From Pyrobaculum sp. 3827-6 (lineage in GTDB: Archaea > Thermoproteota > Thermoprotei > Thermoproteales > Thermoproteaceae): a stretch of DNA of 64,000 bases. Shown here piece after piece: positions 1 through 64,000 of the stretch. The stretch lies in assembly GCF_025641885.1 (NCBI RefSeq), contig NZ_JAOTQN010000002.1, positions 124,001 through 188,000 on the forward strand, read 5' to 3'. The translations under genes were made by a program, and so were the position numbers. How positions within the stretch are numbered: the first letter of the stretch is position 1; each line of letters begins with the position of its first letter. The notes beneath the pieces are model-generated. The model saw only the letters and a list, made by a program, of their open reading frames with translations. It ran no database searches and was not told the DNA's origin.

Positions 1-3000
1 CCACATTGGCGGTCTCCACATTGTTGCTCCGTACCAAACACCTCCGTCGATGATTAGTGTGACATTCAGCGGAATGGGGTCAGTGGCACCTGGATATGGA
101 CCTAGGTTGACATACTGGCTACTTAACAAATACTTACCAGTTTTATCAAATAGTCTCACAACGAGGTCAAAGACACCGACTTCCAAGTCATACGGCTTCT
201 TGCCACACGCATATGACAAATCTAGATTAACCTTGCCTTTATAGACTACCTTGTTCTCGTCTAGATCATCGCGTGTACCAAGGGTATACACTTCGGGCCA
301 GAATCTTGGATGAATATTCTTCCTCTTCAGGTCATTAACGTCGTACCCCATCACCTTTAAGTAACTTAAGTACGAGCTACCGAATTGATCCTGGTCGTAT
401 GTATATATGTATACTTTATCTTTTGAGGGTGCAATTGTTCTGACGCGAACATTAACATTAACACCAAGCGGCACGTTTACTAACAAAGCCTGGCCGTCTT
501 TTCTTGAGATTCCTCTGCTTATCTCATTACCGTCCGCACCCGTTACAGTCACTACGAAGCCCATCAACACGTCTTTTCTGGGATCGACGTTGAGGTACGT
601 GGCGTTGCTCCACACCCGGAAGACCACGGGCGCAATTGGCAAATAGAACACCGGCTTCCGAGCGGCGGCCTGAATCTTGTACACAGGAATCCTGATAGGA
701 GTAACTGTACCAGAAGCGAGTGCAGAGGCGTTTCCAGCGGCGCTCAGCTTGTATCCGAAGTAGTTGAGATAAGCGTAAGCTTCTAGATAGCCGCCTGCGA
801 AGTTTATCTTAGGTATGCCCCAATCATCTATAGGTATAGCCAACCTGATGGGCACCTCGGCAAGCAGAGGCACTCTGGTGATAGTTATATTAACCATCTT
901 CCCGTCGACATCAACAGGAATTACGATGTCTAGATATGCCGTGCCTGTCGACAAACCTGTAATGACGTTTCCACAAGCATCGCGGATCAGGGCATTCTGC
1001 AGAATCCTAAACACAGCTATATGCAACGTGTGCTCCATATCATAGATTCTGAACGAGCCCTCAGACACGCTTAGGACATATGCCTGTCTGCTTAACTCAG
1101 GGTCATCAGAACCGCTGTAGTCAGCTTCAACAAGCGCTGACCTCGACTGTGCAGGTATTACCGCGGTGCCGGGCACGGTGATTTCAAATGTTTGACTCAC
1201 TGGGTAGTATGCCTTTAGATTAGCTACACCTATCCTCACATCACCCTGATATATACTGAATCTATACCTCATTGCAACGCGTGTAGATAGCTCATAGCGC
1301 TTGTACAGATCGCTGGACGTGACCTCCCTATCTGAGAGGTATCTTAACTTGGGTACGTTATTATCATCGTAGAACAACACTACAACAGGTGGTAGAGGTA
1401 GATAGCCGCTGGCGTTTAACAACGCCAATGCGGTAGCTCTCGTGCCGACGAGAGCCGGCACAAACTCATAAGGCGGCAGTGTCCAGATCAGCTGGCCGCT
1501 CCACGGATCCACAGAAATAATTTTATCGCCCATGTAGTCTAGATACACCCCACCGTCGGAGTCAACGACAAATCTTAGTCCTGCGACCTCGTCAGCATCG
1601 GTATATCTATATCCTCTATCAGCTAGAGGTAGCGTGGCATTGCCCCACTTCCATAGCAATATCTTGATGGGGAGTACTGACACTGTAAGATTTGCCTTCA
1701 GCCTACTGGTACTCGTTAGTGGCATCTCGAGCACGACAGTGTTGGCACCTATGTTCTCCCGGTTGTAGCTGTACTCCACCACTAACTTAGACACGAAAGC
1801 CACGCCGCTAGTGTCAATCTTCTTGTCAAAATTGCTTAAAGTAAGCTTACCGACGACCCTCACCAACCTGGCTGGTTCGTAGAGCCGGAATATCGCGTCT
1901 CTGAAGGCGTTTCTATCCATCTTTCTATAACACTGTAGTAGGTCATTAAAGGAAGTAATAGGCGATATTCCTACCTGGCTACAGGCCACCTTCAGCGCTG
2001 AGAGCAAGTCGGTAATGCCAGTTTTCCATGCACCATATGCCTTGTCTATAGTTACCCACTGGTTGTCACCGAACTTGACTTGTATCTTAAATATGAACGC
2101 ATTTGGAGTTAGTATTGGGTTGCCTTTGACATCCAGCAACATCGGAATTTCGATGTCTTGCAACGGGATAGGCCAGGCTACGTTTCCGCAAGACAATGGC
2201 TTAGGCTCCTCTACTACGCCATAGCCCGGGTAGAGTGTCCAATTTAGAGTCATTCCAGTTAGGTACAAGATAGGAGCCTTGACTGTTTTTACACTAAATT
2301 GCGGTAGTTTCAAATTTGTTCTGTTTATATACCGCGGATACCATATGTCGTTCTTTGCCTCAATGACTGTAGTGCTGTATACATCTGTCGTTAAGTCGAC
2401 GCGCGTAACTAGCGAGACTTGTGTTGGGTCGTATTTAACTACCTTAACACGTAGCTCAGGCACGTAGTAATTGACGTCTGTTACGTAGCTGGCTAAATAG
2501 ACAAAGGGCTGTGTTTCACCGCTGGTGCTGTTATAACCCAATGCAGACACTATGCTGTACAGAGGCCGCTGGTCGTCCGGGAGCAGACTATTCTCCGCAC
2601 TCGCATACAGATACGCCCCCTTGTGGTAGTCAATCCTCCAGTTATACGTGCGGCCACCTACTGTGAATACCTCATAACCGGTGAACTGTTCTGGAGCGAA
2701 CTTAACGTCATTACCCCTAACTTTGACAAAGTACACATGTATAACGCTGGAATATATCTTTGCATACGGCCCAATTATTCTATTCTTGCAGTCTAGCTCC
2801 AACCGATTATGCACCTCCCAGACCCCCCACTCCGTTAGAGCGAGGTATTCCACAGGCTGGCCAGCACCCGTTCTACCAGTTAGTCTGTATGCTAATTCCT
2901 CAAATGAGAGGTTCCATAGAGTTAAGCCGTATATTACGAACTTCTCGGTTGTAGGCCAGCCGTCTAACAGCAACACGACGTGCCAACCATATGCTTTCTT

Positions 3001-3387
3001 TGTGTCGTCAACATTTTTGGGAACCGTTACTTGGAATCTAACTACGCCGCAGTCGTCAGCTGTTGCTGTTAGTGTGAGATTTGCCAATGGGGTATCTCCG
3101 TACTGCATTTTACCGTCGGGGCTCGGTATCTCGCGTATTATGAGTGTGAAGTTTTTCTTGGCGGCAAATTGGTGCACGGGATAGGCCACCAGCGACTTAG
3201 CCCACGCGTTGCATACGGTGTAAGTTGTGAATTGTTGAGTCCACTGGATCAGGGCGCGGGAGTCTAGTATTTGGAACGTTAGGTTGTAGTATTTGGGTGT
3301 CTGTACACCGCCCCACTGGGCGGTTACTGTCACCGTTAGGAACAGCGCTGTCAGTATTATTAGTGCCGTGAGTTTGGGCTTGTCCAT
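1..3387 (-). CDS. Large secreted surface protein (S-layer or adhesin candidate), C-terminus beyond window
   Basis: An open frame of 1129 codons runs on the minus strand without a stop from ATG at 3387 to the window edge, so its 3' end is missing. It starts with a short basic stretch (MDKPK), about 18 hydrophobic residues and an A-Q junction, as in an exported protein. The rest is rich in aromatic, Thr, Asn and Val residues, has many N-x-S/T sequons and no catalytic motif I recognise. It holds several well-spaced cysteines, which could form disulfides outside the cell. Size, signal peptide, composition and the neighbouring exported proteins suggest a cell-envelope role; S-layer is only a guess. 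The start is supported by a TATA-like box 21-28 nt upstream. Confidence 0.8.
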   Translation of the reverse strand, partial: MDKPKLTALIILTALFLTVTVTAQWGGVQTPKYYNLTFQILDSRALIQWTQQFTTYTVCNAWAKSLVAYPVHQFAAKKNFTLIIREIPSPDGKMQYGDTPLANLTLTATADDCGVVRFQVTVPKNVDDTKKAYGWHVVLLLDGWPTTEKFVIYGLTLWNLSFEELAYRLTGRTGAGQPVEYLALTEWGVWEVHNRLELDCKNRIIGPYAKIYSSVIHVYFVKVRGNDVKFAPEQFTGYEVFTVGGRTYNWRIDYHKGAYLYASAENSLLPDDQRPLYSIVSALGYNSTSGETQPFVYLASYVTDVNYYVPELRVKVVKYDPTQVSLVTRVDLTTDVYSTTVIEAKNDIWYPRYINRTNLKLPQFSVKTVKAPILYLTGMTLNWTLYPGYGVVEEPKPLSCGNVAWPIPLQDIEIPMLLDVKGNPILTPNAFIFKIQVKFGDNQWVTIDKAYGAWKTGITDLLSALKVACSQVGISPITSFNDLLQCYRKMDRNAFRDAIFRLYEPARLVRVVGKLTLSNFDKKIDTSGVAFVSKLVVEYSYNRENIGANTVVLEMPLTSTSRLKANLTVSVLPIKILLWKWGNATLPLADRGYRYTDADEVAGLRFVVDSDGGVYLDYMGDKIISVDPWSGQLIWTLPPYEFVPALVGTRATALALLNASGYLPLPPVVVLFYDDNNVPKLRYLSDREVTSSDLYKRYELSTRVAMRYRFSIYQGDVRIGVANLKAYYPVSQTFEITVPGTAVIPAQSRSALVEADYSGSDDPELSRQAYVLSVSEGSFRIYDMEHTLHIAVFRILQNALIRDACGNVITGLSTGTAYLDIVIPVDVDGKMVNITITRVPLLAEVPIRLAIPIDDWGIPKINFAGGYLEAYAYLNYFGYKLSAAGNASALASGTVTPIRIPVYKIQAAARKPVFYLPIAPVVFRVWSNATYLNVDPRKDVLMGFVVTVTGADGNEISRGISRKDGQALLVNVPLGVNVNVRVRTIAPSKDKVYIYTYDQDQFGSSYLSYLKVMGYDVNDLKRKNIHPRFWPEVYTLGTRDDLDENKVVYKGKVNLDLSYACGKKPYDLEVGVFDLVVRLFDKTGKYLLSSQYVNLGPYPGATDPIPLNVTLIIDGGVWYGATMWRPPMW

Positions 3388-3407
3388 GTTTCGGAAAAAG
3401 GCTGGGG

Positions 3408-3415
3408 TTTTAAAG
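3408..3415 (-). promoter_or_regulatory. TATA-like box of the large surface-protein gene
   Basis: On the minus strand the sequence CTTTAAAA lies 21-28 nt upstream of the ATG at 3387. Archaeal transcription starts about 25 nt downstream of the TATA box, so the mRNA would be leaderless or nearly so, as is usual in Pyrobaculum. No Shine-Dalgarno sequence is present. Confidence 0.6.
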
Positions 3416-3427
3416 TTTTTCTTCTAA

Positions 3428-5368
3428 CTATGATAGTACGAATCTGCCGTAGATGGTGCCCTCCACGGCTCCCTTGATCTCTATCCTATTGTCGTACACC
3501 TCGACCGTTATCCTGTTGCCCCACTCATCCCTTAATACAACAGTGTCGCGGGTTACTTGCTCTGCATGTACATCTGATGCTGACAATATTTTAATTATAA
3601 GCGCCGCCGCGGTGTCTAGCCTAGTCGGCCCCATCAGCGGCTTCTTGAACACCCGCGGGAGGAGCTCCACGGGGTACTGGCACTGCACCTCCTCACCGCT
3701 CTTCAGCGTGACTTTTGTGACTGTTATGGGGTCTACTGTGAACTCCACAACAAGACTTGGTAGATCGAACTGTTGAAGATCTATCTCGGCTTTTCCGCTT
3801 TGTGTGTTGAAAATTCCGTTAAAGTAGGCGTAGCCCGTTTTACCTAGGAGGTAAATCTTTGCGTTTCCGCTGAAGGTTCCCGCGTTGTAGTTTATACCTG
3901 CATAGAGTTCGTATAGAGTTACCAGCTCCTCGTGATATTTGGGTCTCGTGCACTTTATCTTAGTGTTTACCACTCTCGTGTCTCTGAACTCTATCTTTTC
4001 GACGTCTTGGATGCTGAGCGTTGGGGGTACCAGCTTTATCTGTAGCGTAAGTGTGTAGATGGTGCCGTTTATCTCGGTTTTAAGCTCTGCTGTAGATGGT
4101 GCTGTATATGATATAGAGACTTTGACCTTGCGTTCTGGTATGTAGGTGGGTTTTCCCGGCTCTACTCTTACCGCGTTTCCGTCTACCACGAGTGTGAGGA
4201 CTCTACGTGTCGCGTTTGTGTAGATTATTGGTTGCCACACAATTTCCACATCTGGGTCTCTAACCTCTATGGTGGCTTCCTCCCTTGTGGTTTCCATGTA
4301 GCCGCTTTTTTGGATCGGTGCTAGCAACGCTATCTGTACACGATACGTCACCAGTAATATTTTTACTTCTATATCGTATTGCACGTCTCTTGACCTGATA
4401 TTTAATCGATAGGTGCCGGACCGGTTGGCGACTAGACTGAACCACAGAGTTTTCTCCTCCCCCGGCGCAACGGAGTATGCGTCGCCGCCTACTTGGACGG
4501 TGTCTGTGGCGTTTCCGCTGTTCTTTACCACTATTGGTACTGCGATTTTTTCGCCGGGCAGAGCCTCAACCTCCTTGACGGGGGTCTCTACCTCTATCTG
4601 GGCTCTGAGGTATCTTACGTTAACCTCCACCTCCAGGTTTCTGATGTTGACGGTGAAGCGCCCCGCTTTGGTAACATTTACGGTAGCGTTTATGTACACA
4701 CGCTGGCCTGGCCTTATTTCGAGCCCGTCGATGTAGCCAGTAGCGTTGCCAGCATTGCTTACAGCTACTGTAATGTTTACAAGTTTCGGGATCTCTGTGA
4801 CGTTGATGGTCAACGGCTCTGCCTTTAGCAGGGGCGTGTAGTACCACACGTATATCTCCTTTTCAAGGGTGTAATTGCCCACTTTTTCACTTATTTTATG
4901 TCTACCTGCCGTGTAGACCTTCAGCCGCCTCTCAACGCTAACTGACTCGCCTGGCTTCACCACATAGGTCTTGTTGAAGAGTGTAACTTCTGTGGCCGCA
5001 TTTCCTACGTTCTCGACTACTACCCTGTACGCCACCTCGGTGGGTAATTGTGTAGTGTTTACATCGCTAGCCGCGAGCCATGCCTTAAGTTTTGGCTCTT
5101 GCGTAGATGTCGTTGTTGTAACCTGGGGCTGTGTCGTCGTTGTGATTACCGGTTGCGGAGGAGTGGGTGATGTTGTCGCAGATGCTTGGGAGCTAGGCTG
5201 GGGGGTGGTTTGCGTGGTTGTGTAAGTTTGTGTTGGTTGAGTCGTGGTTGGTTTTGACGTTGGCTTTTGAGTTGAGGTTGTCGTGCTGGACTGTGGTGGG
5301 AGCGTCGACAAGGCTACGTACAACGCCACAAGGGCTACTGCCAGGAGTGTTAGTACAACTGCGCGCAT
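3428..5368 (-). CDS. Exported protein with Thr/Pro-rich stalk and tandem CARDB/Ig-like repeats
   Basis: 646 residues. Residues 1-22 are a signal peptide or N-terminal membrane anchor. Residues ~24-92 are almost only Thr, Ser, Pro and Gln, a likely glycosylated stalk. Three repeats follow at about 100-175, 180-255 and 258-340, each built round the same motif (VENVGNA, VSNAGNA, VKNSGNA) then a PGE/PGQ turn, as in CARDB or other Ig-like adhesion folds. The C-terminal 300 residues are beta-rich and unassigned. It is divergent from the metalloprotease gene at 5410 and lies between two other envelope proteins, so a surface-complex role is inferred. The start is fixed by the signal peptide and the AT-rich promoter between the two genes. 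Confidence 0.8.
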   Translation of the reverse strand: MRAVVLTLLAVALVALYVALSTLPPQSSTTTSTQKPTSKPTTTQPTQTYTTTQTTPQPSSQASATTSPTPPQPVITTTTQPQVTTTTSTQEPKLKAWLAASDVNTTQLPTEVAYRVVVENVGNAATEVTLFNKTYVVKPGESVSVERRLKVYTAGRHKISEKVGNYTLEKEIYVWYYTPLLKAEPLTINVTEIPKLVNITVAVSNAGNATGYIDGLEIRPGQRVYINATVNVTKAGRFTVNIRNLEVEVNVRYLRAQIEVETPVKEVEALPGEKIAVPIVVKNSGNATDTVQVGGDAYSVAPGEEKTLWFSLVANRSGTYRLNIRSRDVQYDIEVKILLVTYRVQIALLAPIQKSGYMETTREEATIEVRDPDVEIVWQPIIYTNATRRVLTLVVDGNAVRVEPGKPTYIPERKVKVSISYTAPSTAELKTEINGTIYTLTLQIKLVPPTLSIQDVEKIEFRDTRVVNTKIKCTRPKYHEELVTLYELYAGINYNAGTFSGNAKIYLLGKTGYAYFNGIFNTQSGKAEIDLQQFDLPSLVVEFTVDPITVTKVTLKSGEEVQCQYPVELLPRVFKKPLMGPTRLDTAAALIIKILSASDVHAEQVTRDTVVLRDEWGNRITVEVYDNRIEIKGAVEGTIYGRFVLS

Positions 5369-5379
5369 GTTGAGCGCTA

Positions 5380-5398
5380 CTCATATAATATATATTTG
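5380..5398. promoter_or_regulatory. Shared divergent promoter of two surface-protein genes
   Basis: The 41-bp gap between the ATGs at 5368 (minus) and 5410 (plus) has one AT block, tcatataatatatatttg. It can be read as a TATA box in either direction, about 14-28 nt from each start. Both genes encode exported proteins, so co-regulation is likely. Confidence 0.6.
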
Positions 5399-5409
5399 TT
5401 CTTCTTTCT

Positions 5410-8400
5410 ATGCGCCTAGCTTTGCTAACGCTTCTAGCCGTGGCCCTCGTTGCCGCGGTGGAGACTGAACACTTTATAGTAAACGGCAATGGCGCATCTG
5501 AGCTTGCTACATATCTCGAAGAGGCCTATTCTTTCTACCTCTCCAAGGGGCTGAGCCCCGCCCCCCCGTGCGGGGGTTCGAAGTACCTTGTGGAGGTTGG
5601 ATCTTCTAACGGTGGCGACACGGCCTACGGCTCTGTCGGTGGGGTCGTCTGTATAGAGAAGCTGAGGTTTGGAGTTGTTCAGAGGTTGCTGGCTTTCCAT
5701 GAGGTTGGCCACGTATTCCAGCTGAAATATGTAACGGAGAGTTCGAGGTATGAGTGGTATATCGAGGCTCTGCCAGAGGCCATGGCTTCCGTGGGCTCGG
5801 GCGACTACTACTGGGTGTCTCAGTATTTCGCCAAGAGGCTATATTCAAAAAATCCTCTCGATGCAGAACACGGCGACTGGTACATCTACGGGGCGGCGTT
5901 TGTGTGGCATTTAAAGAACCGGTCGAGCTGGGAAGACGTGGTAAGGGCCTCGGTGCAACGGGAGGGGGCCATGAGGCTGTATCTAGAGTTTCTGCTGGGA
6001 GTTGTCAAGGGGATGTATATGGATAAATACTACGCGCCGGAGTTCGAAGAAATTGACGCATCTTCTGGCTATGTGCAAAGCAACGTCTCTCTCGATGGCT
6101 ACTCAGCGGCGTATTTCAAAATCGCGGTGCCGCCGAACAGCACTGTGAAAATCATTGTCACACATCCCAACGTGGTGTCCAATATAGTTCTTGGTAAAGA
6201 ATTTAAAGTATATAATAATACTTTACTACTTGCTTTGGTTAATAACTCTACTAAACCTGTTTCATCTAGTCTTGAAATCTATGTCACTAAATTCAGCGCG
6301 CGGCTTCTTCACGGCGTCTACAGCTCTGGCTTTTTCAACCTTACCTTATCGGCAGAATATTCTGGCGAGGGCGTAAACGGAGTCGTAGATATCAACGGAT
6401 CTAGTGTTGTATTTACAAACGGCGTCGGAGTTTACTCCTTCAGAGGTAGTTTAAGGTACTACGTAATAAGTCTAGAGTATAGAGGTCATAAGCAACTTAT
6501 TCATTTAAACTTTACTCAGCTAAAGATTACTGCGCGTCCTAACGTCCTTTATCTAGGTCCTGGGGGGTACGGCTTTTTGAATATAACTGTTTGGAATCCC
6601 AACTCAATATCTGTTAAGTGCACTCTTAATGCAAAGACTAGGGGAATTTCCATACACCCTCTTGAAGTTCTTGTATTTAGCAACAGTACTAGTAGCTACG
6701 CTGTTGGGTTTAACGTGACGGGGGACGTAGCTGATCCTATTGAGGTTTTTTGTGATGCTTCAAAGACTGTTGTACAAGTAAACCGCATTGCTTATTCTCT
6801 AGATTATGATCTTGACGTGTGGGAGGGTAATCTCAGTGTGATTACAGGTTCAGAGCAACGTACTTATGTAGTTAAGTCGCTACCCGGCTATGTTAACGTC
6901 ACGCTTGAAAACTACACAGCCGCCAGGATCTTCATCCCGGCGCCTTCTCTTAACCTCACTCTTTCGCGCCCAAGGCTCGAAGTAGGTTACGTAGTTTACA
7001 CCTTGAACATAAGCGTTGTGGGGCCGCCTTGGGCGAGGTTTAAGGGAACTGTGGAAGTGAATGGAGTTAGGCGCGGATTCTACAGAGGCGGTGTATTTAC
7101 TACTGAAATCCGCGTGTCTCCCGGATCCGAGTCTCTGATTAGCGTTGCTGTTGGTAGGTTAAAGAGAGATGTCCCGTTAAGGGTACCTACATTAAAAATT
7201 GATATTAACCCCATAGTGGCTAGAGTTAACGGGAGTATCGTAGATATCTTAGCCAAGGTGGTAACTAATATCGATACCAACTACGATATATCTCTCGACT
7301 TTACCGGACCCGCGCTAGTTAACGTGGTTAGGTCTTCTAGGGAGTTTATTATCATTAGACTTATGTATAACGACACTTTGCTAATAAGATATAGTGCGCT
7401 GGGGGAAAAGGGATCTGTATACATACGTATACCCAAGCCTGAGATATCAACAAGACTTATCAGAGGCGTGGTTTCGCCCACTGAATTTAGCGGCTTTTTC
7501 AACATAACGGTTAGAGTGTGTAATCCCTCGGTAGATGTCTACTATATAGTAAAAATCAACAATTCCATTGTTACTTTAAATGTTACAAAAGGCGGGTGCG
7601 CCTTTAATTCAACTACTATGCAAGTAAAGACGTTATATAACTCAACTGTGAAATTTAATTTTGTAAACCCCTACGGCGCCGTAACGACCCGCATAAATGT
7701 CCCCCCTCCCGCAGTTGGTGTTGAGCTACTACGGTGGCAGATTACAGATAGGAGAGAGGTTGCCACATTGTTGCTCAGAGTTGCCCCTCAGAATTATACA
7801 TATGTCATATTCGGCAAGGAGGTGACCAGCCACAGCGAGTTTGAGACAACAGTGGAGGCCCGTGATGGGGTTGCTGAGGTCAATTACGGATTTAGTGTTG
7901 TTAGAGTTAAAAGGCCGCAGTTAACCATCTCGGCGAAACCTGTCTCTGTGGAGACCAACACGTCTTATACACTTTATATTACCCTTAAAGTTCCGCAAGA
8001 TCTATATGTTAATGCTACATTAGGAACATCACTAAACAACTCTAGATATATCAATATAGGATCTGGCACCTGGACCTTTACTTTTCTAAACCCAGGGATT
8101 AGATCAGCTGGTGTCTACAACGTATCTATATTCCTGGGCCCCTATGTGAATTATACTACTCTGCTGGTTTACCGCGTCAACGTCACCATCTCGGCGCCCT
8201 CTCTGGCGCCAGTTGGCGCGCCGGTAAACGTCACTGTAAGGGGGCATGTGTACCCCAGTACAAACGTCTCTGTGCTTCTCAGTGTTTCCGGTTGCGGGGT
8301 GTACAACGGGGTCGTGAGGGTTAATCAAACTATTCAGTACAGCTCCGCGAGGCCTTGCACCGCCGTCTTCACGGCATACACAAATACAACTAAGGCGTCT

Positions 8401-8949
8401 GCGTCTGTGCGGTGGGCTTCGCTCACCGTGGGGGTTAACTACACTAGGCTGGGCACCATAAGGGGCCTACCCGTGTTTCCCCCGCGGGGCTTCTCTGCAT
8501 ACGCTCTGCTGGGCGGGGTGCAGGTACCTGCGCGCGTCGAGGTGGTCGGTGACTTCGACAGGCTGGGCCGCGTTAGCTACAACATCACCGTTGAGTACAT
8601 GGGCGTTGTGAACAGGTCCGTCTTCGTCGGCTACGCCGCGCCGCCGGGGAGCTACACCGCGGCGAATAAAACCCTCGGCCTCCTGCCGCCTGAGGCTCGG
8701 CCCTACTTCCAGTACCTAATGGAGAGGGCCGCCGCCACCGGCGACTGGGGCCTCGTCGATCAGATATCGAGGCTCTACACGGGCGCCCCGACGCCTATGG
8801 CTCTACTGGCTAGATACCTCGTGGAGAGGGACCTAGCCGCCGGGAGGGATCCCAACGTCGCGGCGGCCGAGGCGCTGAGGCAGATAGAGCCCCTTGTACT
8901 AGGAATAGCGGGAGGCCTCTTCCTAGCCTTTGTCCGCAGGTTTGTCTAG
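5410..8949 (+). CDS. Secreted, C-terminally anchored putative zinc metalloprotease
   Basis: 1179 residues. The N-terminus (MRLALLTLLAVALVAA) is a signal peptide. The zinc motif HEVGH is at residues 97-101, and WYIEALPEAM at 116-125 supplies a plausible third ligand, Glu119, 18 residues downstream, as in gluzincins. After ~residue 210 comes a long beta-rich region with many N-x-S/T sequons, probably repeated Ig-like domains. The last ~20 residues are hydrophobic and end in Arg-Arg, a membrane anchor. It probably acts outside the cell on peptides or envelope proteins. Its first residues closely resemble those of the divergent neighbour at 3428-5368. The stop overlaps the convergent retropepsin-like gene by 4 nt. 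The exact protease family is uncertain. Confidence 0.82.
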   Translation: MRLALLTLLAVALVAAVETEHFIVNGNGASELATYLEEAYSFYLSKGLSPAPPCGGSKYLVEVGSSNGGDTAYGSVGGVVCIEKLRFGVVQRLLAFHEVGHVFQLKYVTESSRYEWYIEALPEAMASVGSGDYYWVSQYFAKRLYSKNPLDAEHGDWYIYGAAFVWHLKNRSSWEDVVRASVQREGAMRLYLEFLLGVVKGMYMDKYYAPEFEEIDASSGYVQSNVSLDGYSAAYFKIAVPPNSTVKIIVTHPNVVSNIVLGKEFKVYNNTLLLALVNNSTKPVSSSLEIYVTKFSARLLHGVYSSGFFNLTLSAEYSGEGVNGVVDINGSSVVFTNGVGVYSFRGSLRYYVISLEYRGHKQLIHLNFTQLKITARPNVLYLGPGGYGFLNITVWNPNSISVKCTLNAKTRGISIHPLEVLVFSNSTSSYAVGFNVTGDVADPIEVFCDASKTVVQVNRIAYSLDYDLDVWEGNLSVITGSEQRTYVVKSLPGYVNVTLENYTAARIFIPAPSLNLTLSRPRLEVGYVVYTLNISVVGPPWARFKGTVEVNGVRRGFYRGGVFTTEIRVSPGSESLISVAVGRLKRDVPLRVPTLKIDINPIVARVNGSIVDILAKVVTNIDTNYDISLDFTGPALVNVVRSSREFIIIRLMYNDTLLIRYSALGEKGSVYIRIPKPEISTRLIRGVVSPTEFSGFFNITVRVCNPSVDVYYIVKINNSIVTLNVTKGGCAFNSTTMQVKTLYNSTVKFNFVNPYGAVTTRINVPPPAVGVELLRWQITDRREVATLLLRVAPQNYTYVIFGKEVTSHSEFETTVEARDGVAEVNYGFSVVRVKRPQLTISAKPVSVETNTSYTLYITLKVPQDLYVNATLGTSLNNSRYINIGSGTWTFTFLNPGIRSAGVYNVSIFLGPYVNYTTLLVYRVNVTISAPSLAPVGAPVNVTVRGHVYPSTNVSVLLSVSGCGVYNGVVRVNQTIQYSSARPCTAVFTAYTNTTKASASVRWASLTVGVNYTRLGTIRGLPVFPPRGFSAYALLGGVQVPARVEVVGDFDRLGRVSYNITVEYMGVVNRSVFVGYAAPPGSYTAANKTLGLLPPEARPYFQYLMERAAATGDWGLVDQISRLYTGAPTPMALLARYLVERDLAAGRDPNVAAAEALRQIEPLVLGIAGGLFLAFVRRFV

Positions 8950-9311
8950 AGGAGCAACAGCTCGGCCTCTTTAAGAGTCCCCCTCACGGGGTCGACCTCT
9001 AGGCCGAAGATCTCAAGCGCCGTCATCCCGACGACGATTACGTCCTCGGCCTCTCCGAAAATCACGGGCACCACCCGCCTCTCGCCCATTAAGACGAGGC
9101 CTACTTCTCCCACGTCCCTCTCCACGTAGCCGCCGAATGCCTTGAATCTACGCCTCCTCAAGGGCTTTACGCCGAGCGACTCGAGCACGTCTCTCCTCAC
9201 CACGGTGTATATAGCCCCCGTGTCCACCACGCCTTCTACCTCAACGACGTGCTCCGGCGCGGCTGGGTTGAATACGCCAACCTTAACCTTGATGAAGCCC
9301 ATATAACTCAA
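8946..9311 (-). CDS. Retropepsin-like aspartyl protease domain protein (clan AA)
   Basis: 121 residues, one small domain. VDTGAIYTVVRRDVLESLG near residue 26 carries the D-T-G triad of single-domain retropepsin-like proteases. A later VVGMTALEIFGLEVD stretch matches the hydrophobic glycine segment of that fold. Such proteins act as homodimers, each chain giving one Asp. A paralogue lies at 10392-10790 on the other strand, with a decayed ATPase gene between them. The substrate is unknown. The gene is convergent with the metalloprotease gene and overlaps it by 4 nt. Confidence 0.75.
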   Translation of the reverse strand: MSYMGFIKVKVGVFNPAAPEHVVEVEGVVDTGAIYTVVRRDVLESLGVKPLRRRRFKAFGGYVERDVGEVGLVLMGERRVVPVIFGEAEDVIVVGMTALEIFGLEVDPVRGTLKEAELLLL

Positions 9312-9431
9312 CTCAGCGTCAGGTTAAAAAGTTGTGGCTTGTGAATATACTTACCGCGACGTGTTAAACGACGGGGCTGTGAGGCGCGGTCGGGGTGCTT
9401 GAAGTTAATATAGCTGTTTGTGGGTGTATGT

Positions 9432-10371
9432 GTGGAGAGGGTTAGGCTGAGGTTTGCCAGGGACGTCTATGTGGAGTTTGTGGATAGAGGGCTCGGGCTG
9501 GGGGAGTGTGGGAGAGTGGGCGGAGCGCAGCACTAGGTTTATGCAACTGGTCTACGGGCTTGAGGGGTGTGGCAAGTCTGCGTGGCTTAAGCAGGCCGCT
9601 GAGTTGCTGAAAGAGTTGGGCTACGACGTAATTTATGTAAATCCCCTTCAGCGCGAATCGCCGAGATTAAGCTGGCAAACCTAGCTGTAGAGTTGGTGAG
9701 ATATGCGATTAGGAGGCGCAAGAGGAAAATTGCAGTATTGGCTGACGACGTTTTCAAGCCATCGGACTAGACAAGGCCGCGAGTTACGTCAAGTGGATAC
9801 TGGGAGTTATCGAATACCCTCCAGGCGACTACGAGAATATTGTCGCCGTGGTGGCCACGAGTGAGGGCGTCTCTCTGCGAGAAAACGGCAGACACAGATA
9901 GGCAGATTTGAGGGTAATTTGGATATGTCCGCTGAGGGATTTAGGCAACTGTACGACCGCGTGCCGGGGGAGAAGCCCGCCTTTGGCGACGTGTGGAGGC
10001 TAACTGGCGGCAATGCCTCAGCTCTTGCGAAGCCATACGAGGTGGGGTGGAGCTCGCCAGCCGTTGTAGAAGATGTCTCGGCCCGGGGGAGGGTCACTAG
10101 GAGCTTTGTAGAGAAGTGGCGTAGCTGGCTGGAGCGCGGGGTGGAGGATCCAGACGTCCTCTGGAGCGGTGACGTGCCTGAGGAGCTTATAGATGAGCTC
10201 GTCGAGAGGAATCTTGTTATATTCCACTTGGCGAATAGAGACTCCCGGCTCTGGATAGACGCCCCTCCGCCTGAGCGCGATCCGGAGATAGGTATGGGGA
10301 GGTGGGTGGCGTGGCAGACACCACTGCACAGAGAGGCTGTTAAAAGGGCCTTGGAGGTGCAGGCCTTATAA
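9432..10371 (+). pseudogene. Decayed archaeal P-loop ATPase gene
   Basis: Reading from GTG at 9432, pieces of one ATPase appear in changing frames. They are VERVRLRFARDVYVEF; then GEWAERSTRF and the Walker A segment VYGLEGCGKSAWLKQAAELL (about 9519-9620); then AEIKLANLAVELVRYAIRRR with a Walker B-like IAVLADDVF (about 9665-9760); then a frame with DKAASYVKWILGVIEYPPGD; and finally the open C-terminal part from 9919. At least three frameshifts plus a missing segment break the frame. The complete form belongs to a multicopy ATPase family I know from Thermoproteales. The C-terminal 150-codon frame could still be translated but lacks the P-loop. Confidence 0.8.
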
Positions 10372-10391
10372 ATCTGGCGGGTGGCGGTGTC

Positions 10392-10790
10392 GTGGGCACG
10401 TTTACCGTAAGGGCTCTGGTGTGGAATATCCACAACCCTGCAAAAGCAGTGGAGGTTGGCCTGTTAGTAGACGCAGGAGCGATCTATACGGTGATGCCAG
10501 CGGGGTTGCTGGAGAGTTTGGGGGTCTCTGCGGTGAGGGTGGCTAGGCTGAGGCTGGCGGACGGCAGAGTTGTGGAGAGGCTCGTGGGCGAGGTGGGGAT
10601 AGATGTCGAGGGCTTCAGAGCCTCGGCCACTCCTGTGGCCTTTGGCGACCGTGATATATACCTACTGGGCTCCGTAACTATGGAACAGCTGGGCCTGGCG
10701 CCAGACCCCGCGGAGAAGAGGCTCAAACCGGTGGAGGCGCTACTAATGGGGATCTACGGAGGTTCGATACGTGTGGAGACAGTGAGGTAG
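10392..10790 (+). CDS. Retropepsin-like protein with DAG in place of DTG
   Basis: 132 residues from GTG at 10392. LLVDAGAIYTVMPAGLLESLG aligns with the DTG region of the protein at 8946-9311, but the Thr/Ser after the catalytic Asp is Ala. LLGSVTMEQLGLAPDPAEKRL matches the second half of the fold. In this family the Thr/Ser hydroxyl supports the catalytic Asp network, so activity may be reduced or lost; the Asp itself remains. It lies 20 nt after the decayed ATPase and is not near the other protease on the same transcript. Start choice: GTG is the first in-frame start after the ATPase remnant. Confidence 0.72.
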   Translation: MGTFTVRALVWNIHNPAKAVEVGLLVDAGAIYTVMPAGLLESLGVSAVRVARLRLADGRVVERLVGEVGIDVEGFRASATPVAFGDRDIYLLGSVTMEQLGLAPDPAEKRLKPVEALLMGIYGGSIRVETVR

Positions 10791-11016
10791 GGCAACTTTG
10801 ATACTTGACGACAGTGGGGACGTGGAGAGCCTCACAGTGTTAACTAGCCCCCAGCACGCGCCTAAACCGCCGCCATACAATGGCGCTCAGACCCGCAGAG
10901 CTGTATTAAGGCGTATAGTCTAACAAATGGTTATAGGCAGGCCAGATCTCTCAAGTCTCGGATAAACGTCTACATGTGGGCGTGGGGGGCATTAAGCTTA
11001 TTAAAGCGCTTGGCGG

Positions 11017-11520
11017 ATGTCCTCTGTGCAGATAGTTCATCCCTGGCGGGATCTGAGGCGCTATGTGGAGATTAGGCTCTTAGAGGCGCTGGCGGAGGCT
11101 GATTTGGCTCTGCGTTTTCTCGACGAGGGGTTGCGTAGAAACGCGGCTGGGAAGGCCTTCCAGGCTTGGAAAGCCGCTCTCGCCGCGGCGGGCGCGCTGG
11201 CGAGAGATTTAATGACGGCGAAATATAGGGGGAGGGTGGTTACGCGAGAGGGCGCTGAGGTGGAGCTGGCAGATTGGGTAATAGCCCTGATGCCCACAAG
11301 CAGGATGTGGGAGGCGGCCCGTGTGTTGAGGAGAGCCTACGGCGACGAGGTGGTTCTCCTAACGGCTCTGGCGCTCAGCCTCCACGAGGTTCAGTACAAC
11401 GGGCTAGATGAAAGCGGCGTTTTGAGCCGGTACTCCAGCCTCGAGCAGGTAGAGGAGGACATTAGGGAGGTTATCGAGCGGACCAGAAGATTCGTCGAGG
11501 AGTTGAGGAGGAGGCTATAA
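11017..11520 (+). CDS. PaREP1-family protein
   Basis: 167 residues. The N-terminal helical segment EALAEADLALRFLDEG followed by KAFQAWKAALAAAGALARD is the typical PaREP1 pattern, a paralogous family expanded in Pyrobaculum and relatives with no known biochemical role. The protein is all-alpha and ends in charged helices. A TTATTAAA box lies about 15-22 nt before the ATG. The stop overlaps cysS on the other strand by 6 nt. PaREP1 genes often sit near ATPase and nuclease-like genes; here the neighbour ATPase is dead. Confidence 0.8.
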   Translation: MSSVQIVHPWRDLRRYVEIRLLEALAEADLALRFLDEGLRRNAAGKAFQAWKAALAAAGALARDLMTAKYRGRVVTREGAEVELADWVIALMPTSRMWEAARVLRRAYGDEVVLLTALALSLHEVQYNGLDESGVLSRYSSLEQVEEDIREVIERTRRFVEELRRRL

Positions 11521-12936
11521 CCTCCTTTTATAGGTGTAATACGTCCTCTGCCCGAAGTCGTGCAGCTCTACTCCGACCCCGGCGAGTCTATCTCTCAGAT
11601 AGTCCGCGAGCTGGTACTGCCTCTCCCGCCTCAGCCTGGCCCTCGCCTCTACAAGCGCCTTCACCACCTCGTCCACCTCCTTCGGCACTTCTCTCCGCTC
11701 CAGCACGCCGAGCACGTCGGCCATTTTGACGTACTGCGTGAGGAGGTCAAGCGCCGTCTGGCGCGAAACCTTGTCCACCCTGTGCAGGACGGTGGAGATT
11801 ATGTAACGGGCCAGCCCATGTAGCTGTTGCACCGCCTGGGGGGTCGAGAAGTCGTCCTCCAGTGCGGCGTAGAACGACTCCACAAACCTCCCGTACTCCA
11901 GCTTCTCCCTGTCCTCCTCGCCTGCGTCTGCCACGGCTTGGCTCAGCTCGTCGTAGGCGGTGTAGAGGGTCTTCACCATGTCTTCCGCTTGATCTAAGAG
12001 CTCAAAGGAGAATTCCATTGGCTTGCGGTAGTGGCTCATGGCGTAGGCCAGCCTCAAGGCCTCGCCGCTGTATCTAGACAGCACCTCCTTCAGCGTAATT
12101 ACGTTGCCCAGAGACTTCGACATCTTCTCCCCCCTGACGGTGAGGTACCCCACGTGGATCCAGTACCGGGCGAAGTTGTCAACGCCGAAGTAGGCCTTGG
12201 CTATTGCTATTTCGTTTTCGTGGTGGGGGAATATGAGGTCGGCGCCTCCGCCGTGGAAGTCGAAGGGCACGCCGAGGTGCTTCGTGGACATCACGACGCA
12301 CTCCAGATGCCAGCCCGGCCTGCCGGGGCACCACGGCGACTCCCACCAAGGCTCGCCGTGGCTCCAGCTTTTCCACAAGGCGAAGTCAAGGGGGTTTCTC
12401 TTGCCCGGCTCGGGCTCCACCCTGGCCCCGGCGATTAATTCCTCTATTTTCTGTCTGGAGAGGACGCCGTAGTTAGGCACCTTCCCCACCTCGAAATATA
12501 CGGAGCCGTCAGGCGCCACGTATGCATAGCCCTTCTCCACGAGGGCGGAGATCCACGCCACCATATCCCCCACGTTTTCTGTAACTCTGGGGTAGGCAGA
12601 CGCCGGCTTTATGTACAGCCTTTTTGACATTTCAAAAAACTCGGCTATGTACCTCTCCGGCACCTCTCTCCACCGCCTATACGCCTCCTGCCCAAATTCC
12701 TCCCGCGCCCTGTTTATAATCTTGTCGTCCACGTCGGTGAAGTTTATCACCAGCTTCACCTCGTAACCAACGGCCTCTAGATACCGCCTAAACATGTCAA
12801 AGAAGACGTACACCCGCCCGTGCCCCACATGGACGTGGTCGTAAGGCGTGATTCCACAGACGTAGCCGCGGACAAGGCGAGGGACATACGTCGTGAATTC
12901 CTCCACCTCCCTTGTCGCCGTGTTGTAGATCCGCAT
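11515..12936 (-). CDS. cysS: Cysteinyl-tRNA synthetase
   Basis: 473 residues, the usual length for class Ia CysRS, which charges tRNA-Cys with cysteine. The HIGH-type motif is HVGH at residues 36-39, and the zinc-ligand Cys27 lies in GYVCGITPYD. The signature WHLECV and the zinc-region HHENEIA follow, then KMSKSLGN. The C-terminal helical anticodon-binding domain is present. The gene looks intact and is a housekeeping island inside an accessory patch; its 3' end overlaps the PaREP1 gene by 6 nt. Confidence 0.96.
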   Translation of the reverse strand: MRIYNTATREVEEFTTYVPRLVRGYVCGITPYDHVHVGHGRVYVFFDMFRRYLEAVGYEVKLVINFTDVDDKIINRAREEFGQEAYRRWREVPERYIAEFFEMSKRLYIKPASAYPRVTENVGDMVAWISALVEKGYAYVAPDGSVYFEVGKVPNYGVLSRQKIEELIAGARVEPEPGKRNPLDFALWKSWSHGEPWWESPWCPGRPGWHLECVVMSTKHLGVPFDFHGGGADLIFPHHENEIAIAKAYFGVDNFARYWIHVGYLTVRGEKMSKSLGNVITLKEVLSRYSGEALRLAYAMSHYRKPMEFSFELLDQAEDMVKTLYTAYDELSQAVADAGEEDREKLEYGRFVESFYAALEDDFSTPQAVQQLHGLARYIISTVLHRVDKVSRQTALDLLTQYVKMADVLGVLERREVPKEVDEVVKALVEARARLRRERQYQLADYLRDRLAGVGVELHDFGQRTYYTYKRRL

Positions 12937-13020
12937 AGGCTTTGAAATGTCTCTGTAATTATTCCTTTCGGAAGTCCTCTGTAATCTGCCTCTTCATCAT
13001 ATACAACGACCCGTAGCTCC

Positions 13021-13403
13021 ACAGACCGGCTCCAGCCTCATCAGCGCCTCTAGGGCGCCGCCTGTTAGTCTTACCTGCTTAGGCTTTTCCCTTTCTTTGA
13101 GCAGTCTCCACCTCTCCACGCCGAGTGCCTTCAGCACTGCGGCGGTGCGTATGTAGTCCGCCTCGCGCCCGCACTCCGCGTTGTCGTTTATGTTTACATA
13201 GCCAATTACATCGCCGCCTCTGGTTTTGAAAAACTCGCCTCCTTATCCACCGCAACCTCCCGCCCCTCCTCCACCACCATGGCCCTCACCCTTACGACTA
13301 GGTGCTCCTTCCTCTCGCTCCTCTCTTTCCAAGCCTCGACTCCCTCGACGCGTATGTGAACAGCGCGCCGAAGTCTGTAAACTGACTCTCGCACAACGCC
13401 CAT
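13021..13403 (-). pseudogene. Degenerate PaRep2b-like ORF
   Basis: The 535-bp gap 12937-13471 contains a broken reading frame on the minus strand. From ATG 13403 one frame reads MGVVRESVYRLRRAVHIRVE and stops at ~13209. A second frame then continues through NINDNAECGREADYIRTAAV, LKALGVERW and LTGGALEALMRLEPVC before a TGA near 13006. The LTGGALEALMRLEPVC ending matches my memory of PaRep2b proteins, a Pyrobaculum repeat family of unknown function. The frame change and missing N-terminal part indicate decay. The remainder of the gap, 12937-13020, shows nothing else. Confidence 0.5.
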
Positions 13404-13442
13404 AACTCAAAAACCCACCGGCACCTCCACATACGGAAAACA

Positions 13443-13450
13443 TTTAAATA
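13443..13450 (+). promoter_or_regulatory. TATA-like box of the aCPSF1 gene
   Basis: TTTAAATA lies 22-29 nt before the GTG start at 13472. It supports GTG rather than a later codon as the start and a leaderless transcript. Confidence 0.6.
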
Positions 13451-13471
13451 ATATAGCATTGGCACCTCCTT

Positions 13472-15376
13472 GTGTCTTTTTTGGAATTGGAAAACAAGGT
13501 AAAGGCTATTCTGTCGGGTGTTGATGTGGTTAGGGTAGCTTTTGAAGGTCCTAACCTCTGTATATATGTAAAGAAGCCTGCTGAAAATGTGCTAGACATG
13601 ATCGGCGAGGTGGCGAAGACGTTGAAGAAGCGTGTAGTTCTCAGAGCCGATGCAGGTAGCAGGATGTCTGAGAAAAGCGCGGCTAAGGTAATTAAAGAGA
13701 TTCTTGAAGACGTTGAAGATGTGGTTTTTGAAAGTAACGGCGATGTCTATATTTACCTCGCGCGTCCTCTGCGTGAGAGGGATATCAAGGGCGCGGCGCG
13801 TGAGATTTTTCTGAGGACTGGCTGGAGGGCTGTGATTGAGAGCGGGGTGCCTAGGGACAGGGTGAAGTTGCCTACGCATGAAATCGTGGGTGTTAGGCAG
13901 ATTTTTCACAAGGCGTACGCGCAGAGGGCAGAGCTCATGGACTACCTCGCCAGGTATATCCACCAGGAGCCTGTGGTGAAGGAGGGGCCCATAACGGTGA
14001 CTTTTCTCGGCGCGGCGATGGAGGTGGGGAGGAGCGCCATTCTCGTGAGCACTACGGAGAGCAACGTCCTTCTCGACTGCGGCCTCAAGCCGGGGCAGTA
14101 CGACGAGGACTTCCCACTTCTCGACTTGGTGGATATCGACAGGCTCGACGCTGTTGTTCTCACCCACGCCCATATGGACCACGTGGGGTGCCTCCCGTTG
14201 CTGTTCAAATACGGCTACAGGGGGCCTGTCTACATGACCGACCCAACTAAGTACCAGGCCTTCATACTCCTCAGCGACTACGTGGAGCTCAAGGAGCGGG
14301 AGGGCCTCCAGCCCAGCTTCTCCATGGCCGACATAGAGGCTGTGATATACCACACCATTACGCTTGACTACGAGGAGGTGACTGACATAGCTCCCGACAT
14401 TAAGCTGACTTTCTACGACGCTGGTCATGAAATAGGCTCGGCTATGGCCCACCTACACATAGGCAACGGCAGGTATAACATCCTCTACACTGGGGATTTC
14501 AAGTACGGGAAGACTAGGCTGTTGAACCGGGCGGTGAATAAGTTTAAGCGTGTGGAGATGCTCATAATGGAGTCTACCTACGGGGGGAAGGACGACGTGC
14601 AGCCCCCGAGGCTGGAGGCGGAAAATGCCTTAGCTAAACACGTCTCTGACACAGTCTCTAAGGGCGGCAAGGTGTTGATACCCGCCTTCAGCACCGGCAG
14701 GGGGCAGGAGATTCTATATATCTTGAACAAGATGATGGAGGGCGGGCTTGTGCCCCGGGTGCCTATCTACGTAGACGGCATGATTGTGGAGACGTTAAAT
14801 GCGTACCTCATGTATCCGCACTACCTCAACCCCGAGGTTGCCGAGGAGATATACGGCGGCGTGAACCCCTTCACAACCTCGGGAAGCGTCGTCATCGTCG
14901 ACCGCGCTAAGCGCGTCGAGGATAGGATAAACCAAGTGGCTAAGATCGCGCAGAGCGAGGAGCCTGCGGTTATAATAGCGCCGCACGGCATGTTAAACGG
15001 CGGGCCTGTGCTGGACTACTTTGCCCAGCTAGCCTACGACGAGAGGAATAAGCTGATCTTCGTCTCGTACCAGGCGGAGGGCACGCTGGGCCGGAGGATT
15101 CTAAATGGGGAGAGGGAGTTTGTCGTTAGGAGCTTGGTGGGGGGCGAGTCTAAAATTGACATGAGGATGGAGGTGGCTTCTATACCTGGGTTCTCGGGGC
15201 ACAGCGATAGGAGGGAGCTTATGAAGTATGTTGAGCATATGGAGCCTAAGCCTAAGAAGATTGTGCTTATACATGGGGAGCCTTCTAAGGTAATCAGCTT
15301 GGCCACATCTATAGAGTTGAAGTACAAAATCACCACTGTTATACCGAAGGTGGGGGAGAGGATCAGGGCGTTGTGA
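13472..15376 (+). CDS. aCPSF1, archaeal KH / beta-CASP ribonuclease
   Basis: 634 residues, the normal length for aCPSF1, the archaeal homologue of eukaryotic CPSF73 that cuts RNA 3' ends and drives transcription termination. Residues 1-~145 are the KH-type RNA-binding part. The metallo-beta-lactamase core has HAHMDH at 232-237, the downstream GHEIGSAMAH, and YTGDFKYG near 340. The beta-CASP region follows, with GFSGHSDRREL near the C-terminus. Start is GTG with a well-placed TATA box. The stop overlaps the GTG of the pyruvate kinase gene (GTGA), so the two are probably co-transcribed. Confidence 0.95.
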   Translation: MSFLELENKVKAILSGVDVVRVAFEGPNLCIYVKKPAENVLDMIGEVAKTLKKRVVLRADAGSRMSEKSAAKVIKEILEDVEDVVFESNGDVYIYLARPLRERDIKGAAREIFLRTGWRAVIESGVPRDRVKLPTHEIVGVRQIFHKAYAQRAELMDYLARYIHQEPVVKEGPITVTFLGAAMEVGRSAILVSTTESNVLLDCGLKPGQYDEDFPLLDLVDIDRLDAVVLTHAHMDHVGCLPLLFKYGYRGPVYMTDPTKYQAFILLSDYVELKEREGLQPSFSMADIEAVIYHTITLDYEEVTDIAPDIKLTFYDAGHEIGSAMAHLHIGNGRYNILYTGDFKYGKTRLLNRAVNKFKRVEMLIMESTYGGKDDVQPPRLEAENALAKHVSDTVSKGGKVLIPAFSTGRGQEILYILNKMMEGGLVPRVPIYVDGMIVETLNAYLMYPHYLNPEVAEEIYGGVNPFTTSGSVVIVDRAKRVEDRINQVAKIAQSEEPAVIIAPHGMLNGGPVLDYFAQLAYDERNKLIFVSYQAEGTLGRRILNGEREFVVRSLVGGESKIDMRMEVASIPGFSGHSDRRELMKYVEHMEPKPKKIVLIHGEPSKVISLATSIELKYKITTVIPKVGERIRAL

Positions 15377-16722
15377 CTCTTACCAAGAGAGTCGCCACGT
15401 TGGGCCCCTCCACCGACTCGCTACCGCCTGACGAGTTTGAGAAACTCCTCGACTTGGTAGACGGCGTCAGGATTAACCTCGCCCACGCCACTCTCGACGA
15501 GGTTAAGACAAGGATAAACGCGGTGAGGACCTACGAGAGGAGCCGCAACCGGCCGCTTGCCATCATTGTGGATCTCAAAGGCCCAGGCGTGAGGGTGGGG
15601 AACACAGAATCTATTAACATAAAAGAGGGGGATAGGGTAGTTTTCAGATTTAGCCCAAAGTCGGACGGCTCTTACGTCCCCGTGGTGGCCAAGACGTTTT
15701 TCCAGGTAGTCGAGCCTGGCGACGCCATCTTGATGCTAGATGGCAAGCTTAGGCTTAGGGTGGTTGAGGCGGGTCCGGACGTGGTGATCTCTGTGGCGGA
15801 GTCAAGCGGGGTTGTGACTAGTGGGAAGGCCGTGGTGGTTGAGGGGAAGGATTACGACATCCCCACCCCCGCGGAGGAGGATGTGGAGGTATTGAAGGGA
15901 ATCTCCGTAGTTAGAGAAGAGATCGATTACGTCTCTGCTAGCCTTGTGAGGAGCTGTGGAGATGTGCAACGTGTAAAATCCCTCCTCAGGGAGCTTGGGT
16001 TCGACAGCCACTTGGTTGTGAAGATAGAGACTAGGGGGGCAGTTGAAAAGTTGGGGGAGCTCGCGGAGTGTAGCGATTACGTAGTGGTGGCTAGAGGGGA
16101 TTTAGGTCTGCATTATGGACTCGACGCCTTACCCATAATACAGAGGAGGGTAGTACACACATCGCTTAGACACGGCAAGCCGGTTGCCGTGGCTACCCAA
16201 CTCCTAGACTCTGTGCAGTACTCGCCGACCCCCACGAGAGCTGAGGTTAACGACGTCTTCACCACGGCGTCTATGGGCGTAGATAGCCTCTGGCTTACCA
16301 ACGAGACTGCAAGCGGCAGATACCCCCTGGCAGCCGCCAGCTGGCTCTCAAAAATACTATCGACAGTGGAGTACCAAATCACAGAGCTCGCCCAGCCACA
16401 GGACGCTAGGGACCGCTTCGCCAAGGGCCTTGTGGAGCTCGCCGGAGATCTTGGGGCCAATATACTTGTTTTCAGCAGGAGCGGCACTTTGGCAAAGAGA
16501 ATAGCGAAGTTTAGACCTCTCGGCACAGTCTACGTGGGGACGCCGAATGTTAGAGTTGCCCGCGCCCTCTCTATAATATGGGCCTTGGAGCCGCTACACA
16601 TACCTGTCGAGAGTTATGAGGAGGGGCTTGAGAGACTTATCTCGCTGAGGGGCTCAGCCCCCTTCGTAGCCACTTATGGAATTAGAGGGGGGACTCATAT
16701 GGTGAAGATAAGGCTTTCCTAG
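15373..16722 (+). CDS. pyk: Pyruvate kinase
   Basis: 449 residues, archaeal length. It makes pyruvate and ATP from phosphoenolpyruvate and ADP in glycolysis. The N-terminal TLGPSTDS and VRINLAHAT motifs are typical. The catalytic segment [13 protein letters not shown] is followed by [11 protein letters not shown] and the N-T-Q/N-E region ([13 protein letters not shown]). The start codon GTG overlaps the aCPSF1 stop by 4 nt, pointing to translational coupling. The stop overlaps the convergent MEMO gene by 4 nt. Confidence 0.96.
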
Positions 16723-17564
16723 CGGTAGAATAGGATGCTGGCGTATCCAACAGTTTCGTCTCTATAGCCGCTGGTGTCTCCCGAAGTGGCGTGTTTCAGC
16801 AAAGTGGCGTTTAGATAGCCGAGCTCCTTGGCGGCTACGATAAGGATGCCTATAGGCCCCAGGCCGCATATTGAGATGTCGAACTTAGACGCGACTTCGA
16901 ATAGACTCGCCTCGTCTAGTTTCAAAATCTTGCTAATAGCCATCTCGTCTTTCCGCATCGTCACGTCGTGGGGCTCGTAGTGGTTAAAATCGCTACTTGC
17001 GATTACATACGCCCTTCTGCCGTACTCTCTCAACGCCTTGGCTATTGCAACCCCCAGCTCTCTTGATGTGGAAAGCGTCTGTCTCCAAATGGTGATCGGG
17101 ACTATTTTAACGTCGCCGAAGTAGTATTGTATGAAGGGCATCTGCACCTCTAACGAGTGCTCCTTGGCAAAGGCGTAGAAGTCGTCCTCCAGCTCTTTGT
17201 AATGCGAGGCGATAAGCCCGGCTAGCTCCTCGTCTATTTCAAGCCGCCCCAGGGGGGTCTCCCAGACACCTGACTTCATAATCGCCACGGGGGCGCCTAT
17301 TCCGTAGTGATTGGGGCCCACAACGACGAAGGCGTCCGGCTTCCCGAAGCCGGCTAGGTAGGAATATAGCCAAGCGGCCACGGGCCCCGAATACATATAG
17401 CCAGCGTGGGGGGCCACGCCCCCCAGGGCCTCGGCGCCGAGCTTAGGCATTTGGAGAGCCTTCGGCCCCAGCTCGTGCTTCACTGCCCAGTCTATTTGTT
17501 GCAACAACTCCTCGCGTTCCGACTCGTAGAAATAGCCGGCGACCGCCGGCTTTCTGACCCGCAT
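16719..17564 (-). CDS. MEMO1-family protein
   Basis: 281 residues. [13 protein letters not shown] at the N-terminus, [18 protein letters not shown] and the [17 protein letters not shown] segment are the marks of the MEMO family, a dioxygenase-like fold. In bacteria and archaea MEMO is linked or fused to AMMECR1 and a radical SAM protein; an AMMECR1 protein is encoded at 55787-56452. Its reaction is not settled. The ATG overlaps the stop of rps2 by 1 nt, so it is downstream in the rps2 transcript. Confidence 0.92.
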
Positions 17565-18190
17565 TACGTCTGTACAAGCCGCGTCTCGAACTCCTCGGGC
17601 GGCACCGGGAGGTCCTGGTCTGGTTTCAACTCGCCCCTCTCCCTCAGCACCTGCCTAGCAAGTACCCAGAATATCAAGGCGAGGCTTTTCCTACCCTTGT
17701 TATTACACGGTATCATAAAGTCGATGTACTGGTGCGGGGTGTCGGTGTCTACAAGGGCAATTACCGGGATTCCCATCTTGGCGGCCTCGCTAACCGCCTG
17801 CGCGTCCAGCTTAGGATCGACCACGAAGAGTAGGTCAACTTCTTGGTAGTGGGGCAGATTTGGGTTTGTCAATGTACCCGGTATGAATCTACCAGTAAGC
17901 GCTCTGCAACCAACAAATTTACAAAACATCTGCACCGGCTTAAAGCCGTAGGGCCTCGTGGTGTGGACTAAGATTCTGTCTGGCGGATACCTGGCAATTA
18001 ACTTGGCCGCTATTTTTAACCGCTCGTCTATTTTCTTAATGTCAAATATCCTCAACCCGTCGGGCCTCACCGCGAATATGAAGCCTCTATCTTCGAGGTA
18101 TTTATTAGACAGCCGCGTGCCCAGCCTCACGCCGGCGCTTAGATACTTCTCAAGCGGGACTAAATACTCATACTGCATTTCCTCCGACAT
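17564..18190 (-). CDS. rps2: 30S ribosomal protein uS2
   Basis: 208 residues, archaeal length. [40 protein letters not shown] and [20 protein letters not shown] are standard uS2 motifs. It is part of the small ribosomal subunit head. The gene is followed directly by the MEMO gene (1-nt overlap) and preceded by a 33-bp gap to the FHA gene, where an A/T-rich segment TTAACCC precedes the ATG. No oddities. Confidence 0.96.
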
Positions 18191-18223
18191 ACAAGAGCGC
18201 GCTAATTATGGGTTAATAAGCTT

Positions 18224-18679
18224 TTACCGTGAAAGAGAAATCCTGAGCTTTGTGTTCCCTATCCTAACCAGAGCCCCTCCGCCGACGTTCTCTACCTTAA
18301 CCTGGCGCTCCCTCCCCCCCTCTATTAGGTACGTGCCGTTGCTACTACCCAGATCCTCTACAACTACCCCATTAGAAGTTACTATAAGCCTCAGATGCCT
18401 CCGCGACACCGCTGGGTCGGGCACCACGACGTTGTTCTCCACAGCCCTCCCCACAGTTATGACGGCGCCTGGAGAACTAGCCTTAAACTCGAACCTCCTA
18501 CCCACAAGCGTCTCGATGGGGCTCTCCAAGATCTCTACGACAACCACCGCGGAGACTACCTCTTTCACTACCTGACTTATTTTTCTAGTAGTTGCCTCGG
18601 GCTTATAGGCGCCGCACACCCTACACATCAATTCGTCGTCTCGGTTCTCGGTGCCGCAGACGGGGCATCTCCACGTCAT
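18224..18679 (-). CDS. Zinc-ribbon plus FHA-domain protein
   Basis: 151 residues. The N-terminus has two CxxC knuckles (C5, C8, C19, C22) in a rubredoxin-like zinc ribbon. After a linker comes an FHA domain: VGRAVENNVVVPDPAVSRRH and VEDLGSSNGTYL carry the Gly-Arg, Ser-x-x-His and Asn-Gly signature that binds phosphothreonine. The gene overlaps the 3' end of the Ser/Thr kinase gene by 4 nt on the same strand. The natural inference is that the kinase and FHA protein form one phospho-signalling unit. Confidence 0.93.
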   Translation of the reverse strand: MTWRCPVCGTENRDDELMCRVCGAYKPEATTRKISQVVKEVVSAVVVVEILESPIETLVGRRFEFKASSPGAVITVGRAVENNVVVPDPAVSRRHLRLIVTSNGVVVEDLGSSNGTYLIEGGRERQVKVENVGGGALVRIGNTKLRISLSR

Positions 18680-20331
18680 CGTCGACTCTCTAAAATGTTC
18701 GATATAAAGTTAACTAGCTCGGCGGCGCTTGGCCTCTTTGACGGATCTATGCTCAGCATCTTTAGGACAATTTCATCCATCCATGCAGGTACGTCAGCGG
18801 CATAAGTACTTGGGGGCGGTATCTGGTAGCCATTTTCAATAAACACGTTGGGGTTTATGCCAGTCAGCGCCTCGTAGAGGACGCACCCCAGCGAGTATAT
18901 ATCAGAGGCGAACGACGCGGTGCCTTTCTTAACCTCAGGCGCTGCGTATGCGGGCGACATGAAGCTACTGTGCACATAGCCGCCAGTTACCACCTTGGCT
19001 ATTCCCATGTCGCCTATTTTCGCCGTCTTCCTGTCTCTTGTGAACATTATATTCTCAGGCTTTATGTCCAGGTGGACGATGTTGTGTTTGTGAATTTCGT
19101 ACAGCCCCTGGGCCAGCTGTTTAAACAACTCCGCCACCTGACCCGGCGGCAGCCTCTTCCGAGCCCTCAACAGATCTCTCAACGTCCCCCCCTCCATATA
19201 CTCTAGCAATATGTAGGGCGGGTTTTTCATGTATTGACGCATGTCGTTGTACCCCACCGCTGGTAGGTATACCTCAAAAGCCTTTACTACGTAGTCCGAC
19301 CTTATTTCGAGGTATCGGTTCATCTCCTGTCCAAAATGGCGTAAGATATTCTCGTCTCCAGCCAACGGCGCCCCGTAGTCGTCAAGGTAACGTAGTATCT
19401 TCGCGGCGTAGACACTCCCCTTCTGCCTCACCATTAGTACATAGCTAAATCCGCCTATCCCTAGGAGGCGGACCACCTTATACCGCCCGCCTAGCCAAGA
19501 ATATAGCCAGCCCAGAGGTGGCTGTGTGGAGAGGTAGAGAACCCTCTTATAAGTGAGTACATAAGATAGTAGAAGCATTAACGCAGGCAAAATGCTTAGG
19601 AATTCGCCTAGAGATGTGAGGTAGTAAACGTTGAAAGCCGCCAGAGCTATCACTAACATAGGCGACACGTCGGCTAAAGCCGCCGTGCTCCCAGCTAAGA
19701 CCGAAAGCGGTAGCGTGGACGTAGAGACTAAGGCAGACGCCGGTAATAGCAACCATAGGGATTTGCCGAGCTGGCTTGGCTTGAAGTTGTATAGGTACAT
19801 TAATGCAATTGAGTATCCTGTAAATACTTCATCAACTAAGTAATATATATAGATTAATATTTCATTCAAGTAGTATTCAATAAGAATTAATATTTTTATA
19901 AAAGTAACTATTGTAAATAAAATCATTGTTGCAATTCTATATCTATCGTAGATAGCCCTAAAGATTACCAACGTTATCAATGTAGTATTTAGGAGTAAGA
20001 CGGCGCCGTTACCTGAGAGGATTAGCAAAAGGGTTGACAGGATAATCCAACCTAGCACAGCGTAGTGTCTGTATGCAAACCAGCTGGCAAGTGAGGACAC
20101 AACAGCCGGAGTTGCCGCTAGCCAGCTATCCACCACTGCTAGAAAGAAGAAGAGATATAAGTATACGTGTAGTAGACGTAAACTGCTTAATGTATTTAAC
20201 CTACCAATCGTGTCTGGTCTGTGCTTTTTGATAGATATGGCAGACCTTTCCAGAAGCTTAGGTACGTGGTTAATGACGAATGTAACTATAACTGTGTCTT
20301 CTGCCACTTTGAGGGTCAGTTGAGGCGCCAA
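18676..20331 (-). CDS. Membrane-anchored eukaryotic-type Ser/Thr protein kinase (start uncertain)
   Basis: The last 271 residues are a Hanks-type kinase. It has a Gly loop LGIGGFSYVLMV, YAAKIL with the ATP Lys, HLDIKPENIMF as catalytic loop (Leu in place of Arg of HRD), IGDMGIAK as the metal loop (DMG for DFG), and YAAPE. The N-terminal half is a row of about seven hydrophobic helices with short loops, so the kinase is held at the membrane. The longest frame starts at TTG 20331 but would run 111 bp antisense into moaA. GTG at 20136 is the next in-frame start and would cut the first helix. The true 5' end is therefore open. The FHA gene follows with a 4-nt overlap. Confidence 0.85.
   Translation of the reverse strand: MAPQLTLKVAEDTVIVTFVINHVPKLLERSAISIKKHRPDTIGRLNTLSSLRLLHVYLYLFFFLAVVDSWLAATPAVVSSLASWFAYRHYAVLGWIILSTLLLILSGNGAVLLLNTTLITLVIFRAIYDRYRIATMILFTIVTFIKILILIEYYLNEILIYIYYLVDEVFTGYSIALMYLYNFKPSQLGKSLWLLLPASALVSTSTLPLSVLAGSTAALADVSPMLVIALAAFNVYYLTSLGEFLSILPALMLLLSYVLTYKRVLYLSTQPPLGWLYSWLGGRYKVVRLLGIGGFSYVLMVRQKGSVYAAKILRYLDDYGAPLAGDENILRHFGQEMNRYLEIRSDYVVKAFEVYLPAVGYNDMRQYMKNPPYILLEYMEGGTLRDLLRARKRLPPGQVAELFKQLAQGLYEIHKHNIVHLDIKPENIMFTRDRKTAKIGDMGIAKVVTGGYVHSSFMSPAYAAPEVKKGTASFASDIYSLGCVLYEALTGINPNVFIENGYQIPPPSTYAADVPAWMDEIVLKMLSIDPSKRPSAAELVNFISNILESRR
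20193..20200 (+). promoter_or_regulatory. TATA-like box of moaA
   Basis: TATTTAAC lies 21-28 nt upstream of the GTG start of moaA at 20221. Read on the other strand (GTTAAATA), the same block could also serve the kinase gene, in which case kinase translation would start downstream of it. Confidence 0.5.
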
Positions 20332-21153
20332 GGCAAGGGCTTAACGGCTGAGGACTATGGTTTTGTTACGTCGGTGTTCAAATCGCTGGGGGTCTCCGAC
20401 TTCAAGATTACCGGCGGCGAGCCTCTTCTGAGAAGCGACTTAGATCTAGTAATTTCGAATATTGCTAAGAGCGGGGCGGTGGTTACGTTGACTACAAACG
20501 GCTACTTGTTGAGAAGGTGGATTGATAAGCTACATGCGGCGGGGCTGAGGAGAATCAACGTGTCGGTGCATGTCGCAGATCCTGAGAGATACTCAAAAAT
20601 CGCCGGCGTGCCGCCCGGCGCTTTTCACGAAGTTTTAAGGGGCCTCGTCGAGACTAGAAACAGGGGTATTTCGCTTAAGCTAAATGCCGTGGTGATGCGC
20701 GGAATAAATACAGATAGAGAAAGCATAAAGGGATTGATAAGACTTGCAACATCCCTTGGGGCATCTCTCCAGTTTATTGAACTAATGCCAAGTGGGTCAG
20801 GCGTCAAGATCTTTGACGATTACTACGAGCCCATAGAGACCGTGGTGTCTATCATTGAAGAGCTGGGGGGTAGACCAGTGGGGGTGAGGAAGGAACTCCA
20901 TAATAGGCCTCTCTACGCAGTGGCCGGAGTAACAGTCGAGTTGATTAAGAACTTCAATAACCCCACTTTCTGTAGCGGGTGCACTACTATGAGGTTGACA
21001 AGCGACGGCAAGTTAAAGACGTGTATATACGCCGAGCCAGCCGTCGATCTGTTGCCATATATAAAGACGCGCGACGTCGAAGGCTTGGTTTACGCCGTAC
21101 GCCAAGCGCTTGCAAAGAGAGAGCCTAAATTCAAGCTCTACTCCTCCTCGTAG
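20221..21153 (+). CDS. moaA: GTP 3',8-cyclase MoaA (molybdenum cofactor)
   Basis: 310 residues, a radical SAM enzyme that makes 3',8-cyclo-GTP, the first step of molybdopterin synthesis. The N-terminal 4Fe-4S motif is CNYNCVFC (C-x3-C-x2-C) and KITGGEPLLR is the GGEP SAM motif. The C-terminal cluster is FCSGCTTMRLTSDGKLKTCI, which binds the second cluster and GTP. The GTG start has a TATA box at the leaderless distance. The next gene, convergent by 16 nt, is a ModE-like regulator, and a MoaC-like gene is at 26694, so molybdenum/tungsten genes cluster loosely here. Confidence 0.95.
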   Translation: MLFDRYGRPFQKLRYVVNDECNYNCVFCHFEGQLRRQGKGLTAEDYGFVTSVFKSLGVSDFKITGGEPLLRSDLDLVISNIAKSGAVVTLTTNGYLLRRWIDKLHAAGLRRINVSVHVADPERYSKIAGVPPGAFHEVLRGLVETRNRGISLKLNAVVMRGINTDRESIKGLIRLATSLGASLQFIELMPSGSGVKIFDDYYEPIETVVSIIEELGGRPVGVRKELHNRPLYAVAGVTVELIKNFNNPTFCSGCTTMRLTSDGKLKTCIYAEPAVDLLPYIKTRDVEGLVYAVRQALAKREPKFKLYSSS

Positions 21154-21548
21154 TATGGGATCTCCTCCTCGTCTCTGCTGGGCTTAGCAACATATTGCTC
21201 AAGATTAGACAACAGCTCCGAGAACCGCCTTTCCCAAGCCGCCGCCACCTGCTCGGCCTCCTTGCTCATAGCTTCGTAGTAGCTCAGGAGTAGCTTGCCC
21301 ACTTCTGTGAGCTCCGACACGCCCCTCTCTTTGCCCCCCCGCCTCGACTCCACAAGGGGGACGCCTAGGGCTTCCTCAAGCTTCTTGATGTAGGTCCAGA
21401 TAAACTTGTAGGAGTAGCCGAGCCTCCTAGCGGCTGAGGCTATGGAGCCCGTCTCCTCCAGAGCCTTAAGAATGTTGTAAATGCCGGGCCCCATTATCTC
21501 CTGTCCGTCTTTGTCTATCCATATGCGCATCTTTATCTTAACAACCAC
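21138..21548 (-). CDS. ModE-like winged-helix regulator
   Basis: 136 residues. PGIYNILKALEETGSIASAA, RRLGYSYKFIWTYIKKLEEA and GVPLVESRRGGKERGVSELT form the ModE/LysR-type winged helix found in molybdate-responsive regulators. No molybdate-binding (MOP) domain follows; the C-terminus is an acidic helical tail (DEEEIPYYEEE). Thus it may bind DNA without sensing molybdate itself. It is convergent with moaA and overlaps it by 16 nt. Two starts are possible, GTG 21548 and ATG 21530; each has a TATA-like block at a suitable distance. Confidence 0.85.
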   Translation of the reverse strand: MVVKIKMRIWIDKDGQEIMGPGIYNILKALEETGSIASAARRLGYSYKFIWTYIKKLEEALGVPLVESRRGGKERGVSELTEVGKLLLSYYEAMSKEAEQVAAAWERRFSELLSNLEQYVAKPSRDEEEIPYYEEE

Positions 21549-21578
21549 AGAGCTCTGTTTAAGAGAGTTAAAATAGAT

Positions 21579-22835
21579 TCATAAATGGAGTCTAGAAGTC
21601 ACGCCCCACTTGCCTAGGTACTCGCCGATTCTGATCAACTCGTTCAACTTGGCGGTTCTCTCCCCTCCCATTATCCCCGTCTTGATGATCTCTGCGCCGA
21701 ACCCAACGGCTATGTGTGAAAGAGTCCTGTACTCGGTGTCGCCCGACCTGTGCGACACGATGATGCGCATGCCGAAATGCCTGGCTGTCTGCACCGCTTG
21801 GTGCGCTCTGAGCAACGTGCCTATTTGATCCGGCTTTATAATCACGCCAGTGGCGGCCCCTGCCTTCCCGCCCTCTCTTATACGCTCGGGGTTGGTCACG
21901 AAGAGGTCATCCCCAACTATGAGGCGGTCTCTAAACCTCTCGGTCAACTCAGCGAAGGATTGGAAATCTTCCTCGTGGAAGGGGTCCTCCACATATATGA
22001 GGTCGAACTCCTCAATTAGCCTAGACACAAATTGTAGTTGCTCATGTGGACTCCGCTCCACGCCCTCGTTTTTGTAGATGTATTTTTCGCCGCTCCACAG
22101 ACTAGAGGCGGCCATGTCGACGCCGAGGCCGATTTCTACGCCCACCTCGCTACCCACATCCCTCGCCACCTCTTTCAAAATTTTCAAGGCGGTTGTCGAC
22201 GATATACGGGGGGTCCAGGCCCCCTCGTCGTTTTTCCCACCGGTAAACGAGGTATCTACTTTGAGTATCTGCTTGAGGACGCGTTTATGTACCTCGGCGT
22301 TGGCGTACACCGCCGTGTATATATCAGGGGGGCTAAGCGGCACGACGAGGAACTCTTGTATATCGGGGCCCAGCCCCCTGCTGTGCTTGCCCCCGCCGAT
22401 GACGTTGCCTAGAGGCAACGGGAGCCGCCTTGCGTAAGCCCCGCCTATGAAGGCAAATAGGGGGATGCCCAGCGAGGCGGCGCCCGCCTCTGCGGTTGCA
22501 AATGATGTGGCTATGGCCACGGCCCCTCCGATTTTCTCAAACCTGTATGTGCCGTCTATCTCCTCCAGCTTCCCGTCCACAGAGTATGGCTCCGTCACGT
22601 CCAGGCCGACGATTTCAGGCGCTACTAGCTTCTCAAAAGCGGCTAAAGCCGCGTCGATGCCCCCCTCGGGGAAATACGCAACCTCGTGGAGGCCTCTAGA
22701 GGCCCCCGCAGGCGCCGCGGCTCTGGTTGTCAACACCTCACCGGTAGCTGGATTCTCGACTGTCAGCTCGACTTCTACTGTGACGTCCCCTCTGCCGGTA
22801 AATACCTTCCGTATCCAGACGTCGCTAATCTGCAT
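21579..22835 (-). CDS. eno: Enolase
   Basis: 418 residues, normal for archaeal enolase, which turns 2-phosphoglycerate into phosphoenolpyruvate. RAAAPAGASRGLHE, GGGKHSRGLGPDIQEF, the metal-ligand segment IYVEDPFHEEDF, VGDDLFVTN, the catalytic Lys in VIIKPDQIGT, and SHRSGDTE are all present. The pyruvate kinase gene is 6 kb away. TATA-like AT sequence lies just upstream of ATG 22835. Nothing unusual. Confidence 0.97.
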   Translation of the reverse strand: MQISDVWIRKVFTGRGDVTVEVELTVENPATGEVLTTRAAAPAGASRGLHEVAYFPEGGIDAALAAFEKLVAPEIVGLDVTEPYSVDGKLEEIDGTYRFEKIGGAVAIATSFATAEAGAASLGIPLFAFIGGAYARRLPLPLGNVIGGGKHSRGLGPDIQEFLVVPLSPPDIYTAVYANAEVHKRVLKQILKVDTSFTGGKNDEGAWTPRISSTTALKILKEVARDVGSEVGVEIGLGVDMAASSLWSGEKYIYKNEGVERSPHEQLQFVSRLIEEFDLIYVEDPFHEEDFQSFAELTERFRDRLIVGDDLFVTNPERIREGGKAGAATGVIIKPDQIGTLLRAHQAVQTARHFGMRIIVSHRSGDTEYRTLSHIAVGFGAEIIKTGIMGGERTAKLNELIRIGEYLGKWGVTSRLHL

Positions 22836-22856
22836 ATGAGGCGTAAAGTATCTAGT

Positions 22857-23462
22857 TTATATCTCTGGTAGTACTATTTTTTGCTGTGTTGTAAACACCC
22901 TCCTGAAGCCCTCCTTCTTAGTTATTACAACCACGTCAATCCCCTCCCCGGAGCCCGGGTCGTTTCTAATCGCCGCCTTGACAGATTTTATAGCGAGGTC
23001 TATGGCCTCTTCCAGCGACATGTCTTCTCTATACCCCACCTCCAGGGCGCCTTTGGCGTACGGCGAGCCGCTACCGGTGGCTATGTACCTCTCCCTGGTG
23101 ACTGTCCCCAGCCAGTCTATCATGTAGAGAGCCGCTCCCCCCTCGTCGACACCGCCGATAATTGAATGTACAATGTAGACGTAGGGGCGTGAATAGAATA
23201 GGATTAGCGACATGTAGTTCACCAAGGCGCTTATCGGGATAGGCTTTTTGTGCTCCATCCTGTACTCGCGGGCGCGTAGAGTAAGAAACGACAACACGGA
23301 CTGCAGATCTGCAACGCCGCCGGACATCGTAGCCGCCACGTGGTCGTCTATTTTCCAGATTTTCTCCCCCCTCTTGTGGGCGATGTAGTATCCAGCAGTT
23401 ACTCGTTTATCTGTCGCCAGGATCACCCCATCTCTTACCACAATGCCGACGGTTGTCGTCAT
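22857..23462 (-). CDS. psmB: Proteasome beta subunit, catalytic
   Basis: 201 residues. After the initiator Met the protein begins TTTVGIV, so the catalytic Thr1 is exposed simply by Met removal and there is no longer propeptide. In mature numbering Asp17 (ATDKR) and Lys33 (RGEKIW) are in place, and ATGSGSPYA supplies the conserved Ser region. The subunit should be an active beta-type peptidase of the 20S core. Crenarchaea usually have two beta subunits; the other, and alpha, are not in this window. Confidence 0.94.
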   Translation of the reverse strand: MTTTVGIVVRDGVILATDKRVTAGYYIAHKRGEKIWKIDDHVAATMSGGVADLQSVLSFLTLRAREYRMEHKKPIPISALVNYMSLILFYSRPYVYIVHSIIGGVDEGGAALYMIDWLGTVTRERYIATGSGSPYAKGALEVGYREDMSLEEAIDLAIKSVKAAIRNDPGSGEGIDVVVITKKEGFRRVFTTQQKIVLPEI

Positions 23463-23498
23463 CGGAAGGGTGTTGGAAACTCCTTTTAAGTGTTCTGG

Positions 23499-24188
23499 CT
23501 AGGACTTAAGCTCCACCTCTTCTACAAATCTCACCTTTTTCACCCCCTGGAACTTGCTAGAAACCTCTGAGGTGTACTGCAACAGAATTCCGCCTATGCG
23601 CTCGTACAGCAGAACCTCGGCTGGGAGGATTACCGTCATGACGTCTCCATCTAGCGACACCTTGATCTTCTCCTCGGAGACCCTCGGCAGGTAGAGCCTC
23701 AACAAAGCCACGGCCCGCTCCTCTACGGTGTTTAACTTCTTCACTACACGTCCCTTGACTATAAACGTCTTCCCGGCCAGGGGGTGGTTGAAATCTAGCA
23801 CCACCCGCCCACCTGAGATAGACACCACCCTCGCTCGTTGCCCCTCGAAGTCCACGACGTCGCCCACGCTGGGAATCACGCCGTGGCGGTGAAACTCCCT
23901 AATAGAAACAACCTTGACCTTGTTAGGATCTCTTACGCCGTAGGCCTTCTCGGGGGGTACCTCCACCTCGAATTCCTGACCTTCGTCTAGGCTAAGCAGG
24001 GCGTTCTCCACGGGCTCCCACAGCGGCGTCTCGCCGAGAATAATAAGCCGCGGCCCGTATACCTCCTCAGGTCGGTATATACCAGCCTCCTTGGCTACCG
24101 CCTCCTGGCTAGTCTCCACCACCTTCCCGTCGTCTTTTGAAACAACCGCGTAGTCAAGGAGGATGTAGTCGCCTTTCGCCAAGGTCAT
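23499..24188 (-). CDS. FKBP-type peptidyl-prolyl isomerase (long archaeal form)
   Basis: 229 residues. The N-terminal FKBP domain has KGDYILLDYAVV, LGETPLWEPVENALLSLDEG, a PPEKAYGVRDPNKV segment, the inserted flap domain (IPSVGDVVDFEG) and VVLDFNHPLAGKTFIVKGRV. The last ~75 residues form the extra C-terminal domain seen in long archaeal FKBPs. It would speed prolyl isomerisation and act as a chaperone in the cytosol. It lies 2 nt downstream of rps17e, so both may share a transcript. Confidence 0.92.
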   Translation of the reverse strand: MTLAKGDYILLDYAVVSKDDGKVVETSQEAVAKEAGIYRPEEVYGPRLIILGETPLWEPVENALLSLDEGQEFEVEVPPEKAYGVRDPNKVKVVSIREFHRHGVIPSVGDVVDFEGQRARVVSISGGRVVLDFNHPLAGKTFIVKGRVVKKLNTVEERAVALLRLYLPRVSEEKIKVSLDGDVMTVILPAEVLLYERIGGILLQYTSEVSSKFQGVKKVRFVEEVELKS

Positions 24189-24190
24189 AC

Positions 24191-24406
24191 CTAAGCCGAC
24201 GACTCAGCCTTTTCCTGTGCCTTGCGCCTCTTGACAAGTCTAGTTATGTAACCAGCGACGCGGTTTCTCACCGTCTTACTTGGGATCTCGGCGAGCTCGG
24301 CTACCGCCTTTTTATTTTCATCAAATTTATCGGTAAATTTATCTGGGTACATTTCAAGGAGTTTTTCACCCAGCGATTTAATATATCGAGGTCTGACGCG
24401 ACCCAT
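24191..24406 (-). CDS. rps17e: 30S ribosomal protein eS17
   Basis: 71 residues, the short archaeal form. [20 protein letters not shown] and [20 protein letters not shown] are typical of eS17, found in archaea and eukaryotes only. The ATG at 24406 has a TATA-like box at 24428-24435. FKBP follows 2 nt later. Confidence 0.95.
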
Positions 24407-24427
24407 GGCGCCTTCACGTGAGTTATA

Positions 24428-24435
24428 TATTTAAA
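24428..24435 (-). promoter_or_regulatory. TATA-like box of rps17e
   Basis: TTTAAATA on the minus strand lies 22-29 nt before the ATG at 24406. The sRNA candidate at 24439-24488 ends just upstream of it on the same strand. Confidence 0.55.
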
Positions 24436-24438
24436 TAT

Positions 24439-24488
24439 TCAGTGCGCCGTGTAGCTCATCACGGATCAGGTGAGGTGCATTTCTTCAC
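24439..24488 (-). ncRNA. Candidate C/D-box sRNA (2'-O-methylation guide)
   Basis: On the minus strand the 50 nt are ordered as follows: C box GTGAAGA (24482-24488, one mismatch to RTGATGA), a 12-nt guide AATGCACCTCAC, D' CTGA (24466-24469), a 3-nt spacer, C' GTGATGA (24456-24462), a 13-nt guide GCTACACGGCGCA, and D CTGA (24439-24442). This spacing is that of archaeal C/D sRNAs, which direct fibrillarin to rRNA or tRNA riboses. It sits in the divergent gap between rps17e and rpl2. Targets were not identified; no terminal stem is evident. Confidence 0.55.
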
Positions 24489-24510
24489 ACTAAAGCCGTG
24501 TGGTTAATAT

Positions 24511-24518
24511 TTATAAAG
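24511..24518 (+). promoter_or_regulatory. TATA-like box of rpl2; sets the start codon
   Basis: TTATAAAG lies 21-28 nt before ATG 24539. A longer frame would begin at 24500, upstream of this box, so that start cannot be on this transcript. The ATG at 24539 is therefore preferred. Confidence 0.65.
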
Positions 24519-24538
24519 TGTCTAAACCACAAGGCGCG

Positions 24539-25279
24539 ATGGGTAAGAGGATTTTAGTACAGAGGCGTGGAAGAGGGGGGTCTCAGTTCAGGTCGCCGAG
24601 CTGGAAGAGAGACGGCCCAGTGAGGTATCCGCCTCTGGAGGCCTTGTCCGGGAGGGGGTATGTAGTTGATATAGTGCACGAGCCGGGGCTCAACGCCCCC
24701 GTGGCGAGGATAGAAACTGAAAACGGCGTTGAGTTTCTAAACTACGCGGCGGAGGGACTCTACGTGGGGCAGGTAATTGAAATAGGCAGGGGGGCGCCTC
24801 CAAAAACCGGCAACATAATGATCCTTGGTGAAATTCCAGAGGGCACCATGATATTCAATGTTGAGAAGAGGGCGGGGGATGGGGGCAAGTTCGCGAGGTC
24901 GGGCGGCACCTACGCAGTGGTGGTGGGGCAGAAGCCGGAGGAGAATAAGACCATAATTCGGTTGCCCAGCGGGAGGACTGTGGAGGTGGACTCCAGAGGT
25001 AGGGCCACCGTGGGCATTGTGGCAGGCGGCGGCAGGATTGAGAAACCGTTTCTAAAAGCGGGGAAGAAGTACCACAGGGCTAGAGCGAAGGCGTGGAAGT
25101 ACCCCACCGTCAGGGGCAAGGCGATGTCTCCATATGCGCATCCGCACGGCGGAGGTTCGCACCAGAAGGGCGGTACGCCTGTGCCGAGGACGGCGCCGCC
25201 GGGTCAGAAAGTCGGCTTTATTGGTTCGAAGTGCACCGGCCGCGGCTGTGCGAGAGCTAGGGCACAGCAGAAACAGTAA
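24539..25279 (+). CDS. rpl2: 50S ribosomal protein uL2
   Basis: 246 residues from ATG 24539, which fits archaeal uL2; the frame is open 13 codons further up but the promoter lies in between. [18 protein letters not shown] at the start, [14 protein letters not shown], and the C-terminal [20 protein letters not shown] loop, including the conserved His near the peptidyl-transferase centre, identify it. The TAA stop overlaps the ATG of the next gene by 1 nt, so rpl2 and the IPP isomerase gene are coupled. Confidence 0.96.
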
Positions 25280-26337
25280 TGGGCATAGAGAAGAGAAAGG
25301 ACGACCACATCTACATCGCCTCTTCGGAAATTTCACAAGTTGGCTCTGCTTGGTTTGAGGATGTTGTTTTGATACATAACGCCCTTCCAGAAATGGACAT
25401 TTCCGAGGTGGAGCTAAGCGCTCGTTTTCTAGGCGCTCCAGTAAAGGCTCCGTTTGGAATAGGGGCGATGACTGGGGGGACGGAGCTTGCGGGGAAGATA
25501 AACGCCGAGTTGGCGAAAGCCGCGGAGGAGTTCGGCATACCTATCTACGTGGGTTCCCAGAGAGTGGCGCTGGTGAAGAGGGAGGTTAGGTGGACGTTTG
25601 AAGTAGTTAAGCAAAACGCCCCGTCGGTGCCTAAGGTGGCAAATCTCGGCGCTCCACAACTAGCCGGGCTTTCAGAAAAGGAGCTTGAGGCGTGGGTTGT
25701 GGAGGCCGTGGATATGATAGATGCATATGCAATCGCCGTGCATCTAAACGCGGCTCAAGAGGTGGTGCAACCAGAGGGTGAGCCGAATTTCAGGGGGGTG
25801 TTGGAGAAGTTGAAGATTGTCAAGAAGGCTGCAGGTAGGCCTCTTATCGTAAAGGAGACCGGCAACGGCATTTCGAAGGAGGTGGCGGCGCGGCTGTCGG
25901 GAATCGCCGATGCTATAGACGTCGGGGGGTTCGGCGGGACCTCTTTCGTTGCGATAGAGGGCGCCAGGTCTGGAGAGTCGTCGCTACAGAGGAGACTTGC
26001 CGAGACGTTTAGGCTGTGGGGGATACCCACGGCGGCTTCTATATGCGAAGTGAGGTCGGCATACGCGGGATACATAATTGCGTCTGGCGGGATTAGAAGC
26101 GGCTTAGATGGCGCGAAGGCCTTGGCAATGGGTGCCCACTTCTTCACGATGTCCCAGCCTCTATTAAAGGCGGCGCTTGAGGGTCGGCTACGGGGCGAAA
26201 TTGAGGCTGTGATTGCCGAGTTGAGAACCGCCATGTTTCTAACGGGCGCCCGCACTGTGCGGGACTTGGCGCTGGCGCCGCGCGTATATGGGCCAAGGCT
26301 TAGAAATTGGATTGAGCAGAGGCGCCTATCTTGTTAA
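25279..26337 (+). CDS. fni: Type 2 isopentenyl-diphosphate isomerase
   Basis: 352 residues. It interconverts IPP and DMAPP with FMN and NADPH, needed for archaeal isoprenoid lipids. RKDDHIYIA at the N-terminus, [10 protein letters not shown], the [10 protein letters not shown] segment, [39 protein letters not shown] and [20 protein letters not shown] are the FMN- and substrate-binding motifs. It is coupled to rpl2 (1-nt overlap), a ribosome-isoprenoid gene pairing typical of archaea. Confidence 0.96.
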
Positions 26338-26367
26338 GAATTTATAGCCCGGGGGTTTGTATTCTCC

Positions 26368-26697
26368 GTGTCTTGTCCCAAGTGCGGCTCTAAAGACGTG
26401 ATGTTGCTCCCCTCCAACGAATATGTGTGTAAGAAATGTGGCCATAGGTGGCCAATGCCGCAGCCAGATTATACGTGGATAGAGGTGGAGATAAAAAAAG
26501 CGAAGCTTTTCGAAAAGTATATCGACGCGCCTGTAGATAGCTGTGAGGAGTTGATATCCCAGCTTCTAAAAGAGCTTGACGAGAAAAACGCGAGGTTGCT
26601 GGCCGCTAAAATCCTACTGCAGAGAGCCGAGAGGCGTAAGACGACTCCGGCAGAGCTGAAAAAACTGTATGACGATGCAGAAAGGTGTTTTCAATGA
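26368..26697 (+). CDS. Small zinc-ribbon protein of unknown function
   Basis: 109 residues from GTG 26368, with a TTTATAGC box about 20-29 nt upstream. The N-terminus SCPKCGSKD and [10 protein letters not shown] form a C-x2-C...C-x2-C zinc ribbon. The remaining ~70 residues are helical and charged ([20 protein letters not shown]). I do not recognise a named family. Its TGA overlaps the ATG of the MoaC-like gene (ATGA), so the two are translated together and may work together. Confidence 0.85.
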
Positions 26698-27425
26698 TTG
26701 TTGACGTTTCTAAAAAACCAGACGTCTATAGATATGCGAGAGCTTCCGCAAGCGCCTCAGTGCAGATATGCAACACAGCCGCCGCGGTGAGAGCCGCCGT
26801 TGTGGCCAGTAGATACCTCCCGTTTCTGCACCCCCTCCCCCTCACAGCGTCGGCGTGGTGTAAAGACGGTAGGCTATACGTAGAGGGGTCTACCGAGTGG
26901 CAGACAGGCGTCGAGATGGACGTCCTCTTTGGCGCCCTAGTAGGCTTAATTGGGTCTGGGGCTGTGAAGATAGAGGACTTGGCAGTAGAGATAAAGCTAA
27001 AAAACTTGGCGCAGGCGCTGAGCGAGGCGGCGCTTACAGAGACGGCCCTTGTGAGAGAAGGGGGTTTAACGGCCTCTGCCTACGGGGTGATGAAGATGAA
27101 GAATTACAACGTGGTGAGGAGTCCCGTGGAGAAGGGCCACCCCATCTACGCCGCGCAGACGGCGGCGGCTCTCAACGCCAAAAGACTGTGCGAACTTATA
27201 GGAGGGCCCTGTCCCTCTATACAACATCTCAAGATAGATATAGACGTCAGAGAGAGCGTCGAAGTTGGCGTGTCTATAAAGGCGCGGGACTTCACGCCAG
27301 CGCCTGAGGCGTTGTTTGCAGCTGGCGTGGCCCTCCTCACGATATGGGACATGGCGAAGAAGTATGAAAAAGACGAGAGTGGTCAATATCCCAACACATA
27401 CATCAAGTTGCTACGTCTGGAGTAG
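26694..27425 (+). CDS. Tandem, split-motif MoaC-like protein (putative cyclic pyranopterin phosphate synthase)
   Basis: 243 residues from ATG 26694 (ATGA overlap with the gene before). Ordinary MoaC is ~150-160 residues with an HPL motif, TGVEME, then YDMCK. Here the first half has [15 protein letters not shown] (His46) and TGVEMD (71-76) but nothing like YDMCK. The second half has [20 protein letters not shown] (147-166) and [12 protein letters not shown] (216-227; Asp219, Lys222), while its HPL and GVEME sites read PCPSIQHL and APEAL. So two MoaC-like units appear fused, each keeping half of the catalytic set. MoaC makes cPMP from 3',8-cyclo-GTP. The start MIVDVS matches MoaC N-termini; a longer frame begins at 26685. 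Confidence 0.75.
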
Positions 27426-27465
27426 GGCGCCGGGAAGTTATTAATACTCTGTTGTTGTCACCTCA

Positions 27466-28758
27466 ATGCTTCCGCGAGATCTTGAAGAGGTGCTAAACAT
27501 AACGCTGACGCACAACACGTGGAGGAGAAGGGAGACCATAAACTTAATAGCAAGCGAAAACGTAATGTCTCCTCTAGCTGAACTAGTCTATTTAAATGAT
27601 CTAGCGGGGAGATACGCCGAGGGCACCGTAGGCAGTAGGTATTACCAAGGCACTAAATACGTCGACGCATTGGAAGACGCCCTCTCTAGACGTTTTGCAA
27701 ACGTCTTGGGGGCTAAATTCGTAGATGTGAGACCCGTCTCGGGCACAGTCGCTAATCTGGCCACCTACTTTGCGCTAGTTCCCGAGGGCGGCACCGTCGC
27801 CTCGCTACCTGTTAAATACGGCGGACATATAAGCCACAACAACGTAGGGGGGCTTAAGGCATTGAGGGTAAAGGCTGTCGAGTTGCCGTGGGATCTAGAT
27901 AATTTTAACATAGACGTCGACGGTGCCCGCAAAGTTATTGAAGAGAAGAAGCCAAAACTCATAATCACAGGGGCGTCTCTATACCTCTTCCCACACCCCG
28001 TGAAGGAAATTGCAGAAATTGCAGAAACAGTTGGCGCCTATGTGCTCCACGACTCGGCCCACGTCTTGGGTCTAATTATCGGCGGGGTCTTCCCAAATCC
28101 TTTAAGGGAGGGCGCCAACGTAATTACCTCGTCTACTCACAAGACGTTTCCAGGTCCCCAAGGCGGGCTCATCGCAACGGTTTCAGATGATGAGGTAAAC
28201 AGCTCAATTCAAAGGGCGGTGTTCCCCGTCTTTACGTCTAATTACCACCTTCATCGCTACGCCGCGACTTACGTAACCCTGGTAGAGATGGAGCTGTTTG
28301 GCGCGGAGTATGCGTATAGAATTCAAGAAAATGCCAGAGCCTTGGCGGAGGCCTTGGCTGAGGAGGGCATAACGCCTGTCGCCGAGCGCCAGGGATTCAC
28401 AAAGACGCATCAAGTCGCCGTCGATGTTTCTAAATTCGGCGGGGGAGACAAAATCGCGCAAAGGCTTGAGGAGGCGAACATCATCGTTAATAAAAACGCG
28501 TTGCCGTGGGACAAGAGCGTGTTGAAGCCCAGCGGCATTAGAATCGGTGTGCAGGAGATGACGCGCTTCGGCATGGGGCGTTCCGAGATGCGAGAAATAG
28601 CTAGATTCATAGCCAGGGTTGTCAAAGGCGAGGACGCTGAGGCGGTGAGGCGCGACGTGGTTGAGTTCAGAAAGATGTATCTAGAGATAAAATACGGCTT
28701 TAAGATTGATAAGGAGCTTGTAGATAAGTTCCTTGGCTCGCTTAATCTATATACATAG
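27466..28758 (+). CDS. glyA: Serine hydroxymethyltransferase
   Basis: 430 residues, archaeal length. A PLP enzyme that swaps a one-carbon unit between serine and glycine, in archaea using a modified pterin. [11 protein letters not shown], the [20 protein letters not shown] segment, HDSAHVLGL and [13 protein letters not shown] with the PLP Lys are present, then [22 protein letters not shown] box lies about 26-33 nt before ATG 27466. The stop overlaps the convergent SDR gene by 12 nt. Confidence 0.96.
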
Positions 28759-29529
28759 CGTCCTCCCACCGTCTATGAGAATAAGAGATCCCGTAATGTA
28801 ACTCGCCTTTTCTGAAGCCAGAAAGGCGACCAGCTCCCCTATTTCCTCCGGTTTTCCTATCCGGCCAAGCGGGATCTCCCTCTCAAGCTCCCCCAGTATC
28901 TCCTCGACGCGCCGCCCCTCTCTCTGGGCCCTCGCCATGGCAACCTCCCTTACGCGCTCGGTATCGATATAACCCTGCATAATTCCATTAACCAAGATAT
29001 TGTACCTCCCGAGTTGGTATGCCAGTGTCTTGATAAGGCCAGCCAGCGAGATTCTAATAACGTTAGATAGCGTAAGCGTGGGGATAGGCTGCTTAAGCGT
29101 GGAGGAGGTGATGTAGATAAGTCGCCCCCACCCCCTCTCTATCATATACGGTAGGACGTCTCTGGTTATCCAGACGGCGCTCATTAAAAGTAGCCTCACG
29201 CCGTAGTCCCAGTCCTCCTCAGTCAGCTCAAGAAAGGCGCCGGGCTTAGGCGGCCCAGTGTTGTAAACCAATACGTCTACCTTGCCAAAGTTTTGAATCG
29301 CAGTGTTTACAATCTTTTTGATATCCTCTCTAATTGTCAAGTCGGCTTGTACAGGTACCACAGAGACTCCATATTGATTTTCCAAATTTTTTGCCAACTC
29401 CACTAGTCTGCCTATACTTCTAGCGGCGATTACTAAATTCGACCCCTCTCTCGCGAGAACGCTTGCGACACCTGCCCCAATGCCTCTGCTGGCAGCTGTC
29501 ACGATACTGACGCGGTTTTTAAGCAACAT
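28747..29529 (-). CDS. Short-chain dehydrogenase family protein lacking the YxxxK motif
   Basis: 260 residues. The nucleotide-binding fold is clear: [20 protein letters not shown] (a variant of TGxxxGxG), [12 protein letters not shown] for the NAG motif, and [12 protein letters not shown] with the Ser. Where classical SDRs have Tyr-x-x-x-Lys this one reads [11 protein letters not shown], so neither the Tyr nor the Lys is present. A known SDR subgroup with an SNxxR-type site is similar. It may bind NAD(P) with a changed or lost reaction. Substrate unknown; convergent with glyA. Confidence 0.88.
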
Positions 29530-29555
29530 GAGTCTTCAAAGAGTGTTGTATATAT

Positions 29556-30494
29556 CTATTTCAATTTTACAAAGGTGTAGCGTCTGCACACATCTCTAAT
29601 AGGGCAGATATCACACTTGAGATCTCTACAGTAGTTAACACCGATGTCGTAAGCCCCGCGCTCATACAGGAGGGGATCCCCGCTTATCTTACCTACATGT
29701 CTGACGAGTCCGCGTACGCTTTCCAATCTAATTACCACATCCCCACATCTCTGCCGCCCCTCTCTAGCTTCGCATAGGAGACGCCTCGCCACCCTTGCCT
29801 TCACCTTCTCGGCTGTGAGAGACGCGACGTCGTCGAACGCCCCGGATCTCAACGTCACTAAGGCGGTATAGATATCGCCGTGTAGTATATACTTCTTGTA
29901 TTCGTGGGTATAGGCTATTTTAATCGCCAGGGGTATGTTGGCGTCGTGTATAAATAGGCGAAGGAAGAGCTTCACCCCTCTACCAACTCTGCTACCCCCC
30001 TCGTTGCGAAAAAGCAACGATCTAATACTATTTTCGAAATGAGATATCTTGCGTTGTTTAGCTACCCACAGGTAGGCTGACTTGTACTTGCTACCTATTA
30101 CGTTAAGCGCTCTCGCGACGTTGGAAATAGCGTCGTCTGCCACTTCCCTCTCCACTCCAGCCTCCTCAAGCGCCCTGCGGGCTCTTGAGGCTGAGAAGAC
30201 GTCATATACATATCTCTCAAAGGCCTCGCCAAGTTTTCTCAACTCGTCGTCACTTAGGGCTTTGTGTTTGTACAGTACCGCAAGAAGCGCTAGGTATATC
30301 ACTAAGATGTCTAAACCCTTCACCGTGGATAGATTTAGTAAAAAAGTGTCTAAGTCGTTTTTGTAGGCTCGTGAAATAGATCTAATCTGCTCCACCATTA
30401 AGCCGTATCTCGGCGGGAGGGCGGCGATTACCCTATCGCTTATCGACATGCCGTGTTCCACAATTCTCTTTCTAGTATCATCGGCGGCGGGCAC
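29556..30494 (-). CDS. Unknown protein with C-terminal four-Cys (Fe-S-like) cluster motif
   Basis: 312 residues from GTG 30494. Mostly helical. The C-terminus NYCRDLKCDICPIRDVCRRY has cysteines spaced C-x4-C-x2-C-x5-C, resembling the Fe-S loop at the end of endonuclease III-type DNA glycosylases (C-x6-C-x2-C-x5-C). No clear helix-hairpin-helix GPD motif with its Lys/Asp pair was seen, so a repair role is only a possibility. A TTTATATAT box lies ~23-32 nt upstream. It is divergent from cdd. Confidence 0.75.
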   Translation of the reverse strand: MPAADDTRKRIVEHGMSISDRVIAALPPRYGLMVEQIRSISRAYKNDLDTFLLNLSTVKGLDILVIYLALLAVLYKHKALSDDELRKLGEAFERYVYDVFSASRARRALEEAGVEREVADDAISNVARALNVIGSKYKSAYLWVAKQRKISHFENSIRSLLFRNEGGSRVGRGVKLFLRLFIHDANIPLAIKIAYTHEYKKYILHGDIYTALVTLRSGAFDDVASLTAEKVKARVARRLLCEAREGRQRCGDVVIRLESVRGLVRHVGKISGDPLLYERGAYDIGVNYCRDLKCDICPIRDVCRRYTFVKLK

Positions 30495-30502
30495 GCGCCC
30501 AT

Positions 30503-30526
30503 TCCTTAAAATCCATATATAAAGCT
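30503..30526. promoter_or_regulatory. Divergent promoter between the Cys-cluster gene and cdd
   Basis: Plus strand: CTTAAAAT lies ~20-28 nt before the cdd ATG at 30532. Minus strand: TTTATATAT (about 30517-30526) is ~23-32 nt before GTG 30494. The two boxes are staggered inside a 37-bp gap. Confidence 0.5.
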
Positions 30527-30531
30527 ATGCC

Positions 30532-30918
30532 ATGGAGGAGCTCATAGAGAGAGCTAAGGAGGTGATAGGAAATGCCTACGCTCCATATTCCAAGTTTAGG
30601 GTAGCCGCAGTAGTGAAGACCAAGAGTGGCAAGATTTATACGGGGGTGAATATAGAAAACGCATCTTATGGGCTGACCGTCTGCGCCGAGCGCGTCGCTG
30701 TGTTTAAGGCAGTTTCCGAGGGGGATAGAGATATCGAGGCTGTCGTGGTTTATACAGACACTGAGGAGCCCACTCCCCCATGCGGAGCTTGTAGACAAGT
30801 AATTGCGGAGTTTAATCCACATGCGTTGATAATAATGGCGAGTAGGAAGAAGGTGGTAGAGACCAACCTCTCCCAGCTACTGCCCAACGCGTTTACTGGA
30901 GAAAAACTACGCGGCTAG
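30532..30918 (+). CDS. cdd: Cytidine deaminase
   Basis: 128 residues, the small tetrameric form. It deaminates cytidine and deoxycytidine to uridines for pyrimidine salvage. AYAPYSKFRVAA, NIENASYGLTVCAERVAVFK with the C-A-E zinc/proton motif, and PTPPCGACRQVIAEF with P-C-x2-C are all present. The stop overlaps the convergent Mrp gene by 4 nt. Confidence 0.96.
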   Translation: MEELIERAKEVIGNAYAPYSKFRVAAVVKTKSGKIYTGVNIENASYGLTVCAERVAVFKAVSEGDRDIEAVVVYTDTEEPTPPCGACRQVIAEFNPHALIIMASRKKVVETNLSQLLPNAFTGEKLRG

Positions 30919-31844
30919 CCCCCCTCTTCCTCCTCGCCTGGTAGCTTCAACAAGGAGATTCTTTTCGGCTTCTCCTCCCTGGGGGGAGCCTGCTGGCTTA
31001 GCTTCTCTTTGTACATTTCTACCAGCTTATCAGAAATAGTTAATATAGCCTTTGCAGTTTCGTTGTCTTGAGCTAGAAATTCGTGTAGTCTCCCCGAGTC
31101 TAGGTACTGCGAAAACTCTGGATCTATTGGGATGCCTCCCAGGAATGGCACGCCAGCGGCCTCGGCTATTTTCCGCCCGGCGTCTTTGCCAAAAATGTAG
31201 TACACCTTTCCGTTATCTGGACATTTAAAGCAACACATATTCTCAACGACGCCAGCTACCTTAATATTAAGCTTTCTGGAGAAGTCGATCGCCTTAAGTA
31301 CAATTCTCCGGGATATTTCCGTAGGTATTGTCACAACAACGCTTCCGTCGAGTCCGCCTTTCAAGCTCTGGGCAATTGTCAACGGGGCATCGCCTGTGCC
31401 GGGGGGCAGATCAACTACTAGAACGTCGAGAGCCCCCCACTCAACCTGTGCTATGAAGTCCCTCAACGCCTGGTTTACGAGAGGGGCTCTCCAAATCACC
31501 GCCGTGTCGTCGCCTGGCAAAGCGAATTCTATAGACACAACTTTTATCCCAAGGGGGCCGACTACTGGAATAATCTTATCACTCTTCTGATCAACATATA
31601 AAGTACTGTCGGAGAGGCCTAACATTTTTGGAACTGTTGGCCCGTAGACGTCGCCGTCTAGGATACCTACCTTGTACCCCCTCATGGCGAACCCCACCGC
31701 TATTGACGTGGTCACAAGAGATTTACCAACACCGCCCTTACCGGAGATTGTGACTAGTTTTAGCTTAACATTTTTCAGCGCATCGGCGAGGGAGCCAGGC
31801 GCCGGGGCTTGGCCACGTATGTTGACCCTAACTGACATTGTCAC
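30915..31844 (-). CDS. Mrp/NBP35-type Fe-S carrier P-loop ATPase
   Basis: 309 residues. SGKGGVGKSLVTTSIAVGFA is the deviant Walker A; LDGDVYGPTVPKMLG, VVDLPPGTGDAPL and the paired cysteines MCCFKCPDNGK are standard for Mrp/ApbC proteins that bind and transfer Fe-S clusters. The C-terminus is a charged tail with PPREEKPKRIS. Two starts, GTG 31844 and ATG 31838, both suit the TATAAATA box ~20-30 nt upstream. Convergent with cdd. Confidence 0.94.
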   Translation of the reverse strand: MTMSVRVNIRGQAPAPGSLADALKNVKLKLVTISGKGGVGKSLVTTSIAVGFAMRGYKVGILDGDVYGPTVPKMLGLSDSTLYVDQKSDKIIPVVGPLGIKVVSIEFALPGDDTAVIWRAPLVNQALRDFIAQVEWGALDVLVVDLPPGTGDAPLTIAQSLKGGLDGSVVVTIPTEISRRIVLKAIDFSRKLNIKVAGVVENMCCFKCPDNGKVYYIFGKDAGRKIAEAAGVPFLGGIPIDPEFSQYLDSGRLHEFLAQDNETAKAILTISDKLVEMYKEKLSQQAPPREEKPKRISLLKLPGEEEEGG

Positions 31845-31882
31845 TTTTAATGTTGGGAATATTTATACTTGAATACATGACG

Positions 31883-32460
31883 TTACGCAATCCACGTCAA
31901 TATGCCTCTACGCATAAACGAGACGCCTATGGCGACGCTTAAAATCAACATAATTCTTTCAAGCACCCTAATTCCAAGAACTCTCAACAACCTTGTCAAG
32001 AGGCTAGAAACCACTAGAGTAATTAGCGTAAGTAGAGACGCCGCGGCCACCACCACAAGGGCAAGTAGGGGGCCTACATGGCTTGAAACTACCAAGACGT
32101 ATGAAATTGAGGCAGGCCCGGCGAGGAATGGCACTGCCAGAGGCACCACGGCTACCTCCACACCTACTGAAACTGTGCCTTGTTCGTAAGGCCTCAGAAG
32201 GTGGTATAGCGAAAACGCGGTGAGAACAAGACCGCTTGCAACCATAAAGTCGCCAATACCAACCCCAAAATAATAAAGCTAATGCCAAAAACAGCGAAGA
32301 GCGCAAGAACCGTAGTTGCGACGGCGACGGAGGTCATCAACACCTTTTGTCTGCGTGCCGCGTCTAGTTTAGAAGTGACAGCTATGAAGAGGGGGATATT
32401 GCCTATTGGGTCCACCACCACGTATAACACCACTATAGAAGCCAGGAGATCTATCAACAT
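31883..32460 (-). pseudogene. MarC-family membrane protein, single-base frameshift
   Basis: The first frame, from 32460, reads LLASIVVLYVVVDPIGNIPL... to GISFIILG, and ends out of frame. The second frame (31883-32245) reads DFMVASGLVLTAFSLYHLLR and on to the end. Joined, they give a ~192-residue, six-helix MarC protein of normal length. The break is at a G4 run on the coding strand (plus-strand C4 at 32263-32266); one more G restores LGVGIGDFMVASG. Either a recent inactivation, slippage that is corrected in part, or a sequencing error. Function of MarC proteins is unclear; they are inner-membrane proteins. Confidence 0.85.
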
Positions 32461-32543
32461 GTCAGAACCCAGATTTCTCTATCACTTCTCAGCGATGACG
32501 GGCCCTCTCCACCCTCCTCGGCGATACCACTTGATTTATATCT

Positions 32544-32702
32544 TTACTTCGCCCAGCTGTACTTCCTTAACCTTTTAGATCTGCCCCATCCACAGGAGGC
32601 GCAGTACCCCTTTGCGACGTTGTATGAGTGTCTGCCACAACGCGGACATCTAATGTGGGTCTTTCCCTTGCTGTGCTTACCCATCGAGGGTGTGCCCTTC
32701 AT
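32544..32702 (-). CDS. rpl37e: 50S ribosomal protein eL37
   Basis: 52 residues, below many length cutoffs. [20 protein letters not shown] is followed by [17 protein letters not shown] and the basic tail [12 protein letters not shown], the standard archaeal eL37 with a four-Cys zinc site. The ATG overlaps the LSm stop by 4 nt, the usual LSm-eL37e pair of archaea. Confidence 0.96.
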
Positions 32703-32941
32703 GGCACTGGCGATATGAACAACACGTTTTCTCCCCTTACAACCACAGTGCCGCGTTTGTAAACATTTCCGTCAATTATCTCCTCAGCGTCTTCAAGTAG
32801 CAGATTTACGTGTTGGTCAAAGGAGCGGAGTATCCCCCTTATTTCGTGGCTGTCTCTTAGCTTTACCAGCACCTGTTTTCCAATTGAGTCTTGTAGCGTG
32901 GCTCCCAGCGTGGCAAAGCACTTAGATATATCCGAAGCCAT
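32699..32941 (-). CDS. Sm-like RNA-binding protein (SmAP1)
   Basis: 80 residues. [20 protein letters not shown] is Sm motif 1 and [15 protein letters not shown] is Sm motif 2. The sequence is, from memory, almost that of P. aerophilum SmAP1, which forms a heptameric ring that binds U-rich RNA. It is followed by eL37 with a 4-nt overlap. A TTTTATAA box lies ~22-29 nt before ATG 32941. Confidence 0.96.
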
Positions 32942-33019
32942 AGCCGTGAAGTGGGTGCGGTTTATAAAATTTATTGACGTGAGAGAGCTAAACTTAAAAA
33001 AGACGGCGTAGCAACCGCC

Positions 33020-33313
33020 GTGAGCGATGTGTTGCTGGAGCAGGTGTTTAGGGATCTCCAGTCGAGGGGGTTTAAGATAGTTGAGAGGCTCAGCGACAGT
33101 ATGTTCGTGGCGGAGAAGAAGGACAGGTACCTCTTCTACGTAATGGTGGAGGGTGTGGAAATTACAATACAGACTTTGTTAAGTGTTATAAATATGGGCG
33201 AGACCCTATCCATGCCGGCTGTACTGGCGCTGGTGAGCAACGACGGCACAGCGACGTACTACTTCGTGAGGAAAATCAGATTGCCTCGGAACGTCTATGC
33301 TGAAGCTATTTGA
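33020..33313 (+). CDS. Conserved-looking small protein of unknown function
   Basis: 97 residues from GTG 33020. A CTTAAAAAA box lies ~19-27 nt upstream. The N-terminal LLEQVFRDLQSRGFKIVERL and following beta-strands (MFVAEKKDRYLFYVMVEGVE) suggest a compact alpha/beta domain. No motif recognised. It overlaps the next gene by 17 nt, so the two form a small operon divergent from LSm. Confidence 0.7.
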   Translation: MSDVLLEQVFRDLQSRGFKIVERLSDSMFVAEKKDRYLFYVMVEGVEITIQTLLSVINMGETLSMPAVLALVSNDGTATYYFVRKIRLPRNVYAEAI

Positions 33314-33575
33314 GCGGTTGGTGGAGGCGTCGAGAAGTCGCGGTGTGCGTTTTGTCCTGCACTTCGCCAAGTGTCGGGGGAAGGTCGGCGTTGACAGAGA
33401 GGTGAAGGCTCTTGATGAAGAGGGCAGGCCGGTACCTTGGTCACGTATTTTCCCTGGAGTAACTCCTCAGAATATACTACAACAATGTGTCCTCAGGAAG
33501 GTAGAGGTGTACAGAGGCTCAGAGCTTCTAGGAGTATACAATTCTATTGAGGAGGCTCTGTCCGCTTTGCACTAG
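33297..33575 (+). CDS. Small protein of unknown function, coupled to the gene before
   Basis: 92 residues from ATG 33297. Sequence is basic in the middle (FAKCRGKVGVDREVKAL) with two cysteines (C25 and C65 region). No family recognised. The start lies inside the upstream gene (17-nt overlap); its 3' end overlaps the convergent PUA gene by 32 nt. Confidence 0.68.
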   Translation: MLKLFERLVEASRSRGVRFVLHFAKCRGKVGVDREVKALDEEGRPVPWSRIFPGVTPQNILQQCVLRKVEVYRGSELLGVYNSIEEALSALH

Positions 33576-34002
33576 CGCCTTTTAGAGATTCCCTCACCTT
33601 GACGGCGTACCCCCTCCCCAGCGTGAGCTCTTTTCTGCTGTACAGTAGCCTCCCGACGGCTATGACGGCGCCTGCTGGATCGGTGACGGCGACCTCGCCG
33701 TTGGGCCTTGCCTGTCCTGACATGTCTCGTACATACTTAGCTGGGACGTTACGGCCCTGTTTTATATATTCGGAAACCTCACCACTAATGGCGACCCCCC
33801 TGTCTAAAAACTGCGCACCATAGATCGTAGGCAACAAGTAGCCGTCGTTGTTTCTCAACACGAACGCCAGCTTGTCATCCACATAGACGTATCTAATGCG
33901 GCCGGTCTTATTGCGCTCGATCTTAATATCGCGGCTCCTGAGCCTCTCCGCCACCTCTCTACCATATAAATATGTGATGATCTGTATGGCGTCGAGCGCC
34001 AC
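33544..34002 (-). CDS. Stand-alone PUA-domain protein
   Basis: 152 residues from GTG 34002. The last ~80 residues (QGRNVPAKYVRDMSGQARPN, GEVAVTDPAGAVIAVGRLLY) match the PUA RNA-binding fold of pseudouridine synthases and archaeosine transglycosylases. The N-terminal half (AIQIITYLYGREVAERLRSR) resembles the small pre-PUA domain. It may bind tRNA or rRNA. The TgtA protein at 36939-38423 is short and seems to lack its own PUA, so a partnership is possible. Confidence 0.8.
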   Translation of the reverse strand: MALDAIQIITYLYGREVAERLRSRDIKIERNKTGRIRYVYVDDKLAFVLRNNDGYLLPTIYGAQFLDRGVAISGEVSEYIKQGRNVPAKYVRDMSGQARPNGEVAVTDPAGAVIAVGRLLYSRKELTLGRGYAVKVRESLKGASAKRTEPPQ

Positions 34003-34048
34003 GTGGCTAGGTAGCTAACCTTTTAAATAAAGTTGCCACTGTGGGTAT

Positions 34049-34534
34049 GTGTATTGCGAAATCTGTGGAAGGCCTATAGAGGGCGAGCCAGTGCCCGTGG
34101 AGGTGGATAAAGCAGTGTTGTACGTCTGTAGAAGTTGCGCAGCCCGCTATGGCAAAAAGGTGTTTTCCCAAGTTCCGCAACAGAGAGGGGCACCTCCGCC
34201 GAGGCCTAGGCGTGCGCCGGCGCCGCGTCCTCCGCCGGTGGAGGTGGAGCTTGTTGAAAACTATGGCGAGGTGATTAGGAGGGCGAGGGAGAACCTCGGC
34301 CTCGCGAGAGAGACGTTGGCAGTCATGCTGGGTATCAAGGAGACGGTGTTGAGGAGGATAGAGGCGGGACAGCTACAGCCCGACATCTCGCTGGCTAGGA
34401 AGTTGGAAAAGACGCTCGGCGTTAAGCTACTAGTAGAAGCACAAGACGAGGGAGGCGTCAAGGGCGGGGGCAGGCTGGAGAGGGGCCTAACGCTGGGCGA
34501 GGTGGCGGAAATTAGAGAAGACAGTGAGGAGTAG
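34049..34534 (+). CDS. Multiprotein bridging factor 1 (MBF1) family protein
   Basis: 161 residues from GTG 34049. The N-terminal zinc ribbon has C3, C6, C27 and C30. A Pro/Arg-rich linker (~47-65) leads to an XRE-type helix-turn-helix: NYGEVIRRARENLGLARETL, AVMLGIKETVLRRIEAGQLQ. Archaeal MBF1 binds the 30S subunit or acts in transcription. TTTAAATA lies 20-27 nt upstream. It overlaps hflX by 11 nt. Confidence 0.95.
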   Translation: MYCEICGRPIEGEPVPVEVDKAVLYVCRSCAARYGKKVFSQVPQQRGAPPPRPRRAPAPRPPPVEVELVENYGEVIRRARENLGLARETLAVMLGIKETVLRRIEAGQLQPDISLARKLEKTLGVKLLVEAQDEGGVKGGGRLERGLTLGEVAEIREDSEE

Positions 34535-35684
34535 AGCGCTTCTCGCCTATGTGGGTCCGAGGACGCCTAATCTAGGCTACAAGCTGGAGGAGTTTGTATC
34601 TCTTGTAGAGGTGGCCGGGTTTGAGGTAGCTGAGCTTGTGACGCAGTTTGCAAAGACAGATGCTCGGTTTTATCTCGGGGTTGGCAAGGCGAGAGAGATC
34701 GCCGAGAAGGACTTCGATGTGTTTATAGCGTACCACAGCTTAACCCCTTTACAAATATTTAATTTAGAAAAACTTTTTAAACGGAGGGTTATTGATAGAA
34801 TATATGTGATACTTTCAATATTTGAAAAGAGGGCGGGAAGTCTAGAGTCTAAGTTGCAGATAGAACTGGCGAGGCTGAGGTATGAATTGCCAAAGGTTAA
34901 GGAATACCTAAGAAGGGCTAAGATGGGCGAGCAACTGGGCTTCATGGGCGCTGGAGAGTACGCAATTGACGCCTACTACCGCCACATTGTGAGACGTATT
35001 TCCACTATTAGGAGGAAGCTGGAAGACGCCAAGAGGGGGAGGGTGATGCATATCGTAAAGAGGAGAGAGGCTGGCATACCCGAGGTTGTGCTGACAGGTT
35101 ACACAAGCGCGGGTAAGACTACTCTCTTCAATAGGCTGGTAAATGAGAATAAGCTTGTCGATGGGAGACCCTTCGCTACGCTTGAGACATACAGCAGGGC
35201 GCTCGACCTATGGGGAAAGAAAATTGTGTTGACAGATACGATAGGTTTCATAGACGACCTACCGCCGTTGCTCATTGAGTCCTTTCACTCCACTCTGCAA
35301 GAGATTATAGATGCTGACAGGATGCTCCTAGTCGTAGACGGCTCTGAGCCGCCTGAGGAGATCGCTAGGAAACTCGAGACTTCTATAGAGACGTTGAGAG
35401 AGGTCGGGATAGATCTCGAGAAAATAATTCCTGTGGTGAATAAAGTTGACAAAATTCGACTTGAGGATGTAAAGAAGTTGCGCGGGGTGTTGGGAAGGTA
35501 TTTTAGCTGGTTTGTCCCAGTCTCTGCGTTGACGGGTTTCGGCATCGAGGCTCTTAAAGCAGTGTTGTTCTTCCAAGTGCCGGGGTATAGTATAGTTAGA
35601 ATGAGTAGTGACGACGGCGCGAGGGGGCTTCGTGTTGGCGACGTTGTATTTGTACCGCTCCGCAGTAACGGGCCGACTCGCTAG
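34524..35684 (+). CDS. hflX: HflX-family ribosome-associated GTPase
   Basis: 386 residues. The N-terminal HflX domain ends in YLGVGKAREI; a coiled coil follows (SKLQIELARLRYELPKVKEY, GEQLGFMGAGE). The G domain has G1 LTGYTSAGKTTLFNRL, G2 in PFATLETYSRAL, G3 LTDTIGFIDDLP, G4 VVNKVDKI and G5 PVSALTG. HflX splits or rescues stalled 50S subunits. GTG start 34524 overlaps MBF1 by 11 nt. Confidence 0.96.
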   Translation: MRSRALLAYVGPRTPNLGYKLEEFVSLVEVAGFEVAELVTQFAKTDARFYLGVGKAREIAEKDFDVFIAYHSLTPLQIFNLEKLFKRRVIDRIYVILSIFEKRAGSLESKLQIELARLRYELPKVKEYLRRAKMGEQLGFMGAGEYAIDAYYRHIVRRISTIRRKLEDAKRGRVMHIVKRREAGIPEVVLTGYTSAGKTTLFNRLVNENKLVDGRPFATLETYSRALDLWGKKIVLTDTIGFIDDLPPLLIESFHSTLQEIIDADRMLLVVDGSEPPEEIARKLETSIETLREVGIDLEKIIPVVNKVDKIRLEDVKKLRGVLGRYFSWFVPVSALTGFGIEALKAVLFFQVPGYSIVRMSSDDGARGLRVGDVVFVPLRSNGPTR

Positions 35685-35697
35685 GTGGGGGCAATGC

Positions 35698-35705
35698 TTA
35701 TATAG
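35698..35705 (+). promoter_or_regulatory. TATA-like box of tfe; sets the start codon
   Basis: TTATATAG lies 20-27 nt upstream of ATG 35725. The frame is open further up to 35608 but that part is inside hflX and upstream of this box, so ATG 35725 is chosen. Confidence 0.6.
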
Positions 35706-35724
35706 GCGTGCGGGGGGCTGGGGG

Positions 35725-36237
35725 ATGAGAGATGTGTATATGTATATTGTCGAGAAGAGCGTGGCGTGGGAGTTCGACAGCCCTGAGTATGGGAGGCTTG
35801 CGCGGAAGGTTGTGGATATGCTCTACGAGAGGAAGGAGGATCTCTCAGACGACAGGATTGCGATCCTCCTTAATATATCTACCGCTGAGACAAGGAGGAT
35901 TTTGCAGTATTTAATGCGGCTGGGTTTGGTTGGTGTGAGAAAGAAGACGACGGAGGATTACCGCATTGAGTATACCTGGTACGTCGATGACGAGATTATA
36001 AGACAAGCAATTAGTAGCAGAGCTAGAGTTGCCAGGGAGAAGATATCTATGTTGATAAGATCATTGACGGAGGGGGCTTATTACATATGTCCAAACTGTT
36101 TTACTATGTATACGCTAGACGAGGCGGTTAATAGAGGTGGTTTATGCTCCATATGTGGAACTCAGTTAGAATATGTAGAAAGTATAGAAGGGATAAACAA
36201 ACTGACTAAAGCATTTGAAAAACTTGAAAAACTATGA
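35725..36237 (+). CDS. tfe: Transcription factor E alpha subunit (TFE)
   Basis: 170 residues from ATG 35725, the family size. The N-terminal winged helix (LSDDRIAILLNISTAETRRI, LQYLMRLGLVGV) binds the pre-initiation complex, and the C-terminal zinc ribbon has YYICPNCFTMYTLDEA and GGLCSICGTQLEY. It helps open the promoter and stabilise RNA polymerase. The stop overlaps the next gene (ATGA). Confidence 0.95.
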   Translation: MRDVYMYIVEKSVAWEFDSPEYGRLARKVVDMLYERKEDLSDDRIAILLNISTAETRRILQYLMRLGLVGVRKKTTEDYRIEYTWYVDDEIIRQAISSRARVAREKISMLIRSLTEGAYYICPNCFTMYTLDEAVNRGGLCSICGTQLEYVESIEGINKLTKAFEKLEKL

Positions 36238-36950
36238 AAGTGGAGTTTAGAATTTTCAAGCCTGTAGAGAACCACGAGATTTTTATCACAGGCTTCGCTG
36301 GTATCGGCATCGTTGGCCACCTGGCGACTAAGTACATAGCTCGGAACTGCGATGTGGTGGGCGTCGTGAGGTACAGGGGGGAGCCGCCCATTGTGTCTAT
36401 GGAGGGGGACAGGCTTTTGTTACAGAACGAGATTTTTTCATGCGGCCGGGTGGCGGGAGTTGTGAACAACTACGGGATTCACGAGGTGGCTGTTTATGAC
36501 TATACTAAAGCCCTCGCCACGTGGGTGGTTGCGAATGAGTTTAGGCTGGCTGTGCTTTTCGGCGGCTTAGACGGGAGGTTGCAGAGAGGCGAGGATAAGT
36601 TGCGTATTGTCTACACATCGGCATACAGAAGGGCGGGGCTCCCCACAGGAGATGCGAAAATATTAGAGCAAGGTCTCCAGATAGTGGGGCCCCTGGCGTA
36701 CCTGACTTCATTTCTAGAAGAGCTAGATTTCCCCACGCTGGTGATACTGCCGTACGCCGACGTGACAAGGCCTGCGGATCCCTACGCCGCCAGCGTCGCC
36801 GTTGACTACTTTTCGAAATTATTCAACTTCCCGGTGGACACCAGTGGGCTTAGGCAGATGGCTGAGGAGCTTGAGAGGGAGATTGAGGAGGTTAGGAGGC
36901 GGATGGAGGAGCAGAGCAAGCGCGAGGAGGCGTCTAGGCTATATATATAG
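36234..36950 (+). CDS. PAC2-family protein (proteasome assembly chaperone-like)
   Basis: 238 residues. EIFITGFAGIGIVGHLATKY at the N-terminus and the RRAGLPTGDAKILEQGLQIV / GPLAYLTSFLEEL segment are typical of the archaeal PAC2 family (PF09754). Homologues in eukaryotes help assemble the 20S proteasome; some archaeal ones do too. A C-terminal acidic/basic coiled coil (~205-235). Overlaps tfe by 4 nt and the convergent tgtA by 12 nt. Confidence 0.9.
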   Translation: MKVEFRIFKPVENHEIFITGFAGIGIVGHLATKYIARNCDVVGVVRYRGEPPIVSMEGDRLLLQNEIFSCGRVAGVVNNYGIHEVAVYDYTKALATWVVANEFRLAVLFGGLDGRLQRGEDKLRIVYTSAYRRAGLPTGDAKILEQGLQIVGPLAYLTSFLEELDFPTLVILPYADVTRPADPYAASVAVDYFSKLFNFPVDTSGLRQMAEELEREIEEVRRRMEEQSKREEASRLYI

Positions 36951-38423
36951 AGACACCTCGTCAAGAGTTCGTAGCTTTACAACTCTTTTGCCAATGATAG
37001 GCAGGTCAACGTTGTATGTCAAGACGAGGTCGTATTGACTTAGCCACTCGTAGGCATGGGCACGCGCCGCCTCGCCCTCGCCCTCGGCTTCGTTCTGAGA
37101 AAGGGGGTACACCTCGGCCACCTCCTCCGGCACAATGCCGAAGACCGGGTCGTAAAAGAGGACGTGGGCCCTCCCTCCGGTTAACCTCTTGACGTAGCGG
37201 TACTCCCAATTTCTGCTGTAGGGTTTTTCGTCTACCCGAATCACCACGGCTGTTCTAGAGGGCGTGTACAGGTTTGCCATCCTAGTCCAGTGTCTAAGTG
37301 GCTCTGGCCGGGAGTCGGCAGTGTCTTGGTAGAAAAAGAGTCCGTGTGGCTTTGGGTGGGTCTCGGGGTCGTACTCCTCTATAAGCTTCCTAAACTTTGC
37401 AAGGCCTTTCAGAAACCTATACAGCGATGGGTGTGCCCTGGCTTTTATCTCAAGGTACTCCCACAGCGTCCCCTCGTGTATTCTCTGTTTTACCTCAAGG
37501 AGCTCCTCTCTCAGAACTGCTAGGTTGTGCTCGGCGATTAGTTGTGTGCGTTCTTCTCTGGTCATCTCCCGTAATTCTTTCACTGGCGTGTAGCACAGCT
37601 TCGTGCTACAGGGGAGATAATCAGTCTTCGCATCGTCGAGGCGGAGGGTTCTATCTCTAAGCATTATCCTGCCGTCTCTTGCGTATAACACGTAGGATGC
37701 GCTGTCAAAGAGGTCGACGCCTAGAGCAACTGCAAATGGGAGAATTAGTGGGTGACCAGCGCCAAAGAGGTGTAGAGGCGCCTCTCTCACGATATTTGCC
37801 TTGACGTGCAGGACGGCTTCAAGCAACAGGTCAAATTTATACTCCTCGAGTAGCGTTGTGGGGCTACCAATAGCGAAGATGTGGAAGCCGAGCTTAGAGA
37901 TCTCACGCGCAGATCTAGTCAAGAGATCTAGATGCAAACCGCCTTGTATAGGACCCACAACCAGCATATCTAGCCTCTCCAGCATAGTCGCGGCTCTTTT
38001 TGCTCTCCGGATAGTCTCCTCTACTTTTAGCAAGGCGCTTTCATACGGCTCCTCGTAGTCGAAGGGCAAGTCTAGTATTACGCCGATATCGCTCCCAATG
38101 CCGGCCTGGTAAAGCAAAATCTCGTCTGGGTCCACCTCAATACTCCCGTACCTCATTATTTGGTAGGCGCCCGAGTCGGTCATAACTACGCCATCCCAGC
38201 CCAAAACTCTCTTAACGTCCACCGCCTCGCCACCTGCGAGTTTGTATACAAAGTAGGAGTTTGTCATCACCTGTCCAAAATAGCGCCTAATCACATCTAG
38301 TGGAAGCTCCTGTTTTCTAGGGTCAACCACGGGGAACAGAGCTGGCGTCTCAACAACGCCGCTCTTCGTGTAAAGTTTCCCGACCCTGCCAGCGAGATCC
38401 TTGGCAACCAGTTCAAATGTCAC
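36939..38423 (-). CDS. tgtA: tRNA-guanine(15) transglycosylase, archaeosine pathway, no PUA
   Basis: 494 residues. The catalytic TIM barrel has VVMTDSGAYQIMRYG with the nucleophile Asp, DLPFDYEEPYESALLKVE, VGPIQGGLHLDLLTRSA and the HLFGAGHPLILPFAVALGVD segment. LPCSTKLCYTPVKELREM carries the zinc-site cysteines. It swaps guanine-15 of tRNA for preQ0. After the barrel there is a C2-like region but the frame ends without the PUA domain of longer euryarchaeal forms. A separate PUA protein is at 33544-34002. Convergent with PAC2 (12-nt overlap). Confidence 0.93.
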   Translation of the reverse strand: MTFELVAKDLAGRVGKLYTKSGVVETPALFPVVDPRKQELPLDVIRRYFGQVMTNSYFVYKLAGGEAVDVKRVLGWDGVVMTDSGAYQIMRYGSIEVDPDEILLYQAGIGSDIGVILDLPFDYEEPYESALLKVEETIRRAKRAATMLERLDMLVVGPIQGGLHLDLLTRSAREISKLGFHIFAIGSPTTLLEEYKFDLLLEAVLHVKANIVREAPLHLFGAGHPLILPFAVALGVDLFDSASYVLYARDGRIMLRDRTLRLDDAKTDYLPCSTKLCYTPVKELREMTREERTQLIAEHNLAVLREELLEVKQRIHEGTLWEYLEIKARAHPSLYRFLKGLAKFRKLIEEYDPETHPKPHGLFFYQDTADSRPEPLRHWTRMANLYTPSRTAVVIRVDEKPYSRNWEYRYVKRLTGGRAHVLFYDPVFGIVPEEVAEVYPLSQNEAEGEGEAARAHAYEWLSQYDLVLTYNVDLPIIGKRVVKLRTLDEVSLYI

Positions 38424-38461
38424 AAGCCGCTAAAAAACCATACTATAAATCGGCTACTAGG

Positions 38462-38971
38462 CTACTCTAGCTCTGTAATTTCGTATTCCGAGAGCACTTT
38501 TGTCCTATCGGCAGAAAACTGGGGCCCTACGGTGGCTAGGTACTGCCTCACAATTCTGAACCAGCTTGGCTCCTCTACGGCGTATCCCTTCGCGTAGGCG
38601 TTGTTCACAAGAGTCACGAGGTTGACTATCCATGGGTGGATGCTCCTCACGGAGCCCGCCGGTATTACATCTACTACGTTTTCTGGGACAGTTCTTACAG
38701 ACTCCTCAAGCTTACTAAGCCTCCTTCTAGATCTATATGTCTTGATTCTGTGTTCAACAACCTGCTTCCCGGCTATGCTTATTCTCACAGTAGCCACTGC
38801 GAGCCCCAAAAGCCCTAGAGATATTGTACTCATATTTGTTATGACTGCCAGGAGGAAGGCGGCTACTGCGATTAAGACCGTGAATACGGCGAGCGCCTTG
38901 GCGTCTTTTATGAATATCCCGCCGAGGGCGGCCAGGAGCCCCACCACAAGCGCTATAAGTATATCTATCAT
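38462..38971 (-). CDS. Unknown membrane protein, last gene of pilus-motor operon
   Basis: 169 residues. Two N-terminal membrane helices (about 3-21 and 26-44), possibly a third to ~62, then a ~100-residue cytosolic part rich in Arg (RIKTYRSRRRLSKLEES) and helices. No named family. Its start overlaps the 70-residue gene by 4 nt, so it is translated with the GspE/TadC-like genes and probably belongs to the same machine. Confidence 0.78.
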   Translation of the reverse strand: MIDILIALVVGLLAALGGIFIKDAKALAVFTVLIAVAAFLLAVITNMSTISLGLLGLAVATVRISIAGKQVVEHRIKTYRSRRRLSKLEESVRTVPENVVDVIPAGSVRSIHPWIVNLVTLVNNAYAKGYAVEEPSWFRIVRQYLATVGPQFSADRTKVLSEYEITELE

Positions 38972-39180
38972 AGTGGTATTATTTCACAGCTCTCCACAGC
39001 GACTATTTGATACTCGCCGCCGGGTAGCTTCTTTATCTGATTCATACATACATTAAGTAATTCTAACTTCTTCTTTATAAAGCTATCAAGCTTCTTATCA
39101 ATATTAATTAATGAAGATAGTAGCTCAATTTCTCTTTGAATTATTCTAGTCAGCTCTTCAGGCCTTCCGTAGCAGAGCAT
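38968..39180 (-). CDS. Small coiled-coil protein in pilus-motor operon
   Basis: 70 residues, mostly a single amphipathic helix (LTRIIQREIELLSSLINIDK, KLDSFIKKKLELLNVCMNQI) with a short C-terminal strand. No family recognised. It overlaps the ATPase gene by 23 nt and the next gene by 4 nt, strong evidence for a real coupled gene. It could be an accessory factor of the pilus ATPase. Confidence 0.72.
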   Translation of the reverse strand: MLCYGRPEELTRIIQREIELLSSLINIDKKLDSFIKKKLELLNVCMNQIKKLPGGEYQIVAVESCEIIPL

Positions 39181-40642
39181 GTTTCGCTTTGTAGTACTCC
39201 CTCACGGCCTCCCCAACTTTTTCAGCATCGTAAATCCCCCTCTCCACAAGAGCCGTTAAGAACTTAGCTCTTTCGAGGATCTCATCGTAACCCCCTATTT
39301 TCTGCAGCCAGTAGGACCTCCTTAGATCCACCTCCACGGTGTCTGTACGCTGGTCGTACCAACCCACGTTTATTAAGCCGAACTCCTCCTCTTTAATCTT
39401 TATCTTGCCTGGAGCCGCGTATGGATACGCCCTCAGCCACACCACCTCCGTCAGAGACGTGACCCTCCTACCGAATTCAAACCTTCTAATAGTGGCCAAC
39501 ACGTGGAAAGCGGAAAGGTGCTCCGCCGAGACGCCCATAGCCTCGCCAGTGAGACGCATGAAGACCTCCATAATGTCTTCCGCGTGGAACGTGGTGGCGC
39601 CTCCGTGGCCTGTCAACACGCCCTGTATCAACTCATGTATCTCGCGGCCGCGGCTCTCGCCGATTATAATTATGTCGGGCCTGGCGCGTAGGAGGTACTT
39701 AACCAAGTCTATTAGATATATGGCAGACTCAGATCCGGGCAGGTGCTTCATGTAGTCGTACATGGGCGATGTGAAGAGCATTACCACGTTCTGGTAGCTC
39801 GGGGGGACTCTTATCTCCGGAGTCTCCTCAGCGATGGCGAGGCGTTTATGAGGCAGGAGGACAAGCAGTGCGTTTAGTAATGTAGTCTTGCCGGTGCCCG
39901 TGCCTCCGATAACCATAACAGACTTATGGTGCTCAAAGAGGTACCAGAGGTAGGCCATCGCAAGCGCGGAGATACTACGCTTCTTAATGAGCTCAGTGGG
40001 GGATATTGGGAAGGGCGGCTGGATACGCACGGAGACGTACGGCGGGTTTCTCGATACGCGTGTGGACATCGCAGTTGCGAAGCGCAGTAGTGCCCCGTTC
40101 CTCAGCCTGATATAAGTGTCTTGAATTGGGTACTGCTCGTTTAGTGGCCTTCCGGTCTCCGCATAGACTCTCCCCACGATTTTTATCAATGACTCCCTAT
40201 TAGTTGGTATGACATTTGTCTTTACGTTGTATCCATAATCGCGGTGATCTACAAAGATCGGGTTGTCGGTTCCATTTATGTTGACATTTTCAAGTCTGAT
40301 GTCATACAATATTGGCGTTAGGTAGGAGTAGTCCGCCGCCTCGAGCTGGACGTAGTACCTAACCGCGGCGCGTAGTTGCTTAGGTACCCCGATGTCCGTC
40401 ATTGCCATCTCTATTAGTTTGCCAAGCTCCTCCCGTGAGATGTTGGGTCTAATTATCTGGTTGGCAGTTAAGTACTCCACTACCTTATATGCATATTCCC
40501 CCACCCTCTCTGAGTAGGGAAACGCATAGGCCACGTTATAGCAGTAGCCATCTTCCGATTGGTAAATCTGAATCCTCGCCCCCTCGGACAGGTATTCCTC
40601 AACAATGGCGCCCTGGCAGGAGTCAAGCCGAAAGTCCAGCAT
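39158..40642 (-). CDS. GspE/VirB11-family secretion or pilus ATPase
   Basis: 494 residues. After a ~220-residue N-terminal domain the RecA core has Walker A VIGGTGTGKTTLLNALLVLL, the Asp box AEETPEIRVPPSYQNVVM, Walker B with RARPDIIIIGESRGREIHEL, and the His box HGGATTFHAEDI. This type drives assembly of type IV pili, archaella or secretion systems. The TadC-like platform gene precedes it by 3 nt. No pilin with a class III signal was seen nearby. Confidence 0.93.
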   Translation of the reverse strand: MLDFRLDSCQGAIVEEYLSEGARIQIYQSEDGYCYNVAYAFPYSERVGEYAYKVVEYLTANQIIRPNISREELGKLIEMAMTDIGVPKQLRAAVRYYVQLEAADYSYLTPILYDIRLENVNINGTDNPIFVDHRDYGYNVKTNVIPTNRESLIKIVGRVYAETGRPLNEQYPIQDTYIRLRNGALLRFATAMSTRVSRNPPYVSVRIQPPFPISPTELIKKRSISALAMAYLWYLFEHHKSVMVIGGTGTGKTTLLNALLVLLPHKRLAIAEETPEIRVPPSYQNVVMLFTSPMYDYMKHLPGSESAIYLIDLVKYLLRARPDIIIIGESRGREIHELIQGVLTGHGGATTFHAEDIMEVFMRLTGEAMGVSAEHLSAFHVLATIRRFEFGRRVTSLTEVVWLRAYPYAAPGKIKIKEEEFGLINVGWYDQRTDTVEVDLRRSYWLQKIGGYDEILERAKFLTALVERGIYDAEKVGEAVREYYKAKHALLRKA

Positions 40643-40645
40643 AGC

Positions 40646-42169
40646 CTATGCGCGTAGGAATAGTCCAACTGAGAATGAAGCCACGAAAATTGCCAGGTAG
40701 AGCATGGCGAGGTACAGCAAACCCCCCCTCGTGGAGAAGCTAATGCGGGCGAAGAGGAAGTAGTAGCCCACAGCCATTATGCCCAGCGCCATGTACAGCA
40801 TGCTCATTCCAACGCCGCCTAGCTGTGCCCCACCTGAGATTTTAGACATGGCCTCCGTCAGCTTTATCATAGAGGTGTTCACAAAAGCCACCATGGCGGC
40901 GCCGGCGAGGGCCAAGAAACGCGTTATGTTTAAAGTCTTCCCGATTTCTGTCCTGTATTCAAAGAGTTTCATAACAAAGTTCTGTAGTTGGTCGATCGTC
41001 GCGCGGGGCAGAGTACCCAAGCGGTAGATGTCGAATAACATTCTCAAGATCACAGACATAACTGGTTGCATGTCTTTTAAAACCACATCCTCTAGCCGGC
41101 TGTCGCCCACCTTCATAGTCTGTAATACCGCGGCGGCTTTGTTATTAAAGGGTCCGTAGTCTCCAAAGGTAATTGCGTTTTCAACGGCGCGGAAAACAGA
41201 CGGCGCTCTTTTAAGCTCATCAAAAACCGTATATACAAAATCCATAAACCCCCTCTCGAAAGCCCTCGCATCTATCCTCTCTCTTGTAAATATCCACCCA
41301 GCTAAAGCCACAGCAAAGGCCATTAGAGGCGCGTAGAAGGCGGCTGGCGTAAAACCTAATACTATCATGGCAATGGATGATGCGACTCCAAAGATTAAAG
41401 GGACTTTTCTAAACTCCATTTTCATAAGGGGTACGTTGATGAAGAGAGCCATCACAACGCCTAAAACAGCGGGGAGGAGCCCACCCATTATTACTAACAT
41501 GGCGGGGTTGCCCCTTCCTATCACCACGGCGGTTACGGAAAGCATCGCCAGACCTACGACGAGGGATGAGATGAGCGAGGTCATTCTATCCATGCGTCTC
41601 TGCATTGCCGAGGAGAACTCCACGATGTCCATATCCATGTAGAGGGAGAGCTTCGCCACTATATCTTCTCCAATTCTGAGGGATGTGTACAGGGAGTTGA
41701 AGCGGTAAACCAGCTTCTGCGGGGCCAGCTTCTCCACGGCGCGCTTCATTGCGTCCAGCGGCTCAAGCCCCACCATCCTGGCGTTGTTCCAGGCGGCTAT
41801 GGCGAGGGTCCTCACGCCTGGGAGCTCTCTGTAGCGCGTCATGCGCTCGATAAGCAGGTTGATATGAGCCTTCGTCGCGAACGCCATTTGGACCAGCGCC
41901 GTGAAAAACACCATCTCCGTAGACAGCATCTCACGTATAGAGCCGGCGCGTATAGACACCAAGAGCTTGGGGAGGAAAAACACCAAGCCGCCGACTCCCA
42001 GAAACACAGGACCAAGAGGAAAGAGACCCAGCGCTGAGAACGCCGCACCCGCCGCCAACACGCCAAGGCCCAAAATGCCGAACAACCTCGCCGTGTTCCT
42101 AAACTTCAGAGGATCGATGTCCGTCTTCTCTATCCCCTTTAACTGCCACTTAGCTATAGCGCCAAACAC
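40646..42169 (-). CDS. TadC/ArlJ-like pilus platform membrane protein
   Basis: 507 residues with about nine membrane helices in two halves, each following a cytosolic helical segment (TRYRELPGVRTLAIAAWNNA; VFDELKRAPSVFRAVENAIT). This duplicated T2SF layout is typical of the archaeal pilus or archaellum platform protein that pairs with the GspE-type ATPase. A TTTTTAAG box lies ~20 nt upstream of ATG 42169, the likely operon promoter. Confidence 0.9.
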   Translation of the reverse strand: MFGAIAKWQLKGIEKTDIDPLKFRNTARLFGILGLGVLAAGAAFSALGLFPLGPVFLGVGGLVFFLPKLLVSIRAGSIREMLSTEMVFFTALVQMAFATKAHINLLIERMTRYRELPGVRTLAIAAWNNARMVGLEPLDAMKRAVEKLAPQKLVYRFNSLYTSLRIGEDIVAKLSLYMDMDIVEFSSAMQRRMDRMTSLISSLVVGLAMLSVTAVVIGRGNPAMLVIMGGLLPAVLGVVMALFINVPLMKMEFRKVPLIFGVASSIAMIVLGFTPAAFYAPLMAFAVALAGWIFTRERIDARAFERGFMDFVYTVFDELKRAPSVFRAVENAITFGDYGPFNNKAAAVLQTMKVGDSRLEDVVLKDMQPVMSVILRMLFDIYRLGTLPRATIDQLQNFVMKLFEYRTEIGKTLNITRFLALAGAAMVAFVNTSMIKLTEAMSKISGGAQLGGVGMSMLYMALGIMAVGYYFLFARISFSTRGGLLYLAMLYLAIFVASFSVGLFLRA

Positions 42170-42213
42170 AACACCCTACGTGATAGCGCCTTAAAAATTT
42201 TGCTTTGTGCCCT

Positions 42214-42744
42214 CTATAATGGACAAGCCATTAAGAAGGCATCCTCGCCGTCGCTGTAGTACCGCGGTATTCTCCCCACTATTTTGTAGCCGAGCTTTTC
42301 ATACAGAGAAATGGCGGGTGTGTTGGACACACGTACCTCTAGGTAGACCTCAGACGCGCCGTAGTATATCTTCATAGCCTTCATGGCTCTCAACATCATT
42401 GCCGTGGCGATGCCAAGCCTCCTAGCCTCTGGCAACACGCCGACAGATACTATGTGGCCCTTCCTCACGGCCTTGCCCTTGTTCACGTTGCTCCACCCGT
42501 ATTCTACACGTGACATGACGTACCCAACCACTCTTCCCCCCACCTCAGCCACTATAAACGCCTTGGGGAACTGCTCCAAGTGCTCTACGAAAAACCAGTT
42601 AGGGTAGTTTTCAGGCAGGACCTTACGATTAATAGCTATTACATCGTTGAGATCTCTATACGTGGCTTCGCGGATTACAAACTCGGTCTTCCCGTCCTTG
42701 CCCAGCATCCTCTGCGGCCCCTCAGTACTTACGTCTAGAGTCAT
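42214..42744 (-). CDS. Archaeal N-terminal acetyltransferase (RimI/Ard1 type)
   Basis: 176 residues, GNAT fold. [20 protein letters not shown], the [20 protein letters not shown] acetyl-CoA loop (R/Q-x-x-G-x-A) and [20 protein letters not shown] match the archaeal NAT that acetylates protein N-termini with broad choice. Its ATG overlaps the pyrB stop by 4 nt, so it is in the pyrB transcript. The first ~15 residues ([16 protein letters not shown]) are a non-conserved extension. Confidence 0.93.
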
Positions 42745-43658
42745 GGCCCCATAAGGATTAGGTATATAAGAGCCATTCTCAGGGGCACGCCGAGCGCCGC
42801 CTGTTTGAAGTATTTGGCGTGGGGGGTCGAGTCTACCTTGTGGTCAATTTCGTCAACTCGTGGAAGTGGGTGCAGGATAGCCAAGTGCCTCTTGGCGTTT
42901 TTCAACATATCTAGGGAAATCCTGTAGCTACCCCTCACCCTCTCGTACTCTAGCGGGTCTAGAAACCTCTCCTTTTGTATCCTCACCACGTACAGCACGT
43001 CGAGTTCACGTAACACCTCCTCTAAGCTGGTGTGGAAGCTGTGTCTTAAACCTCTTGAGCGTATGTAGTCAACGGTCTCCGACCTGGGGCGTAGATACTC
43101 CGGCGAAATTAGGAATACCTTTACATTAAAATTTGCAAGTGCCTCGAGGAGGCTGTTTACAGTCCTCGCGTGGCGCAGATCGCCTACGACGCCTATATTC
43201 AGCCCGTCTATGTGGCCGAATTCTCTCCAGATGGTGTAGAGATCTAGCATTGCCTGTGTGGGGTGGTTGGAGGCCCCGTCGCCGCCGTTGACGACGGGGT
43301 TTTCTGCAACCTCGGCTGCTAGCTTCGCCGCGCCCTCATACCTATGTCTAATAACTATGAGGTCGGAGTACGCATCCAGCATTCTGACGGTGTCTGCAAG
43401 AGTCTCTCCCTTCTCTACGCTTGTGCCCTCGGCGCCCCAGAAGCCCACCACCTCCCCGCCGAGCCTCTTCATGGCGGTTTCGAAACTAAGCCTAGTCCGC
43501 GTAGAGGGTTCGAAAAAGGCCACAGCCATTACTCTGCCCTTTAGGAACTCGACGCGGCTCTTTGCATACTTCTCCATGTACTTAGCAGTTTCAAACAGCT
43601 CCTCGAGATCTCGCCTGTCAAAATCGCGGGCTGAAACAACGTCTCTCCCCCTCCACAT
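42741..43658 (-). CDS. pyrB: Aspartate carbamoyltransferase, catalytic subunit
   Basis: 305 residues. It joins carbamoyl phosphate and aspartate in pyrimidine synthesis. [20 protein letters not shown] is the carbamoyl-phosphate loop, [19 protein letters not shown] the 80s loop, [16 protein letters not shown] and [10 protein letters not shown] follow. No pyrI regulatory gene is next to it. Divergent from pyrF over an AT-rich 41-bp gap. Confidence 0.97.
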
Positions 43659-43674
43659 ATTGGGTCCATTACTT

Positions 43675-43688
43675 ATATATCTTTATAA
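43675..43688. promoter_or_regulatory. Divergent promoter of pyrB and pyrF
   Basis: The stretch tatatatctttata between the ATGs at 43658 and 43700 offers TATA-like boxes in both directions about 12-30 nt from each start. The two genes act in the same pathway, so shared control is likely. Confidence 0.5.
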
Positions 43689-43699
43689 AAAATGAGCGC

Positions 43700-44299
43700 A
43701 TGAACCCGCTAATCGTCGCCCTAGACGTGGACGTCCTCAGAGCGCTGGATCTGGTAAAGACGCTGAGGGATAAGGTAGCCGGGTTCAAGATTGGGTGGGA
43801 TCTAGTATTCGAGGGCGGCGTATCGATAATAGGCGAGATCTCACGGTATGGAAACGTCATTGTTGATTTGAAAATCGCCGATGTGCCCCACATAGCGGAG
43901 AAAGTGATAAACAAGGTAATTGAGCGCGGCGCGTGTTGCGTAATTGTACACGGCTTTCTACACCCATCTCTACCAAGAGGGGATAAAATCTACGTGCTTG
44001 TTAAGATGACGGTCCCCACTCTCTATGACGAGATATGGGAAAAACTAATCGAGAAGGTTAGCAACGTCAGAGGCTTCGTCCTGCCTGGAAACCAGCCTGA
44101 ATTAGTAACACGCGCGAGGAAGATAGTTGGGTGTAGCTATAGGATAATATCGCCAGGTATAGGGGCGCAAGGCGGCCGGCCTGGGGAGGCCCTCAGTGCA
44201 GGTGCCGACTTTGAGATAGTTGGGAGGTACGTCATAGAGAATCAGGAGAGGGTTAGGGAGTGGATCGGCTTCAAGCCTCGATGTTTTGAGACTCCTTAG
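43700..44299 (+). CDS. pyrF: Orotidine 5'-phosphate decarboxylase
   Basis: 199 residues, the short archaeal form. It makes UMP from OMP. LIVALDVDVLRALDLVKTLR, KIGWDLVFEGG, the catalytic VDLKIADVPH (D-x-K-x-x-D), SPGIGAQGGRPGEALSAGAD and the phosphate loop region IVGRYVIE are present. An upstream ATG at 43692 is out of frame and closes at once. The stop overlaps the DUF763 gene by 4 nt. Confidence 0.96.
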   Translation: MNPLIVALDVDVLRALDLVKTLRDKVAGFKIGWDLVFEGGVSIIGEISRYGNVIVDLKIADVPHIAEKVINKVIERGACCVIVHGFLHPSLPRGDKIYVLVKMTVPTLYDEIWEKLIEKVSNVRGFVLPGNQPELVTRARKIVGCSYRIISPGIGAQGGRPGEALSAGADFEIVGRYVIENQERVREWIGFKPRCFETP

Positions 44300-45408
44300 G
44301 TGGGCCTCTTCTTATCCTTGGGATAGCTCCATGCCTCGGCCTTACGGGCTAGGTGCGAGAGGTATCTATAAAGGCCTGGATCGCCCCTCGCTTTGCTAAC
44401 CACCGCGTCTAGCAACGCGATCAACTCGTCGTAGACTCTCCTGTTGACTGGATACGGGGCGCCGTCTTTTCCGCCGACGGCGAAGGCGAATTTAAACGGG
44501 TCGACAGCTGGATCGCTCCAGTCGGCGGGCGCCTTAAATACGAGCTCTGCCACAAGCGACAAGGCGCGGAGGGTCTTCGGGCCTACGCGGTGTCTTAAGA
44601 TAAGTTCTTTAAAGTCGGCCACAGACTTAGGCGGCGGCAGATTCTTCACAACCGCATTGACATCAAAATCCACCTTGGCGTAGGGGTGGTAGCGCGGGAC
44701 GTCGAATAAAGTCGCCTGTCCACGCAGGAGGTTTAGATACCTAGCCACCCTAGACGGCCCCTCGTTAACAAGTTCTAATATAACCTCCCTGTTCTCTCTG
44801 CTGTTTCTAGAAGCTAGGTTGAGGACGCCGTCGTGGCGGATCCCCACGACGCCGGCGTGAGGACTGTTGAAGAAGTCTACCGTCGCAATCCAGTGATATC
44901 GCCGGGCCATTCTCAACTCTTGGCTCAGCCCCTGCTGGACCACGCCCCACTTCCCCGTCTCGGAGACGAAGAAGGCGTGGTGGTACAGCTCGTATCCGTC
45001 CTGTACCAACGCGTTGTCTACCTTAGCCACCAGCCTTGACGCAGTTATTAAAACATCGGCGTCTAGGCCGAAGAGCTGCGATATTTCGCTGAGCTCGTTA
45101 GGCGTATTCAAAGCATGTCTCCCCTTGCCGCCAGCCACCCTGACGGGTATGTCTGAGCTCCTCAACGCCTCTTTAACCACGGCCGTCGTGACGGTGGTGC
45201 TACCCGAGCTGTCCCAGTCCATGCCTATTATGTTGTTGAAGGCTTGGAAAAAGACGGGGTGGGCGAACCTCTCTACGATGCCATCCGGCCCATATAAATC
45301 ACTCATCACATGTAAAATAAGGAAGGAGAGCTTCCTCATACGGGCAAGTAGCCAATACGGCACGTGTCCTCCGTGAAGCGGAAGGTCAGCCACGCCCGAA
45401 AGCCTCAC
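44296..45408 (-). CDS. DUF763 protein
   Basis: 370 residues. MRLSGVADLPLHGGHVPYWL and the GMDWDSSGSTTVTTAVVKEA and GGKGRHALNTPNEL segments match DUF763 (PF05559), a widely spread archaeal/bacterial family of unknown role. A segment LRHRVGPKTLRALSLVAELV looks like a helix-hairpin-helix, hinting at DNA or RNA contact. AGGTATATAACC lies about 20-31 nt upstream of ATG 45408. Confidence 0.9.
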   Translation of the reverse strand: MRLSGVADLPLHGGHVPYWLLARMRKLSFLILHVMSDLYGPDGIVERFAHPVFFQAFNNIIGMDWDSSGSTTVTTAVVKEALRSSDIPVRVAGGKGRHALNTPNELSEISQLFGLDADVLITASRLVAKVDNALVQDGYELYHHAFFVSETGKWGVVQQGLSQELRMARRYHWIATVDFFNSPHAGVVGIRHDGVLNLASRNSRENREVILELVNEGPSRVARYLNLLRGQATLFDVPRYHPYAKVDFDVNAVVKNLPPPKSVADFKELILRHRVGPKTLRALSLVAELVFKAPADWSDPAVDPFKFAFAVGGKDGAPYPVNRRVYDELIALLDAVVSKARGDPGLYRYLSHLARKAEAWSYPKDKKRPT

Positions 45409-45498
45409 ATCTAAACATGTAGGTTAGGTTATATACCTAATTGCTACGTGGCGATCGGAGGCCTTGAACCGCGACGTGGGTGCGGAGACGTAATGAAA

Positions 45499-45506
45499 TA
45501 TATATA
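45499..45506 (+). promoter_or_regulatory. TATA-like box of the phosphomannomutase gene; sets the start
   Basis: TATATATA lies 23-30 nt before ATG 45529. The frame is open up to 45448 but that part would be upstream of the box; the protein family begins near MTVFKAYDIRG. Confidence 0.6.
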
Positions 45507-45528
45507 TTCTACAGAAATTTGGCGAGTC

Positions 45529-46818
45529 ATGACCGTGTTCAAGGCCTATGACATAAGGGGGGTAGTGGATAGCGAGTTGACGACTGAGCTTGTTGAGAAG
45601 ATTGGCTACGCCATATCGAAGTTTTTCAATGGAGAGGACGTCGTGGTGGGGATGGACGTGCGGACGCATTCTTTTAGAATTGCAGAGGCCCTGTCAAGAG
45701 GCCTCCTGGCGGGCGGCAGTATTGTGTTTATCGGAACGTCGACCACGCCGATAACTCACTTCGCATCCCACATTCTCCAGAAGCCCGCCGTCATGATAAC
45801 GGCCTCCCACAACCCGCCTGAGTACAACGGGTTTAAGATCATGAAGAGCGGGGGTCTAGATCTAGAAAGCCATGAAATTCAACAATTGGCAAATCTGTTA
45901 GAGGCTCCCCCCGCCGCTAGGCGTGGAGTAGTTTACACATACGACGCGTTGGCTAGGTACTCGGAATACATAGCTAGGAGATTTGGCAAGTTGAATCTCG
46001 CAGTTGGTTTCGACCCAGCTAACGCCGCTGGTGTTATACTGAAGCCGTTGCTCAGCCAAGTCTTCCACAGGCTCGTGGCGATAAACGACTTCCCCGATGG
46101 GCGCTTTCCGGCGCATCTCCCAGATCCGGAGAAGGCGGAGAACCTAGAGCAGCTACGTAGCTTGGTGGTGAGTAATAAGCTGGATGTGGGCATCGCGCTT
46201 GATGGAGACTGCGACAGAGTGGGGATAGTCACAGGTAGGGGGGAGATTTTCAGACCCGAGAAGATGGTGTACGCCCTGTTGAACTACTACGCAAAGCCGG
46301 GGGACGTGGTGGTGCTGGACGTCACGATGCCGCTCTACCTAGAGAAGGTGGCCGAGGAACGCGGGGTTAAAATAGTTAGACAGAGGGTGGGGCACAGCTT
46401 CCAGAAGCCGACCGCGGTGAGGCACAACGCGCTGTTCTGGGCCGAATACAGCGGCCACGTAGGCTTCAGAGACCACAACTACTTCGACGACGGGATCTAC
46501 GCCGCATTAAAGCTTCTGTCGACCCTCGGCGAGGTTGGGGTATCTCTAGACAAGGTTCTTGACACAGCGCCAAAGGTCTACGAAGAGCGTCTTGATATAA
46601 AGGCGGCCGACCCAAGGAAAGTCGTTGGGGATGTTAAGCGGAGGGTGGCCAACATGGAGTATTACGAAATCGACGGGCTCGACATAAGAACCAAGGAGGG
46701 GAGACTGCTCATAAGGCCCAGCAACACGGAGCCTGTGGTTAGAGTCAAGGTAGAGTCAGAGTCAAAGGAGGGGCTTGAAAGGCTCAAGTCGCTCCTCTCT
46801 CAGCTCACCTCGCCGTAG
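45529..46818 (+). CDS. Phosphomannomutase / phosphoglucomutase
   Basis: 429 residues from ATG 45529. FKAYDIRGVVDSELT at the N-terminus, the phospho-Ser loop VMITASHNPPEYNGFKIM, the metal loop VGIALDGDCDRVGIVTGRGE, a sugar-binding segment FWAEYSGHVGF and the phosphate loop LIRPSNTEPVVRVKVE give the alpha-D-phosphohexomutase family. Archaeal forms act on both mannose and glucose phosphates, for glycan and glycogen-type precursors. Overlaps the convergent FAD gene by 19 nt. Confidence 0.95.
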   Translation: MTVFKAYDIRGVVDSELTTELVEKIGYAISKFFNGEDVVVGMDVRTHSFRIAEALSRGLLAGGSIVFIGTSTTPITHFASHILQKPAVMITASHNPPEYNGFKIMKSGGLDLESHEIQQLANLLEAPPAARRGVVYTYDALARYSEYIARRFGKLNLAVGFDPANAAGVILKPLLSQVFHRLVAINDFPDGRFPAHLPDPEKAENLEQLRSLVVSNKLDVGIALDGDCDRVGIVTGRGEIFRPEKMVYALLNYYAKPGDVVVLDVTMPLYLEKVAEERGVKIVRQRVGHSFQKPTAVRHNALFWAEYSGHVGFRDHNYFDDGIYAALKLLSTLGEVGVSLDKVLDTAPKVYEERLDIKAADPRKVVGDVKRRVANMEYYEIDGLDIRTKEGRLLIRPSNTEPVVRVKVESESKEGLERLKSLLSQLTSP

Positions 46819-48209
46819 AGCATCTCCGGCTTTCCATAGAGGAAGTACGACGGCTTTTGGCTCAGCAAAGCCCCCAACATAATCGACGCATATGTCAGAC
46901 ACACACTCTCGGCGCAGACGCCCTCTCCAAAAGAAAGCCTCGGGAGCTTCATTTGACGCAACAAATCCGTCTCCTCGTGAGTAATCTTGACCTTCAACTC
47001 TTTCAGCTTGTTTAATTGCTTTATCTCTCTCAACACCCTCTCTATAGGAGTATTGTCGCATGGGCAAACGATCACCTCCCCGGCTTCTTCTATCTGGGGC
47101 CAGTAGGAGGCCCAGAACGGCACATCTATTACATTAGGCTCGACGTAACGCCCAGTCCCGTCGGTGCCGCGCTCCAGCCTGTTGCTGAGGTTATAAAGCC
47201 AGTTTGCCTCCACTGTCAACATCACGAGAAACTTATCAAGCGCGTCTTTAACATTGTCCAACGACTCCACCCCGTCCTTGGCAGCTATGTACTTGGCCAA
47301 AAGTTTTGCATGCTCCACGATGTGGCGCTCCCGAACGGCGCCGTAGAGGTGCCCCGTGGCGTACACATTGCTACCGCCCACCGCCTTACCTCTGTCATCC
47401 ACTATTAACAACTCGCCGTAGTTACTACGCCTCGGCACGAGAGAGCTCAGCTCAAAGCTGTAGTAAACCTTAAACCCCAGCTTAACCGGGACATAGGGGT
47501 TCACCAACCTCACCGCGGAAACTATCAGATCCGCCTCTAAACGCCTCACCTCGTTCTCCCTCTTCCCAGTCACCACCTCAAGCACCAAGGCGCCTTTCTG
47601 AAACTCCCTGACTCTCACAGCCGTTATTATTGGAAAATCTATCTTCCCCCTCACCTTCTCAAAATATTTCGTATCTCTCAGCGTCGCCGAGTTATCTAGC
47701 ACCACTACGTCGTTTCCACGGCTTCGCAGAGTCAAGGCCGTGCGTAGCCCCCACTCAGTGGTTCCCCACACAACTATTCTACGCCCAGTGGGAGGCTCTG
47801 CGAGGACCTCCTCCGCAGTTTTTTGAGTAGCCTTATGGCCACCGGGAAAGGTGATGGGCACGTCTACGCCCCCGGTGGCTAGCACTAGATGCCTATATCG
47901 TATTCTGTACCTAACCCCCCCGCTGTATAGATACATTCCATCGAAAAACCCCTGGGATACGTCGAGGCCGCTGGCTTTGTTTATGAAGGCCTCCACGTCT
48001 ACATCATCCGAGAAACGTGGGGCGTCGCCTAGGATGTGGTGACCGCCGAGGCGCCCTACGTAGACTACCCTAGGCTCGTATCCGTACTTTTTTAACTCGA
48101 GGGCAACCGCCAAGCCGCCCAGGCCGCCGCCCACCACCAAGATATCTGTGCTTAACTCCTCCTCGCGCGTTGCCTCGGGTTTACAGTAAACTACAGAGGG
48201 GCAGTTCAC
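46800..48209 (-). CDS. FAD-dependent oxidoreductase with C-terminal Cys region
   Basis: 469 residues from GTG 48209. ILVVGGGLGGLAVALELKKY is the FAD-binding motif; VLATGGVDVPITFPG and GRRIVVWGTTEWGLRTALTL give the two-dinucleotide fold. The C-terminus has CPCDNTPIERVL and GVCAESVC, resembling the Cys-rich domain of sarcosine/proline dehydrogenase alpha subunits, likely an Fe-S site. Substrate unknown. A TATAATTTATATAG block lies ~20-30 nt upstream. Confidence 0.88.
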   Translation of the reverse strand: MNCPSVVYCKPEATREEELSTDILVVGGGLGGLAVALELKKYGYEPRVVYVGRLGGHHILGDAPRFSDDVDVEAFINKASGLDVSQGFFDGMYLYSGGVRYRIRYRHLVLATGGVDVPITFPGGHKATQKTAEEVLAEPPTGRRIVVWGTTEWGLRTALTLRSRGNDVVVLDNSATLRDTKYFEKVRGKIDFPIITAVRVREFQKGALVLEVVTGKRENEVRRLEADLIVSAVRLVNPYVPVKLGFKVYYSFELSSLVPRRSNYGELLIVDDRGKAVGGSNVYATGHLYGAVRERHIVEHAKLLAKYIAAKDGVESLDNVKDALDKFLVMLTVEANWLYNLSNRLERGTDGTGRYVEPNVIDVPFWASYWPQIEEAGEVIVCPCDNTPIERVLREIKQLNKLKELKVKITHEETDLLRQMKLPRLSFGEGVCAESVCLTYASIMLGALLSQKPSYFLYGKPEMLYGEVS

Positions 48210-48250
48210 AGCTACGCCACGAAGACACTATATAAATTATAGCGCCGAGA

Positions 48251-48300
48251 TCAGCGCTTTGGACCTCTTTCATCCGGCGTCAATAGATGCTCCTCATCAC
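48251..48300 (-). ncRNA. Candidate C/D-box sRNA
   Basis: Minus strand, 50 nt: C box GTGATGA (48294-48300, perfect), guide GGAGCATCTATT, a poor D' (GACG, or TTGA two nt earlier), a weak C' (ATGAAAG), guide AGGTCCAAAGCG of exactly 12 nt, and D CTGA (48251-48254, perfect). The overall length equals that of the candidates at 24439 and 52727. It lies in the divergent gap 48210-48328. Inner boxes are often degenerate in archaea. Targets not identified. Confidence 0.48.
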
Positions 48301-48328
48301 TTTTTAACCAAGCGCATTGTCTTAATAT

Positions 48329-48880
48329 ATGTGTATACGCGACATCGCCGTCAAGAGCTTTCTTGAAGGAGACAAGTCATCTGCCGAGTGCCTAACCGCG
48401 CTTGGCATCCTAGACAGAGGCGAGCCACTTACCAGAAGCTATGTACTGTACAAGGCGTTAAAAATGGGAATCCCGGTGTCTAGCTACATCAAGAAGCTTA
48501 ACTGGTACGAATTCGAGGAATACATAAGGTACGTCTTCTCGGAATATGGCTTCAACACAGCTTCAAATGTGAGACTGGAGTGCGACGGCGGCGCGGAGTT
48601 CGACATCATTGCGTGGAATAGGGAAGTGGCGTTTGTCATAGAAGCGAAGAAGTGGAAAGGCGGCAGCAGATGGGCCGAGGTGGCCCAGAGACACTTGAAA
48701 AAAGTTGCGAAATGCGTAGACAAGCTACTTGCTTTTTCTCCATCTATCGTGCCTATTGTAGTTACCTCGACCGACGCCAGTCTTATTTCTAGCGGCGTAG
48801 CGGTTATTCCCGCTTGGAAGATAGGGAGTTTTCTCGCCTCTTTTAACGACTTCAAGGATCAAGTCGCTGTATTTAGATAG
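48329..48880 (+). CDS. PD-(D/E)XK nuclease-fold protein (Mrr-like)
   Basis: 183 residues. The N-terminal ~60 residues are helical (GDKSSAECLTALGILDRG). Then NWYEFEEYIRYVFSEYGFNT carries the first acidic residue, GGAEFDIIAWNREVAFVIEA with KKW the D...E-x-K core of restriction-endonuclease-like enzymes. Known relatives act in DNA cleavage or mobile-element defence; the role here is inferred only from fold. CTTTTTAACC lies ~21-30 nt upstream. Confidence 0.85.
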   Translation: MCIRDIAVKSFLEGDKSSAECLTALGILDRGEPLTRSYVLYKALKMGIPVSSYIKKLNWYEFEEYIRYVFSEYGFNTASNVRLECDGGAEFDIIAWNREVAFVIEAKKWKGGSRWAEVAQRHLKKVAKCVDKLLAFSPSIVPIVVTSTDASLISSGVAVIPAWKIGSFLASFNDFKDQVAVFR

Positions 48881-48985
48881 ACACTCATCACATGCGTAGA
48901 CGTATAAATCCAGCGATAATTCACTCCTTATCTTAACTATGTTGTAGACATTCAGAGGACTTCCACAGAAGAAGCAGTAAATCAC
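48725..48985 (-). CDS. Small four-Cys zinc-finger protein, antisense to nuclease 3' end
   Basis: 86 residues from GTG 48985. YCFFCGSPLN (C-x2-C) and YACDECLSKY (C-x2-C) make a zinc-finger pair in the first 40 residues; the rest is basic and low in complexity. The GTG overlaps the stop of the upstream membrane protein gene (GTGA), supporting real translation. The 3' 156 nt lie antisense to the nuclease gene, so the C-terminal half may be unconstrained. Confidence 0.62.
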   Translation of the reverse strand: MIYCFFCGSPLNVYNIVKIRSELSLDLYVYACDECLSKYSDLILEVVKRGEKTPYLPSGNNRYAARNKTGVGRGNYNRHDRWRKSK

Positions 48986-49467
48986 GCCCCCCTCTCAGTC
49001 TTTTCTTCAGTTACCGAGAGATCCGCAATTACTCTAGCCCTTTTTCTCGGAGTTGTCAAATTTTCCGTCGTAGCTATGAGCAGGGCCAGTCCATAAGTTG
49101 GAAGCGAGAAGGTCTTTGCGTAGTTACTCACCACGATTACCACATCTTTAAAGCCCACGAGGTATATATAGGGAATAGGAATAGCATACAGCAACGAGAG
49201 TACTGCGACTATTTTCGGCAACCTACCGATATATATTTTTAGTAAAAATTCAAGATAAAAAGTTACTAATAATAAAATAAGCGAAATAATTATATATAAT
49301 AATTGGGGTAATTGAATAAATCTGTCAGGTATGTTATTTACTATAATCGTATAGTCTTTCACATCTACTGGGGCTGTGGCGTAGATAGGAGTTGCCCCCG
49401 GTTCTAAAAACACGACCAGCGCGCTGAGGATAACGGCGACGAGTATCAATAACACATTCCGCCCCAC
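48982..49467 (-). CDS. Unknown four-helix membrane protein
   Basis: 161 residues. Membrane helices at about 4-22, 55-75, 80-105 and 118-130 by hydrophobicity. An ~30-residue outer loop follows the first helix (PVDVKDYTIIVNNIPDRFIQ). The C-terminus is cytosolic and charged (TTPRKRARVIADLS). No family recognised. AT content is higher than its neighbours. Coupled to the zinc-finger gene by a 4-nt overlap. Confidence 0.75.
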   Translation of the reverse strand: MGRNVLLILVAVILSALVVFLEPGATPIYATAPVDVKDYTIIVNNIPDRFIQLPQLLYIIISLILLLVTFYLEFLLKIYIGRLPKIVAVLSLLYAIPIPYIYLVGFKDVVIVVSNYAKTFSLPTYGLALLIATTENLTTPRKRARVIADLSVTEEKTERGA

Positions 49468-49477
49468 CTCCCCCTAT

Positions 49478-50254
49478 TTATACATTAGGAGGCGGATGTG
49501 AGTACCTCAGCTTCCCCGTGACCCAGTCCCTCAGCACTATACGAGCTACCTCGTCTATATTCACCCTCCCGCCTTTAAGCAACTTGTGTTTCGCCCTCCC
49601 AATTTCCTCGAGCGCGTTTTCTACGTCGCTGACAACGCCGTAGGTCTCCCTAAGAGCATTTGGGTTGTACGTCAATACCCGTTTAAGCAAGGCGTAGGCG
49701 TAGGGGACTGGGTCGTCCACTGTGCCCGGGTCAACAAGCCCCCTAATTACGTCCAGCGCCAAGTCGCCAGTTGACGGCGTCTTTACAATACCGGGCGTAT
49801 CAAGCACAACCAGCCAACTCTTTGCCCTGACCAACTGCTCGCCTCTGGTCCACCCAGGCTTAGGACTAGTCGGAGCCACGTAGCGCCCCTTTAGGTAGTT
49901 TATAATTGTGGATTTACCCACGTTGGGATAACCGACGACAACCACCGTGACAGGTATTCTAGGAGCCAGCTCTCTTATGGCTACCAACAGCTTTCGTGTG
50001 CCACGCCTATATTTGGCACTGACGTAGACAACACGCATCCCCGCATTCTCAAAGTAGGCCTTCCACCTTTCCAAAATTCCCCTACTTACGAGATCTGCCT
50101 TGTTCAACACCACCAACAGCCTCTTGCCGAGCCTCTCCGCCAACACCTCGGCCTCCCCGCTCCTAGTAGCTTCGGGATCTCTGGCGTCTACAACCTCTAA
50201 CACAACATCCCCATCCTCAAGTACCCTCCTCACCAGCCGCCATGTCTCTCTCAC
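49478..50254 (-). CDS. Circularly permuted GTPase, YlqF/YawG/MTG1 type
   Basis: 258 residues from GTG 50254. The G motifs come in permuted order: DARDPEATRS, then NKADLVSRGI (G4), VYVSAKYRRGT (G5), VVVVGYPNVGKSTIINYLKG (G1), then TSPKPGWTRGEQ (G2) and VLDTPGIVKT (G3). Such GTPases help late 50S assembly. The frame is open up to 50614 but that part is antisense to atpD and has no homology; a TTTAAGTA box lies ~22-29 nt upstream of GTG 50254. Confidence 0.93.
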   Translation of the reverse strand: MRETWRLVRRVLEDGDVVLEVVDARDPEATRSGEAEVLAERLGKRLLVVLNKADLVSRGILERWKAYFENAGMRVVYVSAKYRRGTRKLLVAIRELAPRIPVTVVVVGYPNVGKSTIINYLKGRYVAPTSPKPGWTRGEQLVRAKSWLVVLDTPGIVKTPSTGDLALDVIRGLVDPGTVDDPVPYAYALLKRVLTYNPNALRETYGVVSDVENALEEIGRAKHKLLKGGRVNIDEVARIVLRDWVTGKLRYSHPPPNV

Positions 50255-50300
50255 ACCTAGCGTCGCTACAATACTTAAAAAACATAATAGGCAACGTGAC

Positions 50301-50900
50301 GTGTCGTTTAGGCCTCCCCCCTCGAGACTCGAGTTGATAAGGCTGAGGAGACAACTCGCCCTATTCCAACGCATGAAAAAGACGCTGGAGGACGCGAGGA
50401 ACTCAACTGTCCAGAGAATTAGGACACTTGTGCCTGACCTCGAGCGACTTAGGCGCGAGATAGCTGAAGCATTTGTCGACATCGCAGACAACTTCAAAAT
50501 CGCCGTGGCGAAGTCTGGGATCGACAGAATAGAAAGCATCGCCGAGTTGACCCCAAAGACTGTAAAGGTCGAGTTGGTAAACAGAGGCACACACATCGGG
50601 CTACAGGTCAGCAATTATGTAGCCTACCCAACATACAGCATAGCAACAGAAGCCGCCGAGCTTGACGTCGCCTTAGTCAAGATGCGCGAACTTTTACAGA
50701 AATTAGTAGAATTTGCAGAAAAAGAAACCCTATTCTACACTCTTTTAAACAGGGTTAAAGAATATCAGAGAATGATTAATGCTATTGACTACGTAGTAAT
50801 TCCGCGTATTAAGGACAATATGCAGTACATACGGCTAGCCTTGGAGGAGGGAGAAAGAGAAGAGTTCATAAGGAGAAAAATAATTGCGGCATATACTTAA
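50301..50900 (+). CDS. atpD: A-type ATP synthase subunit D
   Basis: 199 residues from GTG 50301, the family size. RLELIRLRRQLALFQRMKKT, a long central coiled coil and the C-terminal NRVKEYQRMINAIDYVVIPR segment define subunit D, the central-stalk shaft. The frame extends upstream to 50100 but that stretch is antisense to the GTPase gene; CTTAAAAAA at 50274-50282 fits start 50301. Further ATP synthase genes follow at 50930-52696. Confidence 0.93.
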   Translation: MSFRPPPSRLELIRLRRQLALFQRMKKTLEDARNSTVQRIRTLVPDLERLRREIAEAFVDIADNFKIAVAKSGIDRIESIAELTPKTVKVELVNRGTHIGLQVSNYVAYPTYSIATEAAELDVALVKMRELLQKLVEFAEKETLFYTLLNRVKEYQRMINAIDYVVIPRIKDNMQYIRLALEEGEREEFIRRKIIAAYT

Positions 50901-50929
50901 AAACCCGTGAGTTTAGAGACATCGTGTCA

Positions 50930-51073
50930 ATGAAAGATCTCAATGTTATTATTAGAGAACTTATAGATAAAGAAATAGAAACTATCATTGGTAGAGTAAA
51001 GGAGGATACGAAAGATCTAATACTTACCATCGATAAAAAGATAGAGGAGTTACGTCAATATTTAAAAACCTAA
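50930..51073 (+). CDS. 47-residue coiled-coil protein in ATP synthase locus
   Basis: ATG 50930 to TAA 51073. MKDLNVIIRELIDKEIETII is followed by GRVKEDTKDLILTIDKKIEE, a single charged amphipathic helix. It lies between subunits D and c, 14 nt before atpK, with a CTTAAAAA block ~27-34 nt upstream. By position and shape it may be a short peripheral-stalk or accessory piece; no homologue is recognised. Too short for many gene finders. Confidence 0.6.
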   Translation: MKDLNVIIRELIDKEIETIIGRVKEDTKDLILTIDKKIEELRQYLKT

Positions 51074-51087
51074 AAAGTTAATCGCCT

Positions 51088-51351
51088 ATGAAACCCAAAG
51101 CGGCGATAGCGCTTATGCTAATAGCAACGCTGGTATCTGCACAAGCTACAGGTGGTGAGAGGTACATAGGGGCTGGCCTCGCCGTTGGACTGGCGGGGCT
51201 TGGCGCAGGTATAGGGCTGGGCATTGCAGGAGCAGCTGCCATGTCCGCGTTAGTAGAGAGGCCCCAGGAGAGAGTTTGGTATCTGATATTTCTAGCACTG
51301 GCAGAGGCAGTAGCGATCTACGGGCTACTAATTGGCTTACTACTAGTATAA
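51088..51351 (+). CDS. atpK: A-type ATP synthase membrane subunit c (proteolipid)
   Basis: 87 residues. An N-terminal signal-like helix (KAAIALMLIATLVSAQA) is followed by a Gly-rich hairpin: YIGAGLAVGLAGLGAGIGLG and IFLALAEAVAIYGLLIGLLL, where the Glu in the last helix is the ion-binding residue. The polar loop VERPQERVW lies between the helices. TATTTAAAA lies 22-30 nt upstream. It forms the rotor ring. Confidence 0.93.
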   Translation: MKPKAAIALMLIATLVSAQATGGERYIGAGLAVGLAGLGAGIGLGIAGAAAMSALVERPQERVWYLIFLALAEAVAIYGLLIGLLLV

Positions 51352-51353
51352 GC

Positions 51354-52382
51354 TTATCTCGTTAACGGCTCAAAAATTTTTCGTCTTTTTTCTGCGGGCA
51401 CCCCCTCAGCCAATAAAGACGCCGCTCTAATCAACGTCATAACTTCAGCTCTCAAGTATTCAACATGTGCCGCGAGGGCACCTAGAGAAAACTCAGAAAA
51501 CTTCGCAGTGTATATATTTGACAGCTGCTTGATATAAGCGGGATATATATTGTCCATTGCTGTCACTATGTTTTCAAGCGTGGGCGCCTCGGCCACCATG
51601 TCGACTAGTATCTCGCCCCAGGGCGCCGTATTTGCAATATCTAGAAAACGTGTAGGTGGATCTCTTACAGCTGATCGAACTATGGGAGACGGCTTTCCTA
51701 TCAACAATTCATCTAACTCATCAGCCAGCCCCCACAGCCTGGCTCTCAACGCTATCAGCGTATTGATGTACTCTCTTAAATCCGTCGTAAATGCGTTCAA
51801 CGTCTTGTCTTTCTCTGCTATGTGAGACGTTGAGAAGTCCTCAACCCACTGTCTATCTAGAAAAATACTCAGCTTATCCTCACCGTACTTCGCCGCTAAT
51901 TCAAAAGCTTTATAAGCCGGGTGTTTTATCTGCCTCAACCTCTCCCCAACCTCTTCTATGCCTCTGGCGCCTAGGAGGCTAGCAACTACGTGCCGTCTTC
52001 TAGTAAATTCCAGTGGTTCCCAGAGTATGAAGTCTTCTGGGTTTCTTCCAGCCTTCAAAGCAAAAGCAAGATTTCTAATATTCTCATATTCGAAAAACTT
52101 CAACGAGGAGAGAATAACAGACTTAGCGTCGCTTCCAGATCCTAAAAAGATCGACTTCACTTTTTCTAGGTATGTCCTTACTAAGGCTCTCCGCAAATCA
52201 ATTAAGTTATCACGACTAAGCTTATCTAGTGTTATATTATATGTAGTCGTTTTAAGTATGTTTAGAAATTCATCTAATGTATTTGCATAAATCAATGAAA
52301 TAAGTTTGTCTCTCGGAAGCTCTCTCGTACGCAACCCTCGCACCCTAGGCCCCAGATAGGGTCTCCTAACTACGTTGCTCAT
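51354..52382 (-). CDS. atpC: A-type ATP synthase subunit C
   Basis: 342 residues, all-helical, matching subunit C (AC39/d type) that caps the rotor ring and joins it to the central stalk. RVRGLRTRELPRDKLISLIY, NIRNLAFALKAGRNPEDFIL and the repeated helical hairpins are typical. Divergence from other archaea makes it moderate to recognise; location beside subunits c and H is supportive. Overlaps the H gene by 4 nt. Confidence 0.85.
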   Translation of the reverse strand: MSNVVRRPYLGPRVRGLRTRELPRDKLISLIYANTLDEFLNILKTTTYNITLDKLSRDNLIDLRRALVRTYLEKVKSIFLGSGSDAKSVILSSLKFFEYENIRNLAFALKAGRNPEDFILWEPLEFTRRRHVVASLLGARGIEEVGERLRQIKHPAYKAFELAAKYGEDKLSIFLDRQWVEDFSTSHIAEKDKTLNAFTTDLREYINTLIALRARLWGLADELDELLIGKPSPIVRSAVRDPPTRFLDIANTAPWGEILVDMVAEAPTLENIVTAMDNIYPAYIKQLSNIYTAKFSEFSLGALAAHVEYLRAEVMTLIRAASLLAEGVPAEKRRKIFEPLTR

Positions 52383-52696
52383 ATATTGAGGATTTCAAGA
52401 GCGCGCTTGACTATAATCTCTTTCCTATCTCTATATCTAGACTCGATAATTCTAGCCCTCTCCTCGGCTTCGCGGTTTATTTTCTCGGCTTCTTTTTTCG
52501 CTTCCTCAAGTGCCTTCGCCCTATACTCTGATACTGTACTTGTAACTATTCCCTCGATTTTTTTTGTTACTTCCTCAGAATATTTTCTAGAGATTATATC
52601 TACGCTTTGTAGTATCTCTTTTTTTGTATTATCTATATCTTTTATAACCCTATCTACCTCCTCGAGCTTTTTTAAAATCTCGTCGAATTTTAACAT
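52379..52696 (-). CDS. A-type ATP synthase peripheral-stalk subunit H-like
   Basis: 105 residues, one long coiled coil with a right-handed-like repeat of Ala and charged residues (RAKALEEAKKEAEKINREAE). This is typical of AhaH, the peripheral-stalk partner of subunit E. It precedes atpC with a 4-nt overlap. CTTTATATAAG lies ~17-28 nt upstream. Subunit E itself was not seen here. Confidence 0.82.
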   Translation of the reverse strand: MLKFDEILKKLEEVDRVIKDIDNTKKEILQSVDIISRKYSEEVTKKIEGIVTSTVSEYRAKALEEAKKEAEKINREAEERARIIESRYRDRKEIIVKRALEILNI

Positions 52697-52726
52697 AAAA
52701 TCCTCTGTATAAGGTCTTATATAAAG

Positions 52727-52776
52727 TTGATGACTCCAGGACTGGCGGATTTAATGAAGAGACTTCTCGCGTCTGA
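52727..52776 (+). ncRNA. Candidate C/D-box sRNA
   Basis: Plus strand, 50 nt with canonical spacing: C box TTGATGA (52727-52733), a 12-nt guide CTCCAGGACTGG, D' CGGA (52746-52749), spacer, C' ATGAAGA (52754-52760), a 12-nt guide GACTTCTCGCGT, and D CTGA (52773-52776). It stands in the divergent gap between subunit H and the SPFH gene. The exact 12/12 spacing makes it the strongest of the sRNA candidates. Targets not identified. Confidence 0.6.
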
Positions 52777-52907
52777 TCGGTAGCGCGGAATTGACATCAT
52801 ACTCAGCCCGTCCCCGTTAACACCTCACCAAACACCGAATTGAAGAGTGGCTTAAAAATTTTTATTGATTAGACCTAAACTTTTATACTCGGTTCGTATA
52901 CATGACC

Positions 52908-53696
52908 ATGATACTTCAAGTTGTGGAACAAGTTGCTTTCGCAATACTAATCCTCTTCGCTGTTATAATCCTGGTCGCTATTCTCTCGTCTGCTATTAGA
53001 ATAATCCCGGAATACCAAAGGGCGGTGAAGTTTAGACTTGGCCGCGTGGTGGGCGTGGTGGGTCCCGGCCTCGTCTTCATAATTCCCATAATTGAAAACA
53101 TTATACGTTACGACTTGAGAATCGAGGTGGTTGATGTCCCCTCGCAGAAGGCCTTGACGAAGGACAACGTAGAAGTTACTATAGATGCCGCGATATACCT
53201 CAGGGTCATCGATGCGTTGAAAACAGCCCTAACAGTGCGGAATCACATACCTGCAGTGGCGATCTTCGCCGCGTCGACTCTACGCGACGTCGTGGGTATG
53301 GTGGATCTCGACACACTTCTCACACATAGAGACGAGATCGCCAAGAGAATAGCGTCTATTGTAGATGAGCACGTCACTCCGTGGGGTATTAAAGTGACGG
53401 CTGTCGCCATTAAGGACATTAAGTTGCCCGAGGTGTTGCTCCGCGCGATGGCAAGCCAGGCGGAGGCGGAGAGAGTGAGGCGTGCGAAAATTACGCTTGC
53501 ATCTGCCGAGTATGAGGCGAGCAAAATATACCTGGAAGCCGCCGAGAGATACTCTCAAAACCCCACGGCCGTGCAGCTGAGGATGATAGATGCGCTAATC
53601 GAAATAGCCCGGGAGCACAACCTGATAATTGTGACGCCGCCGACTATGGAGTACGTCGCCTTGCCGCTTGCGCTGGGTAAAAAAGAACAGAAATGA
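52908..53696 (+). CDS. SPFH/stomatin-like membrane protein
   Basis: 262 residues from ATG 52908; ATG 52902 is in frame but the TTTTATAC box at 52881-52888 fits 52908 better. One N-terminal membrane helix, then the SPFH domain: IRIIPEYQRAVKFRLGRVVG, GPGLVFIIPIIENI, DVPSQKALTKDNV and LRDVVGMVDLDTLLTHRDEI. A C-terminal Ala/Glu coiled coil follows. It pairs with the NfeD-type protease that overlaps by 4 nt, a known conserved operon. Confidence 0.95.
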   Translation: MILQVVEQVAFAILILFAVIILVAILSSAIRIIPEYQRAVKFRLGRVVGVVGPGLVFIIPIIENIIRYDLRIEVVDVPSQKALTKDNVEVTIDAAIYLRVIDALKTALTVRNHIPAVAIFAASTLRDVVGMVDLDTLLTHRDEIAKRIASIVDEHVTPWGIKVTAVAIKDIKLPEVLLRAMASQAEAERVRRAKITLASAEYEASKIYLEAAERYSQNPTAVQLRMIDALIEIAREHNLIIVTPPTMEYVALPLALGKKEQK

Positions 53697-54982
53697 GGAA
53701 AATCGCCTTCTTCCTCCTCTTACTAGTTGTCTTCTCGCAGGCCTACGTAGCGTCGTCGGTATATGTAGTTGAGATTAACAACGTCATAGGGCCCTACACT
53801 CTTTCGCAGATACAGAGGGCGATATCCCTAGCGACGCAGCACAACGGGCTGGTGCTCCTCCTACTATCTACGCCGGGCGGCTTGGCGGATCCCACGCTCC
53901 AAATTATGAAGGAGATTGGGAACTCCCCTGTCCCCGTCGTTGGCTATGTATATCCAGATTACAGCTATGCCTGGTCTGCGGGGACCTACATCCTTATGTC
54001 GACGCATATAGCCGCCATGGCGCCCCACACCGTTATTGGATCTTGTCAGCCTATAGCCGGCGGCACGCCTATTAACGAGTCGAAGACTCTCAACGCCTTG
54101 ATAGGATATCTAGAGACTGTGTCTAAGTCATATGGCAGAAATGGGACTTTCGCCAGGTTGTGCATAACTCGGAACGTGAATCTAGGCGCTGAGGATGCTT
54201 TGAAATACAGGGTAATTGACGTAGTGGCGGTGGATATAGGCGACTTGCTGAAGAAGATTAATGGAAGCGTCGTGCTTCTGCGGAATCAAAAAACCGAGCT
54301 GGTGATAGCTGGCGCCGAATTGAGGTATGTCAAACCCACGCTTACGGAGTCCCTGCAGATATGGATTAGCGACCCCGTTGTGTCCAGCGTCTTGTCTCTA
54401 CTGGCGTTCCTGTTGTTGCTAGCCGCCTTCTTGACAGGCCACCCAATAGCGGTGGCGGCTGCAATTATTCTACTTGTGGTCTCTATGTTTTCCTTCCTCC
54501 CCACCGCCTGGCTGGGCCTAGCCTTGATTATCATGGGCGCGGTATTGATAATGGCGGAGGTGTTGATGGGTATGTCGGCACACGGGGCGGTGGCTGGGGT
54601 AGGCGCCGTGCTCCTAATAATTGGCTTTCTCTCGGCGTATCCAGCTAATTTATTCAGCGGCGAGTTAATCCATATTAGAGATTGGTGGCTTATCCAGATA
54701 GGCCTCTACATAAACATAGCAATACTTGTTGGATTTATAATGTTTATAGTTTATAAGGTTGTAGCTGTGCATAGACAGAGACCTCCTTCCGAAATTTTAA
54801 CTAGTCTTAAAGGAGTCGAGGGCGTCGCTATTGACGACTTGGGACCTGACAGCCCCGGGTTTGTGAAGGTTTTTGGCGAATATTGGAAGGCCGTCTCCGG
54901 CGTACCAGTGAGAAGAGGGTGCCGGATACGTGTTGTCGAGATTCTAGGAGATACTCTGAAGGTGGAGCCGGTTCAGTGCTAA
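53693..54982 (+). CDS. NfeD-family membrane serine protease (STOPP type)
   Basis: 429 residues. A signal peptide (AFFLLLLVVFSQA) leads to a ClpP-like domain: LLLSTPGGLADP, YAWSAGTYILMSTH with the catalytic Ser, and MAPHTVIGSCQPIAGG, with a later Lys in the expected region. Four or five membrane helices (SVLSLLAFLLLLAAFLTGHP onward) and a soluble OB-like NfeD C-terminus follow. The PH1510-type enzymes cut stomatin partners, here the gene just upstream. Confidence 0.93.
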   Translation: MRKIAFFLLLLVVFSQAYVASSVYVVEINNVIGPYTLSQIQRAISLATQHNGLVLLLLSTPGGLADPTLQIMKEIGNSPVPVVGYVYPDYSYAWSAGTYILMSTHIAAMAPHTVIGSCQPIAGGTPINESKTLNALIGYLETVSKSYGRNGTFARLCITRNVNLGAEDALKYRVIDVVAVDIGDLLKKINGSVVLLRNQKTELVIAGAELRYVKPTLTESLQIWISDPVVSSVLSLLAFLLLLAAFLTGHPIAVAAAIILLVVSMFSFLPTAWLGLALIIMGAVLIMAEVLMGMSAHGAVAGVGAVLLIIGFLSAYPANLFSGELIHIRDWWLIQIGLYINIAILVGFIMFIVYKVVAVHRQRPPSEILTSLKGVEGVAIDDLGPDSPGFVKVFGEYWKAVSGVPVRRGCRIRVVEILGDTLKVEPVQC

Positions 54983-55053
54983 AAGATCCTAGACGTGTAC
55001 GTAAATGCGCAAGCCTATTTATAGGTTTTATATTGTTGTGTAAAGCGTAGGTT

Positions 55054-55221
55054 ATGTTTATATTGATGCTGGCGATATATGGCGGTTTTGTCCTAGCGAT
55101 GGGGGTCGTAGGCAACGAGCCTGAGCTAGTGGCTCTTGGACTAGTTATGATCTTCCTAGGTAACTTGCACAGACTTGGTAGGGCTATTATTAAGACAAAG
55201 AAACACTCTTTAGAGACGTAA
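55054..55221 (+). CDS. 55-residue two-helix membrane protein
   Basis: ATG 55054 to TAA 55221. FILMLAIYGGFVLAMGVVG and LVALGLVMIFLGNLHRLG are two membrane helices, then a basic tail (IIKTKKHSLET). A TTTTATAT block lies 21-28 nt upstream, the leaderless distance, so it is likely expressed. Function unknown; it follows the SPFH/NfeD operon by 70 nt. Missed by 60-residue cutoffs. Confidence 0.6.
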   Translation: MFILMLAIYGGFVLAMGVVGNEPELVALGLVMIFLGNLHRLGRAIIKTKKHSLET

Positions 55222-55252
55222 AATAAATAAGGGGTTGCTTGAGTTGAGCCGG

Positions 55253-55302
55253 GTGAAGAGCTAAGGGTCTTCTGACGTGTGAAGAGATGCCCTTACGGAT
55301 TT
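55253..55302 (+). ncRNA. Weak C/D-box sRNA-like element
   Basis: C box GTGAAGA (55253-55259), a 12-nt guide GCTAAGGGTCTT, D' CTGA (55272-55275), a 3-nt spacer and C' GTGAAGA (55279-55285) are well spaced. No CTGA stands 12 nt after C'; CGGA at 55296-55299 is closest. Without a good D box this could be a decayed copy or chance. It fills the gap before the gene at 55351. Confidence 0.3.
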
Positions 55303-55350
55303 CGGCAAAAATAATTGTAACTATTATATATCTGCAGACACCAATGTGGT

Positions 55351-55827
55351 ATGTACCTCCAGTTGGTAGAAGTTTCACTACTGGCCGTGGCGGTAGGTGT
55401 GCTTGCGTTTATTATATTCTTCCTGGCTAGAAGACAGCCCCCACCTCCTCCAGAGGGGTTGAGGTACGAGGGTATGAGGTTCACCCCGGGCGAACAGGAG
55501 ATAGTTAAGCAGTTGGGGGAGTTGAAGGAGAGGCTGGATAAGGTGATACCTCCATATGGCAGAGTTGGATATATTCCGTCCTCACTTGAGGAGCTTAAGG
55601 ACTTGTTGGGGTTTACCTATGTAAAGCTTGGTGAAAAAGAGCTGGGAGAGAGACCTGCGCTTGTCAACAGGTATGAGGATCTGGACGTGGAGCTTCTGCA
55701 GGCAAAACATGGCGATTTGTATATATATGTAGTGAAGAGGGGCGGGAAAAAGCTAGTGGCGGCTGGGACCCAGCATCTGGACTATCTCACGTTACGTTTC
55801 CTGGGCGAGTTTCTTGACTACACCTAG
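55351..55827 (+). CDS. Unknown protein with one N-terminal membrane helix
   Basis: 158 residues. Residues ~6-26 form a membrane helix, followed by ARRQPPPPPEG, a proline hinge, and a soluble domain (ELKDLLGFTYVKLGEKELGE, GDLYIYVVKRGGKKLVAAGT). No family recognised. A TATTATATAT box lies ~20-29 nt upstream. Its 3' end overlaps the convergent AMMECR1 gene by 41 nt. Confidence 0.78.
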   Translation: MYLQLVEVSLLAVAVGVLAFIIFFLARRQPPPPPEGLRYEGMRFTPGEQEIVKQLGELKERLDKVIPPYGRVGYIPSSLEELKDLLGFTYVKLGEKELGERPALVNRYEDLDVELLQAKHGDLYIYVVKRGGKKLVAAGTQHLDYLTLRFLGEFLDYT

Positions 55828-56452
55828 CCGCCTCGGCCACTAAGTCACGTTCATAAACCTCTCCGCCGGGGGCTCTCTCGCGGAATATCTGTGCCTCGTA
55901 TATGTAGAGTTTTGTCTTTCTGTCGAGCCAGCAGTCGCCGGAGAGCCAAGCCTTGATGCATGTGTGCATCAAAAACTCCTCCGGGCTCCAGCACTCCTCC
56001 ACCGCCACTTGTGGGAGTAGGAGGCCTGAGTAGGGGCCTCTCTTCACTACTAGGCCGTGGCGCCCCACCTGCACCACTTCAGGTAGTTTCCGGGGATCCG
56101 CCTCGACGTACGTCAATGGGCTTAGAATACTAATCTCGAAAATTACAGAGCCAAGCTCTTCTCTCTTCATGGCTGGGAATCTAGGATCTTGGCAACAGGC
56201 TCCGATGGCGCTGTATATCGTGGCGTACAGCGTGTTTCTATACCCCTCTGGGTAGCCTATACAGCCCCGGAGTTCATATTTCTCGCCACGAATAGTTTCT
56301 ATTGTCGTGAATACTCCATAGTTGTCGCCGAGAAGTTTAGGCGGGGGATCGTCCGGTATTTCGACTCTACCAGTTGTGAGAAACGTGTCTACGGCCTTTC
56401 TGGCTAGTTTAACTAGGTATGTGCCTTCGTATATGGAGTAGGGGCGGAACAC
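55787..56452 (-). CDS. AMMECR1-family protein
   Basis: 221 residues. VFTTIETIRGEKYELRGCIG with the LRGCIG hexapeptide, the AIGACCQDPRFPAMKREELG segment and LLLPQVAVEECWSPEEFLMH identify the AMMECR1 family, whose partner families are MEMO (at 16719-17564) and a radical SAM protein. Its reaction is unknown. Start ATG 56452 follows an AT-rich stretch. Confidence 0.94.
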   Translation of the reverse strand: MFRPYSIYEGTYLVKLARKAVDTFLTTGRVEIPDDPPPKLLGDNYGVFTTIETIRGEKYELRGCIGYPEGYRNTLYATIYSAIGACCQDPRFPAMKREELGSVIFEISILSPLTYVEADPRKLPEVVQVGRHGLVVKRGPYSGLLLPQVAVEECWSPEEFLMHTCIKAWLSGDCWLDRKTKLYIYEAQIFRERAPGGEVYERDLVAEAARCSQETRPGNVT

Positions 56453-56496
56453 TAATACACTAGATCATGCTTTTAAATGCTTGATTAGGTATCTCC

Positions 56497-56724
56497 ATGC
56501 CGTTCTGTACTGTATGTGGGCGAGAAGTTAATTTTAAAAATATTTCATACATATATGGAAATATATTTATATGCAAAGACTGCTTTCCTCAGTATTATGT
56601 AAAGAATTTATGTAAGGTTGTTGAGAAGAGACTGAGGGGGGAAAGCCCCTCTGCGTGTAACTTCTGCTCTTTTAAGAAGCAGTGCGATGTCTATGTGTCG
56701 AAGACGCTTAAGGCTCTCTCCTAG
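56497..56724 (+). CDS. Small Cys-rich protein, two metal-site motifs
   Basis: 75 residues. FCTVCGREVN and FICKDCFPQY form a four-Cys zinc site (C4, C7, C26, C29), and SACNFCSFKKQCDVY adds a C-x2-C-x5-C cluster near the end. No family recognised. TTTTAAAT lies ~18-26 nt upstream. Overlaps the convergent methyltransferase gene by 17 nt. Confidence 0.75.
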   Translation: MPFCTVCGREVNFKNISYIYGNIFICKDCFPQYYVKNLCKVVEKRLRGESPSACNFCSFKKQCDVYVSKTLKALS

Positions 56725-57847
56725 GGCTTTTCAGTAGCGCGATGAAGAACCCGGGCGTGTTGTGTATATGCGGTAGAAATCGCCGGCAACTGGGGCAGCC
56801 CCACCCCGGGGCGCCTATATTAAGCTCAGCGTCTACAACTTCGCCGCCTGCCCTCATAACCACCCCCTCATTTTCTAGGTAGGTTAGTGTGCATGTTGAG
56901 TATATTACAAAGGGGGCTATTTTCAACGCTGTTTTCAAGAACTGTATCTGGTACCTAGCCAGGTTTTTCACAGCGCTGTAGGTAACTCTGTGGTATATTT
57001 TTGGGCGTACACCTATATCGCTACAAGGCGGATCTACCAACGCTATGCTTGTCTTAAGTCTTGGAAAATCTCTATCTAAGTACCTACTGTCGTGCATCAC
57101 CACGTCGATAAAAAAATCTAGTTTCAATCTCGATATCTCGTTTTTTAACCTAGCTATCTTTGGTTGAGATCTATCTACAGCCACCACTCTGAGACCGCTC
57201 TGTGCTAGGTGCGTTGCTTTTCCGCCGGGGGCCGCGTTTAGATCAGCAGCGTCTAGGCGGGCAAATCGGCGTGCCACGTGGCCAACAGCTATGGCTGGCA
57301 GGCTCTGGCTGTAGAACAGCCCACCATCGTATTCGGGGAGATTTCTAAGCTTCGGCGTGCGGTACAGCGATTTCTCCACCTTGATGTAGAGCCCCCTCCT
57401 TGTCCTCAGCGCCTCGTCGCTGTCAACTACTGCGGAGCCAAAGGCTACCACAACGCCGTTGTCGGAGACTATATTCACCTCGTCTCCTTTTAGTACGCGG
57501 TCTGTTTTTACTATGGCCGGGGCGTAGAGATCTGCGCCTAGCATAATGCTCTCCGCGGCTTTCTTGTCGACTACTACAATCTTCCTCGCTGGGGGGATCT
57601 TAAAGGGCCCCTCTACCGGGAGCCAGATTGCGTCGTGGAAGTGCTCGTCTCTATAGGCGACGAGCCCACGTGAATTAAGTCTCTTTATCAGTTCGTGAGG
57701 AGTAGTTCTACGCGTGTTTACACGTATGTAGTAGCGTGGTGGTGGAGTCGTGATAGAGCGGAAGAGCGTATCTATTTCAGAGTCGCTGAGGAATTCTAGG
57801 AAGTGTTTATATAAAAGTTCATCAATTTCAATTCCATAAAAATTCAT
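56708..57847 (-). CDS. PUA-containing RNA m5C methyltransferase (NSUN family)
   Basis: 379 residues. The N-terminal domain with RYYIRVNTRRTTPHELIKRL leads to a PUA-like segment (LYAPAIVKTDRVLKGDEVNI). The SAM core has DLNAAPGGKATHLAQSG, VAVDRSQPKIARLK, LVDPPCSDIG with the P-C motif, and YSTCTLTYLENEGVV with the T-C nucleophile motif. It methylates cytosine-5 in tRNA or rRNA. The wHTH gene directly upstream abuts it. Confidence 0.93.
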   Translation of the reverse strand: MNFYGIEIDELLYKHFLEFLSDSEIDTLFRSITTPPPRYYIRVNTRRTTPHELIKRLNSRGLVAYRDEHFHDAIWLPVEGPFKIPPARKIVVVDKKAAESIMLGADLYAPAIVKTDRVLKGDEVNIVSDNGVVVAFGSAVVDSDEALRTRRGLYIKVEKSLYRTPKLRNLPEYDGGLFYSQSLPAIAVGHVARRFARLDAADLNAAPGGKATHLAQSGLRVVAVDRSQPKIARLKNEISRLKLDFFIDVVMHDSRYLDRDFPRLKTSIALVDPPCSDIGVRPKIYHRVTYSAVKNLARYQIQFLKTALKIAPFVIYSTCTLTYLENEGVVMRAGGEVVDAELNIGAPGWGCPSCRRFLPHIHNTPGFFIALLKSPRREP

Positions 57848-58165
57848 CTATTTTGAAATGAGTTTTATTATTATCTCTTTTGCTCTTTCGGGATCTTTGC
57901 GCACTAGTTGCCACAGCTCGTCATCTGTTTTAACTAAGTAGCGATAGGTCTTGTTGCGCTTAGTTTCAGTAGCGACTCTGATGAATTGGTATTTTGAGAG
58001 TTTTTGTAGAAACCTCGCGGCTTTTAGTATAGCACTGTGGTCGTTCCCAAAACCAGCTATTTTTGCCAGCGATGTCGCCCTTATACTGACTACTTTTCCT
58101 TTTGCATTTATTAATAGTATAATTAAAGCTTCGACAAGTTTTCTTTCTATGATTTCTAACCGCAT
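57848..58165 (-). CDS. Winged-helix DNA-binding-like protein
   Basis: 105 residues from ATG 58165; a GTG at 58183 adds six residues, but TTTAAAAAA ~23-31 nt upstream fits 58165. VEALIILLINAKGKVVSIRA and TSLAKIAGFGNDHSAILKAA, RFLQKLSKYQFIRVATETKR fit a winged helix with a beta hairpin. Its stop abuts the methyltransferase ATG. No named family. Confidence 0.75.
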   Translation of the reverse strand: MRLEIIERKLVEALIILLINAKGKVVSIRATSLAKIAGFGNDHSAILKAARFLQKLSKYQFIRVATETKRNKTYRYLVKTDDELWQLVRKDPERAKEIIIKLISK

Positions 58166-58270
58166 CCGAAATCTTGAAATCACATGTTTTTTAAATTTTT
58201 CATCTTTGTCTAGAACACTTATGGGACATTCTACTTATAAATATATTAGACGTGTGGTTAAGTCTACTGG

Positions 58271-59371
58271 CTATGTCTTATTTAGCAATTTGCGTAAGTT
58301 TATGGACAGTGGGTGCGTCGCTATGCCCTTCTCGGTGATTATTCCAGTTATGTATTTTGGGGGCGTGACGTCAAACACGGGGTTATAGACGGCGACGTCT
58401 CTTAGAGTAACATATACACTGCCTTGAGCGGTCCTTACGGTGCGGACTTCGTCGGGGCTCCTCTCCTCTATCTTAACATCCTCAACTCTGCTCCGTGTAT
58501 CTATTGTGCTGGTCGGCGCTAAGACGTAGAAGGGGATGCCGAATTCGTGAGCAAGGACAGCCTCGTTAAGTGTGCCTATTTTGTTAAACACGTGGCCATC
58601 TAGTAGTATCCGATCTGCGCCCACCATTACTATGTCCACTAGTCGTCTATACATCACAAGCCCCACCGCTGTATCTGCAATTAAGGTGGTGCGTATCCCG
58701 TTCTGCATAAGCTCGTACACTGTCAGCCTCGCGCCTTGTTGCCACGGCCTCGTCTCGGGAGCGATAACGGACACCCTTTTCCCAAGCATTGTTGCGATGT
58801 ATATAGGCGCCGTCGCCGTGCCTAGGCCTGTGCCCGTCGCGAGGCCCCCTGCGTTACATATAGTCAAGACTGTGTCGCCGTCTTCTAAGAGCTCGGCTCC
58901 GTACAACCCCATTTTTATCTCGGCCTCAAGCTCTTCTTCAAATATCTTCACAGCCTCTTTTTCTAGCCCGTCTCTAAGCTCTCTAACTGAGGATGTGGAG
59001 GATGTGAGTTCCACGGCCTTGTTATACATCCTGTCGAGTGCCCAGAAGAGGTTCACCGCGGTGGGCCTGGTTTTAGATAGGATTTCCCTAGCCGCCGCCA
59101 AGGTCTTTAACGCCTCTTGCGTATTACTGGGTGTCTTCTCTACCAGGGCTAAGACCATGCCGAAGGCCGCTGTTATGCCAATGGCCGGCGCGCCTCTAAC
59201 AGCCATGTCGCGTATCGCGTGGGCTACATCCTCCACGGTCTTTGCCTCTATGTACCTAGTCTCGAAGGGTAGTATTCTCTGGTCTAGGAGCACCAGCCTA
59301 TCCCCCCTCCATTCAATGGGCTTTAGCCTAGGCTGGAATTTTTGTCTAATTTCTGACACTAGCGGCTCCAT
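58271..59371 (-). CDS. mtnA: Methylthioribose-1-phosphate isomerase (aIF2B-like)
   Basis: 366 residues. [40 protein letters not shown], the Asp in [17 protein letters not shown] and [14 protein letters not shown] are the MtnA signatures, for the methionine-salvage aldose-ketose isomerase. Related ribose-1,5-bisphosphate isomerases share the fold, so the substrate is not fully certain. An 87-bp AT-rich gap separates it from the wHTH gene. Confidence 0.93.
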
Positions 59372-59407
59372 GGACGTGTGTCGCGTCTCCTAAATATCTA
59401 TTCCTCT

Positions 59408-59992
59408 TTATTTGGGTGCCGAGCATAGAATTGGTAGCCACCTACGAAGCTCAATAGCCAGCAAAATCACCTCGGCGTTCTTAGCCTCTCTGGGCAGTTT
59501 CTGAAATAGAGATTCGCAGTCTACTTTTTCGCATATACATTGTAGATCTCTACACTCTTTAATGGCTTCGATTTCCTTCTCCCCTAGGGTTATGTACACC
59601 GCCAGGATTGTCGCTATGAACCTAGCCAACGCGCTTGTGAGGGCTGTGTACAAGTCGTCAATTGATAAAAATATGTAGTCAGGCAGTAGGACTACCTCGA
59701 CGCCGAGTTCTTTTGCTAGCTGTCTAGCTCCGTCATCTGCGTAGCCCCTGGCTATCACCAAGGGCCTGGCGCCGAGTATTTTGGCGTTCACATACGCCTG
59801 TCTTATCCCGCTGATGTCTACCCTCCCGGCCTTTACCTCAATGGCGTAGGTGTTGCCCTTCTCGTCGACGGCGATTATGTCCACCTCGCCTACCTCCACC
59901 CCCTCTCGATACACCTTAAAACGCGTAGCTTTGGGAATCAGCCCAATCGCAGGTAGTAGATCTAACACGTAACGCTCGAAACGGGCCCCCAT
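59408..59992 (-). CDS. PD-(D/E)XK nuclease-fold protein (YraN/RecB-like)
   Basis: 194 residues. EVGEVDIIAVDEKGNTYAIE with VKAG has the D...E-x-K of the restriction-endonuclease fold; ARFERYVLDLLPAIGLIPKA provides the N-terminal Glu. A C-terminal helical part has four cysteines (ECRDLQCICEKVDC), perhaps a metal site. Its ATG at 59992 touches the outer end of the left inverted arm (59996), so the arm forms its upstream region. Confidence 0.82.
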   Translation of the reverse strand: MGARFERYVLDLLPAIGLIPKATRFKVYREGVEVGEVDIIAVDEKGNTYAIEVKAGRVDISGIRQAYVNAKILGARPLVIARGYADDGARQLAKELGVEVVLLPDYIFLSIDDLYTALTSALARFIATILAVYITLGEKEIEAIKECRDLQCICEKVDCESLFQKLPREAKNAEVILLAIELRRWLPILCSAPK

Positions 59993-60032
59993 GCCCCCTT
60001 TCTACTCTCCGGGCGTCCCGGGGGGCACGGGG

Positions 60033-60060
60033 CCCCGAGGCGCCGTTTGGCCCCTCGGGG
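60033..60060. other. GC-rich hairpin conserved in both inverted arms
   Basis: CCCCGAGG pairs with CCTCGGGG around an inner GCC-GTTT-GGC mini-stem. The right arm has the same shape at 62904-62929 with CCCGAGG/CCTCGGG and GCC-ATTT-GGC; the mismatch between the stems is C/C here and T/T there. Conserved shape in two diverged copies suggests a structured RNA or a protein-binding cruciform. Confidence 0.5.
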
Positions 60061-60347
60061 CGGGGCCGCCCGGAGGTTTCCGCGCTGCCCCTTCGGCAGG
60101 CGCGAATATAAGTGCAGTTTCGCCTCCCGGAGCCCTCGCGGGAGGCGGGGCGGGCCTCTGCAAGCCCATGTGTCTAAAAACATACCCCCTATTTATGAAT
60201 TAACGCGTAGGGTAGATGTTGCTGTGTCAGACTTGCCTTCTCTAATTCCAAATTTTTAGATTTGGAACTATTTTCGGCGTATTTCGCCTTTAGCCACCGC
60301 GGCGTGTTGACAGTTCTAAATTATGCAGAAGCGGCGTAACATCCCAT

Positions 60348-60402
60348 CTACATTCTTCCTGATTCAGGAAAATCGTCAGACGTCGAGTCAGGAAGAATGT
60401 AG
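60348..60402. repeat. Palindromic repeat P1 (55 bp)
   Basis: CTACATTCTTCCTGA (60348-60362) is followed, after 25 nt, by its perfect reverse complement (60388-60402), a 15-bp stem. Inside is a second short pair (TTCAGGAAAA) and an ACGTCGA core. It closes the inner end of the left arm. Confidence 0.85.
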
Positions 60403-60474
60403 AAGAAATAGCTGAAAGCTGTGGCTGGTTTTGAACTTCTCCAATTCTCTATTACTCTGCCGGCGGGAGGGGGC

Positions 60475-60624
60475 ATGCCGTGTATATATGTAGATAGAGA
60501 GACCGCGGAGCGGCTTAAGATGCTCAAGGCTGGGTTTGAGCGCGCGGCGGGCAGACGCGCCACGTGGACAGAGCTCCTTATACACCTCGCCGAAGTCTAT
60601 GAATTCGGCTCGTTCTGCGTCTAG
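60475..60624 (+). CDS. Small ribbon-helix-helix-like protein
   Basis: 49 residues from ATG 60475. CIYVDRETAERLKMLKAGFE and ATWTELLIHLAEVYEF suit a short beta-strand plus two helices, as in RHH repressors and antitoxins. The frame extends to 60421 upstream without a clear start signal. It is enclosed by palindromes P1 and P2, which could be its binding sites. Function inferred from shape and place only. Confidence 0.5.
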   Translation: MPCIYVDRETAERLKMLKAGFERAAGRRATWTELLIHLAEVYEFGSFCV

Positions 60625-60667
60625 CCAGGCCGCCTACACCCGTACCTGCCTCTGTGGACAACCCCAT

Positions 60668-60722
60668 CTACATTCTTCCTGATCCTACGTCGTACATTCT
60701 TCCTGAATCAGGAAAAATGTAG
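60668..60722. repeat. Palindromic repeat P2 (55 bp)
   Basis: CTACATTCTTCCTGA at 60668-60682, a second TACATTCTTCCTGA at 60693-60706, and the inverted TCAGGAAAAATGTAG at 60708-60722. Same length and outer ends as P1. It stands 42 nt before the GIY-YIG-like gene. Confidence 0.85.
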
Positions 60723-60764
60723 ATGAGTTGAATGCAGTAGCTGGCTTTAAACTCTGGTGTATAT

Positions 60765-61259
60765 GTGGGGGCTGTCCACTACGTCTACCTGGCCATCGCC
60801 AGGGGAAGGGTGGCCTACGTGGGGATGGGGAAGCGCCGCGGCCGCTACGATCGCATCGACAGACACCTCCGCGGCTACTCCTCAGCCGACAAGAGAGGGC
60901 TCAAGGCGGAGCTGTTTATCGTGGCGGCCTACACCCGTAATAGGCGCCTCGCCGAGAAGTGGGAGAGGTGGCTCCACGCGGTCTTCAACCCGCCATACGC
61001 CGAGAGGAGGCCGAGGAGGCCGCCTAGAAAGCCTCCCCTCTTCCCCAGGGCCAGACGCCGGGACAAGCCGGTGGAGGAGCCGATGATCATGGCGAAATAC
61101 GCCGAGCTGATGGGCTTCTCGCCAGCGCCTCTACGCTTCTGGCAGAGACTATCGGCGGCCGCTCGGAAAACGGCTCAGTTTCGGAAACGTATGTGGACAA
61201 GCCTCGCCCTGATTGAAGAAGCAAAACTAGTGAGGAAGCGGAGTTTAATTCAACGTTAG
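60765..61259 (+). CDS. GIY-YIG-like nuclease upstream of TnpB
   Basis: 164 residues from GTG 60765. HYVYLAIARGRVAYVGMGKR (5-24) gives the two Tyr strands of a GIY-YIG fold; then RGRYDRIDRHLRG has the catalytic-type Arg and His, and RRLAEKWERWLHAVFN (60-75) the Glu helix (Glu64 or Glu67). Residues ~80-100 are a basic Arg/Pro linker (RRPRRPPRKP), then a helical tail. It lies 19 nt before tnpB on the same strand. Such a neighbour for TnpB is not a standard arrangement that I know. A CTTTAAAC block lies ~14-21 nt upstream. Confidence 0.65.
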   Translation: MGAVHYVYLAIARGRVAYVGMGKRRGRYDRIDRHLRGYSSADKRGLKAELFIVAAYTRNRRLAEKWERWLHAVFNPPYAERRPRRPPRKPPLFPRARRRDKPVEEPMIMAKYAELMGFSPAPLRFWQRLSAAARKTAQFRKRMWTSLALIEEAKLVRKRSLIQR

Positions 61260-61278
61260 GAGGTGTGCGTAGCGGGAC

Positions 61279-62472
61279 ATGGGCTACCGAACGCTAGTGA
61301 TTAGGAGGAGAGTTGAGGAGATACCACTGGAGCAGTTAATCAAGTTCTTAGAGGTGCAGGAGAGGTTTAGGCAGCGGGCAACGGAGTGGTACAAGAGCGG
61401 ATTCAAAGCACCGCTCCCGGAGCAGAACCCGTTGAAGTACTTCGCTAAGGAGCTGAAGCATGCGATGAAGCTTCTGCCTACGAACGGGCTTAAGAACGGT
61501 GTGTGGAGAGTGCCGCTACCTCTCGACGCAGAGCTGAGGCTGAAGGAAGGCGAGAGGGATAATGGCCGTGGTGTTTTTGTAGATTTCGCAGAATTTAGAG
61601 ATGGGAAACAGAAAGAGAAGGTGATCAAGGTGAGGAAGTGGAGTGGCGAGAGAGGCAACACCATTGTGATTAGGCTGAGGAGAACAGAGGTTAAATGGAT
61701 TGAGGAGCGGATAAGGGAAGGCGCCGAGCTGAAGTTCGCCTTGGCGTGGGTGGGCAAGAGGAGGAGCGGCAACATTATGAGCTTCAACATGGCGCTTGTG
61801 TTCCACAGAGAAATTACGCCATATCAGCCCAAGCGGCTTCTCGTAGTCGACGTCAACGCCCTCCACAACGGCGTCGTCTACGCTGTGGTTGAGGAAAGGC
61901 GCGTGTTGGAGAAGTCTGTGCTCAAGCCAGATCTCGGCCGCATCGGCCGTCTGGAGGGTGAAGCCGCTAGGCTGGACTCCCTCTGCTCCACAAAAGGCAT
62001 CTACTGTAACAAAGCCACAGCATTGAAAAGCAGGCTGTGGCGCCTCTGGAGGCAGTGGACGGTAGAGGTAACGAAGAAAATTGTGAAACTTGCTATGCAA
62101 TACAAAGCCGCCATTGTAGTGGACAAACCGCTGGATGAATCAATCAGAGAGTTGAAGGAGAGCGAAAAAGTGAAACCGGGCGCCAAAAAGTATCTCGACG
62201 TGGGGAGGTTCGCGAAGAGGCTGAGGGGGCTGGCGGAGTGGTACGGTGTGCCATACAGAGAAGAGAGACTGCACTCCACCATCTGCCCCGTATGCGGAAG
62301 CAAGATGGAGGAACTACCGAACAGAAGGGTGAGATGTGTTACATGCGGCTTTGAGCCCCAGCGCGATGAAGTGCCCATAATATGGGCCCAGAAGAAGTTC
62401 CGGGAAATACTACCCCTTTTTTTCCACAACATATTTCATTCAACTATCCCCTCTACATTCCTCCTGACTTGA
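61279..62472 (+). CDS. TnpB-like RuvC nuclease (IS605 OrfB family)
   Basis: 397 residues, compact TnpB size. The RuvC parts are LLVVDVNALHNGV with Asp191, KAAIVVDKPLDESI with Asp282 where most TnpBs have Glu, and EPQRDEVPIIWAQ with Asp363. The zinc finger between them has C336, C339, C353 and C356 (TICPVCGSKM...VRCVTCGF). The N-terminal half is the REC/WED-like region. Known TnpBs are RNA-guided DNA nucleases whose guide RNA lies at the 3' end of the gene; here the last codons lie inside palindrome P3. The E-to-D change occurs in some Thermoproteales relatives, as far as I recall. Confidence 0.85.
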   Translation: MGYRTLVIRRRVEEIPLEQLIKFLEVQERFRQRATEWYKSGFKAPLPEQNPLKYFAKELKHAMKLLPTNGLKNGVWRVPLPLDAELRLKEGERDNGRGVFVDFAEFRDGKQKEKVIKVRKWSGERGNTIVIRLRRTEVKWIEERIREGAELKFALAWVGKRRSGNIMSFNMALVFHREITPYQPKRLLVVDVNALHNGVVYAVVEERRVLEKSVLKPDLGRIGRLEGEAARLDSLCSTKGIYCNKATALKSRLWRLWRQWTVEVTKKIVKLAMQYKAAIVVDKPLDESIRELKESEKVKPGAKKYLDVGRFAKRLRGLAEWYGVPYREERLHSTICPVCGSKMEELPNRRVRCVTCGFEPQRDEVPIIWAQKKFREILPLFFHNIFHSTIPSTFLLT

Positions 62473-62505
62473 AATCATACAAACTTCTTGATCAGGAAGA
62501 ATGTG
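62453..62505. repeat. Palindromic repeat P3 at the tnpB stop
   Basis: CTACATTCCTCCTGA (62453-62467) overlaps the last tnpB codons; the inverted TCAGGAAGAATGT is at 62492-62504. It is the inner end of the right arm and mirrors P1 and P2. An ACGTCGAATCAAGAAG stretch follows at 62507-62522. Confidence 0.8.
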
Positions 62506-62964
62506 TTACGTCGAATCAAGAAGATTATCTGACATGTTTCTGCGGCTTCTGATAGATTTAAAACTGTCTACACGCCACGGTAGCTGAAGGCGAAGTGCAC
62601 CGAGGCCACTTCCAAATCTAAAAATTTAGAATTAGAGACACAGTTAGACACACGCTACACGTTAATTCATAACGGCCCCCACGTTGCGCTCTCTCCACAA
62701 TATAAATATAACCTTTTGTGCTCCGTCTGCCAGCCTCCAAAGCCTACGCGGAGCCGCCTAAATGTTTAGGACATGTACAAGTTTGATGGAGAAAGAGGGG
62801 GCTAACATGTAGGCGCCCACCCGGCCTCCAGCGGGGGCTCTGGGAAGAGTTACTGTGCCTAATACGCATCTGCAGAAGGGGCGACGTTGATCCTCCGGGC
62901 GGCCCCGAGGAGCCAAATGGCACCTCGGGCCCCGAGCCCCGGGGACGCTGGAGGGGGTATCATG
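62453..62964. repeat. Right arm of the long inverted repeat
   Basis: Inverted counterpart of 59996-60402. Blocks in order outward: P3, ~62543-62593, 62610-62635 (AT-rich hairpin), a TTAATTCATA block at 62662-62671, then ~210 bp mostly unique to this arm (with an AATATAAATATAAC TATA-like stretch at 62698-62711), and the GC-rich hairpin at 62904-62929. The 535-bp gap 62473-63007 holds no convincing gene besides this arm. Confidence 0.72.
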
Positions 62965-63007
62965 TCTCACGACGTGTTTGCCAAACGTAAATCGCTTGAC
63001 ACATCCA

Positions 63008-63310
63008 TCAATTTGGCGGCTTTTCTGAACTCTCTATATTTGTCTTTTTTGTGAGTTCTTCGTCTGCTAATGCCAGTGCTTGGAGTAGAGAGTGGATGGG
63101 TTCTGCGTCTCGTAGCTTTACTAGTCTAGCGCGTCCGATGCGCTTCTCCTCAACTAATCCGTAGTCGACGAGGAGTTTCAAGTGGAGGGCTAGCTGGTTG
63201 TAGTTGGTGTTTAGAATGTGGGCGAGTTCGGTCATGTTTACCTCACCCCACTTCCAGAGCGCCAGGAGTATACGTATGCGTAGCGGCGCGCCTAGGACCT
63301 CCTCGATCAT
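63008..63310 (-). CDS. ArsR-like winged-helix regulator
   Basis: 100 residues from ATG 63310. LGAPLRIRILLALWKWGEVN, MTELAHILNTNYNQLALHLK and LLVDYGLVEEKRIGRARLVK form the ArsR/MarR-like winged helix. No metal-binding Cys set is seen. It overlaps the orc1/cdc6 stop by 4 nt and is read after it on the same strand; this downstream wHTH neighbour could influence replication genes. Confidence 0.87.
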   Translation of the reverse strand: MIEEVLGAPLRIRILLALWKWGEVNMTELAHILNTNYNQLALHLKLLVDYGLVEEKRIGRARLVKLRDAEPIHSLLQALALADEELTKKTNIESSEKPPN

Positions 63311-64000
63311 CTAAGCTCCTCTCTTATTAGTTTGGCGAGCACCGACTCAAGCGTATCAAGCGGCTCGGTTCCTATTGATATGAGCGTTGTGCGCCCCCGC
63401 ACGCCCTCTCCCCTCTTATTTTGCCTAGTTTCAATTATACCTTTTTCTCTTAGATCATTGAGGTAGGTCCAAAGCTGGCTGTGTACTCTTGGCTTCTCTC
63501 CGTATTCCTCGCAGGCTATTTTATAGGCCTCCTCTGCTTCGCCAAATGTTACATATGGCATATGAGAGATTTTTAGCGACCTAACTATGGCAAGTAGGAA
63601 AAGTTTTTCATGGAGAGGCAGGCCGACGAGCACCTCTTCGGATATGCCAAAGAGCACCTCTTTCGACGATCTTCTGACGTCTTCTGGTGTTATTTGTCTC
63701 CTTCCGTTCTGTTGCGCGGCGTATGCAGCTCTGTAGAGGATGTCTATGGCAAGTCTGGCGTCGCCTCTATTTGTATCAAGCGGACTCTGGGCGCCTGTGA
63801 TGTCGGCTATCATCTGGAGGATGTCTTCGCTGTAGGAACCCTCTGCGAGACCCGCCCTGGCTCTGTCAAGTAATATGCTGAAGATTTGTTCCTTAGTGTA
63901 TGGGGGGAAGCGTATTACGTACTTCCCCATTATTCCACGAGTCGATGGATCTAGGTTGTTGAGAACAGTGTCGTTGTGCCCCACGACTACGAGAGCAATT
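63307..64000 (-). CDS. cdc6: Orc1/Cdc6 origin-binding AAA+ protein, 3' part
   Basis: 231 codons to the window edge; the 5' end is outside. IALVVVGHNDTVLNNLDPST includes sensor 1, GKYVIRFPPYTKEQIFSILL and RGDARLAIDILYRAAYAAQQ (sensor 2 area) lead to a C-terminal winged helix (YVTFGEAEEAYKIACEEYGE, RVHSQLWTYLNDLREKGIIE). It recognises replication origins and loads MCM. In archaea an origin often lies just beside such a gene, here probably beyond 64000. Confidence 0.94.
   Translation of the reverse strand, partial: IALVVVGHNDTVLNNLDPSTRGIMGKYVIRFPPYTKEQIFSILLDRARAGLAEGSYSEDILQMIADITGAQSPLDTNRGDARLAIDILYRAAYAAQQNGRRQITPEDVRRSSKEVLFGISEEVLVGLPLHEKLFLLAIVRSLKISHMPYVTFGEAEEAYKIACEEYGEKPRVHSQLWTYLNDLREKGIIETRQNKRGEGVRGRTTLISIGTEPLDTLESVLAKLIREELR

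What the first reader, a model, noticed from the sequence alone, without database searches (positions are those of the whole stretch)
26694..27425. MoaC duplicated and fused, with the catalytic motifs split between halves
The first half keeps the HPLPLT and TGVEMD motifs and lacks the YDMCK-like one; the second half keeps the Lys/AAKR and WDMAKK motifs and lacks the His and Glu motifs. MoaC active sites are at dimer interfaces and use residues of both chains, so a fused pseudo-dimer with complementary loss would leave one complete composite site where a homodimer has two. This would be a clear case of divided active sites after gene duplication.
Basis: partly seen in the sequence, partly recalled or inferred. 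Interest (0 to 1): 0.8.

Follow-up and report, generated by a model that had tools for sequence, protein, structure and literature searches.

The report
Fused double MoaC, one shared site
In heat-loving archaea of the Pyrobaculum and Thermoproteus group, a molybdenum/tungsten-cofactor enzyme that normally works as a pair of identical chains is one double-length chain whose halves have each lost what the other kept, so it very probably has one complete active site where the usual pair has two.

Summary
Confirmed and widened. Window 26694-27425 encodes 243 aa with two MoaC units. Each half passes the Pfam MoaC cut-off alone, and the N half modelled alone matches full-length MoaC (2ohd_A, Z 15.8). 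The genome has no other MoaC, but has MoaA, MoaE, MoeA and molybdo-/tungsto-enzyme families.

The same fusion, with the same division, occurs in 42 of the 61 genomes. N halves keep His77 and Glu112 in 40 of 40 readable rows and have lost Lys51 and Asp128 in all; C halves keep Lys51 (42 of 42), Asp128 and Lys131 (40 of 40 readable) and have lost Glu112 (E. coli numbering). Of 43 columns near-invariant in ordinary MoaC, 15 are kept by N halves only, 17 by C halves only, none by both. A published analysis puts Lys51, Asp128 and Lys131 of one chain and His77 of the other around one ligand, so the losses fall on one of the two sites.

MoaC self-fusion is in print (PMC11237513) as a possible frameshift effect; I found no report of the divided active site. 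Not shown: activity, site geometry, oligomeric state.

The parts
26694..27425 (+). fused double MoaC gene (243 aa, stop included)
   Evidence: AlphaFold2 model mean pLDDT 95.3, pTM 0.93
26694..27026 (+). N-terminal MoaC unit (about residues 1-111): keeps the His77/Glu112/Lys147 set, lacks the Lys51 and Asp128/Lys131 segments
   Evidence: Pfam 1e-6; own model pLDDT 90.4; 2ohd_A Z 15.8, rmsd 1.9, 104 residues aligned
26829..26831 (+). H46, His77 position
   Evidence: His in 40 of 40 readable N halves
26913..26921 (+). E74 (Glu112 position), M75, D76 (Glu114 position, Asp in every readable fused N half)
   Evidence: 40 of 40 readable N halves
26994..26996 (+). K101, Lys147 position
   Evidence: Lys in 29 of 29 N halves, 28 of 28 singles, 0 of 29 C halves
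27027..27422 (+). linker and C-terminal MoaC unit: keeps the Lys51/Lys67/Asp128/Lys131 set
   Evidence: Pfam 1.1e-12 for 27066-27422; model residues 115-243 match 2ohd_B, Z 13.0, rmsd 2.4, 126 residues aligned
27132..27134 (+). K147, Lys51 position
   Evidence: Lys in 42 of 42 C halves, 0 of 40 readable N halves
27180..27182 (+). K163, Lys67 position
   Evidence: Lys in 42 of 42 C halves
27348..27359 (+). D219 to K222 (DMAK), Asp128 and Lys131 positions
   Evidence: 40 of 40 readable C halves; Asp in 0 of 40 readable N halves
20221..21153 (+). moaA (GTP 3',8-cyclase), the enzyme that makes the MoaC substrate
   Evidence: PF04055 4.9e-25 and PF06463 2.1e-23; moaA_archaeal 315.9 bits against a cut-off of 325.25, NF001199 above its cut-off
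26368..26697 (+). zinc-ribbon protein gene whose stop overlaps the start of the fused moaC
   Evidence: PF08271 2.6e-7; overlap seen

Best explanation
The gene makes the cell's only cyclic pyranopterin monophosphate (cPMP) synthase. An ancestor duplicated moaC and the copies became fused in tandem. Ordinary MoaC is a dimer (assembled as a hexamer) with two equivalent active sites at each dimer interface, each built from one residue set of chain A and another of chain B. After fusion the two sites became genetically distinguishable: one was kept whole, the other decayed. The N half now gives His77, Glu112 and probably Lys147 and Arg26; the C half gives Lys51, Lys67, Asp128 and Lys131. So a fused chain acts as a pseudo-dimer with one composite site, and the expected assembly is three chains with three sites instead of six chains with six. 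Shown: both units, their fold in prediction, the partition of residues and its conservation. Inferred: activity, geometry of the composite site, that the two halves pair within one chain, and the number of chains.
For: Two MoaC units. Sole MoaC in a 99.99% complete genome, with moaA in the same window and MoaE, three MoeA matches, and molybdopterin and AFOR enzyme families present. Partition fixed in 42 fused loci of 42 genomes. Of 43 columns invariant in at least 27 of 28 singles, 15 are kept (26 or more of 29) by N only, 17 by C only, 0 by both, 11 by neither; at the 0.9 cut-off the expected overlap is 5.2, observed 0, P 2.6e-4 with columns treated as exchangeable; one sequence per genus P 5.5e-4. 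Published contacts: Lys62, Asp137, Lys140 of chain A and His88 of chain B of M. tuberculosis MoaC2, which are the KGD lysine, the D and K of DMxK, and the CH histidine by alignment. Both halves are under like purifying selection: median dN/dS 0.14 for each (17 and 16 usable of 45 pairs). N halves form one clade, 100/100, also without the catalytic columns, SH-aLRT 99.9. Model helix 203-225 of the C half carries E205, D219 and K222: the Glu112/114 and Asp128/Lys131 positions lie roughly 20 A apart on one helix, so in a two-fold dimer they should serve different sites (my inference).
Against: No coordinates were available, so the pairing of the halves like a MoaC dimer was not measured; fold searches align one unit at a time. 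Lys131 is still Lys in 20 of 40 readable N halves, and His77 is still His in 19 of 42 C halves, all from family f2, so the dead site is unevenly eroded. The Glu114 position is Asp in every readable N half and Glu in 38 of 40 readable C halves; which chain supplies Glu114 to the living site is not settled here. The column test treats neighbouring columns as independent, which overstates it. One genome of another family of the same order (f3, G020, contamination 5%) has an ordinary single MoaC.
Confidence: 0.86

Rival explanations
1. The fused chain does carry the two residue sets, but the composite site forms between chains (N half of one chain with C half of another), as in a domain-swapped or ring-like assembly.
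For: The residue data say only that the two sets are needed together, not that they come from one chain. Two loci show the halves in separate frames (L046, L031), which would allow separate chains if real.
Against: The single-chain model is confident over both halves (pLDDT 95.3, pTM 0.93), with a short linker of some 10-20 residues in the window protein.
Confidence: 0.1
2. The N half is a non-catalytic structural or regulatory domain, and the C half alone catalyses the reaction in an altered way.
For: The C half keeps Lys51, Lys67, Asp128, Lys131 and has the better Pfam score.
Against: The C half has no Glu112 or Lys147 in any of 29 rows and no His77 in 20 of 29, while just these positions are invariant in the N half; a structural remnant would not be expected to keep catalytic columns and lose others.
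Confidence: 0.03
3. Annotation or sequencing artefact: two adjacent genes joined by a frameshift, as suggested for MoaC self-fusions in PMC11237513.
For: Some loci show frame breaks (L031, L046, L053, L054).
Against: One unbroken frame holds parts of both halves in 38 of 42 fused loci (two of the 38, L022 and L026, are incomplete at the N end), including single-contig genomes, with the same residue division; the halves are too degraded to be two separate ordinary genes.
Confidence: 0.01

Closest known systems
MoaC, cyclic pyranopterin monophosphate synthase (PF01967; E. coli 1ekr, 4pya, 4pyd; S. tokodaii 2ohd)
   Same: fold of both halves, complete set of conserved residues when the halves are summed, company of MoaA in the same window
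   Different: two units in one chain, each lacking part of the conserved set; expected one site per pseudo-dimer
MoaC self-fusion, cluster 625.1 of PMC11237513 (mSystems 2024)
   Same: MoaC fused with itself in archaea, reported there in one sentence
   Different: passages seen speak of independent fusions not limited to certain taxa, possibly frameshifts, with no mention of complementary loss; here the Thermoproteales fusions group together and the division is fixed
MoaC-MoaB and MoaC-MoaE fusions (PMC11237513; NCBIfam NF002947)
   Same: MoaC in a longer chain
   Different: those join different pathway enzymes; L010 and L012 (f8) look like MoaC-MoaB chains
Other duplicated and fused interface enzymes, such as pepsin-type aspartic proteases and monomeric herpesvirus dUTPases (recalled, from no call)
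   Same: a fused pseudo-dimer or pseudo-oligomer with fewer sites than the homo-oligomer
   Different: unrelated folds and reactions

Membership tests
MoaC (PF01967) by homology | Pfam score over the gathering cut-off | tested here: met
   72.4 bits for the whole protein; each half over 27 bits alone
MoaC (PF01967) by homology | MoaC fold | tested here: met
   C half 2ohd_B Z 13.0; N half 2ohd_A Z 15.8, next unrelated fold Z 6.0
MoaC equivalog (NCBIfam NF008999, TIGR00581) | score over the curated equivalog cut-off | tested here: not met
   93.1 bits against 171, and 65.9 against 141.5; the profiles are one unit long
cPMP synthase active site | Lys51, His77, Glu112, Asp128, Lys131 all present in one unit | tested here: not met
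   divided between the halves; all present only when the halves are summed
cPMP synthase active site | one ligand site built from Lys51, Asp128, Lys131 of one unit and His77 of the other | tested here: inconclusive
   residue sets fit the published chain assignment; geometry not measured, no coordinates were held
cPMP synthase | converts 3',8-cH2GTP to cPMP | not testable with these tools
   needs an assay; indirect support from being the only MoaC in a genome with the rest of the pathway
MoaC | hexamer, trimer of dimers | not testable with these tools
   only this: the Lys67 position, said to bind across dimers, is kept in all C halves and lost in Pyrobaculum-type N halves

The most novel reading that the evidence does not exclude
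A natural, order-wide conversion of a two-site homodimer into a one-site pseudo-dimer, in which 32 of 43 positions invariant in ordinary MoaC have been divided between the halves with no overlap. It serves as a ready-made map of which chain supplies each conserved residue to each site (predicting that Arg26, Lys21, Glu112 and Lys147 work with His77, and Lys67 and the EKDxxGxYP segment with Lys51, Asp128 and Lys131), and the eroded second site is free to have taken a new role, for instance in docking MoaA or in regulation.
Probability: 0.6. Interest if true: 0.7.

Novelty: new variant of a known kind. Interest (0 to 1): 0.62.

Why it matters
It is an unusually clean case of two equivalent sites becoming one after duplication and fusion, with less and more eroded stages alive in one archaeal order. 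It assigns conserved MoaC residues to chains without a ligand structure, offers a MoaC whose two half-sites can be mutated separately (impossible in a homodimer), and shows that a self-fusion noted in print as a possible frameshift effect is a maintained enzyme design. It also explains why these genes score below the curated MoaC cut-offs.

Tried and rejected
Frameshift or assembly artefact: rejected by 42 fused loci. A second moaC: none at E 0.001. Independent fusions: the other genomes with two or three matches in the phylum survey (G309, G128, G241, G352) have separate genes, fragments or broken copies, not fusions; the match list was cut, so degraded fusions elsewhere could have been missed. 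Independent origin of the fusion in G048 (L052): its N half falls among the N halves, but the data do not reject its two halves being sisters (AU p 0.424), so a single origin is not proved. Dimer superposition: not possible, no coordinates are held. A tandem-fold match to YkoF (1s99_B, Z 7.3, residues 13-243) is below the level to be trusted. Rows left out: tree and column counts used 29 of 42 fused loci (13 dropped as near-copies or incomplete halves) and 28 singles (10 of the 12 single-unit loci, and 18 of those); L010 and L012 were not tabulated.

Full report
What is there. The frame 26694-27425 (+) codes for 243 residues. Pfam MoaC is met by the whole chain (72.4 bits) and by each half alone (28.8 and 48.6 bits, cut-off 27). 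NCBIfam MoaC equivalog models match but stay under their cut-offs. A profile of 18 N halves (the window and 17 named loci) against one single-unit MoaC gives 99.7% probability over its residues 10-154 of 156, and all 18 match Pfam MoaC.

Structure. The full chain models at mean pLDDT 95.3, pTM 0.93 from a 21-sequence alignment; secondary structure shows two successive units with four longer strands each. The C half matches 2ohd_B (Z 13.0, rmsd 2.4, 126 aligned). The N half modelled alone (pLDDT 90.4) matches 2ohd_A (Z 15.8, rmsd 1.9, 104 aligned, chain 5-146), with unrelated folds at Z 6.0 and below. The N half of the window protein therefore looks like a whole MoaC fold from which the Lys51 loop and the outer part of the long helix are missing (alignment).

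The division. Table, 42 fused loci, E. coli numbers. N halves (40 readable; L031 and L046 have broken frames): His77 40, Glu112 40, Asp at position 114 in 40, Lys51 0, Asp128 0, Lys131 20. C halves: Lys51 42 of 42, Lys67 42 of 42, Asp128 and Lys131 40 of 40 readable (L053, L054 broken), Glu112 0, Glu114 38 of 40 readable, His77 19 of 42 (all family f2, where the following Pro is changed). The ten singles of that table keep all seven. The Lys147 position is Lys in 28 of 28 singles, 29 of 29 N halves and 0 of 29 C halves. Without choosing residues beforehand: 43 columns are invariant in at least 27 of 28 singles; 15 are kept by at least 26 of 29 N halves only, 17 by C halves only, 11 by neither, none by both. 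With columns treated as exchangeable, P runs from 2.8e-6 to 0.022 over the eight pairs of cut-offs tried (one shared column at the loosest keep cut-off, none otherwise); with one sequence per genus (8 genera) P is 5.5e-4 and 8.6e-6; singles against singles show no such effect. Columns in one motif are not independent, so these P values overstate the case; the single-gene tests are weaker (window alone and L052 alone, P 0.012 each).

Why it means one site. PMC3602415 (section 6 read; passages) reports for M. tuberculosis MoaC2, with GTP placed by superposition on the T. thermophilus complex, contacts with Lys62, Asp137 and Lys140 of chain A and His88 of chain B. The alignment shows these to be the KGD lysine, the D and K of DMxK, and the CH histidine, the positions divided here. 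All A-type residues are in the C half and the B-type residue is in the N half, so the losses fall on the other site. That Glu112, Lys147 and Arg26 belong with His77 is a prediction from the division and from helix geometry, not a measurement.

Distribution and origin. Of 61 genomes, 54 have MoaC: 42 fused (families f1 and f2, and G048 of f7) and 12 with one unit (f3 to f6, and f8, the last in longer chains that look like MoaC-MoaB). Named carriers of the fusion are Thermoproteus, Pyrobaculum oguniense and Pyrobaculum sp. WP30, Vulcanisaeta, Caldivirga and Thermocladium. In 398 genomes of the phylum the other genomes with more than one match proved not to be fusions; the printed match list was cut. 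N halves are one clade (100/100; SH-aLRT 99.9 without the catalytic columns); C halves are consistent with one clade (support only 35/30; AU p 0.821 when held together). G048 could be a separate event (AU p 0.424). Most f2 proteins are less eroded than f1 (best C-half identity to a single 0.48-0.54 in three f2 examples against 0.40 and 0.44 in two f1 examples; L050 of f2 genus g8 is at 0.41), giving a graded series.

Function. The genome (99.99% complete) has no other MoaC, and has MoaA (window 20221-21153), MoaE, three MoeA matches, and molybdopterin and AFOR family enzymes. The pathway needs a cPMP synthase, and this is the only candidate found. Both halves evolve under similar constraint (median dN/dS 0.14 each; most pairs saturated, 17 and 16 of 45 usable).

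What is known. PMC11237513 (passages seen) states that MoaC has been independently fused with itself on multiple occasions, not limited to certain taxa and possibly through frameshifts. The paper searches gave no report of divided active sites in MoaC; they cover openly licensed papers only, and I saw listings, not full texts, apart from PMC3602415 (passages and section 6), PMC11237513 (passages) and PMC6147048 (passages). So the fusion is known in outline, and the divided active site appears undescribed in what I could search.

Noticed in passing
window 21138-21548 (-): ModE-type DNA-binding domain gene (TIGR00637 76.2 bits, under its cut-off of 98.5) right beside moaA, likely a molybdate or tungstate regulator.
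   Followed up: partly
L046 3716-4455 (-), genome G016: In this single-contig genome the fused moaC is split into two overlapping frames between the halves; sequencing error, decay or two real chains cannot be told apart here.
   Followed up: partly
L049, L050, L051 (genomes G032, G036, G042, genus g8): Very diverged fused MoaC; L049 and L051 have also lost the Glu114 position in the C half, and two further g8 genomes, 87-88% complete, show no MoaC at all.
   Followed up: no
L007 (G020, same order, family f3): Ordinary single MoaC in the same order; either the state before fusion, a replacement, or a misplaced contig (contamination 5%).
   Followed up: no
window genome G000, C2:194271-194615 (-), outside the window: MoaE match within an open frame of 275 aa, long enough for the MoaD-MoaE fusion reported for Thermoproteales in PMC11237513.
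   Followed up: no
window 26694-26697: The zinc-ribbon gene upstream overlaps the fused moaC start, suggesting coupled translation.
   Followed up: no

Follow-up and report, generated by a model that had tools for sequence, protein, structure and literature searches.

Cas12 descends from the RNA-guided nuclease TnpB, whose known biology is bound up with TnpA. In IS200/IS605 elements, insertion takes place beside a short fixed motif, the ends bear hairpins and the end of the RNA is followed by the guide (PMC8612924); target duplications and ragged ends are not among the features of IS605 (PMC7290912). The Fanzor-bearing Helitron2 elements CRe-1, CRe-2 and CRe-3 of Chlamydomonas have a precise 3′ end, frequent 5′ truncation and captured DNA, with duplications of 7-19 bp directly after the target tetranucleotide, and the viral mariner element PGv-1 combines a transposase and a GIY-YIG protein with a Fanzor (PMC3627910). 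Among GIY-YIG enzymes, I-TevI cleaves at CNNNG (PMC4065259).

Here we describe, entirely from sequence evidence, a mobile element of two closely related heat-loving Pyrobaculum in which TnpB is encoded beside a GIY-YIG-like nuclease, and which we classify as a TnpA-less TnpB element with a GIY-YIG partner. Within the papers open to searching, a literature search found no TnpB operon with such a partner. The element shares with the IS200/IS605/IS1341 group a TnpB-family protein, a short fixed target motif (CGGCG|T, n = 10) and a putative structured RNA that would terminate, at its 3′ side, together with the element, the flank being the would-be guide. It differs from this group in having a GIY-YIG partner, and a Y1 TnpA was found neither in the element nor in 11 genomes of the genus. 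Whereas the RNA lies at the right end in those elements, the candidate RNA unit here is separate from tnpB and can lie on either side, and in place of two exact ends without duplication, as in IS200/IS605, we observed that the second end varies and that the target is duplicated over 6-11 bp. Unlike in IS607, no serine recombinase TnpA lies beside tnpB.

A precise 3′ end and a variable 5′ end with duplications recall the one-ended transposition of Helitron and IS91 elements, and 5′ truncation, captured DNA and duplications directly after the target motif are shared with Helitron2 CRe-1/2/3. However, the present element is archaeal, no Helitron protein was seen, its motif is CGGCG rather than TTTT and it carries the GIY-YIG partner. 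PGv-1 likewise pairs a GIY-YIG nuclease with a TnpB homologue, but has a mariner transposase, TIRs and TA duplications and belongs to a eukaryotic virus. With GIY-YIG homing endonucleases such as I-TevI the element shares nuclease motifs and a target motif compatible with CNNNG, whereas there is no intron, no single homing site and the C-terminal region is unrelated. It is distinguished from LINE and Penelope-like retroelements by the absence of a reverse transcriptase (PF00078, 21 genomes, including 11 of the genus).

Elements with tnpB have spread through a genus where no Y1 TnpA can be found, and the scars they leave differ from IS605 scars and resemble those of the Fanzor-bearing Helitrons of eukaryotes. 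The question of what moves TnpA-less TnpB elements is now directly testable: the two sister species offer sites with and without the element, and both nucleases, being small and thermostable, lend themselves to expression and assay.

Boundaries and parts of the element

The window, by which we mean the whole stretch of 64,000 nucleotides analysed (G000:C2:124001-188000), is part of a 2.30-Mb Pyrobaculum genome (G000). Flanks in the genome of the sister species (G004) are about 95% identical, so that occupied and empty sites are directly comparable. The initial annotation had reported three palindromes, an open reading frame of 164 residues and tnpB, all of which we recovered at the positions it gave, and had set the genes between the palindromes. 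The palindromes are not the ends of the element, which the empty site in G004 places at 59992 and 62673. The earlier remark that the third palindrome is inverted against the second is meaningless, because palindromes are self-complementary. The features are as follows:

59992..62673, no strand: whole mobile element, this copy (2682 bp; aligned to the G004 empty site L189, flanks 93-99% identical)
59984..59991: left target-site duplication, GGCCCCCA (8 bp; single in G004, double here)
62674..62681: right target-site duplication, GGCCCCCA (comparison with G004)
59992..60167, minus strand: candidate omegaRNA, a structured RNA region (3′ end ...CCCGGAGAGTAGAAAGGGGGCA at 59992; presumed start, placed from the TATA-like box)
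59991 downwards, minus strand, outside the element: presumed guide, 3′ of the candidate omegaRNA
60188..60205, minus strand: TATA-like box TTAATTCATAAATAGGGG upstream of the RNA region (conserved in copies; putative promoter)
60347..60403: palindrome P1 (paired arms 19 nt, 95%; four TACATTYTTCCTGA-type half-sites)
60421..60624, plus strand: small ORF of 67 aa, RHH-like (present in this copy alone)
60665..60725: palindrome P2 (paired arms 19 nt, 95%; just 5′ of the GIY-YIG promoter region)
60765..61259, plus strand: GIY-YIG-like nuclease gene, 164 aa (Pfam, alignment, homologues)
61279..62472, plus strand: tnpB, 397 aa, TNB/zinc ribbon (Pfam, residue check)
62452..62532: palindrome P3 (paired arms 18 nt, 83%; downstream of tnpB)
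62542..62673: truncated inverted copy of the left arm (78-80% complementary to 60193-60335; stops at the target duplication)

The stretch 62674-62965 resembles a second terminal arm, and we considered whether it belongs to the element. Because the empty G004 locus L189 already contains it, it was rejected as an older remnant. The junction with the adjacent minus-strand gene falls precisely on the start codon of that gene, which is GTG in G004; in the window, the A of the ATG is the last base of the element.

Proteins encoded by the element

The window TnpB matches the Cas12f1-like TNB domain at 28.8 bits (Pfam cut-off 26.3) and the NCBIfam guided_TnpB model weakly, under that model's cut-off (E = 0.0012). 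The aspartates of RuvC-I and RuvC-III are present in this protein, and in TnpBs of this clade the RuvC-II position is also occupied by Asp. Glu is usual at this position in the TnpB family, so activity of these proteins is not assured. A search for TnpB in phages returned nothing.

The initial assignment of the 164-residue protein to the GIY-YIG enzymes is borne out only in part by profile searches: the window protein alone falls below the Pfam cut-off (E = 0.065), but three of ten family members match the model, and a distant homologue from the same genus (L035 in G006) does so above the curated cut-off (E = 7.8e-5). Alignment of the family reveals conservation of the VYL...YVG tyrosines, of an Arg/His region and of Glu64/Glu67 (L029 numbering for Glu). 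A single-sequence structure model of low confidence (pLDDT 53) has the strand-strand-helix-strand-helix order expected of GIY-YIG domains. Foldseek searches with this low-confidence model gave no significant matches, with Slx1 (6seh) at rank 4, and an hhalign profile comparison with other archaeal GIY-YIG proteins was not significant. A PDB sequence search returned nothing, and no relatives were found in GTDB contigs, viral contigs or phages. We predict that the protein is probably a divergent GIY-YIG nuclease.

The RHH-like ORF, earlier suggested to encode a small repressor, gave no Pfam hit above the cut-off, lacks homologues in the 31 genomes searched and is missing from the other copies. 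It is thus not a conserved part of the element, which leaves the repressor unsupported; the ORF was probably captured or arose by chance.

The GIY-YIG-like gene is linked to tnpB

Three further full copies of the window tnpB are found in G000 (74-76% identity) and two in G004. The GIY-YIG-like gene lies directly upstream on the same strand in all six intact tnpB copies of the clade (four in G000, two in G004). The genes of the intact pairs overlap by up to 18 nt or stand up to 55 bp apart, and in the G004 copy L031 the GIY-YIG-like gene is frameshifted after about residue 85. The two genes are therefore kept together in both species and the window element is no lone insertion, as the initial annotation had allowed it might be; the gene order recurs in five other copies, beyond chance. 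Ka/Ks values of 0.14-0.41 for most pairs of the GIY-YIG-like gene (first 105 codons; up to 0.59 against the distant L028) and of 0.12-0.21 for tnpB indicate that both genes are under purifying selection. For most copy pairs Ks is 0.3-1.6, and no two copies are recent duplicates. Each copy may accordingly be an independent arrival; such arrivals from outside and copying within the genome are equally likely.

Beyond these two genomes, members of the GIY-YIG family turned up only in G015, which belongs to another genus, and as the distant homologue in G006. In G015 the gene is accompanied by a 440-468-aa ORF where tnpB would be. The TnpBs of G002, G003, G005, G006 and G018 are without a GIY-YIG-like gene. 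Since the tnpB elements of G002, G003 and G006 share the RNA and terminal motif and lack the nuclease, the latter is not required for TnpB elements generally.

A conserved RNA-like arm forms the fixed end

The fixed end of the element, which terminates in ...GGAGAGYAGAAAGGGGGYA, is a conserved structured-RNA region and not a palindrome. All 26 terminal arms, from five genomes, end in ...GACGCCCGGAGAGYAGAAAGGGGGYA with minor variation and diverge beyond this point. In each arm a GC-rich stretch of about 175 nt begins some 25 nt downstream of a TATA-like box TTAATTCATAAATAGGGG. This stretch has a conserved terminal sequence and a hairpin; the stem of the hairpin varies in sequence among copies while its complementarity is kept, as judged from single-sequence folds. 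We consider the conserved arm a candidate omegaRNA that would take its guide from the flank. A search of Rfam with the arm gave no matches, and with RNAalifold on the whole arm the covariation term was close to nil, since two subtypes of the RNA do not align properly with each other.

An omegaRNA had initially been suggested at 62350-62520; the conserved RNA-like region is found instead on the left, on the minus strand, from 59992 to about 60167. In the window this arm lies to the left of the genes and reads leftwards, and in L024, L025, L029 and L031 it lies past the 3′ end of tnpB. The gene cassette between the palindromes can therefore take either orientation relative to the arm. In G003, a similar structured stretch directly follows tnpB and ends in GGGGGCA, GGGGAGC or GGGGGAC.

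Each palindrome is built of four TACATTYTTCCTGA-type half-sites. One is present upstream of the GIY-YIG-like gene, at the P2 position, in nearly all copies that carry this gene, and a different palindrome, CACCTGCCTGACAG..., is found upstream of tnpB in G003. The palindromes resemble the hairpins of a transposon left end, though they might also serve as operators.

Insertions have one precise and one variable end

At ten empty sites, all from the two genomes that carry the GIY-YIG-like gene, the precise end is joined exactly, immediately after a CGGCG|T-like motif on its 3′ side, and nine of the sites have T at +1. Motif positions were set by the junction and not by optimisation, with an ambiguity of one to three bases in L031 and L142. 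The information at positions -5 to 0 is 5.35 bits compared with 1.46 at random positions, and none of 20,000 draws was as high (n = 10). The motif is placed where a transposon-associated motif (TAM) would be, directly 5′ of the presumed guide.

Both junctions are known for nine insertions, compared with empty sites in the sister genome, which is about 95% identical. Target duplications are seen in six, of 8 bp in the window, 7 in L026, 6 in L031, 11 in L036, 10 in L137 and about 10, with one mismatch, in L142. L029 is inserted exactly and without duplication, and target DNA has been lost in the remaining two (about 10 bp in L025 and 1080 bp in L024). The second end falls within a truncated inverted arm in the window and L025, just past a palindrome in L024 and L026, inside the GIY-YIG-like gene in L036 and in captured DNA in L029, L031, L137 and L142. 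Comparison of the sequences shows one end to be precise and the opposite end, near the palindromic hairpins, to be variable, in many cases through truncation or the capture of DNA. In G003, an apparent excess of C-terminal tnpB fragments was set aside, since the conserved C-terminus is the part more readily detected; L232 alone is abruptly truncated on the 5′ side while retaining its 3′ end.

What moves the element

The initial annotation had found neither a TnpA nor a serine recombinase in the interval, and we found no transposase there. The lack of TnpA extends to all 11 genomes of the genus, in which a search with the Y1_Tnp model (PF01797), the one model used to look for HUH transposases genome-wide, gave no Y1 TnpA while positive controls worked. 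Serine recombinase genes (PF00239) number one to three per genome of the genus, and none lies near the elements in G000 and G004.

We favour, with a probability of roughly 0.6, a Pyrobaculum TnpB family without TnpA that in two sister species has acquired the GIY-YIG-like nuclease as an operon partner. The sequences show that the RNA-coding arm supplies the single precise end (...GGGGGYA), which new insertions join exactly beside the CGGCG|T-like target motif. As the scars match those of Fanzor-bearing Helitron2 elements, we infer that movement is one-ended, probably single-strand or replicative, and begins at the RNA end; insertion would then be completed by repair. The TnpB-RNA complex would guard or restore occupied sites, as in IS605, and the GIY-YIG-like enzyme may act as a second nuclease, nicking or cleaving either the target or the palindromes. 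Since tnpB elements without it are abundant in G003, this protein is more likely accessory than essential.

The GIY-YIG-like protein could instead itself be the mobiliser, cutting the target at a CNNNG-type motif (CGGCG), freeing the element end and replacing TnpA, with host repair to finish. Apart from TnpB it is the sole conserved protein of the element, no linked gene encodes another transposase, and in L030 and L034 it is present with the same end and palindromes even without tnpB. Moreover, five of the ten target sites fit CNNNG, the cleavage motif of I-TevI (PMC4065259), against 0.9 expected. However, G003 has many tnpB (up to 61 matches) without a GIY-YIG-like gene, and known GIY-YIG enzymes are hydrolases rather than strand-transfer enzymes, and we judge this explanation unlikely. 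We are somewhat more doubtful of a scheme in which the element moves without a HUH, serine, DDE or RT enzyme of its own: the GIY-YIG-like nuclease would cut a CNNNG-type target, the RNA-coding end would be joined by one-ended, target-primed copying and TnpB would secure the result.

The elements could also be ordinary IS1341-type (tnpB-only) IS605 derivatives moved in trans by the TnpA of a plasmid or virus, with the GIY-YIG-like gene as a passenger. IS605 elements likewise insert on the 3′ side of a short constant motif, bear hairpins at their ends and have an RNA whose end precedes a guide (PMC8612924). Against this stand the lack of Y1 TnpA in the 11 genus genomes and the target duplications and ragged ends, which are not IS605 features (PMC7290912). 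Unlike a random passenger, the GIY-YIG-like gene is also under purifying selection beside tnpB in all intact copies, and this origin seems improbable.

The initial annotation had also raised a homing-type element that spreads by cleavage and repair of one cognate site. The presence of two nucleases would suit such an element, as would L030 (G004) and L034 (another genus), the only pair with a shared site, which lie at the same position in homologous genes. These two are without tnpB, though, and their shared site may reflect descent or transfer, whereas the nine recent insertions with both junctions known are at nine different, unrelated sites. Homing to a single site is thus largely refuted for the tnpB-bearing copies and very improbable overall. 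LINE-like retrotransposition of the RNA, with which the precise 3′ end, 5′ truncation and variable duplications are compatible as a signature of target-primed synthesis, can be virtually dismissed, given that the 21 genomes hold no reverse transcriptase and that the gene cassette occurs both ways round with respect to the RNA end.

We considered whether the partial arms in inverted orientation arose through snap-back copying at the palindromes. Similarity between the inverted copies is mostly just 68-80% and reaches 89% at most, so that they were not made at the recent insertions. Among the pieces of captured DNA, the 650-bp fragment in L029 matches another locus of the genome at 95-97% identity, and the piece in L142 looks like a CRISPR array.

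Genes and an older arm at the window locus

Nucleotides 62674-62965 of the window form an old, decayed terminal arm. The sister species G004 has this arm too at the same locus, so at least two elements of this kind have inserted here. The genes flanking the present element (59992-62673) are as follows.

59408-59991, Mrr/NucS-like nuclease gene (weak Pfam matches)
63307-63984, Cdc6/Orc1 gene, beside the element

The start codon of the Mrr/NucS-like gene is completed by the terminal base of the element, reading ATG in the window and GTG in G004, and transcripts leaving the RNA arm would read this gene. On the other side, the Cdc6/Orc1 gene suggests that a replication origin lies near the element.

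GIY-YIG copies without tnpB

At L030 (G004), L034 (G015, another genus) and L028/L033 (G000, the window's genome, and G004), the place of tnpB after the GIY-YIG gene is taken by an ORF of 439-468 residues, which has no Pfam match and carries a PLLTWYLGDG-like motif reminiscent of LAGLIDADG. Tracts resembling tRNA adjoin these copies, and the insertion site is identical for L030 and L034 despite hosts from different genera.

A GIY-YIG/ORF440 remnant also abuts a tRNA-like gene in G004 (L032, ~3440-3500). Compared with the G000 orthologue (L206, ~1662), which lacks the remnant, the T-arm region of this gene contains an apparent ~29 nt extra. ARAGORN did not call the L032 gene; a recent gain of a tRNA intron here, linked to the element, is possible.

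Cargo, a possible composite element and a tnpB-rich genome

The insertion at L142:3941-6103 (G004), with a duplication of ~10 bp, has as its cargo an apparent piece of a CRISPR array (its translation repeats FQLSFDFR) and a 132-residue ORF. A possible composite element occurs in G000.

L138:3707-11892, pair of inverted terminal arms 7.5 kb apart

Between these arms lie a peroxiredoxin gene that is duplicated, two further ORFs (a second tnpB-like one of 455 residues and one of 206 residues) and heterodisulfide-reductase-like genes.

The 1.8-Mb Pyrobaculum genome G003, with up to 61 tnpB matches (G003:C1, L216-L235), contains neither TnpA nor GIY-YIG; some of these matches stand head to head, inverted around a palindrome.
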